A stretch of DNA of 37,415 bases from Fidelibacterota bacterium (GTDB lineage: Bacteria; Fidelibacterota; Marinisomatia; Marinisomatales; TCS55). The notes beneath the pieces are model-generated. The model did not search any database and was not told where the DNA came from. It was given only the letters and a program-made list of their open reading frames with translations. Positions 1 through 37,415 of this stretch are shown piece by piece (position 1 is the stretch's first letter; each line of letters begins with the position of its first letter). Both the position numbers and the translations under genes were made by a program. The stretch is from positions 1 to 37,415 of the forward strand of contig DTTO01000022.1 of NCBI GenBank assembly GCA_012964665.1. Reading direction: 5' to 3'.

Positions 1-90
1 CTTAATTATCATTTCTCCTTTTAAATTTTTAACAATTGTCAAAAAAATATTATACCAAGTTTTACTTGCTGGTTTTTTAAACCAATTCAT
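1..90 (-). CDS. N-terminal fragment of an unidentified protein, cut by the window edge
   Basis: An open frame on the minus strand starts at ATG (position 90) and stays open for 30 codons to the left edge (MNWFKKPASKTWYNIFLTIV...). It is too short for the ORF track. A good ribosome-binding site, AAAGGA, sits seven bases before the ATG, and the start follows one copy of the 25-bp junction repeat, as for the gene upstream of it. The peptide is basic at first and then hydrophobic around residues 12-20, which could be a short membrane or signal segment. I do not recognise the family. The strand, the spacing after the preceding gene and the ribosome-binding site support a real gene start; its function cannot be judged. 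Confidence 0.5.
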   Translation of the reverse strand, partial: MNWFKKPASKTWYNIFLTIVKNLKGEMIIK

Positions 91-100
91 TTCATAATCC

Positions 101-125
101 TTTATTTGAGCTAGAGGCCTTTCAT
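101..125 (-). repeat. 25-bp gene-junction repeat, copy A
   Basis: On the minus strand this reads ATGAAAGGCCTCTAGCTCAA followed by ATAAA. It lies between the 162-707 gene and the fragment at the left edge, and the AAAGGA ribosome-binding site of the fragment begins at its end. It is one of four close copies (A-D) within 3.7 kb; it differs from copy B at about four of 25 positions. Confidence 0.7.
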
Positions 126-161
126 TGAAATTATACCTTTCTCTTATTTTTGTTAATCCAA

Positions 162-707
162 TTAATCATACTTGGCGCGCATCTGTTTTAATTTTTTGAG
201 CCAATCCTCGTTAATATTATGTTCAGTGGCTCCAGAAATCATGAGGTCTAAATATTTTTTTGCTGGTTCATAAGGGCCTTTAGGCTCGCTTACGCGGTAT
301 AGGTCTGCCCCATACCATTTGCCATCTTCACCCAAGACTTGAAAGGTCTCTCTTTTATAAATACCAAGAGGAACATCTTCCAGGATGTCCAACTCATCCA
401 TTTCTTTTTTGGGGATATAATACATTACTCCATAGATCATTCCGCCGGGCTTTTCTATAATACTGCTTATACCACCACCCATGTTATTAGAGTATTTGCG
501 AAATTGAATCTCAAAATTGGGCAATTGGGCATTCATGACATATTTTAAACTCGGAGTGTACTGGCGCATATATGATTCAGACATATTAGAGCCATAACCA
601 AAATGGAGAACCAATTCTTCCTTTTCGGCAGAAGGCTGCCCAAATCCAATAGCCATGGCAACAATTAAGCAAAATGACTTAATTAAAATTATCTTTTTTT
701 CATCCAT
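162..707 (-). CDS. Secreted gamma-glutamylcyclotransferase-like (AIG2/GGCT-fold) protein
   Basis: This 181-residue protein carries the GGCT-fold signature: YGSNM near residue 40, the substrate-binding loop of the family, and LEDVPLGIYKR near residue 110, where the Glu aligns with the catalytic Glu of gamma-glutamylcyclotransferases. Known family members cyclise gamma-glutamyl amines or peptides to 5-oxoproline. The N-terminus (lysines followed by a hydrophobic stretch ending near GQPSA) looks like a signal peptide, so the protein probably acts outside the cytoplasm, which is unusual for this mostly cytosolic fold. The start is chosen because AAAGGA lies six bases upstream of the ATG. Copy B of the 25-bp repeat lies just before that site. 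The exact substrate is not predictable; confidence is high for the fold and moderate for the activity and export. Confidence 0.75.
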   Translation of the reverse strand: MDEKKIILIKSFCLIVAMAIGFGQPSAEKEELVLHFGYGSNMSESYMRQYTPSLKYVMNAQLPNFEIQFRKYSNNMGGGISSIIEKPGGMIYGVMYYIPKKEMDELDILEDVPLGIYKRETFQVLGEDGKWYGADLYRVSEPKGPYEPAKKYLDLMISGATEHNINEDWLKKLKQMRAKYD

Positions 708-716
708 TCTCTTTCC

Positions 717-741
717 TTTATTTGAGTTAAAGGCGTTTCAT
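717..741 (-). repeat. 25-bp gene-junction repeat, copy B
   Basis: The minus strand reads ATGAAACGCCTTTAACTCAA then ATAAA. It lies in the 5' leader of the 162-707 gene, whose AAAGGA ribosome-binding site begins at the end of the repeat, the same arrangement as copy A. Confidence 0.7.
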
Positions 742-823
742 ACAGAAATCTACAAAAAATTATATCACAATCATGTTGTATCTTTAGTAGAGGTGCAAAC
801 GCAAGGTTAACGAAGATATCTGA

Positions 824-1939
824 TTATCGTCGCGGACGAAATTTCTGTACTCTTTTCCCCGTTTCAACTTCAGCGGTATACAGATTGCCTTTGGAATCCA
901 TGGCCACATTGTGAATCCAGCCGAATTGACCGGCGTATCGCCCCGGTCCACCTAACGAACCGCTGGCTTGCAAGTTTTGCCGGTTAAGAATCCATACCCG
1001 GTTGTTCATCCCGTCGGCCACATAAAGCAGACTTTGCTGTGGGTCACGGGATAATTCAATGTCCCAGACGGATCCCATATCCAGCGTTTTTGGAGCAATA
1101 AATGCTTCTGTTACGAAAGTCCCATCTTTTTGAAATACCTGAACACGGTTGTTCACCCGATCAGCAGTATAAACAAGTCCATCATCTGACAAACGTACAG
1201 CATGGATTGGACTGCGGAAGGAACTGTCCGGCGGCACTTCAGGAGAAAAATCAGGCAAAGGTCTGTCATGGGGAACGGTACCGTAAGCCCCCCAATGCCG
1301 TTTATATTCGCCCGTGGCGGCATCAATAACAATAATACGGCGATTGCGATAGCCATCGGAGATATAGGCTTCATTGCTTTCAGCATCCACAGCTATATCT
1401 GTTGGCTGCCCCAGGTGTTGTGTATCATTACTGCCACCATACACACCGTATTCCCCAACCTGCAATAATAACTCCCCTTGGGGATTCAGTTTAAGTACCA
1501 CGTCATCGGCTTCTCCAGCACTGGCGATCCAGATATTGTCTTCATGATCGATAAACAGTCCGTGTTCGCTCTGGGGCCACTGACTGGGGAAGTCCTGCCC
1601 GCCAAACCAAGCCAACAGGTTTCCTTCCTGATCGAAGGCAAGTACCGACGGCGCCGGTAAACAGCAGTCATCTAATGGAGGTTCCTGGGCCAAGCCGGCT
1701 TCCTGCGGCGTCAGGGAATTGGGTCGCTGTACAATCCAGATGTTGTCCTTGGAATCCACATCGACCCCGGCCACCTGACCGAGTATCCATTTGTTTGGCA
1801 GCGGTCTGGGCCAGTCGGGAACAACTTCAAATTCTGTAGGTGCCAGAACCGCTGTTGAATCCGGAGAAGCACAGGTAAAAATAAACAGGCTTAAAAGCCA
1901 GCCAGAGAATCTTTTGATAGAATGTTTATAGTTCTTCAT
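824..1939 (-). CDS. PAL-like six-bladed beta-propeller (NHL-repeat) lipoprotein
   Basis: The protein resembles the lyase (PAL) half of peptidylglycine alpha-amidating monooxygenase, a zinc-dependent NHL propeller. Residues matching the PAL zinc histidines are visible in three blades (EHGLFID, SPIHAVRL, GWIHNVAMD), and the DGYRNRRI segment matches the blade that carries the catalytic Tyr of PAL. Whether it acts on alpha-hydroxyglycyl peptides is unknown; bacterial relatives are generally uncharacterised. The ORF track starts at a TTG (1954), but ATG at 1939 has GAGG nine bases upstream and gives a 371-residue protein with a basic start, a hydrophobic core and a Cys near residue 24 that could be a lipid anchor (the residue before it, Thr, is not ideal). 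The gene is clearly more GC-rich than its neighbours, which hints at acquisition from another lineage. A terminator separates it from the upstream gene. Confidence 0.75.
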   Translation of the reverse strand: MKNYKHSIKRFSGWLLSLFIFTCASPDSTAVLAPTEFEVVPDWPRPLPNKWILGQVAGVDVDSKDNIWIVQRPNSLTPQEAGLAQEPPLDDCCLPAPSVLAFDQEGNLLAWFGGQDFPSQWPQSEHGLFIDHEDNIWIASAGEADDVVLKLNPQGELLLQVGEYGVYGGSNDTQHLGQPTDIAVDAESNEAYISDGYRNRRIIVIDAATGEYKRHWGAYGTVPHDRPLPDFSPEVPPDSSFRSPIHAVRLSDDGLVYTADRVNNRVQVFQKDGTFVTEAFIAPKTLDMGSVWDIELSRDPQQSLLYVADGMNNRVWILNRQNLQASGSLGGPGRYAGQFGWIHNVAMDSKGNLYTAEVETGKRVQKFRPRR

Positions 1940-1989
1940 CAGCGTGAGCCTCAATTATTATACCAAATCTACCAATCACCCCCGAAACA

Positions 1990-2030
1990 AAAAAGCCCCC
2001 GTGAGGAGGCTCCAATAATTGGGGCTTTTT
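1990..2030 (-). terminator. Rho-independent terminator after the PD40-propeller gene
   Basis: Perfect 10-bp arms AAAAAGCCCC and GGGGCTTTTT flank a loop of about 20 bases immediately after the stop codon of the 2033-2902 gene. On the minus strand the stem ends in a T-run. The A/T tails on both sides make it potentially bidirectional, but only minus-strand genes flank it. Confidence 0.85.
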
Positions 2031-2032
2031 AT

Positions 2033-2902
2033 TTATTTATCAACTGGTTTTTCCACTACCACAATCACCACTTTATCCCCTTTGGGACTTACAGTCAATC
2101 GTGTGATGTCATTTAATCCAAAGTCGTTCAGATCAGCCATCGCCACCCAATCCTGATCATAATTGGGATCATATTTATATAGTATATCTCCCCCACCCAT
2201 GAACATGATACCGGAAGGTGTCCATGCGAAATCTTCTGAACCATCGAAGGAATGGATAATAAGATCGGTCATGCCCGTTTCAGGATCAAGGGTATTGATG
2301 GTCCATGGCACATTCTGCTTACTGATATAACTCATGAGGCTGGTTTTGGGAATCTTATGGATAGACCGGCCGATCTTTTCGTCCAGTATCTGGTTTTTAC
2401 CTTCTTTTAAAGCAGATAACTGCAATGTATGCGGGTCTCCCAATACGAAAGATAAGAGCCGGTTCCTATCAACCCAGCCATGGTAGCCGATCTTGAGATC
2501 AGGAATCAACACCTTTCCTTGCTTTGAATACATGCTGTATTTATAGAGCAGCTGGGTGCCATCCTGGTCGAGCCTTATCGCAGAAAAGGCATTACCGCTC
2601 CCAATTTGAAGCGGTGAATATTCGCTCCCTTCCGTGTTCGTGAGCCATGTCTTTTTGCCTGTGCGAATCTGATAACTGACAATGTCGGTTTGTCCATTAC
2701 GGGTGGACGCATAAAGGACGGCCCGGCCATGTTTCATAAAAGAGGGCTGGTTATCATAGCCAGGATTATTGGAAATATTGATTGGGTTTGAGATGGCATA
2801 AACATCTTCCTTCGATACCAGATCAAAGAGATAGACTTCGGTGCTGGATTGTCCCCAAAGAATACCCAGGAGAAACATTGATTTGAGCCAGAGGCGTTTC
2901 AT
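2033..2902 (-). CDS. Exported TolB/PD40-type beta-propeller protein, function unknown
   Basis: The 289-residue product begins with a signal peptide (MKRLWLKSMFLLGILWGQSS) and then has propeller-like repeats of the PD40/TolB style, for example NQPSFMKHGRAVLYASTRNG near residue 50 and LTVSPKGDKVVIVV near the C-terminus. Such domains usually bind proteins or ligands and carry no catalytic residues; nothing here points to an enzyme. The ATG overlaps the stop of the superoxide dismutase gene by four bases (ATGA), so the two are translationally coupled. The first eight codons lie inside copy C of the 25-bp repeat, meaning the repeat supplies the start codon. A strong terminator follows the stop, which makes this the last gene of the unit that starts at the sirtuin. 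Confidence 0.65.
   Translation of the reverse strand: MKRLWLKSMFLLGILWGQSSTEVYLFDLVSKEDVYAISNPINISNNPGYDNQPSFMKHGRAVLYASTRNGQTDIVSYQIRTGKKTWLTNTEGSEYSPLQIGSGNAFSAIRLDQDGTQLLYKYSMYSKQGKVLIPDLKIGYHGWVDRNRLLSFVLGDPHTLQLSALKEGKNQILDEKIGRSIHKIPKTSLMSYISKQNVPWTINTLDPETGMTDLIIHSFDGSEDFAWTPSGIMFMGGGDILYKYDPNYDQDWVAMADLNDFGLNDITRLTVSPKGDKVVIVVVEKPVDK
2878..2902 (-). repeat. 25-bp gene-junction repeat, copy C (contains a start codon)
   Basis: The minus strand reads ATGAAACGCCTCTGGCTCAA then ATCAA. Unlike copies A and B, it is translated: its ATG is the start codon of the propeller gene and encodes MKRLWLK. It also overlaps the stop codon of the upstream superoxide dismutase gene. Confidence 0.7.
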
Positions 2903-3621
2903 TTTAGTTTTAAAGCAATGTCATATCGTTGTGCTACATTGTCCCAGTTGATAATATTCATTAAGGCATCTACAAAGTCACCTCTCTTGTTTTTATATTT
3001 CAGGTAATAAGCGTGTTCCCATACATCAATGACCAAAAGTGGAACTGCCCCCCAAAGTGTCAACTTATGATGGTTTTCACATTGGAGAACCACCAAATTA
3101 TCTGAATAAGGTTGATATGCAAGAATTCCCCAGCCACTTCCTTCTATCGATTTTGATATTTTTGCGATCATTCCCTGCATTTTGTTCGTAGAGCCAAAAT
3201 CCTTTTCAATTCTTTTAAGTAAATCACCAGTCGGTTGAGATTTCTTGTTTGCCAAGTTTGTCCAAAAAATGCTGTGCAAAATGTGACTGGAAAGGTGAAA
3301 TGAAAGTTTCTTTGTCCAGTGGTCAGCCAGTGTCAAATCCTCACTATTCATTACTTTTTTTATCATTTCAATGTCTTTATTGGCTCCTTTAACTGCACCG
3401 CCGTGATGAAAGGTATGATGCAGATGCAATGTTTCTGCGTCCATAAATGGTTCGAGATAATCAGTATTGTAAGGTAGTGGTTGATGGATAAAGTTTCCAT
3501 TTTCGTCTGTTAGTTTGTCAATGCCATTGTTATTTATATTTTCAGCAAAGACGGAATTTGAGGGTAAAATTGTTGCTCCTGCCAGAATAGCGCTTGTTGT
3601 TATGAATTCTTTTCTATCCAT
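2899..3621 (-). CDS. Exported iron/manganese superoxide dismutase
   Basis: The enzyme converts superoxide to oxygen and hydrogen peroxide. The Fe/Mn SOD family is clear: LHLHHTFHHGGAV holds the first metal His, HILHSIFWTNL the second, and the DVWEHAYYLKY signature supplies the Asp and the last His; GSGWG is also present. About 40 extra N-terminal residues include a hydrophobic segment after DRKEF that resembles a Sec or degenerate Tat signal (Arg-Lys, not Arg-Arg), so a periplasmic enzyme is likely. Two second-sphere positions are unusual: in the block that reads ANQD in Mn-SODs this protein has ENHH, placing His where Gln146 sits, and the position before HILH is Ser rather than Gly or Gln. 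These residues tune metal preference, so the metal cannot be assigned. No Shine-Dalgarno is visible; copy D of the repeat lies in the leader. Confidence 0.93.
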   Translation of the reverse strand: MDRKEFITTSAILAGATILPSNSVFAENINNNGIDKLTDENGNFIHQPLPYNTDYLEPFMDAETLHLHHTFHHGGAVKGANKDIEMIKKVMNSEDLTLADHWTKKLSFHLSSHILHSIFWTNLANKKSQPTGDLLKRIEKDFGSTNKMQGMIAKISKSIEGSGWGILAYQPYSDNLVVLQCENHHKLTLWGAVPLLVIDVWEHAYYLKYKNKRGDFVDALMNIINWDNVAQRYDIALKLK

Positions 3622-3630
3622 AATTCAGTT

Positions 3631-3655
3631 TTTACTTGAGCCAGAAGTGTTTCAT
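3631..3655 (-). repeat. 25-bp gene-junction repeat, copy D
   Basis: The minus strand reads ATGAAACACTTCTGGCTCAA then GTAAA. It fills most of the 36-base gap between the DUF2279 gene and the superoxide dismutase gene. As a mini-frame it would read MKHFWLK-stop. Confidence 0.65.
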
Positions 3656-3657
3656 TT

Positions 3658-4572
3658 TCAATAATTAAATACTGTATTCCCGGTTTGTATTTCTGTTTGA
3701 TTTGTATTTAACTCCCTGAAAATACCAGTAAAGCTGTATGGAACTTTAAAGTATTTTACAAATGTTCGAGCAGAACTCCCTTCCTTGAAAAATTCCTGAA
3801 GGTTGATGCCGAGGGAAATCCCTGCAAATCGTTGCTTCTTCGTATTCAATTCACCGCTATAACCTCTGGAATAATAACTAAATCCTAGCTGAAGATAATC
3901 GATGGCACTGGGGTGGTCATATTTTAAGATTTTTCGCGCACCTTTTCCATTTAGTTCTAATGTGAATACCTGACCCGCATAGTCTGTGGTAAAATCTCTT
4001 TTGATATTTTTTGTAAAATCACTGGATGGTAAATAGGACCAATCCAAGTGAATCATTTCATCTAATTTTGGATTCAAATATAAGTAAGCACCTAATCCAC
4101 TTCCCAAGAGATTAAACAGAATATCTTCCGTGGACGCATTATAATCTGTATATCCATCCAATATCTCTATAATAACACCATTGAACGCTGGAATAGAGAA
4201 TCCCCAAAAAGCAGAAGATTTTCTGGAAAATCCATGGCGCTCATAATTATGAATGAGAGCACGGGTTAACAAACACCAGGTATAAGCGTGCCCTAATTTA
4301 TCAGCACCGCCATTATAGGATTCCTTTCCAAACCAGCCTTCATTTTCGATTCCAAATTCACCGGTCCAGCGTTCAGAATAATTCCAGAATATTGCCCCGG
4401 CTATAATAATTCCACCCTGAACAGCCATTGAGTAATAGTGGGCTCGTGGATCCGGTTGTCTTGTAATTATTTTTTTTTCTTTAGAATTGAGTTCAGAAAA
4501 AGGAATACTTTGGCTAAATAAAAGAGTGACACTCATAAAACAAATCACGGTTTTTATTAGTTTAATAGACAT
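3658..4572 (-). CDS. DUF2279-family envelope protein
   Basis: This 304-residue protein has a hydrophobic signal-like N-terminus (TVICFMSVTLLFSQS). It is followed by the hallmark of DUF2279 (YfiM-like predicted periplasmic proteins): GGADKLGHAYTW near residue 90, and further hydrophobic segments (FWGFSIPAFNGVIIEILDG and ILFNLLGSGLGAYLYL) with conserved polar residues, EILDGY and STEDILFN. The C-terminal third is rich in aromatic and beta-strand-like segments and could sit in or on the outer membrane. The family has no established reaction. It lies nine bases after the sirtuin gene and 36 bases before the superoxide dismutase gene on the same strand, so it is probably in one transcript with both. 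The family call is from motif memory. Confidence 0.7.
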   Translation of the reverse strand: MSIKLIKTVICFMSVTLLFSQSIPFSELNSKEKKIITRQPDPRAHYYSMAVQGGIIIAGAIFWNYSERWTGEFGIENEGWFGKESYNGGADKLGHAYTWCLLTRALIHNYERHGFSRKSSAFWGFSIPAFNGVIIEILDGYTDYNASTEDILFNLLGSGLGAYLYLNPKLDEMIHLDWSYLPSSDFTKNIKRDFTTDYAGQVFTLELNGKGARKILKYDHPSAIDYLQLGFSYYSRGYSGELNTKKQRFAGISLGINLQEFFKEGSSARTFVKYFKVPYSFTGIFRELNTNQTEIQTGNTVFNY

Positions 4573-4581
4573 AAAAATAAC

Positions 4582-5259
4582 TCATAATAATTTATTTACT
4601 AATGTTGGTACGCCTACTCCGGCTTTTTCTTTTATTACTTTAAAATTATTATTATTCTCTGTAATTCCCTTTGGATCAATATAAATTTTTTTTGAAAATG
4701 GAGTCACATAATTAACTAGCCCTGCTGCAGGATATACCCCTAAGGATGTTCCGATTACAATAACAATATCGGCGGTTTTAACAATCGGGATTGCCTTTTC
4801 AATCATGGGTACCGGTTCACCAAACCATACGATATGGGGCCTGAGCTGAGACCCTTTTTCGCACTTATCTCCTAGTTTCATTTCCCAATGATCCAGTTCA
4901 TATATTAATCTGGAATCAACTGTGCTACGTACTTTATTAATTTCACCATGAAGGTGCAGTACCTGTGTAGAACCACCCCGTTCATGTAGATCATCTATAT
5001 TTTGAGTAATGATATGGACATCATATTTTTTCTCAAGTTTAGCCAATGCCAAATGTGCTTTGTTAGGCTTGGCTTTTCGGACCTGTCTCCGACGTTCGTT
5101 GTAAAAGTTGAGAACTAATTCAGGATCCCTTTGCCAGGCTTCGGGTGTCGCTACATCATATACATTATGGGATTCCCACAGGCCATCGCTATCGCGAAAT
5201 GTTCTGAGGCCACTTTCAGCGCTCATACCAGCCCCAGTGAGTATAGAAATCTTTTTCAT
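4582..5259 (-). CDS. cobB: Sirtuin, NAD-dependent protein deacylase (class III-like)
   Basis: The product uses NAD+ to remove acyl groups from lysines and acts in the cytoplasm. It is a 225-residue Sir2 core: GAGMSAESGL near residue 9 binds NAD, TQNIDDLH and HLHGE (catalytic His) are intact, and GTSLGVYPAAGLV is the second NAD loop. NFYNERRR contains the Tyr-x-x-Arg pair that in CobB and SIRT5 reads succinyl or malonyl groups, so short acidic acyl-lysines are likely substrates. The structural zinc cysteines are missing: the first CxxC is replaced by a stretch reading KVRSTVDS, and only one Cys remains of the second pair. Such zinc-less members are, as I recall, common in Bacteroidota-like sirtuins. 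It heads the unit with the DUF2279, SOD and propeller genes and diverges from the selenoprotein operon. Confidence 0.9.
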   Translation of the reverse strand: MKKISILTGAGMSAESGLRTFRDSDGLWESHNVYDVATPEAWQRDPELVLNFYNERRRQVRKAKPNKAHLALAKLEKKYDVHIITQNIDDLHERGGSTQVLHLHGEINKVRSTVDSRLIYELDHWEMKLGDKCEKGSQLRPHIVWFGEPVPMIEKAIPIVKTADIVIVIGTSLGVYPAAGLVNYVTPFSKKIYIDPKGITENNNNFKVIKEKAGVGVPTLVNKLL

Positions 5260-5374
5260 ATGATTAATTCTTGAATTGTATTTTATGTGTTGGATATTAC
5301 CTAGATGAACTTTCCAATTCAGAAGTAAATATGAACTAAAATATGTTTATATTTTATCTAATTAAGTAGGAAAA
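5260..5374. promoter_or_regulatory. Divergent promoter region between the sirtuin unit and the selenoprotein operon
   Basis: This 115-base AT-rich gap separates two transcription units that point away from each other, so both promoters should lie here or just inside the gene starts. On the plus strand TTGAAT followed about 18 bases later by TATTAC is a weak sigma-70-like candidate, and an AT-rich block around TATATTTTATC lies nearer the start. TAGGA sits a few bases before the ATG at 5375 as a weak ribosome-binding site. I see no clear operator or riboswitch. Confidence 0.35.
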
Positions 5375-5926
5375 ATGATGGCTTGGATTAATGTAATAAA
5401 TGAAGAAAAAGCAACTGGTTCGTTAAATGATCAGTATAAAAATTTAATAGAGCCTTGGGGTGGTGTGGATAATATTCTAAAGATTCACAGTCTAAATCCT
5501 GAGTCGTTGGATGCTCATGTTCGGCTGTATAAAATGGCCATGTATGGTAAATCGAGCGTCCAGAGGCGTGAGAAAGAAATGATTGCGGTTGTGGTTTCCA
5601 CTATTAATCAGTGCCATTACTGAATAATTCACCATGGAGAAGGTCTTCTCAAACTCACAAAAAATAAAACATTGGTCAAACAATTAAAGTCCGATTATAA
5701 ACTGGCAGATATCACACCTCAACAGATGGCTATGCTGGATTATTCTGTTAAACTCACTGAGCGTCCCGGGGATATGATCTTGGAAGATGTGGAACGCCTT
5801 AAAGATGCAGGTTTCAATGATCGTGCAATTCTAGATATTAACCAAATTGTAGCTTATTTCGCCTACGTCAATCGGGTAGCCGATGGACTAGGTGTGGAAC
5901 TGGAAGATTTCTGGGAAAAGAAATAA
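5375..5926 (+). CDS. AhpD-like (carboxymuconolactone decarboxylase-fold) selenoprotein with in-frame TGA as Sec83
   Basis: The track shows two ORFs, 5375-5623 and 5672-5926, but they are one frame interrupted by a single TGA at 5621-5623. Read through, the 183-residue protein is a complete AhpD-like peroxidase-related protein: REKEMIAVVVSTINQCHY, then TGA, then IIHHGEGL. In relatives the active site is E(x)nCxxC followed by HH; here the resolving Cys position is exactly the TGA, giving C80-H-Y-U83. The proton-relay Glu and the His pair are present. A SECIS-like hairpin follows (separate entry). The reaction is probably thiol- or selenol-dependent peroxide reduction in the cytoplasm. It starts 18 bases ahead of the permease and probably heads the operon to 13764, where flavoenzymes could produce peroxide. 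The alternatives are a recent nonsense mutation or a sequencing error (TGC or TGT to TGA); the intact downstream frame and the hairpin argue against both. Confidence 0.85.
5621..5650 (+). promoter_or_regulatory. Bacterial SECIS element (selenocysteine insertion signal)
   Basis: After the TGA there are exactly 18 bases and then GGTCT within GAGAAGGTCTTCTC (5637-5650), a hairpin of five GC/AT pairs with a GGTC loop. In E. coli fdhF, from memory, the UGA is likewise followed by 18 bases and then GGUCU in a small GCAGGUCUGC hairpin, the SelB binding site. Both the loop sequence and the distance match, and the stem lies inside the coding sequence as bacterial SECIS elements do. The lower stem is not well extended. 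Confidence 0.8.
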
Positions 5927-5944
5927 CTTTTTTTTATTTCGTCA

Positions 5945-7261
5945 ATGTCTGATCAACCGAAACTGAAGCGGGTGCTTTCCCTGCTGGATGCCACCATGAT
6001 CAATGCCGGTGGAATCATTGGATCAGGAATATTCATGGTTCCAGCAGCCGTTGCCATGTTTACTGGTTCAGCCTCACTCTTTTTTATGGTATGGATTGCA
6101 GGTGGTGTTGTTAGCCTTTTTGGAGCACTTTCTGTGGCTGAGTTAGGTGCTGCCATGCCCAAAGCCGGCGGTCAATATGTGTACTTGAGTGAAGCGTATG
6201 GCCCGGTTTGGGGATACCTATACGGTTGGTCTGCCGTGGCAGTTATTAATACGGCTTCCATTGCTGCAGTCGGAGTTGCATTTTCAGAATATCTGAGATT
6301 TTTCTTTCCAATAACTGATGTCAGTATTAAAGGTATCGCCGTTGCTACTATCATCCTGTTGACCATCATTAATATTCTGGACGTAAAATCAGGAGCTCGG
6401 TTTCAAAATCTATTTACAATCTCGAAATTAGGTGCCATATTTGGGATCATCATACTGGGTTTAGTAATGGAAGGTGGTTCGAATCAAAATCTGAACCCTT
6501 TTTTTTCGGATCAATCTTTTACAGAATTAGTTGGTCCTCTGGGATTAGCAATGGTTTCTGTTCTTTGGACATTTGATGGTTGGATTTTTATTACCTATGT
6601 GGCTGGTGAGGTTAAAAATCCCGGACGTAATATTCCCTTGTCACTTATCTTTTGCATGCTGATTGTTATATCAATCTATCTCCTGCTAAATTATGTTTTG
6701 ATTTTTACACTTGGATTTACTGGGATGAATGGCTCCGATTTGGTCGTATCTGACGCCGCTTCTGTTTTTCTTGGTAACAAAGGTGCTGCTATTGTCACCT
6801 TAATTATCCTAATCTCCTTGATCGGTGCAAACAATGGACAGGTATTGACCAGTGCCCGGATCAATTATGCGATGGCCAAGAACAAATTATTTTTTTATCA
6901 AGCTTCGCAAATTCATCCCAGGTTTAAATCCCCGGCCAATGCATTGATTATCCAATGTGTGTGGGCTTCCCTCCTCACTTTTACCGGTACTTTCAACCAA
7001 CTGATCACCTATATCATTTTTGCTTCCTGGATATTTTATGGTATGTCCGCTGGCGCAGTGATTATTTTACGAAATAAAAAACCTGACATGGAGCGACCGT
7101 ACAAAACACCGCTATACCCATGGATTCCAATAACTTTTATTCTTTTTGCAATTTTCTTAACGATAAACACAATCATGGAAGCCCCCAGGGATGCTGCCAT
7201 TGGAGCAGGGATAATCTTAGCCGGACTTCCGATGTATTATTACTGGAAAAAGAATGGTTGA
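5945..7261 (+). CDS. APC-superfamily amino acid permease
   Basis: This 438-residue protein is a polytopic inner-membrane transporter with about 12 hydrophobic helices. The first helix carries GGIIGSGIF, the substrate-binding break typical of the APC family, and the helix 2 to loop region has ELGAAMPKAGGQYVYL, a conserved APC signature. Overall style is closest to the LAT/SteT-like amino acid exchangers or proton symporters; the substrate is not readable from sequence. The ATG follows the selenoprotein stop by 18 bases, with a T-run and no Shine-Dalgarno in between, and the end overlaps the deacylase gene by eight bases. As transporter of this operon it probably imports the amino-acid-like compound that the following five enzymes degrade. 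Confidence 0.9.
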   Translation: MSDQPKLKRVLSLLDATMINAGGIIGSGIFMVPAAVAMFTGSASLFFMVWIAGGVVSLFGALSVAELGAAMPKAGGQYVYLSEAYGPVWGYLYGWSAVAVINTASIAAVGVAFSEYLRFFFPITDVSIKGIAVATIILLTIINILDVKSGARFQNLFTISKLGAIFGIIILGLVMEGGSNQNLNPFFSDQSFTELVGPLGLAMVSVLWTFDGWIFITYVAGEVKNPGRNIPLSLIFCMLIVISIYLLLNYVLIFTLGFTGMNGSDLVVSDAASVFLGNKGAAIVTLIILISLIGANNGQVLTSARINYAMAKNKLFFYQASQIHPRFKSPANALIIQCVWASLLTFTGTFNQLITYIIFASWIFYGMSAGAVIILRNKKPDMERPYKTPLYPWIPITFILFAIFLTINTIMEAPRDAAIGAGIILAGLPMYYYWKKNG

Positions 7262-8525
7262 TTTACAGCAGCAAATCGCATCCAAAGTGGAAGCATCCCG
7301 GAATGATATTATCACTTTCATTCAAACACTCATCAAGTCCCCCAGTCTTGCAAATGATGAAGGTCCTGTTCAAGCAATCATCCAAAATAAACTAAACTCT
7401 GTTGGATTAGATACAGAAAAGATAGTTATTCGGTTTGTTGAATTAAAAGACCACCCTGCATTTAGCGATGATGGATTTTCTCCTGATACCCGTGTGAATG
7501 TTTTGGGACATTGGAAAAATAAAGGGGATGGTAAATCACTGATCCTGAATGGACATGTGGATGTGGTGCCTACAGGTTTAGAAACATCATGGACCGAATC
7601 GCCTTGGTCCGGTCTTGTAAAGGATGGAAAAATTTACGGACGGGGTTCATGTGATATGAAAGCAGGCTTAGCTTCCGGAATATTTGCAATTCAAACACTT
7701 CAAGACATAGGGTTTAAACCAAATGGGGATATTATGGTTCAATCGGTTATCGGAGAAGAATCTGGCGGCTGCGGTACGCTTACTAATATTGTAAAAGGCT
7801 ATTCTGCTGATGCAGCCGTGATTCTTGAACCAACATCCTTAAAAATATGTCCGATCCAATCCGGTGCACTCACCTTTCGCCTGACGGTTCCCGGCCGTGC
7901 CACCCATGCAGCCACACGCTGGGATGGAGTAAGTGCTATTGAAAAATTTAACCTGATCCATCAATCTATTTTAAAGTTTGAGAAAGAGCGCCATAATTCA
8001 TTTAATACAGATTATTTTGAGTCCAAAGACCGTGTCGCACCTATTAACATCGGTACAATTAAAGGTGGGCAGTGGCATTCTACAGTACCGGAATCGGTTG
8101 TAGCAGAAGGGCGTTTCGGCGTTTTTCCCAATGAAACAGCACGCAAAGCTCGGAATGCATTTGAAAAACATATCCATAGTATTTCTAATAATGATCCTTG
8201 GCTTAAAGAAAATCCACCTGTAATCGAATGGTTTGAAGGACAGTTTGAATCGGGACAAACTAATCTGGATGAGCCTATGATTAATTCTCTCATTCATGCA
8301 ATCGTTAGATCAACTGGCGATGCCCCAATTATTGAAGGCGTCACATATGGATCTGACTTGCGCCTCTTCACAAATCATGCTCATATTCCCGCCGTTCTTT
8401 TTGGCCCAGGGGATCTTCATCTTGCACATGCGGCCAATGAATATGTGGAAATTGATGAAGTGCTAAAAACAATAAAAATAATTGCAAACATGATCGTGGA
8501 TTGGTGTGGAGGCACGGTTGATTAA
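7254..8525 (+). CDS. M20-family metallo-deacylase/peptidase (ArgE/DapE-like)
   Basis: Members hydrolyse the amide bond of N-acyl amino acids or dipeptides with a two-metal centre. The 423-residue sequence has all the metal and catalytic motifs: NGHVDVVP (His ligand, and Asp two residues on), GRGSCDMKAGLASG (bridging Asp), GEESGGCGT (catalytic Glu and ligand Glu), LEPTS (ligand) and LHLAHAANE (final His). The insert domain between residues about 200 and 320 is of normal size. The start overlaps the permease stop by eight bases. The family is usually annotated acetylornithine deacetylase or succinyl-diaminopimelate desuccinylase, but placement among catabolic genes makes a biosynthetic role unlikely; an acyl- or carbamoyl-derivative of an amino acid is a more probable substrate (inference). 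Confidence 0.88.
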   Translation: MVDLQQQIASKVEASRNDIITFIQTLIKSPSLANDEGPVQAIIQNKLNSVGLDTEKIVIRFVELKDHPAFSDDGFSPDTRVNVLGHWKNKGDGKSLILNGHVDVVPTGLETSWTESPWSGLVKDGKIYGRGSCDMKAGLASGIFAIQTLQDIGFKPNGDIMVQSVIGEESGGCGTLTNIVKGYSADAAVILEPTSLKICPIQSGALTFRLTVPGRATHAATRWDGVSAIEKFNLIHQSILKFEKERHNSFNTDYFESKDRVAPINIGTIKGGQWHSTVPESVVAEGRFGVFPNETARKARNAFEKHIHSISNNDPWLKENPPVIEWFEGQFESGQTNLDEPMINSLIHAIVRSTGDAPIIEGVTYGSDLRLFTNHAHIPAVLFGPGDLHLAHAANEYVEIDEVLKTIKIIANMIVDWCGGTVD

Positions 8526-9405
8526 TTCTTATGGTTGTCAGAATATGGTGGATCCCATCCGCCGCGTTTTAGTTAAACATCCCAAAGATGCCTACCAAAA
8601 CCAAATCAAATTAAACAAGCAGTCATCCCAACTAAATTATTTAGGTGTTCCCAATTTTGACAAAGCACTGGCGGATTATGAAACCCTTGTAGGCTTATTG
8701 GAATCTTCCGGCGCAGAAGTTCATTATTTACCCGGGAATGATTCTACTACACTGGATTCTATTTATACACATGATCCCTGTATTGTTTCTAATGGCGGGG
8801 TAATTCTTTGCAACATGGGGAAAAGAGATCGTTTATCTGAACCATCAGCCTCGGAAACTTATTTTCAATCAATTGATATACCAATTCTTGGGCGGATTGA
8901 AGCACCAGGGACACTTGAGGGCGGTGACGTTGTTTGGATCAATGAAAGAATGGTTGCGGTGGGAGAAGGATATCGTTCCAATGCGGAAGGGATACGCCAG
9001 TTTAAAACATTGTTAGGCAACTTAGTTGAAAAAGTTATAACAGTTCCACTCCCTCACTGGACTGGCCCAATGGAATGCTTACACCTTATGAGCAATGTTA
9101 GTCCTATTGATCATGATCTTTACTTGGTTTACTCGCGGCTCCTTCCCGTATTTTTTCGCCAATATTTAATTGATTCAGGGATTGAACTCTTGGAAGTCCC
9201 TGATGAGGAATACAATTCTATGGGATGTAACGTTCTAGCGATTGCACCAAGAAAATGTATTATGATTGCAGGTAACCCTACAATACAACAGCAGTTAGAA
9301 GCAAAAGGTGTAGAAGTGCATATTTATGACGGATCAGAAATTTCCCTGAAAGGCACAGGTGGTCCAACTTGCTTAACCCGACCGTTTTTGAGGTCTGAAT
9401 CATGA
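8518..9405 (+). CDS. DDAH/arginine-deiminase-fold amidino hydrolase
   Basis: This is a guanidino-group modifying enzyme superfamily protein. The motifs appear in order: YTHDPCIV (substrate Asp), EGGDVVW, ECLHLMS (catalytic His) and GTGGPTCLTRP (nucleophilic Cys near the C-terminus). Relatives include dimethylarginine dimethylaminohydrolase, which makes citrulline and a methylamine, and ornithine- or glycine-type amidinotransferases; the exact activity is not decided by these motifs. The track starts at GTG (8506), but TTG at 8518 has GGAGG five bases upstream inside the previous gene, giving 295 residues (MINSYGCQNMVDPIRR...); the next ATG, 8545, would cut into the conserved GCQxM start. It overlaps the deacylase gene by eight bases and the GcvT-like gene by four, so it is translated as part of a coupled chain. 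Confidence 0.82.
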   Translation: MINSYGCQNMVDPIRRVLVKHPKDAYQNQIKLNKQSSQLNYLGVPNFDKALADYETLVGLLESSGAEVHYLPGNDSTTLDSIYTHDPCIVSNGGVILCNMGKRDRLSEPSASETYFQSIDIPILGRIEAPGTLEGGDVVWINERMVAVGEGYRSNAEGIRQFKTLLGNLVEKVITVPLPHWTGPMECLHLMSNVSPIDHDLYLVYSRLLPVFFRQYLIDSGIELLEVPDEEYNSMGCNVLAIAPRKCIMIAGNPTIQQQLEAKGVEVHIYDGSEISLKGTGGPTCLTRPFLRSES

Positions 9406-10631
9406 GTTACAAAAATCAATTCATGGCTCATACTCAGCTTATCCTTTCACCTTTTTTCGAGCGCACAACTAAATTGAATGAATCTCAGGAGTGGCGTCGG
9501 TGGTCAGGGTATCTTGCAGCAACCAATTACGAGCTTACCCACGAAAATGAATACTTTGCCATCCGCACCAAAGCCGCTTTACTAGATATTACTCCATTAT
9601 ATAAATACATAATATCGGGTTCGGACGCCCAACAATTTCTTGATCGCCTAGTAACACGGAATATTGGTATCTGTAAAGTTGGACAGGTTATGTACACTCC
9701 TTGGTGTGATGAAGATGGGAAACAGATAGATGATGGTACGGTACAAAGATTAGCTAATGATAAATTTCGTATTACCAGTGCCGAGCCGAACTTGGAATGG
9801 ATCGAGCAAAATGCAGCAGGAATGAACTTAACCATCAGCGATGATTCTAAAACTACCGCTGCTTTAGCTTTGCAGGGTCCAAATTCTCGTGCTATTCTCA
9901 ATTCCATTGCTAGCGATTCTTTGGACAGTCTCAAATTTTTCTGGATGATGAATACCCAGTTTCATGATATTTCTGTTACTATTTCCCGTACCGGATACAC
10001 CGGTGACTTGGGTTATGAAATATGGATGGACCCGAAGGATGCACTATCCGTTTGGGACTTATTGATGGATAAGGGTAAATCTTATGGTATAACACCCACC
10101 GGTCTCCAGGCATTGGATATGGCCCGCATCGAAGCAGGACTTATTTTGCTCGATGTGGATTATATATCTGCACGGCATGCTATTATCGAACCCCGAAAAT
10201 CTTCACCCTACGAGCTTGGGTTAGGATGGGCTGTAAAAATGAAGAAAAAAGATTTTATCGGTAAAAAAGCTTTAAAAGCGGAATTGTTACGTGGACCTAA
10301 ATGGAATTTAGTTGGGATTGAAATTGAATGGGAAGGACTGGAAAATCTCTATCGTGATGCTGGCCTGGCACCTGGTCTTCCTAGTACCGCATGGCGAACC
10401 AGTACCCCCTTATACCATGGTGATGAACAGGTGGGTTATGCTACCAGTGGATGTTGGTCTCCCATCTTAAAACGTTACATTGCTCTAGCTCATGTGAAAT
10501 CGGAATTTTCTCAATTGGGATCAAAATTAAAATTTGAGCTCAAGGTAGAACATTTTCGAAAACTTACCCCTGCCAAAGTAGTCAATACTCCCTTTTTTGA
10601 TCCAGAAAGGAAACGGTCATGCCCACAATAA
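9402..10631 (+). CDS. GcvT-like folate-dependent aminomethyl/methyl transferase
   Basis: The protein has the GcvT (T-protein) architecture: QIDDGTVQRL near residue 115 matches the IDD block whose Asp is essential in T-proteins, followed by TGYTGDLGYEIW, GLQALDMARIEAG and SPYELGLGWAVKMKKKDFIGKKAL. These enzymes move a one-carbon unit from a methylated or aminomethyl donor to tetrahydrofolate. At 409 residues it is longer than ordinary GcvT, with roughly 40 extra N-terminal residues and an insert near residue 320, which suggests a specialised relative (of the DmdA, sarcosine or dimethylglycine dehydrogenase class) rather than the housekeeping T-protein. It overlaps both neighbours (ATGA upstream, 13 bases downstream). 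Next to two flavoproteins it would capture formaldehyde-level carbon released by oxidative N-demethylation; that is inference. Confidence 0.8.
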   Translation: MSYKNQFMAHTQLILSPFFERTTKLNESQEWRRWSGYLAATNYELTHENEYFAIRTKAALLDITPLYKYIISGSDAQQFLDRLVTRNIGICKVGQVMYTPWCDEDGKQIDDGTVQRLANDKFRITSAEPNLEWIEQNAAGMNLTISDDSKTTAALALQGPNSRAILNSIASDSLDSLKFFWMMNTQFHDISVTISRTGYTGDLGYEIWMDPKDALSVWDLLMDKGKSYGITPTGLQALDMARIEAGLILLDVDYISARHAIIEPRKSSPYELGLGWAVKMKKKDFIGKKALKAELLRGPKWNLVGIEIEWEGLENLYRDAGLAPGLPSTAWRTSTPLYHGDEQVGYATSGCWSPILKRYIALAHVKSEFSQLGSKLKFELKVEHFRKLTPAKVVNTPFFDPERKRSCPQ

Positions 10632-12199
10632 AAAAATATGATGCCATCGTTATTGGTGGTGGTCATAACGGTCTGACCGCGGCTGCTTATTTAGCCCGCG
10701 CTGGGAAGGAAGTGCTCGTATTGGAAAGACGGTACGTACTTGGTGGAGCAGCGGTTACAGAAGAAGTTTTTCCCGGCTTCAAATTTTCTGTCTGTTCCTA
10801 TGTGGTGAGTTTATTAAAAGCCAACATAATCCGGGAATTGATGCTGCCTAAGTTTGGCCTAGAACTCCTTCCATTGGAAAGCACATTTACACCATTAGAA
10901 AATGATTATCTAATTCGTACGGCTGATCCAGATGAAACCTATCGTGAGATGTACCGTCACTCACCACGGGATGCTGAAACTTACACGCGGTTCGGGCCAT
11001 TGATGGGCCAGATCGGAATGGCTGTCCGTCCTATACTCGAAACGATTCCTCCCAATGCTATTCGTCCCAGTTTTCCTGATCTCAGTGCCATGAAAAAACT
11101 GCTGAACCATTTTAAGACCTTATCCGATGAACAATTCGAATATCTTACCAAACTAATGACAATGAGTTCGGCGGACTTTCTAGATGAATGGTTCGAATTT
11201 GAACCTCTAAAGGCAACTATGGCTGCCAGTGGGATCATCGGCACCTTTATGGGACCTCGCTCACCTGGTTCAGCCTATGTAATGCTACACCACTATATGG
11301 GTGATATTGATGGTTCATTTCGAGCCTGGGGATTCCAGCGTGGTGGTACAGGGGCCGTTAGCATGGCCATCGCACGCTCAGCTGAACATTTTGGCGCTAA
11401 AATAATGACCGAAGCACCAGTGGAAAAAGTGATTGTCAAAAATGGACGGGCTGTAGGTGTTGCCCTTGAAAACGGGGATGAATACAAAGCGGATAAAGTT
11501 ATTTCTGGTTTAGACCCAAAACTTTCTTTTTTGAAAATGGTTGATGAAACCGATCTTCCCAATGATTTTGTAACAGATATCAAAAATTTCCGTATTCGCG
11601 GTTCATCCGGTAAAGTAAACCTAGCCCTGGATGTACTTCCTGAATTCACCTGTTTGCCCGGTAATGGACCTCATCTTCGCGGTGCCATTTCCATTAGTCC
11701 AGATTTTGATTATATTGAAAAAGCTTACGACGATGCCAAGTATGGAAATTTTTCTGAAGCACCTTATATTGATATTATTATACCATCAGTCCTTGACCCA
11801 GAAATGGCACCACCTGGGAAACATGTTATGTCCTGCTTTGTACAATATGCACCCTACAACATTAAGGGAGGATGGAATGATCAAAAGCGGGAAGACTTTG
11901 GCGACGCTGTGATCAATGCTCTTGCCCGTTATGCACCCAATATTAAAGAAATTATTCTTCATCGGCAGGTGCTCACGCCGGCTGATATTGAATCTACATT
12001 TGGTATGACGGAAGGAAATATTTTCCATGGTGAGCTTACCTTGCAACAATTGTTTGCTCTACGACCTGCAGTAAAATGGGCTAATTATAAAACTCCTATC
12101 ACCAATTATTATCAATGTGGTTCAGGTACGCACCCTGGCGGAGGAATCACAGGATCTCCTGGAGAAATGGCAGCAAAAAAGATCCTAAAGGACTGGTAA
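10619..12199 (+). CDS. PYROXD2-like FAD-dependent oxidoreductase, canonical copy
   Basis: This 526-residue flavoprotein resembles human PYROXD2 and bacterial phytoene-desaturase-related amine oxidoreductases. The N-terminus has the FAD Rossmann motif IVIGGGHNGLTAAAYLARAG, followed by the ERRYVLGGAAVTEE motif; the C-terminus has CGSGTHPGGGITGSPG, the second FAD-contact block. The long central region carries the substrate domain. The family reaction is mostly unknown; a carotenoid role is not supported because no phytoene synthase is nearby. GAAAGGA lies a few bases before the ATG, inside the end of the GcvT-like gene. It is followed with a one-base stop-start overlap by a second, divergent paralog, which suggests a two-subunit enzyme. 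Confidence 0.85.
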   Translation: MPTIKKYDAIVIGGGHNGLTAAAYLARAGKEVLVLERRYVLGGAAVTEEVFPGFKFSVCSYVVSLLKANIIRELMLPKFGLELLPLESTFTPLENDYLIRTADPDETYREMYRHSPRDAETYTRFGPLMGQIGMAVRPILETIPPNAIRPSFPDLSAMKKLLNHFKTLSDEQFEYLTKLMTMSSADFLDEWFEFEPLKATMAASGIIGTFMGPRSPGSAYVMLHHYMGDIDGSFRAWGFQRGGTGAVSMAIARSAEHFGAKIMTEAPVEKVIVKNGRAVGVALENGDEYKADKVISGLDPKLSFLKMVDETDLPNDFVTDIKNFRIRGSSGKVNLALDVLPEFTCLPGNGPHLRGAISISPDFDYIEKAYDDAKYGNFSEAPYIDIIIPSVLDPEMAPPGKHVMSCFVQYAPYNIKGGWNDQKREDFGDAVINALARYAPNIKEIILHRQVLTPADIESTFGMTEGNIFHGELTLQQLFALRPAVKWANYKTPITNYYQCGSGTHPGGGITGSPGEMAAKKILKDW

Positions 12200-13764
12200 T
12201 GGTACACTATGATATAATAGTTGTTGGCGGCGGGTTGAACAGTTTGGTCACTGCATCCATTCTTGGAAAGTCGGGGAAAAAAGTATTGGTCCTTGAAGCT
12301 AAAGACCAAGTGGGCGGTATGGCTGTTACAGCTGAATTTGCACCTAAATATAAATGCAACATGTTAAACGATACGGTAAAGTGGATTGATCCCAGAGTTA
12401 TGAAACAATTGGATCTGGTATCCCAAGGTTTGGAATTGGTTTCTCCAGATGTAGTACGGATCGCCTTGGACCAAAGCGGCCAGCATATTTTATTTCATCA
12501 GGATCCAAATCAAACTGCTAAATCCATCGCAAATCATTCCGATAAGGATGCCAAAGCCTGGCAGGCATTCGCAACTTATATTGATAATCTATCTCAGTTT
12601 TTAGAAAAACTGTATGAATTAACACCACCAAAACTTCCGGATTTAGGATTGAAGGAAGTTTTATCTTTACGATCTATGTTAAAGCCCATAAAAAAGCATG
12701 GCACCCGTGGTCTGGTTGATTTTATGCGCGTGGTACCAATGATGATGCCGGAACTCATGGATGAGTGGTTCGAATCCGAATTACTTCGGGGCGCTGTTTC
12801 TACTGCTGGCATAAACCACATTACCTTAGGGCCATTTTCTGCGGCTACAGGCTATAACTTGCTCCACCAACATGTACACGCCAATGGCGTTTTTCATCAT
12901 GCACAGTTCGTAAAAGGTGGTACAGAAAACCTAGCCAATGCCCTGTTAAGATCCGCTGTAGCTAATGGTGTTGAAGTCCGAAGGAATGCAGTTGTCCATT
13001 CTATCAACGTAGCAAATGCGGTGTGCAGTGGTATCACATTAAACGATGAAGGAATCATTGAAGCAAAACAGGTTATTTCTGGTTTGGATCCACATAATAC
13101 ATTTATAAACCTGGTTGGTCCATCAGAACTAAATCCTACTTTTTATACCCAACTCCGAAATATCAAATACCGCGGCAGCGTGGCCCGGATTCACTTTGCA
13201 TTAAATGGCCTTCCGGAGATTAAAGGCGTGAAAGAAGACCAAATGAATACTGTTTTTTCCATTAGTCCTTCCATCGAATATTTGGAACGAGCCGCTGATG
13301 ATGCCAAGTATGGTCGCATTGCTGAAAAGCCTTACATTGAATTTACTTTCCCTTCGGTGAGTAACTCGGATTTTGCACCTAAGAGAAAACATGTCCTATC
13401 CGCCACATTGCAATATGCGCCTTACCACCTGCGTGGCCAACATTGGTCTGACGATCTGAAAGAACAACTAAGAAATAACGTGATTAAGACTCTAGAAAAT
13501 TATATCCCTAAAATTTCATCTATGATCGAATATACTAGTGTTCTTTCGCCCAAGGATCTGGAAGATAAATTTGGTTTAACTGAAGGAAACCTTAACCATG
13601 GTGAAATGACATTGGATCAATTCTTTTTTATGCGTCCAACGATAAGCTCAGCACAATATAAATCACCTATTGAAAATCTTTATCTTTGTGGTCCAGGGAC
13701 TCATCCAGGTGGTGGATTACATGGTGCTAATGGCTACAATGCAGCCTATCAGATCATTAAATAG
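12199..13764 (+). CDS. PYROXD2-like FAD-dependent oxidoreductase, divergent second copy
   Basis: This is a paralog of the preceding gene, 521 residues from the chosen start. The track begins at 12115, but ATG at 12199 overlaps the previous stop as TAATG, has AAGGA eight bases upstream, and the protein then starts MVHYDIIVVGGG directly at the FAD motif. The nucleotide-binding loop reads GGGLNS: the third glycine of GxGxxG is Ser, while EAKDQVGGMAV and the C-terminal CGPGTHPGGGLHGANG are kept. FAD binding may be weakened or altered. It lacks the ERR motif and the FSVCSY-type segment of the first copy. The pair may form a heteromer in which one subunit catalyses and the other supports. It is the last gene of the plus-strand operon. 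Confidence 0.83.
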   Translation: MVHYDIIVVGGGLNSLVTASILGKSGKKVLVLEAKDQVGGMAVTAEFAPKYKCNMLNDTVKWIDPRVMKQLDLVSQGLELVSPDVVRIALDQSGQHILFHQDPNQTAKSIANHSDKDAKAWQAFATYIDNLSQFLEKLYELTPPKLPDLGLKEVLSLRSMLKPIKKHGTRGLVDFMRVVPMMMPELMDEWFESELLRGAVSTAGINHITLGPFSAATGYNLLHQHVHANGVFHHAQFVKGGTENLANALLRSAVANGVEVRRNAVVHSINVANAVCSGITLNDEGIIEAKQVISGLDPHNTFINLVGPSELNPTFYTQLRNIKYRGSVARIHFALNGLPEIKGVKEDQMNTVFSISPSIEYLERAADDAKYGRIAEKPYIEFTFPSVSNSDFAPKRKHVLSATLQYAPYHLRGQHWSDDLKEQLRNNVIKTLENYIPKISSMIEYTSVLSPKDLEDKFGLTEGNLNHGEMTLDQFFFMRPTISSAQYKSPIENLYLCGPGTHPGGGLHGANGYNAAYQIIK

Positions 13765-13776
13765 TATTATTAATAA

Positions 13777-13836
13777 AGACCGATACTCCTTTTACTAGTT
13801 CTTTTCCCTTATTCTATTGGAAAAAGTATTCAGTCT
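13777..13836. terminator. Possible imperfect hairpin between convergent genes
   Basis: In the 75-base gap after the plus-strand operon, AGAC and ATACT (13777-13787) can pair with AGTAT and GTCT (13825-13836) across small internal loops, and CTTTTCC with GGAAAAG inside. There is no T-run on either side. It may end either transcript, but the evidence is weak. Confidence 0.25.
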
Positions 13837-13839
13837 GGA

Positions 13840-14748
13840 TTAGTTGAAAAACTGAGATAGTTTTTTAATATAGTCTGGTGTTGTACCACAGCAGCCTCCA
13901 ATAACTGTCGCACCAAGATCATGCCAGTGTTTGCATTCTTGCAAATGTTGATCAGCACTATATTCATCGGTGAACTGCCATTCGGGAGGATTAAATTTTC
14001 CTACATGGGCATAGACGCCTAAAGCTTTGTCCCATAATGGTGCTAGTTGCTCCAAACCTGCGGTAACATGATCGGGCGGAGCACAGTTTAATAACAATAC
14101 GTCCGGTTCATTGCGGGACATAGCATCTACAACCTCTGCCATGGACTGGCCTCCCAGGAGGCGGCCATCCTGATAGGGAACAAAGGCGACCCAAGCTGGC
14201 TTGCCTACTTCTTTTGCAGCCTTGATTGCCACCTCCGCTTCCGGGGTTGAATTGAATGTTTCAAACAAGAAAATATCCGCGCCGGCTTCAGCATAGTCTG
14301 TCAATTCCTCTAAATATTCGTCATATATTTCTTCGACATCCGGACTGCGATCCGGCCGAAAACACCACTCCAAAGTAGTAATGGAAGCAGCAATCAGAAT
14401 ATTATTATGATCAATTGAGCTGCGCGCGTTATCTGCCAAGGCAACTGATTCCCGAATTAATTCGCCAGCCCGATTCAATAGCCCCCTAGCACCAATTGCT
14501 TCCAGGTGTTCATTATTAGCGAAATGATTTCGAAAGCTACGTTTACTGAGTTGGAAGGTGTTGGTAGTAATCACGTCTGCACCAGCACTTATATAATCTT
14601 GATGAATCTCTAAATTTAATTCCGGTTCACTCTTTAATTGATGACTAGCCCAAGTATATCCACGACGTAAAATTTCTGTTCCAATACCGCCATCAAGAAT
14701 CGTTACCTGCTTAGAATCCATCTTGTTTTTTAATTCTTTATAGCTCAT
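13840..14748 (-). CDS. Homocysteine S-methyltransferase family protein (BHMT-like), zinc site intact
   Basis: The 302-residue protein is a pterin-independent methyltransferase of the BHMT/MHT family, which passes a methyl group from a small donor such as betaine or S-methylmethionine to homocysteine, making methionine. The start DGGIGTEILRRG is the family signature; the three zinc-binding cysteines are present in LLLNCAPP near residue 216 and GGCCGTTP near residue 288. The N-terminal part and TTNTFQLSKR near residue 60 match the family. It is the downstream member of a tandem pair, four bases after the second, zinc-less paralog. It converges on the flavoprotein operon, so the shared theme is methyl and one-carbon metabolism. 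The donor cannot be read from sequence. Confidence 0.87.
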   Translation of the reverse strand: MSYKELKNKMDSKQVTILDGGIGTEILRRGYTWASHQLKSEPELNLEIHQDYISAGADVITTNTFQLSKRSFRNHFANNEHLEAIGARGLLNRAGELIRESVALADNARSSIDHNNILIAASITTLEWCFRPDRSPDVEEIYDEYLEELTDYAEAGADIFLFETFNSTPEAEVAIKAAKEVGKPAWVAFVPYQDGRLLGGQSMAEVVDAMSRNEPDVLLLNCAPPDHVTAGLEQLAPLWDKALGVYAHVGKFNPPEWQFTDEYSADQHLQECKHWHDLGATVIGGCCGTTPDYIKKLSQFFN

Positions 14749-14752
14749 GATT

Positions 14753-15682
14753 TTAACCTATTATTTCCCGCACAGCACGGATATGTTCAGGTGTGGTGCC
14801 ACTGGAACCACCTACGATGTGTACACCCTGATCCAACCAGTTATTAACCTGCTGAGCATATTTTTCCGGCGATATTTCATTTGTGTCTTCAAAGCGCGGA
14901 TAAAAGTCAGGCTTCCAACTTGGTGGACTGTATCTGCCTATAATTGCCTTGGCACCACAGGGTGATCCATTAATAATATTGGGAAGGCTTCTTGTTATCA
15001 TGGGTATGCTTCCAGCGGAAACTAATACAGCTTCAGCACCTTTTTCGCGGGCAAGATCGGCTGCATCTTTTAGTGATTCACCATTTAATAAATTTCCATC
15101 TACTCCGGGAACAAAACTCATCCACACAGGTAAATCAAACCCTATGGCCGCTTGAAGGGCCATCTGTGCTTCTCTGGTGTTATTCATACCTTCAAAAAAG
15201 ATAAGATCAACACCACAGTCTGACAGGATTTTTACGCATTCTTTATGGTGAGTTAGGCAATCGTTTTCAGGCGGTGACAAATCAGGGCGGAATAAATGCA
15301 TGACAGGTGAAATGGAACCGGCAAGTGGAACAGTTTGTGCCTTACCAGTATGCGTTAATGCTTCTTTTGCCAAAGACACTGCGGTACTGCATAATTCCAT
15401 CGCTCTTGTAGGCAGGCCGGGAGCGCCGATTAAATCCATATGATCTGCATCCCGGAAGAAATTGATAAAGTTACGCTTGGTCAAATTGAAAGTGTGCGTG
15501 GTGAGAACATCAACTCCAGCCTCCAAATAGTCAATATGTATATCACGAATAACATCTGGTGCATCTTTGATCCCATGCTGACGCCAGCGGATACCACGGC
15601 GAAGTACTTCCGTTCCAACCCCACCATCCAATAAAACAGGTTTTTTGGTTGAAAAATTTTCTTTAATTATATTGTAAGTCAT
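14753..15682 (-). CDS. BHMT-like paralog that has lost all three zinc cysteines
   Basis: This 309-residue paralog keeps the fold signature (DGGVGTEVLRRG, TTHTFNLTKR) but its zinc motifs are changed: where the intact neighbour has LNCAPP it has VSAGSIP, and GGCCGTTP has become GGSSGTTP. Without these cysteines the classic zinc-activated thiol chemistry is not possible, so it is either a non-catalytic partner of the 13840 protein, a methyltransferase with a different acceptor, or an enzyme in which another group does the job. The gene is intact over its full length and shows no decay, so selection appears to maintain it. No Shine-Dalgarno is visible before the ATG. The partner follows four bases later, which makes co-translation likely. 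Confidence 0.8.
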   Translation of the reverse strand: MTYNIIKENFSTKKPVLLDGGVGTEVLRRGIRWRQHGIKDAPDVIRDIHIDYLEAGVDVLTTHTFNLTKRNFINFFRDADHMDLIGAPGLPTRAMELCSTAVSLAKEALTHTGKAQTVPLAGSISPVMHLFRPDLSPPENDCLTHHKECVKILSDCGVDLIFFEGMNNTREAQMALQAAIGFDLPVWMSFVPGVDGNLLNGESLKDAADLAREKGAEAVLVSAGSIPMITRSLPNIINGSPCGAKAIIGRYSPPSWKPDFYPRFEDTNEISPEKYAQQVNNWLDQGVHIVGGSSGTTPEHIRAVREIIG

Positions 15683-15721
15683 ATGCAGTAAATAAGCAGC
15701 GAATTTAAGTGCTTAACCCAT

Positions 15722-15749
15722 AAAAAAAAACTTCAGATAGAAAAGTTTT
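15722..15749 (-). terminator. AT-rich terminator-like hairpin after the cytochrome gene
   Basis: On the minus strand AAAACTT and AAGTTTT pair around a nine-base loop and are followed by a run of nine T. It lies about 75 bases after the stop of the cytochrome gene and about 40 bases before the BHMT-like start, where a terminator for the upstream operon would be expected. The stem is AT-rich and therefore weak. The rest of the 142-base gap probably holds the BHMT-pair promoter, which I could not place. Confidence 0.45.
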
Positions 15750-15824
15750 CCGGTGGCCTTTGATAAATATTATAGAAATTGTTAATCTCAGAATTTGAAA
15801 TAGTTTGTTCACCTGCTAAAAAAA

Positions 15825-18230
15825 TTACATACTTAATACATGGGAATGAACCAGCTGTGCTTCGTTGTTAGCGTGAGGGAATCTCAGTCTGGTAATTTGA
15901 CTGATCGACCGAGCTTGCTCATCCGGTTTATATTTTAAATATTTTTCGCTGTGATATTTTGCTTGACCTAAATCCACCAATTTGCGGTTTAATAACATCA
16001 GGTTATAATGGGCCTCTGCATCTTCAGGATCAATTCTCAACACATCACTATAAACTAATTTCGCCTTTTCCCAGTTTTCTGCAAAAAAATGGGTTTGTCC
16101 AAAGTGCCTCAGCATGACTCTGTCATTGGGATTTGTCAATCGGACTTCTGCAAACAATGTAAGTGCTTGCTTGTAATCTCCTTTTGTTTTGGCAATTAAA
16201 GCTTGAAAATATTTAGCTTTGGGAAATCCTGGTTTTAATTCGAGAGCGGTATTTAATTGGTACTCAGCATCTTCGAATTCCCCCGTTTTAATTAATACTC
16301 TGGCTAAGTTAACAAATCCGTCGGCATATCCCGGCATTAACCTAGTAACCTGTACAAATGCGAGTCGCGCCCCTGCGAGATTATTTTGTCTAAGAAGGGC
16401 AATCCCGTAGTCATTAAATCTGAGCCCGGAATTCTCTGCAAATTTGGTCTGCCCAATTGCAGAAATAGTCAGATGATCTTCAGCCATTTTAACGATAGGT
16501 AACTCTATAGGATTTTCCAATGAATGTATTGTAATACTGCGGTTGAATTTGCGATAATTCACTTTTGCTATAAGCTTTATTTGGCTATTAAAATCCTCGG
16601 GTACTGTCCAAACAAAGTGGATCACATCAGCAGAACCTGGTGGAATCGAATTATTATACAGGGTTGTCCTCCATTCATGCGGGTTGCGCTTCTGGATGAA
16701 CTTTCCTTCACCATCCAGAAGTATGCCCCGGAAAAAATGCGCTGCTGGGTCGACCGATTTGTCGGACTGAATTGCACCACTACTAAAAAAAGTGTCTCCA
16801 TTTTCATTGGTACCAATGATTTCCAGCCAGGGCTCATTTGAATCAATCGTGCCGCCGGGAAATGTGTGTCCAATCTTTTTCGTTCTTACTATAACTTCAA
16901 AACGAACTTGCTGACCCGGTTTAACTTGCAGTTGATCTTCAAGAGGAGCAATTAATTTGGAATCAATTATTGCACCAAAAATATCAATGTTAATGCGGTC
17001 ATCTTGTAAAAATTGACTTGTACGATTTAACCATTCATCATTCTTTGATTCAATTAGTGACGGCAAGGCTGTATTGGCTGCGGGGAAAAAATGGCCAAAT
17101 ACTTTTTGATAATCATTCCCGCGGTCACTTGATTTTTCCCGGGCCATATGGCAGCTCTGGCAAGTAAGAGATTTCGGTGGATTATAAAATGAAGCCACGG
17201 CATTGTAACTTACGCCGCTAGCTTGCCAAGCATCGTATTCATCCTGACCCCGCAACCATTTATAATGATTAATCGGTACATCAAGACTCACTTTGTGACA
17301 AGTGGCACAAAACGTTTCTGATTTATGCAGTGGTTGAAGCATCGCCTTACGATGGGCTTCTGGTTTCAAACGAATCAACATGCGGTTCACCGCCGCTAAC
17401 ATGCCTTTCGAATGAGAAAAAGGATATTCAATCGGTGTATTTAAAACATAGTTTGCATTGCCAGTAATATCAGGAATATCAATTATCCCATGGCATATTT
17501 CACATGTTATACCTGAATTAGCTTCCGGTAGATTAACATCAGGTGTACCAACCATTAACCCAGAATACAGCATTACAGGGTCATGGCAGCTGCCACACCA
17601 TCGAACGGTGGTAGTATCACTAGTGGAAAGCAAATAGTCCACCGATGCTTTGTAAAAAGGATTATTAAAAGAAGAAAAGCGGTGAGCAGACTGTGACCAT
17701 TGCTGATAAATATCAGGATGACATCCGGAAGTCCCACAACGGGCCGAACGATTAATTTTTGCGGCTGTAATATAATTTCCAGATTGCGTTGACCCGGGCG
17801 AGGGCAAAAAATCAGCAATTTTATGTTCCTGATCTGTTGTGCTCCAATCCTTTACCCCAGCAATGACCATTATAATCAATAAAGCACCAGTTACAAGGAT
17901 GAACCTAATAAAATCAAAAGAAAGCAATTGGAAAGCAAATATAACAAAGATAAGCGAAGCAATAATATGGAACCCTAAAATAAGTTGACCAAACCCCGTG
18001 ACACCCGTTACCATTAAACCAACACCAGTGACTAGAACAAAAACAAATGTAATTATTACCGGTTGATTTTTATTATCCTGTATACCTGGTTTCCCATAAT
18101 AGACAATTGGAACAAGGATCCCTGCAATAATGTGGATTAATACAAGAATAGGTGCAAAAATTTCGTCCGCCTGAAAAAACTGTAGATATACGGCTGTCGA
18201 AACCTGAATACCAATAAGATACTTGATCAT
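15825..18230 (-). CDS. Membrane-anchored five-haem cytochrome c fused to TPR repeats
   Basis: The 801-residue protein has three parts. Residues 1-130 hold about five hydrophobic helices. Residues 165-361 carry five haem sites: a CGTSGCH motif with four residues between the cysteines, then CGSCH, CEICH, CATCH and CQSCH; the HPDIYQQWSQSAH segment after the first is typical of cytochrome c554-like multihaem proteins. A beta-rich section follows (FEVIVRTKKIGHTFPGG near residue 470), then TPR repeats from about residue 600 to the end. The arrangement points to an electron carrier on the periplasmic side of the inner membrane with a protein-docking tail; electron donor and acceptor are unknown. It overlaps the upstream TPR gene by four bases (ATGA) and is the third gene of the CRTAC1-TPR-cytochrome unit. 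A T-run follows the stop. Confidence 0.85.
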   Translation of the reverse strand: MIKYLIGIQVSTAVYLQFFQADEIFAPILVLIHIIAGILVPIVYYGKPGIQDNKNQPVIITFVFVLVTGVGLMVTGVTGFGQLILGFHIIASLIFVIFAFQLLSFDFIRFILVTGALLIIMVIAGVKDWSTTDQEHKIADFLPSPGSTQSGNYITAAKINRSARCGTSGCHPDIYQQWSQSAHRFSSFNNPFYKASVDYLLSTSDTTTVRWCGSCHDPVMLYSGLMVGTPDVNLPEANSGITCEICHGIIDIPDITGNANYVLNTPIEYPFSHSKGMLAAVNRMLIRLKPEAHRKAMLQPLHKSETFCATCHKVSLDVPINHYKWLRGQDEYDAWQASGVSYNAVASFYNPPKSLTCQSCHMAREKSSDRGNDYQKVFGHFFPAANTALPSLIESKNDEWLNRTSQFLQDDRINIDIFGAIIDSKLIAPLEDQLQVKPGQQVRFEVIVRTKKIGHTFPGGTIDSNEPWLEIIGTNENGDTFFSSGAIQSDKSVDPAAHFFRGILLDGEGKFIQKRNPHEWRTTLYNNSIPPGSADVIHFVWTVPEDFNSQIKLIAKVNYRKFNRSITIHSLENPIELPIVKMAEDHLTISAIGQTKFAENSGLRFNDYGIALLRQNNLAGARLAFVQVTRLMPGYADGFVNLARVLIKTGEFEDAEYQLNTALELKPGFPKAKYFQALIAKTKGDYKQALTLFAEVRLTNPNDRVMLRHFGQTHFFAENWEKAKLVYSDVLRIDPEDAEAHYNLMLLNRKLVDLGQAKYHSEKYLKYKPDEQARSISQITRLRFPHANNEAQLVHSHVLSM

Positions 18231-19789
18231 GGCCGGGATGTTGTTCCTTTTATTCTCTCCATTTCTACAACGGCGGTACTATCTCCAAAATAAAGCCCTT
18301 TGTACCACACAACCATAGCTTTATCCACTCGTCCATTTTCTTCATACAGATAGGCTAATTTCCTAATTAAATCTAAATCATTCGGACGTATCTGTAATTG
18401 GTTTAACAGATTCCCGCGGGTTTTTTCATAGTCAGACTGTTTTTTAAATTCCATTAAATAAAACCGTGATAACTGGCTTCTGTCTAATTTTTTATATACC
18501 TGACCCAAGTTATATAGTGTTTCGGAATTCTGATTGTCCAGTTGGTGAGACTTATCCAAACTGCGTAAGGCATCCTCCCAATTTTTCCGGCGCATATAGG
18601 ATTGGCCTAAATGGAACCATTGATCAGCGCTGGTCGAATCTAGAATCGTTCCCTGGATTAAATATTCCTGCGCTTTAACTGGTTTATTTTTTGCTAAAGA
18701 AACCAAACCTAAAAAATGGTAAATACTGGCAGACATATCATTCCATACCAAAGCGGTTTGTAACTCTTTTTGGGCTTCGTCCAATCGGCTTTGATAATAC
18801 AAGGAGACCCCTTTTTTATAGTACCCCTCCCATGAACGGGGATCATAAAGTACAGCCTGACTGTAATCTGCTAGTGCTTCGTCCATTCTTTGGTGTGCTT
18901 TATGTATATCTCCCCTTTCAATGTAAATCTGACTTTGGGCGGGGTTTCGATCCAGTGCTTTTTCTAAAACAGACATCGCTAATTCATTCTGACCCAATTT
19001 TTGGTATATTTTATTTAAAGTAACATAAAATATTGTGCCATTCGGGTTTAGACTAATAGCAGTGTTCATGTGATCAATAGCACCCTCAAAATTATAGGTA
19101 GCCAAATATGCCTCCCCAAGGTTGTGATGAACCTGAAACAAATCCGGCCTTTGTTTGATTACGCGTTGAAAATTTTGAATTGCATCTTCAGCTTTCCCGG
19201 ATCGTAGTTGGGCTCGCCCCAACCAGTACCATCCAAATAAATTATCGGGATCCGCTGATGTTGCTTTTTTTAACCAATAAATCGCATTTTCATAATCTTC
19301 AATTAGTGTATATATATCCCCCAGGTTCCGATATCCCCGAGCATAATCTGGATCAGATTCAACTGCATTTTTAAACATTTCAATTGCAGAAGGATAATTT
19401 TCCTCATCCCTGTAAACGGTGGCCAGATTATTATAAGCCCGGCCAAATTGAGGATCCAGATCAATGGCTTTTTTATAAGCATTGGCAGCATTATTTAAAT
19501 CTTTACCGCTATAGTACAGATTGCCAATATTTAACCATACTTCTGGTTGATCGGGTTGAATATTCAAACTATTATTATAGGCCATGAGTGCACCTTGCGG
19601 ATCCCCACTGTAATCCAACGCTTTGGCCATTCCATTATGAGCTTCGAAATTATCCGGGTCTGATTCCACTATTGCCTGGAAAATGGCATAAGCATCATGC
19701 GGTTTGCGTTCCTCCAATGCCTTCTTAGCTTGATCAAGTTGTGAGGCCTGTGCATAAAGAAATATGCACTGGAGCATGATAATGATCAA
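18227..19789 (-). CDS. Exported TPR-repeat protein
   Basis: This 520-residue protein begins with a short hydrophobic signal (MIIIMLQCIFLYAQA) and is then almost entirely tetratricopeptide repeats, roughly a dozen, recognisable by recurrent A-x-x-x-G/Y and P-x-x-A spacing such as EAHNGMAKALDYSGDPQGALMAY and VWLNIGNLYYSGKDLNNAANAY. TPRs bind proteins and have no catalytic role. It overlaps both the CRTAC1 gene upstream and the cytochrome gene downstream by four bases, so all three proteins are made together and probably work in one envelope assembly. The cytochrome also ends in TPRs, which suggests that the two tails interact or recognise the same partner. Confidence 0.83.
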   Translation of the reverse strand: MIIIMLQCIFLYAQASQLDQAKKALEERKPHDAYAIFQAIVESDPDNFEAHNGMAKALDYSGDPQGALMAYNNSLNIQPDQPEVWLNIGNLYYSGKDLNNAANAYKKAIDLDPQFGRAYNNLATVYRDEENYPSAIEMFKNAVESDPDYARGYRNLGDIYTLIEDYENAIYWLKKATSADPDNLFGWYWLGRAQLRSGKAEDAIQNFQRVIKQRPDLFQVHHNLGEAYLATYNFEGAIDHMNTAISLNPNGTIFYVTLNKIYQKLGQNELAMSVLEKALDRNPAQSQIYIERGDIHKAHQRMDEALADYSQAVLYDPRSWEGYYKKGVSLYYQSRLDEAQKELQTALVWNDMSASIYHFLGLVSLAKNKPVKAQEYLIQGTILDSTSADQWFHLGQSYMRRKNWEDALRSLDKSHQLDNQNSETLYNLGQVYKKLDRSQLSRFYLMEFKKQSDYEKTRGNLLNQLQIRPNDLDLIRKLAYLYEENGRVDKAMVVWYKGLYFGDSTAVVEMERIKGTTSRP

Positions 19790-21438
19790 TGGCTTATAAT
19801 AGATATCCCGCTCCCTTGCCTTATGTGGTAAAATATATTGACCTCCAGATTATTAAATGATTCTTTTTGGCCATCTGGCCAATGGATTATCAGATTATCC
19901 ACGTACATATCTTTGCTTAGACCAAACAGAATTCTTTTATCATTGGAGGCAAGATAACTTGCACCTGGATTTACCCATGCCACCTGTGTACCGCTTTTTG
20001 ATTTTAATTCTAGTTTTGAGCCAATCGCGTCACGATTGCAAGTGACACCTTCCAATTCAACATTGATCCAATTATTACCTGGCTTGGATAAATTGATCAA
20101 AAGATTTGAATTACTGTTATTGTTTGAAATAACAATGTCCATGTCACCATCATTATCTATGTCACCAAATGCAGCGCCACGACCCACACTTTTATTGCGT
20201 ATATCACCGGCATTTTCTAATTCTTTAAAAGTACCGTCAGTCTGGTTTATAAATAACTGCTTTTTCTGCGCATGGGTATAACCTTTATTAAACTCGGCGA
20301 TATTATCAATTACATGCCCATTCACAATAAATATATCTAGCCAGCCATCTAAATTGAAATCGACAAACTTAGTGCCAAAACCCAATAGATCTAAGCTGGG
20401 CTGTCCAAGACCGAAAGAAAATGTCTTATCTGTAAAGGACCCATTTTGATCATTCAAATAAAGAGTATTGGACTCTCCACTGAAATTGGTAACAAATAAA
20501 TCGGGCCAGCCGTCCTGATTGATATCTCCAAAATCCACACCCATCCCAGCTTCGGCCCGACCATTCTCATTGTATCCCACACCAGAAAACAAGGCTTCCT
20601 CTGAAAAGACGGCCTTGCCATTATTATTATAAAGCAGGTTCATTACTTTATCATTGGCAACATAAAGATCCATATCGCCGTCATTATCATAATCCCCCGG
20701 CACAATGCCTAGCCCCTTACCTTGATTCTTTCCGATCCCGGATTTATCAGTCCAATCAGTAAATGTTCCATCTCCATTATTATGGAAAAATTTATCTGAA
20801 ATCCCTTGAAACACATCCGGGTCACAGTATGCCCGCCTACCACTATGCTGATCTCCGCACCAAGGATTTTTATCAACAGTATATTCCACATAATTAGTGA
20901 CATACAAGTCTAACCATCCATCAAGATCTCCATCAAAAAAAGCAGCGCTTGAACCCCATTTTATATTGTTGAATCCAGTGGATTGGGTGGCCTCAAAAAA
21001 AGTACCATTCCCCTCATTACGATAAAATGTATCATTCCCGAAGTTGGTTACATACAGGTCAATATCTCCATCGTTATCTATATCACCGCAGGCACATCCT
21101 ATACTGTAAGATGGATCACCTACACCGGCTTTTTTAGTAACATCAGTCCATTCCCCGCCATTATTTTGAAATAGGCGATTTATCAATTCTTTTGAACCCT
21201 TCCATCCAGGGAGGGATGCCCCCTGAGCAAAATAAATATCCAGATCACCATCATTATCATAATCCAACAAACAAACACCAGAACCCATAGTTTCTACATA
21301 ATATTTCATTCCACTGCCACCATGGTCATGTTTAAAAATAAGACCCTGTTTTTGTGAAGCATCAATAAACGTTATCCCTTGACCAAATACGGACGCTGTA
21401 ATGAATATATAAGTAAGTAATAGGAATCGAAACATCAT
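19786..21438 (-). CDS. CRTAC1-family FG-GAP/VCBS repeat protein with ASPIC/UnbV domain
   Basis: The 550-residue exported protein has a signal peptide (RFLLLTYIFITASVFGQG) and seven calcium-binding-type repeats with the DxDxDGxxD pattern, for example DYDNDGDLDIYF, DIDNDGDIDLYV and DINQDGWPDLFV, forming an integrin-like beta-propeller. The C-terminal 80 residues are an ASPIC/UnbV domain (RDAIGSKLEL, PGASYLASNDKRILFGL, IHWPDGQKE). Such proteins are surface or periplasmic and their chemistry is unknown; in other bacteria they often sit beside TPR proteins. The first gene of this trio begins only 14 bases after a terminator hairpin that ends the PorV-like gene. The start may be either of two adjacent ATGs; no Shine-Dalgarno is visible. 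Confidence 0.9.
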   Translation of the reverse strand: MMFRFLLLTYIFITASVFGQGITFIDASQKQGLIFKHDHGGSGMKYYVETMGSGVCLLDYDNDGDLDIYFAQGASLPGWKGSKELINRLFQNNGGEWTDVTKKAGVGDPSYSIGCACGDIDNDGDIDLYVTNFGNDTFYRNEGNGTFFEATQSTGFNNIKWGSSAAFFDGDLDGWLDLYVTNYVEYTVDKNPWCGDQHSGRRAYCDPDVFQGISDKFFHNNGDGTFTDWTDKSGIGKNQGKGLGIVPGDYDNDGDMDLYVANDKVMNLLYNNNGKAVFSEEALFSGVGYNENGRAEAGMGVDFGDINQDGWPDLFVTNFSGESNTLYLNDQNGSFTDKTFSFGLGQPSLDLLGFGTKFVDFNLDGWLDIFIVNGHVIDNIAEFNKGYTHAQKKQLFINQTDGTFKELENAGDIRNKSVGRGAAFGDIDNDGDMDIVISNNNSNSNLLINLSKPGNNWINVELEGVTCNRDAIGSKLELKSKSGTQVAWVNPGASYLASNDKRILFGLSKDMYVDNLIIHWPDGQKESFNNLEVNIFYHIRQGSGISIISH

Positions 21439-21451
21439 TTGGGAATGTACT

Positions 21452-21489
21452 AATAAAAAAGCCCCGCAGAAATGCGAGGCTTTTTTATT
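21452..21489 (-). terminator. Strong terminator hairpin between the PorV-like and CRTAC1 genes
   Basis: AATAAAAAAGCC pairs with GGCTTTTTTATT, then one C-A mismatch, then CGCA with TGCG around a GAAA tetraloop; on the minus strand a T-run follows. It is the only sequence of note in the 68-base gap, so the CRTAC1 operon either starts from a promoter hidden in or next to it or is fed by read-through. Confidence 0.85.
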
Positions 21490-21506
21490 TCAAACTGAGA
21501 GGATTA

Positions 21507-22472
21507 CTATAAACTGTAGCCGAGTGAAAACTGAGTTACAGTCCCGAAATCAGATGTGCTAGCTAAAGCTATATCTATAACAAAACCTGCAACAACAATG
21601 CCGCCGCCCAATGTGAGCCGTTGCTGTGTGCTACCGGTTGAGTAATTCCCACGAATCTTAGCTGTCCCCATCAGGGAAAATTCACCATTAAAGGAATAAC
21701 GCTGGGCAGCATCGGAGTATTTCGTCACATTCATACCGGCCATTAAGCCCATATTTTCATCACCAAACGCTTGAGCTACGACACCAAATTGAAATGTCTC
21801 GGGTAAGGCAGTAGCCGTTTCTTTTTTAGTTTCAATGGGATCCACATCTGCACCGAAATTTGAAATGACTGCACCGATTCTCATATTATTAATCCCAACA
21901 TCAAACTGGGTACCAAAATCAAATCCCATTCCACTCATTTTGTCACCATCAATGTCTTGCGTTATTGATTTTGCTGTTCCGCCTATGGAGAACTTATCCG
22001 ATAATTTTCTGCCATAACTTAACTGTAAAGCCATATCTGAAGCGGTAAATGTCCCTTGATTGGCTTGGAAAATGTACTCCGTATCACCAGCCCACCCGGA
22101 TTTCATCATGTCACCATAATTAACACTTATCATTGATGCACCGATCACGCCACCTGCAAGGGGCATTGCAACACCAACATTATTATAGGTGGTTTCAACG
22201 AACCATTGGGTTTGGCCAAATGTAAAACCAATGCCAGTTGCACCAGTTAATCCAGCTGGATTCCAAAACATTGCTTCAGCGCCACTAGCCTGAGCAGCTA
22301 AACCACCCAATGCCGTGCCACGAGCACCATAGCTCAAATTCAAGAATTTGAAGCCTACAACACCCGCTTTATCATTTTCATCCCCTTTTTGGGCTATTAG
22401 CAAAGTGCTTGGCAAAAACATTGTGATCAAAAGAGCAATCACAATTTGTTTCATTTTATTTGATTTTCTCAT
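21507..22472 (-). CDS. PorV/PorQ-family outer-membrane beta-barrel protein
   Basis: The 321-residue protein has a signal peptide (MRKSNKMKQIVIALLITMF...) and the classical PorV/PorQ (UPF0164) opening GFKFLNLSYGARGTALGG, followed by EAMFWNPAGL; the remainder is beta-strand-rich (for example NVGVAMPLAGGVIGASMISV) and ends with strands typical of a barrel of about 14 strands. In Porphyromonas PorV helps type IX secretion substrates leave the cell and receive their surface anchor. AAGGAGG is well placed before the ATG and overlaps the stop of the previous gene, 11 bases away. It follows a gene with a C-terminal sorting domain, so it probably serves that protein. PorV and PorQ types cannot be separated here. 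Confidence 0.85.
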   Translation of the reverse strand: MRKSNKMKQIVIALLITMFLPSTLLIAQKGDENDKAGVVGFKFLNLSYGARGTALGGLAAQASGAEAMFWNPAGLTGATGIGFTFGQTQWFVETTYNNVGVAMPLAGGVIGASMISVNYGDMMKSGWAGDTEYIFQANQGTFTASDMALQLSYGRKLSDKFSIGGTAKSITQDIDGDKMSGMGFDFGTQFDVGINNMRIGAVISNFGADVDPIETKKETATALPETFQFGVVAQAFGDENMGLMAGMNVTKYSDAAQRYSFNGEFSLMGTAKIRGNYSTGSTQQRLTLGGGIVVAGFVIDIALASTSDFGTVTQFSLGYSL

Positions 22473-22483
22473 GATGCCCTCCT

Positions 22484-24517
22484 TTACCTTATCACTGCAA
22501 GTTTGCCGGTTGTATCACCAACCTTCCAAAAATAAACACCGGTAGAAACCTGGTTCCTAGTTCGAGACACCAAGTTCCAATCCCAAGACCCATTCGCTGC
22601 AACTTCATCCGATTCGTACACTAAATTACCTGTTACATCATAGATCCTAACTATGTCACCTGATTTCACATTGTAAAACCGCATGAAATAGCCTGTAGGA
22701 CTATCAGAACCATGATATTTGCTCATGATGGATAATCTCCATGGGTTTGGAGAAACAAATACATCTGTGCTCTTTTTCTTATTAATGTCGGTGTATTCCA
22801 ATTCTTCCAGTGCAACTACCGTTGCTGCCGGAGCAGTAGGTATCATGTTCCCACTACCATCGGGAGCAGCAACCATGGGATAGCACATGGTATAGAAACT
22901 TTCCAATGAAGGTACCGTTCCATGAGTCGCGCTAGTTCCGCCATTATCATAAGCGGCTACATAATACCAGTACATAAGACCAACAGCCACTTTTTCATCC
23001 GTGTATGAAAAGGATTCGCCTGAACCAAAGGTCGATGCTCCTCCTTCTTTTAGTAATTTGTATGGACCAGCTGCATGACCTGGGAAATCGGCTCCATTGG
23101 CCAAAGCTTCCGTATCTTCCGCTGTCACGCCCTCAGCCGTAAAAATGTCAGCAGTTTTTGAAGCGGGCGCTGCAACAGTACGGTATACCCGGAAACCAGC
23201 AAAGTCAGCCGACCCAATATCAGGATCAACCGCAGCCTGCTGGGCGGCAGTATAAGTCCAGTCAATTTTTACATATCCGGTAGCTGTTGTAGCTACTGAG
23301 GTAACCGATGGCGCCGATGGGGGTTTAGGCAGATTGTATTTCCAGTCGTAAGCTTTTTTAGCTGCAGCTGCTGCATTACGCACATTATCCATCCCTGAAC
23401 CAGCAATAACTGCGAATGACAGTTTCACTGTATCGCCAGCTGCTAGGGTAAAAGGGCCATAAGCCTGTAGATAGCGCATGTCTTGCGGGCTGGGATTAAC
23501 AGCTTTTTTATCACCACCAGAAAAACCCAAGCTAGCCATCGCATGGCGCGCCGAAGCAGTCTGGGGGTCTTCATCGCCCGTCCACCACATATGGGTTATA
23601 TCAGTCGCTGTTAAGGCGTCATGATTTTTTCCATTCAAGTTTACCGCTACCTGACCAATACGGACACCTCGATAATCTCTTCCATCGTCATCAATTCCGA
23701 AATCGTTTGCGGCTGATGATTGCCGATCTCCGTCTAGAAAGTGTGTGGCCATAGAAACATCATCATAGTCAACAATATCATCTGTCCAGAAAGGATAATC
23801 CCAGTCTGGGAAAGGGACATTCCAAGCAGCATCATGATCTGCTTTGCCACCCATAATCAGATCTGTTACAGCTACAGTACCGGTATTGACTAATTCAACT
23901 TCTTCCAATACAAAATCATTAAAATCATAATCGGATGTTGGTGAGCCTACTTTAAAGTAAGTGTTTTTCGTTCCAGGAAAACTCCAGGAACGGCGTGTTG
24001 CTTTCACTTTAACACTCATTGTGGGAATTGACCATTCTGAGGTACTGACCCAGGGTTCTTTATTATAGTCAGTATCAGTTCCGGCCCATCCTTGGCTCGT
24101 TGAACCTGGCGTTGTACCACGAGTTACAACATATTCCCCTGTAGTGCCTTCTACAAATTGATTTACTCCTTCTGCATCAAGTTGTTTCCCAACGATCCAA
24201 TAACCAGCGCGGCAATTGTAGTTCAAAAACCCTTTACCACCTTCAGTGGTAAAGCATCCCGGATATACCCAACCAGGTATAATTGCCGAACAAGTTTGGT
24301 CACCGGTATTCCCGTAAGAATCCCAGCCCATCCACAGGTTATTGTTTGTATGAAAAACATAGGTTTGGTCTAAGACAGGGTGAAACTCCTTAAACAGGTA
24401 TCCCTGTCTGAGTTTCAATATGTCTAGTCTATCTTTCGCTCCCAATTCAGCTACTAAGCCAAACATTACGATGCCTGCTATAGCCATCCGGGAGATTTGA
24501 TTTATTACAATTTTCAT
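22484..24517 (-). CDS. Large secreted protein with fibronectin-III-like region and type IX-like C-terminal sorting domain
   Basis: The 677-residue product has a signal peptide (residues 1-27, ending near LGAKD). The first 400 residues are of unknown fold, with a short acidic, aromatic region. A fibronectin type III-like domain lies near residues 395-440 (PSAPSVTSVATTATGYVKIDW, FAGFRVYR). The C-terminus has SPNPWRLSI, VRIYDVTGNLVYE and STGVYFWKV, a FlgD-like or type IX sorting domain. No catalytic motif was recognised, so a structural or binding role at the cell surface is as likely as an enzyme. AAGGAG precedes the ATG by eight bases. It sits between the TonB receptor gene (23 bases) and the PorV-like gene (11 bases), a probable surface complex. 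Confidence 0.78.
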   Translation of the reverse strand: MKIVINQISRMAIAGIVMFGLVAELGAKDRLDILKLRQGYLFKEFHPVLDQTYVFHTNNNLWMGWDSYGNTGDQTCSAIIPGWVYPGCFTTEGGKGFLNYNCRAGYWIVGKQLDAEGVNQFVEGTTGEYVVTRGTTPGSTSQGWAGTDTDYNKEPWVSTSEWSIPTMSVKVKATRRSWSFPGTKNTYFKVGSPTSDYDFNDFVLEEVELVNTGTVAVTDLIMGGKADHDAAWNVPFPDWDYPFWTDDIVDYDDVSMATHFLDGDRQSSAANDFGIDDDGRDYRGVRIGQVAVNLNGKNHDALTATDITHMWWTGDEDPQTASARHAMASLGFSGGDKKAVNPSPQDMRYLQAYGPFTLAAGDTVKLSFAVIAGSGMDNVRNAAAAAKKAYDWKYNLPKPPSAPSVTSVATTATGYVKIDWTYTAAQQAAVDPDIGSADFAGFRVYRTVAAPASKTADIFTAEGVTAEDTEALANGADFPGHAAGPYKLLKEGGASTFGSGESFSYTDEKVAVGLMYWYYVAAYDNGGTSATHGTVPSLESFYTMCYPMVAAPDGSGNMIPTAPAATVVALEELEYTDINKKKSTDVFVSPNPWRLSIMSKYHGSDSPTGYFMRFYNVKSGDIVRIYDVTGNLVYESDEVAANGSWDWNLVSRTRNQVSTGVYFWKVGDTTGKLAVIR

Positions 24518-24540
24518 TATTTATTCTCCTTTCGCTTGAC

Positions 24541-27363
24541 TTAATAGTTAATGGAAATACCAAAATGCATTGTCATTGGGACACCATAGGCTAACAGGTT
24601 ATTTCGAGGACCTGAAGCCACATCTTTATAGGATGAAGCCTCATCAAAAAATGAACCTGGATCCGCAATCATAACAACATTTCTTCTGTTAAGTACATTT
24701 TCAATCATAAGAAATACCGTTGGTTGTACTCCGCCTAAATTCAGCGTTGCATCTAAACGTGCATTCACATCTATAGTCCCCGGCGCCCTTTCGTCCAAAG
24801 CGGCACCTGCGGCACCTGCTCGAGCTGACTGGGGCAGTCCACTTTGCGCATTGAAAGTGACATTGCCGCCGATACGGTCAAACATGCCACCCAGACTGGT
24901 ATGGTAATCTAAATATCCATTCAATACATGGGGGCGATGCCAGTACAATGTTGTCATGGCCATAATGCCTTTCCTACGCCCTTCAGACTGGCTGATGTTT
25001 CCAGCACCCGAGTTGATTTTATCTGATGCCGTTCCTTTAGCGACTGAATAGGTGTAAGAGGCCATGCCTGTCAGACCGGAACTACCGGTTCTAGACAAAC
25101 TCATTTCTATTCCTTTCACACTTCCAAAGTGGTCACTTGTTTTGTAAATAAAGTGTGTAGCCTGGTAGGGGTCTGATGTTGACCAACCACCAGGGTTCCC
25201 ATAGCCAGTTCCATCATCAACAAAGGGTATGTTGGTGACTTCCTGCGAGGAGACCCAATTTGAAATATCTTTGTAATATGTAGCCAAATCCAGTTTTAAC
25301 CTAGAAGCCATACTGTACTGAAATCCCATTTCATAAGTGTTGGTTATCATGGGATCCAAGTTTGGGTTACCAATGTAAACAAAATATCCGGATTCGGTCC
25401 CACCATCCATTTGTACCATATAATTTTCCAACAGATCATAAAATGCAGGCCGTTGGAAAAAGGTGCCATTGGCTATGCGAAAAGCCATATTATCGCCCAC
25501 TGGGAATGAAAGACCCAGCCTTGGGCTGAGTTTTGATTTCATTGATGTGGCACGCCGTTGACCAGGATCAAAAGGATTGATAGTAGGATTTTCCCACAAT
25601 GTGTTACCTTGCGAATCCTTATCCCAAACGCCTTTTTCTGCACCAGCATTGAAACCGTCATAGCGTAATCCAACGTTCACAATCATGTCATTGAATTCCA
25701 TCTGGTCTTGAACATAAGCTGCAACTTCGGTTGGATTCACATCCCCAATATTCTGGGTTTGAAGCCGTGGACTCGAAGATGAATAACCCACTGTTCTGCC
25801 AAACCAGGTATCATGTCCTTTTCGAGAAAGACTATAAGCACGATATTGCAATCCAGCTTTTATCAAGTGGCGGGAATTGGCCTGGCTGGTCCCATATAGT
25901 CCAAAAGTCTGATGGGCCTGATCTGCGTTGAAATAATGGCCATATACGTTGGACAATCCAAACCAGGAATTGCTATGCTGAGTATCTTCCAATACCTTGG
26001 TATGGTTAGGACCGTCAGCACCGCTATAATTAACGCCTGACGATACAGTGGTTACTGTTTCGAAATCAATAAATTGATCACCATATTTTGCACCATCGGT
26101 CTGCACTTTAGAAAGATTATCAAATCGCGCTGTAATATGTGTTTTGGGCGAAACAACATAATTGGCCGAAATGCCAAACTGGTTAGTTGTTTCTTCTGTC
26201 CTGGGGTACTGACCTAGGGCATATTTCCAATCCCAAACCATCTGTTCTCCAGCAGATCCTTCGATTTTCATACCATCGTAGGTTGGATCATAAAAAGAAT
26301 TCCTTTTAAGGTTCATAAATTCTAATGTTAGTTTAAGATTATTCATATGCACAGTACTGAATTTCCCTTGGATACTTTGATAATCCTCACCAATCCCGGG
26401 AAGCCGACCTGCGTCATCATATATTCTGGCAGTAAGAATAATACCCATATCATTACCACCTACACTGGCAGTGACATCAGTGATGGTTTTTTCGCCACCA
26501 AAACTAGTATCTTTGGCATAATCGGTCCCAGCTACAGCTGCTACAGGCGTTGCACCGGCTGCATTTTTAAAGACACCTTTTCCTACTTCGTCGTAAACGT
26601 CCCAATCCTCAAAATCCTTGCCGTCTCCTTTAAAATAAGGTTGACCAAGCGACGTGCGCATGGCGATAGTAGCGTGTACGCCGGAATCCGCTTCTTTCAA
26701 CACCGTGTTGAATTGACCAGACATGGCCTGACCATATTCAGCATTGAAAGTACCGGTAATCACTTGGAGCTCCTTGATTATAGATGGATTCACAGGAATA
26801 GCATTCCCTCCCATAATCGGGCTCATAGATGAGGCACCATCCACCAGATACATGGCTTCATCTGAGCGGCCACCTCTCAGGTGTAATTTTCCACCTTCTT
26901 CGGTAACGCCCGGCAGTGTTTTCACCACATCTTCAACAGTGGCAACCGCTAAATTTGTGATAATGCTACCATCAATATATTGTTTCGATGAAGTAAGCGT
27001 ATTTTCAATCGCTGGCCGTTCTGCTGTTACCTGAACACCTGTCATTTGAAGTGCCTCAGTTTGAAGCACAGCACTAACTGGAGTTGTCACATCCACATTA
27101 ACTGTTACATCCGAAACAGAATGTTCAGCATAACCGATCATTGAAAAATTAAGATCGTATGAGCCGGGATCAAGATTAATAATATAATATTCACCGTTTT
27201 CGTCTGTCGATGCACCCATAGAGGTACCAACTACAATTACATTACAGCCGATCAATGGCTGACCATCTGCATCAGTAACGCGTCCTGCTATTTTACCGGT
27301 CAATCCGGCAAACAGGTAACCGACAAGTGCGAACACTGTAAGAAAAATTCGGACAAAACGCAT
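24541..27363 (-). CDS. TonB-dependent outer-membrane receptor with CarboxypepD-regulatory-like N-domain
   Basis: This protein imports a large ligand across the outer membrane using TonB. From the corrected start at ATG 27363 it is 940 residues: signal peptide (MRFVRIFLTVFALVGYLFAG), a carboxypeptidase-regulatory-like domain (GRVTDADGQPLIGCNVIV, near residues 25-95), plug domain (VEDVVKTLPGV, KLHLRGGRSDEAMYLVDG) and a beta-barrel to the C-terminal GISINY. The track start at 27435 is unlikely, since a perfect AAGGAGG stands just before 27363 and the added residues are basic and would precede the signal sequence. Neighbours are the sorted protein and the PorV-like gene, 23 bases on. The substrate is unknown; no glycan-binding SusD gene is present, so it is not a classic SusC/D pair. 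Confidence 0.9.
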   Translation of the reverse strand: MRFVRIFLTVFALVGYLFAGLTGKIAGRVTDADGQPLIGCNVIVVGTSMGASTDENGEYYIINLDPGSYDLNFSMIGYAEHSVSDVTVNVDVTTPVSAVLQTEALQMTGVQVTAERPAIENTLTSSKQYIDGSIITNLAVATVEDVVKTLPGVTEEGGKLHLRGGRSDEAMYLVDGASSMSPIMGGNAIPVNPSIIKELQVITGTFNAEYGQAMSGQFNTVLKEADSGVHATIAMRTSLGQPYFKGDGKDFEDWDVYDEVGKGVFKNAAGATPVAAVAGTDYAKDTSFGGEKTITDVTASVGGNDMGIILTARIYDDAGRLPGIGEDYQSIQGKFSTVHMNNLKLTLEFMNLKRNSFYDPTYDGMKIEGSAGEQMVWDWKYALGQYPRTEETTNQFGISANYVVSPKTHITARFDNLSKVQTDGAKYGDQFIDFETVTTVSSGVNYSGADGPNHTKVLEDTQHSNSWFGLSNVYGHYFNADQAHQTFGLYGTSQANSRHLIKAGLQYRAYSLSRKGHDTWFGRTVGYSSSSPRLQTQNIGDVNPTEVAAYVQDQMEFNDMIVNVGLRYDGFNAGAEKGVWDKDSQGNTLWENPTINPFDPGQRRATSMKSKLSPRLGLSFPVGDNMAFRIANGTFFQRPAFYDLLENYMVQMDGGTESGYFVYIGNPNLDPMITNTYEMGFQYSMASRLKLDLATYYKDISNWVSSQEVTNIPFVDDGTGYGNPGGWSTSDPYQATHFIYKTSDHFGSVKGIEMSLSRTGSSGLTGMASYTYSVAKGTASDKINSGAGNISQSEGRRKGIMAMTTLYWHRPHVLNGYLDYHTSLGGMFDRIGGNVTFNAQSGLPQSARAGAAGAALDERAPGTIDVNARLDATLNLGGVQPTVFLMIENVLNRRNVVMIADPGSFFDEASSYKDVASGPRNNLLAYGVPMTMHFGISINY

Positions 27364-27675
27364 AATATGCCCTCCTTGTTTATTTTTTTGGGGGGTATTT
27401 TTCCCCGACTTGAGATATTTACTTTTCTCTACCACTAATAATAGTATTCAATGTTGTCTGAAAATTGCAATTTGATTTGACCAATGTCAATTAATTTATT
27501 TCATTATCTTTTTCCAATGCATAAAAAACTTACTCTTCATTTTAATCCTACTTATTAACCTAAAAGAAACTGATTTTACATCAATAAAGTGGCGCAAAAA
27601 GTGTTTACTAAAGCTAAATTTATTCCCTGTTTTTAACTCATTGATTTAAAACTGTTATTCACAAAAAAACTTCCC
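27364..27675. promoter_or_regulatory. 312-base divergent intergenic region between the TonB operon and gcvP
   Basis: The stretch is AT-rich and has no open frame worth calling. It must carry the promoters of both divergent units. The minus strand has the AAGGAGG ribosome-binding site (27371-27377). A TTGACA box on the minus strand lies near 27490 with only a poor -10 partner. A 12-base palindrome (separate entry) and TTGAC-CAAT-GTCAA (27477-27490) lie close together. The gcvP side has no Shine-Dalgarno, and no glycine-riboswitch core was seen. Confidence 0.45.
27462..27473. promoter_or_regulatory. Perfect 12-bp palindrome AAATTGCAATTT, possible operator
   Basis: AAATTGCAATTT reads the same on both strands. 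It lies about 100 bases upstream of the TonB receptor start, next to a second small inverted repeat (TTGAC-CAAT-GTCAA). A dimeric regulator could bind here, but in AT-rich sequence such a palindrome can arise by chance. Confidence 0.3.
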
Positions 27676-30510
27676 ATGACACACGACACCACTAAGGGTT
27701 TTTCTTCAAGACATATCGGCCTCAGTACAAAAGATCAGGTCCATATGTTGGCAGAATTGGGTTTTGATTCGATAGATGAACTCATCGCGAAAACATTACC
27801 TGATTCCATCCGAACAAATTCTAAACTCAATATCGGTCCGGGTATCGATGAGTTCACGCTATTAAAAACCTTGAAAAGGATCGCTTCCAAAAACAAGGTT
27901 TACCGTTCCTATATCGGAATGGGATATTATGGCACCATCACACCACCGGTTATTCAGCGTAATATATTAGAAAATCCCGGCTGGTATACAGCCTATACGC
28001 CCTATCAGGCAGAAATCTCCCAGGGTCGTTTAGAAGCACTGCTGAATTTCCAAACCATGGTAACTGATCTAACCGGTATGAATATTGCCAATGCTTCTTT
28101 GTTAGATGAAGCAACTGCTGCCGCGGAAGCCATGCTTATGCTTTTTCGATCTAGTCAAAAAAGGACAGAGTTTTTAGTAGCGGATGATTGTCATCCTCAG
28201 ACCATAGATGTGTTAAAAACTCGGGCGGAACCTATTGGTATTAAGTTAAAAATTCAATCTGCTGATCAATTTGAATTTAACGATGATGTTTTCGGCATTC
28301 TTATTCAGTATCCTGCGACAGATGGAAAAGTATTTGATTTTTCAGATCTTTACCAAAATGCACATGATCAAGGAATTCTCGTAGCTGTCGCTACCGATCT
28401 ATTAGGCTTAGCCATTTTGCCTTCTCCCGGAGAATTAGGAGCGGATGTTGCCATTGGTAATTCTCAAAGATTTGGAGTGCCTCTGGGGTTTGGCGGTCCA
28501 CATGCTGCATTCATTGCCGCAAAAGAAGCATTGAAACGGAAAATGCCCGGTCGGATTATCGGTGTTTCCATAGACAGCCATGGAAATCGTGCACTGCGTA
28601 TGGCTCTTCAGACCCGGGAACAGCATATTCGTAAAGATCGTGCTACCTCCAATATTTGTACCGCGCAGGTTTTATTAGCGGTCATGGCTGGGATGTATGC
28701 CGTTTACCATGGTGCGGAAGGAATTCGTGCAATCGCAAACCGAATTCATCACAAAGCAAAAGCATTGGCTTACGCACTTACAAAAGCCGGACACACTGTA
28801 GTCCATGATCAATTTTTTGATACAATACGAATCAAACTAAATGAGAATTTATTCAATGATATCGAGAGGAAAGCAGAAAAAAATAATTTGAATTTTCGCT
28901 ATTTTGACAATGGCGATATAGGCATCTCACTGGATGAAACTGTTTTACCGGATGATATAAATGATATTCTTTCTGTTTTTGAAATAAAAAAAACAGATGA
29001 TACAGATGGATTCAATTTAAAAAATTCCCGTTCTTCCAAATACCTTACTCATAACATATTCAATGTTTATCACACTGAAACAGAAATGATGCGTTATCTC
29101 CATCGATTGCAGACCAAAGATTTAACTTTAAATACCAGCATGATTCCACTGGGATCATGCACTATGAAGCTCAATGCGGCAGCTGAAATGATGCCAATTA
29201 CCTGGCCAGAATTCGCATATTTACATCCCTTTGCACCGTCAACCCAAACCCAAGGATATCAAGAATTAGGCAAAACCCTTTCCAAATGGCTGATAGATAT
29301 CACCGGCCTGCAGGGATGCTCTTTGCAACCCAATTCAGGTGCCCAAGGCGAATACACTGGACTGCTTGTGATACGGGCCTATCATCATGATCGGGGAGAC
29401 ATGAATAGGAATATTTGTCTCATTCCTGCGTCCGCTCATGGTACCAACCCAGCAAGTGCAGTGATGGCCGGTATGGATGTCGTTATTGTCCAATGCGATG
29501 AAAACGGAAACATTGATGTTGATGACTTGAATTCTAAAGCGGAGCAACATAGTAAAACTTTAGCAGCAATCATGGTCACCTATCCTTCCACACACGGCGT
29601 CTTTGAAGAATCCATTGGTGAAGTTTGTGACATTGTTCATGGGCATGGTGGCCAAATATACCTGGACGGCGCTAACCTCAATGCCATGGTTGGCCTGGCT
29701 AGATTGGGCGAATTTGGTACGGATGTTTGCCATATTAATCTTCATAAAACTTTTGCAATCCCCCATGGCGGCGGCGGGCCTGGTATGGGCCCTATATGTG
29801 TAGCTAAACATTTAATTCCATACCTACCTGGACATCCTGTCATAGATAATAATAACAAAGATAAAGCAATTCATGCCGTTTCTGCTGCCCCGATGGGCAG
29901 TGCCGGAGTACTGCCTATTTCCTGGGCTTATATTGCTATGCTTGGCGATGAGGGACTAACCGCTGCTACTGAAACTGCAATCCTTAATGCTAATTACATG
30001 GCCCATCGTTTAGGTGATCATTTTCCTATTTTATACAAAGGTAAAAATGGGTACTCGGCCCATGAATTCATTTTGGATCTACGATCTTTAAAAAAAGAGT
30101 CGGGAATTTCAGATGAAGATGTGGCAAAACGATTGATTGACTACGGGTTCCATGCACCAACTATGTCATTCCCAGTGCCCGGCACACTCATGGTTGAACC
30201 AACTGAGAGTGAATCCAAATCGGAACTGGACCGATTTTGCGATGCCATGATCTCCATTAAAAATGAAATCAATGATGTACAGATAGGAAAATCTGATCCA
30301 ACTGATAATCCGCTGAAAAATGCCCCACACACCGCAGCATGTGTTACATCAGATAACTGGAGCCATCCCTATTCTCGTGAACAGGCTGTTTATCCTGCAT
30401 CATGGTTAAAGGAACATAAGTACTGGCCGCCTACCGGTCGCGTCGATAATGCCTACGGTGACCGGAACCTGGTATGTACCTGTCCTCCAATTGATAAATA
30501 CGAATCATAG
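27676..30510 (+). CDS. gcvP: Glycine dehydrogenase (decarboxylating), P-protein of the glycine cleavage system
   Basis: The enzyme decarboxylates glycine with pyridoxal phosphate and passes the aminomethyl group to lipoyl-GcvH. At 944 residues it is the full-length single-chain type, not the split GcvPA/GcvPB form. The N-terminal half has [18 protein letters not shown] and [21 protein letters not shown], and the C-terminal half has [14 protein letters not shown] and the cofactor-lysine motif [18 protein letters not shown]. No gcvH or ordinary gcvT lies next to it; the GcvT-like gene at 9402 belongs to another operon. It starts from its own promoter in the gap before it; no Shine-Dalgarno precedes the ATG. 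It converges on mtaB with only 18 bases between stops. Confidence 0.98.
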
Positions 30511-30528
30511 AACAAAACTGAACAGATT

Positions 30529-31839
30529 TTATATAGTAACTTTTTGTTTTATTTGACCATCAACTACGGCTCCGTGGTTGACACTAAGACTGACTAATTT
30601 AATTGTATTAATACTATCAGCTTCCCCATCTGCCCGGACCTGGATATAATTATCCGTGTGTCCCACAACTTTCCCATTTTTCATTTTTTCAAATAACACT
30701 GGCCGTTTGTTACCAATGAATTTTTCATGAAAGAACCGCCGTTTTTTATCAGACAGAATATGCAGCATTTTGCTGCGATGGGCTCGTTTTTCCTTTGAAA
30801 TCTCCGGCTTCAAATTAATTGCATCCGTATTGGGTCGCTCGGAATAGGTAAAAACATGCAGATAGGAAATATCCAATGAATTTAAAAAGTTGTAGGTATT
30901 CAGAAAATCATCGTTGGACTCTCCAGGAAATCCCACGATTACATCCACGCCAATGCAGGCATCAGGAATGCAATCTTTGATTTTTTTCATTCTGTTTCCA
31001 TAAACAGCACTATTGTATCGTCGACGCATAGCACTTAATATTTTATTTGAACCAGACTGCAATGGCACGTGGAAATGAGGCATGAACTTTTTGGATGTGG
31101 CACAAAACTCAATAATATCATCTGTTAGTAAATTGGGTTCTATGGACGAAATACGAATCCGATCAATTCCTTTCAGCCCTTCCAATTCCTGGAGGAGACC
31201 AAAAAGTGTTTCTTTTCCACCTTTTCCAAAATCACCGATATTGACACCAGTAAGGACAATTTCACGGGCATCGGTCTTTGCAACTTTTCTAGCTACTTTC
31301 ATGGTATTAGCGATGGTATCGCTCCGACTTGCACCACGGGCCAGTGGAATCGTACAAAAAGAACAGGTATAATCGCAGCCGTCCTGTATTTTCAGAAATG
31401 ATCTTGTTCGCTCTCCCGATGAATAAGATGACGTGAAAGAATGGACCTGATCAATTTTTGACTGGATAACCTTTGCGCCATTATTTAAATCCATGGTATC
31501 TAAATGATTGAGCAGGTTGAATTTCTCTTCGGCGCCAAGAATTAAGTCTACACCTTTAATATCAGCAATTTCATCGGGTTTTAATTGGGCATAGCAGCCA
31601 ATCACCGCTATGGAAGAATCTGGATTTCTGCGCTTAGCCTGGCGAATTAGTTTCCGTGCTTCTTTATCGGCATTTTCTGTTACAGAGCAGGTATTTAATA
31701 CGTAAATATCTGCCTTATCACGGTAATCCACTTTTTCAAATCCATGATTAAGGAGATTACGGGAAATGGTGGCCGTCTCGGAAAAATTCAGTTTACATCC
31801 CATGGTGTGAAATGCAACGCGTTTTGTAGGTGTACTCAT
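30529..31839 (-). CDS. mtaB: tRNA (N6-threonylcarbamoyladenosine37) methylthiotransferase MtaB
   Basis: This radical SAM enzyme adds a methylthio group to t6A at position 37 of tRNAs reading ANN codons. The N-terminal iron-sulfur ligands are in GCKLN, NTCSVT and GCYAQ, the radical-SAM cluster in GCDYTCSFC, and the C-terminal TRAM domain lies in the last 70 residues. HTMGCKLNFSETA identifies MtaB rather than MiaB or RimO. The track starts at a TTG (31887); ATG at 31839 (MSTPTKRVAFHTMGCK) is preferred because it places the first motif at the usual distance from the N-terminus and gives 436 residues, the usual family length. The gene stands alone, convergent with gcvP and divergent from the PAS-prenyltransferase gene. 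Confidence 0.93.
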   Translation of the reverse strand: MSTPTKRVAFHTMGCKLNFSETATISRNLLNHGFEKVDYRDKADIYVLNTCSVTENADKEARKLIRQAKRRNPDSSIAVIGCYAQLKPDEIADIKGVDLILGAEEKFNLLNHLDTMDLNNGAKVIQSKIDQVHSFTSSYSSGERTRSFLKIQDGCDYTCSFCTIPLARGASRSDTIANTMKVARKVAKTDAREIVLTGVNIGDFGKGGKETLFGLLQELEGLKGIDRIRISSIEPNLLTDDIIEFCATSKKFMPHFHVPLQSGSNKILSAMRRRYNSAVYGNRMKKIKDCIPDACIGVDVIVGFPGESNDDFLNTYNFLNSLDISYLHVFTYSERPNTDAINLKPEISKEKRAHRSKMLHILSDKKRRFFHEKFIGNKRPVLFEKMKNGKVVGHTDNYIQVRADGEADSINTIKLVSLSVNHGAVVDGQIKQKVTI

Positions 31840-31871
31840 GGCTAAATCAAGTCTGAGAATTTCGATAAAAT

Positions 31872-31895
31872 TTAATATTTGAAACAAAATATTAA
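31872..31895. promoter_or_regulatory. Nine-base inverted repeat in the mtaB/PAS-prenyltransferase intergenic region
   Basis: TTAATATTT and AAATATTAA form perfect nine-base arms around a GAAACA spacer. It lies in the 138-base gap that separates the divergent starts, where operators are often found, and could serve either gene. As the sequence is very AT-rich it may be a chance or structural element. Confidence 0.3.
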
Positions 31896-31977
31896 TTAAG
31901 AGTATAAATCATTGCATTATAAATTTCAGTTCTTTCAATTTGCAAAATATTTGATTTAATCAGCCGAGGTATTACAA

Positions 31978-33246
31978 ATGGATGAAAAAATAAAAAGTGT
32001 CATCACCTGTGACTTAGATGGCAAATTAGAAACCTTCAGCGAAGGCGCGGAAACACTCTTTGGCTATACAGCTGATGAGGTTATTGGTAAAGGCCGTGTA
32101 AGTGATTTTAGTGACGGACAAATTGTTTTAGGCCATGTCGTCAATTGGCTGAAAGAAGCAGTAGAAAAAGGAGCCTGGGAAGGGGATACTGTTTTTTTGC
32201 ATAAGGATGGTTCAGAGATCCCTTGTCACATTAAAATCACACCAACCAAAGATAAAAATGATAATCATATTGGTTATTGTGGTGTTACAACCCTCTTGAC
32301 AGACAAAACGCCTGATGAGGTTCGTCCAAATATTGGACTCATGACGAAGATATTCACATGGCTGGTGATTATGCGCCTACCATTTTTAACAGCTACATTT
32401 GTCCCCTTACTGGTTGGCGCAGCGGTGGTAAACTTTTTGGGCTATGATGTCAGCTGGGGATGGCTTGGATTAACGATTCTAGGCGGATCCCTACTCCATA
32501 TTGGGACGAATACGGCCAACGATTATTTTGATCATACCAGCGGTACGGATGAGGCCAATTATAATTATATGGTTCCTTATTCAGGTGGTAGTCGCAGTAT
32601 CCAAATGGGATTAATCTCTGCCAAAGGCATGCTTACCGTTTCACTGGTTGCATTTGCATTGAGTGCTGTTGTAGGTGTTCCTTTAATCCAAAAAGCGGGT
32701 ATGAATATATTATGGCTTGGTTTGATTGGATTCGTATCTGGATTTTTCTATACCGCGCCACCTTTCCGCTTTGCATCCCGTAAAGGATTGGGTGAACTAT
32801 TGATTGGATTGAATTTTGGCCCTCTCATGGTAGCAGGTAGTGCTTTAGTACAGACCGGCAAGATTTTACCGGAAGCTTTATTAGCTGGAATACCCATTGG
32901 GTTACTCGTAGCCGCCATTGTTTACATGAATGAATTTCCTGATCATGATGGTGATAAAGCCACTGGCAAGGATACACTTATTGTGGTGTTTGGTCCAGAA
33001 AAAGCACGGCTGGGCTATGTATTACTGGTTGCTGGCGCTTTTGTAAGTATTGTGGTGATGGCTATCAATGGGACTTTTCCTATGTTATCATTGATCGCTT
33101 TACCCGCAGCCTATTTTGGTTTCAAAGCCATTCAGACATTATATGAATATTATAATGATCGACTTTTGCTGCCCGCCAATGCCGGTACCATTAATATGCA
33201 CCTGGTGACCGGATTGCTTTTTTGTATCGGTATATGGGTCGGATAA
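31978..33246 (+). CDS. PAS-domain fused to UbiA-family (MenA-like) prenyltransferase
   Basis: The 422-residue protein joins two modules. Residues 1-115 form a PAS sensory domain (SVITCDLDGKLETFSEGAETLFGYTADEVIGKG; DGSEIPCHIKITPT). From about 125 to the end it is a UbiA-superfamily integral membrane prenyltransferase with about eight or nine helices. The prenyl-diphosphate motifs are NDYFDHTSGTDEAN near residue 180 and DHDGDKATGKDT near residue 320; GGSRSIQMG and the second motif resemble MenA, which prenylates 1,4-dihydroxy-2-naphthoate for menaquinone. Ordinary MenA has no PAS domain. GAGG lies nine bases before the ATG. No stop or frameshift separates the modules, so it is one reading frame. 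The sensed signal (oxygen, redox, light or a ligand) cannot be read. Another UbiA substrate is possible. Confidence 0.87.
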   Translation: MDEKIKSVITCDLDGKLETFSEGAETLFGYTADEVIGKGRVSDFSDGQIVLGHVVNWLKEAVEKGAWEGDTVFLHKDGSEIPCHIKITPTKDKNDNHIGYCGVTTLLTDKTPDEVRPNIGLMTKIFTWLVIMRLPFLTATFVPLLVGAAVVNFLGYDVSWGWLGLTILGGSLLHIGTNTANDYFDHTSGTDEANYNYMVPYSGGSRSIQMGLISAKGMLTVSLVAFALSAVVGVPLIQKAGMNILWLGLIGFVSGFFYTAPPFRFASRKGLGELLIGLNFGPLMVAGSALVQTGKILPEALLAGIPIGLLVAAIVYMNEFPDHDGDKATGKDTLIVVFGPEKARLGYVLLVAGAFVSIVVMAINGTFPMLSLIALPAAYFGFKAIQTLYEYYNDRLLLPANAGTINMHLVTGLLFCIGIWVG

Positions 33247-33256
33247 AATCGAATGT

Positions 33257-33282
33257 AAAAAGCCCTCGCAAGAGGGCTTTTT
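33257..33282. terminator. Bidirectional terminator between the PAS-prenyltransferase and carB genes
   Basis: AAAAAGCCCTC and GAGGGCTTTTT form a perfect 11-base stem around a GCAA tetraloop, with T-runs on both strands. It lies between convergent genes; the last T belongs to the stop codon of carB. Confidence 0.92.
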
Positions 33283-36200
33283 TATTGGTGATATTCCTGA
33301 ATGGTTTGAACGCTAATCTTTTGCCCGGCTAACCGTATTGCTCTTACTGCGGCTTCTGCGCCAGAAAGAGTGGTTATCGCTACAATTCCTTTTTGAATAC
33401 ACGCTCTTCCAATAGCTTCTTCATCGTACCGTGATCGTTCACCCATCGGTGTATTGATCACCAAATTTATGTTATCATTTTTTATTCCATCGACGATGTT
33501 TGGGCGGCCTTCTCCTACTTTAAAAATGGACTTCACCGGAATGCCATTCCGACTTAATTCCTGGGCTGTCCCAGACGTTGCCAATATATCAAATCCAATT
33601 TCATAAAGGTCTCTGGCTATGGGAATCACATCCAGTTTATCTGAATTATTTACGGAAATAAATACTGTTCCTGAATCAGAAAATTTATTGCCCGCACTAA
33701 TGGATGCCCTGCGAAACGATTGTCCAAAGGTACTCGAAATTCCCATGACTTCTCCCGTAGATTTCATTTCCGGGCTTAAAAAAATAGATTCCTCCGGAAA
33801 TTTATTAAATGGAAGAACTGCTTCCTTCACAGCAATGTGATGCTTATTGTCCCATTGTTTCAGATCAAAATGGGAAAGTTTCAATCCGATCGCTAATTGG
33901 GATGCAATCCGGGCCAAGGGCGTATCGGTGGCTTTACTGACAAAGGGAATAGTTCTGCTGGCTCGGGGATTCACTTCCAGGACATACACCTCTCCATCTT
34001 TGTAAGCGAATTGAAGATTGATAAGACCGATAACTTTCAGTTCAATTGCCAGTGCTTCAGTGATTCGAATAATTTCATCCATTGCTTCGGTGGTAATTCG
34101 ATAAGGTGGCAAAACGCAGGCAGAATCTCCTGAGTGAATACCTGCTTCTTCAATATGCTGCATAACCGCACCGATATGCACTGTTTCACCATCACATAAT
34201 GCGTCTACATCAAATTCAAAGGCATCCTCTAAAAATTCATCAATTAAGATGGGATGGCCCTCAGTCACATCGGCCGAGCGAGCAATATAATCGATGAGCT
34301 GTTCTTTGGAATAAACAATTTCCATTGCACGGCCGCCCAAAACATAGCTGGGTCGGGCCAGCACTGGAAAGCCGATCCGTTCTGCTACAGCCACTACTTC
34401 ATCCAGTGTCCGGCCTGTTCCGTACTGAGGACAAACTATATTGAGTTTGTCAAGTATCTTTCCAAATTTTTCCCGATCCTCAGCCAGGTCGATACTTCGA
34501 GGAGAGGTTCCAATAATAGGTGCACCTGCGTCTGCCAAGGCATTGGCAATTTTTAAAGGAGTTTGTCCACCAAATTGAACCAACACACCGTCAGGCTTTT
34601 CAAATTCCACAATATTCAATACATCTTCAAATGTAACCGGCTCGAAATACAGACGGTCCACCAGATCAAAATCCGTGCTAACTGTTTCCGGATTACAATT
34701 TACCATTATAGTTTTATAGCCTTGGTCCTGCAATCCAAATACTGCCTGAACACAGCAATAATCAAACTCAATCCCCTGACCGATTCGATTGGGCCCACCA
34801 CCCAGTATGATTACTTTTTTACCTTCTAAAGGATGGATCTCGTTCTCTTCATCATAGGTAGAGTAACAGTAAGGAGTCTGTGCAACAAATTCTGCAGCGC
34901 AAGTATCCACTACTTTGTAAGCTGGATAAACCGATTCTTTCTTTCTCCGGGCCCGGATTTCAATTTCCGTTTTTCCGGTCATGCGACCAATCTGTCGATC
35001 AGAAAACCCATTATGTTTTAATGTGCGTAGAGATGGAATACTTTGTGTTTCTTGACCCTTTAAATCGACCAGTTTTTTTATCTGTTGCAAAAACCATGGG
35101 TCAATCTTCGTTAAATTGAATATATCTTTAACGGACTGACCTTCCAAAAATGCCTGGCGTACTTTCAATAGCCGAAAAGCTGTAGCATACCGCAAAGTGG
35201 ACATGTCCAATGATCGTGCTCTGTGCAAATCCGGGTCGCCTTTTGCCGGTGGTTTTGGTTCCAGTCCATCCAAACCAACTTCCAGGGAACGAAAGGCTTT
35301 TTGCAGAGATTCCCGGAATGTTCTTCCAATAGACATTACTTCTCCCACACTTTGCATTTGCACACCCAAATGACCGGAAGCAGAAGGAAATTTTTCAAAA
35401 TCAAAGCGCGGAACCTTTGTTACAATATAATCGATGGTTGGTTCAAAAGCCGCTAAAGTCTTACCGGTAATATCATTGGGCAATTCATCCAGGGTATAAC
35501 CTACCGCTAGTTTTGCTGCTACCTTAGCGATGGGAAAACCCGTGGCTTTACTCGCCAAAGCAGATGAACGACTTACCCGGGGATTCATTTCAATAATAAT
35601 GCGGCGGCCCGTTTCTGGATCAACCGCAAATTGAACGTTAGAACCCCCTGTTTCTACACCAATAGTTCTCAGACACTGAATTGCGTCATTTCTCATATGC
35701 TGGTATTCTTTATCCGTTAACGTCATGGCTGGAGCAACCGTGATAGAATCGCCCGTATGAATACCCATGGGATCAATATTTTCAATTGAACAAATGATTA
35801 TGGCGTTATCTGCTTTGTCCCGGATGACTTCCAGCTCAAATTCTTTCCAGCCCAAAAGAGATTCTTCAATCAATACTTCTGTGATGGGACTGGCATTCAA
35901 GCCGTTTTCAACTAATTCCTGAAATTCTTCAAAGTTATAGGCAACCGATCCGCCTGTCCCACCCAAAGTAAATGAAGGTCGAATGATAATTGGAAATTTT
36001 ATTTCTTCAAGGAATGCTTCTGCTTCCTGCCAAGAATGGATAAAACCGCCCTGGGCCGTTTCAATACCAGCGTCATCCATAGCTTCTTTAAAGCGTTCCC
36101 GGTCTTCTGCTTTTTCAATAGCATCCACTTGGGCACCGATGAGTTGAACATGATATTTTTTAATAATCCCCTGCCGATGTAAATCCATTGCCAGGTTTAA

Positions 36201-36485
36201 AGCCGTCTGCCCACCAACTGTAGGTAGAATGGCATCGGGTTTTTCTTTTTGGATAATTGCTTCTACATATTCCGGTGTGATGGGCTCGATATAGGTTGCA
36301 TCGGCTAAATTCGGATCGGTCATGATCGTGGCCGGATTGGAATTCACCAGGATAACACGATAACCTTCTTCTTTTAGAGCACGCGTGGCCTGTGTGCCGG
36401 AATAATCAAATTCGCAAGCTTGGCCAATTACGATGGGACCAGCGCCAATAATTAATATCGATTCAATATCAGTTCTTTTTGGCAT
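33282..36485 (-). CDS. carB: Carbamoyl phosphate synthase large subunit
   Basis: The large subunit makes carbamoyl phosphate from bicarbonate, ammonia and two ATP, the first step towards arginine and pyrimidines. At 1067 residues it is full length with the expected duplicated ATP-grasp halves: [21 protein letters not shown] near the start and [20 protein letters not shown] near residue 560, each followed by metal and ATP motifs ([28 protein letters not shown]). The C-terminal MGS-like domain ([15 protein letters not shown]) is the usual allosteric site. The ATG follows the carA stop by six bases, so the two subunits are co-expressed. No regulatory site is visible in the window, since the operon promoter lies beyond the right edge. 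Confidence 0.98.
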
Positions 36486-36491
36486 GTAAAA

Positions 36492-37415
36492 TTATTTTCC
36501 CATCAAATCAATAAATTGTTGAAACAGGTATCGACTATCATGGGGACCGGGACTGGATTCAGGATGGTACTGTACCGAGAAAGCAGGAAAATCCTCACAC
36601 CGAATCCCTTCTGATGTATTGTCATTCAAATTTACATGGGTGGAAATGACGGTTTTAGGAAGTGAATCAAGATCGACCGCAAAACCATGGTTCTGACTAG
36701 TGATTTCCACTACATTTGTATCATTATTTCTTACAGGATGATTGATTCCTCGATGTCCAAACTTGAGTTTAAATGTTTTGGCCCCAAGCGCTAATGCCAG
36801 TATTTGATGTCCCAAACAAATACCAAATATGGGTACTTCTCCTAATAACTGTTTAACCGTTGCTATTCCATAGGTCACGGCTGCTGGATCACCAGGGCCA
36901 TTGCTTAAAAAAACACCATCGGGATTTATTTTTAAAATATCTTTAGCCGAAGCACTGGCAGGGAAAACAGTAATATCACAACCATGGCTTTCTAAAAGGC
37001 GTAGAATATTATACTTAATCCCGTAGTCAACTGCTGCCACTTCATATTTATTTGACCTACCATTTTTTGACCATGTAAATTTCTTTTTGGTTGTGACAAC
37101 TTTTGCCAAATCTAGGCCATCCATGGATGGCACTTTTGAAAGTTTTGCTTTTAAACTGTCCAAATCCAGATCCACAGAAGAAATAATCCCATTCATCGCA
37201 CCCCTATCACGGATATGCCGGGTGATCGCCCGGGTGTCCACTTGTTGAATGCCTACAATATTTTGTTCATCAAGATAACTTCCAATGGCAGCTGTTGAAC
37301 GCCAATTAGAGGGAATTTCTGTTGCTTCTTTTACTACAAAACCGGCAACCTGGATTCGATTCGATTCGATGTCTTCCGGGTTAACACCATAATTCCCGAT
37401 ATGGGGTGCTGTCAT
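36492..37415 (-). CDS. carA: Carbamoyl phosphate synthase small subunit, 5' end outside the window
   Basis: The glutaminase subunit supplies ammonia to CarB. The class I glutamine amidotransferase triad is complete: Cys in GICLGHQILALALG, and His and Glu in VQYHPESSPGP. The first residues in the window, MTAPHIGNYGVNPEDIES, align with an internal block of CarA (normally preceded by about 60 residues with the TGYQE motif), so the Met at 37415 is an internal residue and the true start lies beyond the right edge. The remaining part is about 307 residues. It is followed after six bases by carB. Distant from any other arginine or pyrimidine gene in this window. Confidence 0.96.
   Translation of the reverse strand: MTAPHIGNYGVNPEDIESNRIQVAGFVVKEATEIPSNWRSTAAIGSYLDEQNIVGIQQVDTRAITRHIRDRGAMNGIISSVDLDLDSLKAKLSKVPSMDGLDLAKVVTTKKKFTWSKNGRSNKYEVAAVDYGIKYNILRLLESHGCDITVFPASASAKDILKINPDGVFLSNGPGDPAAVTYGIATVKQLLGEVPIFGICLGHQILALALGAKTFKLKFGHRGINHPVRNNDTNVVEITSQNHGFAVDLDSLPKTVISTHVNLNDNTSEGIRCEDFPAFSVQYHPESSPGPHDSRYLFQQFIDLMGK

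Follow-up and report, generated by a model that had tools for sequence, protein, structure and literature searches.

The closest described counterparts of the protein analysed here are MenA, the DHNA polyprenyltransferase defined by TIGR00751, and UBIAD1, the animal menadiol prenyltransferase; UBIAD1-type enzymes act on a reduced ring. For the N-terminal part, the nearest counterparts are the FAD-binding PAS domains of NifL and Aer, and many PAS domains dimerise. The F-alpha tryptophan is the primary determinant of FAD binding in PAS domains, with a histidine and an asparagine as secondary determinants (PMC10468136), and the role of the flavin-site asparagine is treated in both PMC10468136 and PMC12540587. 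Control within a quinone pathway is described in PMC9835592, which reports feedback of DHNA on MenD in Staphylococcus aureus and also cites MenD of Mycobacterium tuberculosis. Many lineages have no predicted quinone pathway, and undiscovered quinones have been suggested (Chobert et al. 2026, PMC13386864); the methyl-plastoquinone of Nitrospirota is presented in PMC12324825, which cites Elling et al. 2025. For the Marinimicrobia, NQR and NDH complexes are described throughout the group in the accessible sections of Getz et al. 2018 (PMC6143742), which name no quinone used by it.

The stretch of DNA analysed (the window, 37,415 nucleotides) belongs to a MAG of 1.59 Mb that is 76% complete. As the earlier note had read it, one uninterrupted frame encodes a PAS domain followed by a complete UbiA domain with NDYFD and DHDGD motifs (Table 1); the protein is called PAS-UbiA below. 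Pfam places PAS_9 at residues 8-101 and UbiA (PF01040) at residues 143-389. The full-length AlphaFold model (pLDDT 80) shows a PAS fold (residues 7-106) and then a multi-helix, membrane-type UbiA bundle, and sequence profile and fold both fit a PAS domain at the N-terminus. The UbiA domain with its two Asp-rich motifs places the protein in the UbiA superfamily, and the intact metal motifs indicate a prenyltransferase that is presumably active.

Table 1. Features of the PAS-UbiA locus, in window coordinates (residue numbers refer to PAS-UbiA)
Feature	Position	Strand	Remarks
MiaB/MtaB-type radical SAM gene	30529..31887	-	divergent from PAS-UbiA
PAS-UbiA gene	31978..33246	+	422 aa; transcribed as its own unit, diverging from upstream gene and converging with carB
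PAS domain	31999..32301	+	residues 8-108; PAS_9 3.7e-13; AF2 PAS-only model pLDDT 86
Cys11	32008..32010	+	invariant in 26/26 PAS-UbiA proteins; on first PAS strand
Trp57	32146..32148	+	invariant in 26/26; aligns with F-alpha tryptophan of NifL PAS
Phe73	32194..32196	+	invariant in 26/26; in column of NifL flavin-site asparagine
Linker, residues 109-121	32302..32340	+	least conserved part, 47% mean identity
UbiA prenyltransferase domain	32341..33243	+	PF01040 1e-30; best fold match UBIAD1 8djk
First metal motif NDYFD (N181-D185)	32518..32532	+	N181 and D185 invariant in 26 PAS-UbiA proteins
Second metal motif DHDGD (D322-D326)	32941..32955	+	D322 and D326 invariant in 26 PAS-UbiA proteins
G+C hairpin flanked by A and T runs	33257..33282		between convergent PAS-UbiA and carB ends; probable two-way terminator, read from sequence
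carB	33282..36485	-	convergent with PAS-UbiA
carA	36492-37415		adjoins carB; cut by window end

Elsewhere in the window, an arginine-deiminase-like and a glycine-cleavage-T-like gene are followed at 10619-13764 by two ORFs of the flavin amine-oxidase type (10619-12199 and 12115-13764), which overlap in different frames. Two adjacent homocysteine S-methyltransferase genes occupy 13840-15682 on the minus strand. The genome also holds two complex I operons in tandem, side by side (L169, G000:C60); the first lacks nuoEFG and matches the noncanonical NDH described for Marinimicrobia by Getz et al. 2018 (PMC6143742).

To place the fusion in its phylum, 245 Neomarinimicrobiota (SAR406) genomes were searched with the PAS domain at E <= 1e-12. 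Sixty-one genomes matched: 57 carry PAS-UbiA (cut by contig ends in 3), one (G191) holds a remnant, and 3 matched through unrelated PAS proteins. Fusions 69-96% identical to the window protein occur in other genomes, mostly of Candidatus Neomarinimicrobiota/Marinimicrobia, and a search of viral contigs returned none. Because the same full-length fusion is found in many independently assembled genomes, it is neither a chance event nor a chimaera, and an assembly or binning artefact, which the earlier note had allowed for, was rejected on dozens of such cases.

The PAS domain is kept in close relatives, contrary to the second refuting case named in the earlier note, and is no less conserved than the enzyme; among 26 fusions, pairwise identity averages 0.65 for PAS and 0.60 for UbiA, where the UbiA part goes down to about 40% identity. 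dN/dS was mostly saturated and was left out of the argument. The stretch between the last PAS strand and the first membrane helix has 31 residues in every one of the 25 proteins measured, and lengths vary outside it (PAS core 89-93, UbiA part 293-301 residues). The constant spacing fits a mechanical coupling of the putative sensor to the membrane part, without amounting to proof of it.

The attribution to MenA, as an ordinary enzyme with a sensor added, is not supported by closer analysis. The best NCBIfam matches of the window protein are all MenA-type, nearly all of them far below cut-off; it passes TIGR00751 narrowly (107 against a cut-off of 102 bits), a PAS-UbiA orthologue 44% identical to it scores 70 bits and falls under that cut-off, and a genuine MenA from a men operon in the phylum reaches 277 bits. 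In the UbiA tree, men-operon MenA forms a separate clade (support 100) with which PAS-UbiA does not group. The name MenA is therefore doubtful for PAS-UbiA, and MenA-like holds only loosely. No further menA was found in the 76%-complete window genome, where the only other UbiA-family gene detected has CtaA- and SCO-like neighbours and is read as the haem O synthase CtaB. A third UbiA-family gene of many relatives (∼280 aa, between prmC-like and dnaE-like genes) was rejected as a quinone enzyme, since it matches archaeal lipid prenyltransferases. At L106, L107, L108, L110 and L111 this gene precedes dnaE and resembles archaeal geranylgeranylglycerol-phosphate geranylgeranyltransferase; it was not found in genus g1.

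The quinone genes of the phylum point in the same direction. MenB is present in 64 of 244 genomes and PAS-UbiA in 57, with an overlap of 0 (Fisher p 1.7e-9, kinship ignored). The objection from kinship is partly answered by genera g1, g3, g34 and g59, each of which contains both MenB genomes and PAS-UbiA genomes. In a set of 61 relatives, 12 genomes pass the cut-off for MenB and 13 that for MenD, and PAS-UbiA is carried by none of these; MqnA/D, MenB and MenD are over cut-off in 0 of the 26 PAS-UbiA genomes in this set. The futalosine route to menaquinone was rejected for all 61, where PF02621 (MqnA/D) is absent and was found in control genomes. Ubiquinone- or plastoquinone-type hydroxylases were likewise discarded, with UbiH-type hydroxylase over cut-off in 0 of the 61 genomes. 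Complex I, which is quinone-dependent, is present in 56 of the 61. These absence calls rest on curated cut-offs, and single absences are weak because the genomes are MAGs; the men searches that fail in PAS-UbiA genomes succeed in sister genomes within the same genera. This last result bears on the reading that PAS-UbiA is an ordinary MenA whose DHNA comes from men genes that escaped detection through divergence or missing assembly. The narrow pass of TIGR00751 speaks for it; the uniform absence of the markers, the tree and the sub-threshold orthologue speak against it, and we consider it very unlikely.

Furthermore, other genomes of the order carry a sister enzyme, PNPOx-UbiA, in which a UbiA part about 40% identical over residues 120-422 follows an N-terminal PNPOx-type domain (PF01243), whose nearest solved relatives are Lin2891 and general stress protein 26. 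In the UbiA tree the PAS-UbiA group has support 93, the PNPOx-UbiA group 100, and the two are neighbours with support 96. Genera g1, g6, g12 and g38 hold both forms, and no single genome was found to have both.

A locus in genus g1 shows one gene in the place of an operon. In G004 (L113) the order after a DUF4340 gene is TetR, ubiE, thioesterase and then men genes (for a chorismate-binding enzyme, MenD, MenB, MenA and a MenC/AMP-ligase fusion). In G001 (L068) the same DUF4340 gene, TetR, ubiE and thioesterase are followed by PNPOx-UbiA, and in G003 (L043) the DUF4340 gene is followed directly by PAS-UbiA; L068 and L043 have downstream genes in common. In the window genome PAS-UbiA is located elsewhere, beside carBA.

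Both fused forms, intact in other genomes, have a decayed copy in a genome with men genes. G191, the one men-containing genome with PAS-UbiA sequence, has MenB and a PAS-UbiA remnant (L156:4997-5569, minus strand) that keeps PAS and the first membrane segment, has lost reference residues ∼147-384 and contains an in-frame stop. Similarly, G038 has men genes and, beside carA, a PNPOx-UbiA remnant (L172:3089-3561, minus strand) with a deleted core and stops. Its congener G051 has both men genes and a PNPOx-UbiA of intact length. Decay in men-containing genomes is the pattern that functional redundancy predicts, and it amounts to a natural test of function. The same pattern weighs on the proposal that PAS-UbiA makes a non-respiratory prenyl lipid, such as an antioxidant or signalling compound. 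UbiA enzymes make many lipids and no ring genes were identified, but mutual exclusion with men genes and decay in their presence speak against such a product; no other quinone-type UbiA was seen in the window genome, and the other copies examined read as CtaB or as enzymes of the archaeal-lipid type. We consider this proposal very unlikely too.

Given the lack of overlap with MenB, the locus swap in g1 and the decay in men-containing genomes, the most likely role of PAS-UbiA is tail attachment in an alternative quinone route, be it a new pathway or head-group salvage; the quinone-tail role proposed in the earlier note is thereby supported. It would take the place of the men pathway, joining an isoprenoid tail to a respiratory quinone ring where recognised men and futalosine genes are missing. 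We hold with moderate confidence the fuller reading that PAS-UbiA attaches the tail of the respiratory quinone in these lineages and that its PAS domain senses the quinone/flavin pool and adjusts attachment. The soluble N-terminal PAS, separated by one fixed-length linker from the first membrane helix, would most likely respond to the state of that pool through a bound flavin or quinone-like ligand, and would adjust tail attachment; the quinone product, the flavin or quinone ligand and the direction of control are what we infer. Against this reading count the lack of adjacent ring genes, the lack of UbiE in most of the genomes, Phe73, and the co-occurrence of men genes and PNPOx-UbiA in G051. 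A bolder version, advanced tentatively, is that PAS-UbiA and PNPOx-UbiA attach the tail in a respiratory-quinone pathway not yet described, which may lead to a new quinone, with a fused flavin/quinone sensor controlling attachment at protein level.

The ring may be made de novo, by genes outside the recognised sets, or salvaged from outside. No ring-synthesis gene set was found beside PAS-UbiA, and UbiE over cut-off is missing from most PAS-UbiA genomes (G012, G027 and G044 have one). Salvage would mean that an environmental ring, DHNA or menadione-like and coming from other plankton, receives a new tail from PAS-UbiA as it does from animal UBIAD1, with PAS sensing the scavenged ring and PNPOx-UbiA plus ubiE as the DHNA-salvage form. 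It would suit the single gene standing where a congener has a whole men operon, the absence of linked ring genes, the small genomes, the kinship with UBIAD1 as closest solved relative by sequence and fold, and the ubiE and thioesterase kept with the PNPOx form (ubiE directly adjoins PNPOx-UbiA in L065, L067 and L072). An abundant free-living lineage obligately dependent on a scavenged respiratory ring would, however, be unusual, and in G192 ubiE overlaps PAS-UbiA on the same strand, which speaks against an already methylated ring there. Salvage is possible, though we do not favour it.

Neighbouring genes were considered as a pathway and rejected: a cyclase-family gene lies upstream in f7 and a GNAT gene in f8, elsewhere there are housekeeping genes only, and there is no consistent partner. 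The order gcvP, miaB-like, PAS-UbiA recurs in family f7. At L160, L165, L166, L167, L037 and L044 PAS-UbiA is immediately preceded, on its own strand, by a PF04199 cyclase-family gene, and lexA-like and DNA polymerase-type genes are downstream. Pyrimidine genes recur beside PAS- or PNPOx-UbiA, with carA/carB in several families and pyrF-pyrE in family f8 (window 33282-37415; L071, L159, L065, L067, L069, L072; L073, L161-L164); in several relatives it is carA that lies next to PAS-UbiA or PNPOx-UbiA(-ubiE). Dihydroorotate dehydrogenase can use quinone.

The PAS domain is probably regulatory and perhaps flavin-based, to judge from its residues. By Foldseek the nearest folds of the PAS model are 3lyx and the NifL FAD-PAS, near the top, with LOV and Aer PAS domains after them; of the domains whose cofactor is known, the NifL FAD-PAS aligns best (5.5e-5). 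Of the hallmarks of FAD-binding PAS domains (NifL/Aer/MmoS), the F-alpha tryptophan is present (Trp57) and the flavin-ring asparagine is absent (Phe73). With regard to the haem-ligating histidine of haem PAS domains (FixL, Aer2), a candidate, His53, is found in 24 of 26 proteins. Flavin binding is uncertain because Phe73 replaces the asparagine; with Trp57 as the main FAD determinant in place, it is possible rather than established. The case for a flavin gains from the sister UbiA, which has a PNPOx-type (flavin-type) fold at this end. Alternatively, the ligand may be an aromatic compound, for instance a quinone ring. A photosensing LOV domain was excluded, with no reactive cysteine and no Cys in the stretch from C-alpha to F-alpha. 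Cys11 and Cys101 are both highly conserved, and a disulfide switch between them was considered and dropped, the two being predicted on opposite faces of the sheet, as we assume by homology to LOV strands. The redox-type sensor of the earlier note is supported in part, by the invariant tryptophan and by the flavin-type fold of the sister enzyme. Gating by oxygen, redox or a ligand is plausible.

Two readings would give the PAS domain no sensory role. It may, together with PNPOx, be a flavin-dependent helper that keeps the ring as reduced hydroquinone for UbiA or delivers it to the membrane, which would agree with two unrelated flavin-type folds at the same end of sister enzymes and with the use of a reduced ring by UBIAD1-type enzymes. 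The flavin asparagine is not conserved, however, the short PAS showed no NAD(P)H site, and PAS domains are not known to have reductase activity; a helper is unlikely. A structural or dimerisation module with neither ligand nor signal would be in keeping with the frequency of dimerisation among PAS domains and with the absence of a signalling partner domain, yet C11, W57 and F73 in the core are invariant in 26 proteins with UbiA parts as divergent as noted above, and we doubt this reading as well. A sensor of the quinone/flavin pool is preferred to both.

SAR406 bacteria, abundant in the ocean, possess respiratory complexes that depend on quinone. As PAS-UbiA is found, across the phylum, only in genomes without intact men genes, it offers a starting point for finding out how these bacteria make their quinone or obtain it: a marker for the lineages with the missing route and a handle on the protein to examine. 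If PAS gates the enzyme, quinone tail attachment would be under the direct control of a sensor, a type of control for which no report was found; a literature search for PAS combined with UbiA or MenA returned no paper.

Compared with known systems, PAS-UbiA has the UbiA fold, the NDxxD and DxxxD motifs and the MenA-type best NCBIfam matches of MenA, and differs from it in the N-terminal PAS, the genomes without men or futalosine genes, the separate clade and the borderline or failing family score. UBIAD1 (PDB 8djk) is the closest solved structure by sequence (7e-10) and fold, but is only ∼21% identical, has no PAS and is a eukaryotic ER/Golgi enzyme. The FAD-binding PAS domains of NifL and Aer (PDB 2gj3, 8dik) are fold neighbours with the same invariant F-alpha tryptophan, whereas PAS-UbiA has an invariant Phe for the flavin asparagine and a membrane enzyme as output in place of a kinase, anti-activator or chemoreceptor. 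DHNA-MenD feedback, as described in PMC9835592, is similarly ligand control of a quinone pathway at protein level, but it acts through an allosteric site on MenD, the first committed step, and not on tail attachment or through a fused PAS. Finally, the Nitrospirota methyl-plastoquinone, as presented in PMC12324825, provides a precedent: respiratory complexes, no canonical quinone pathway, and a new quinone found by lipid analysis.
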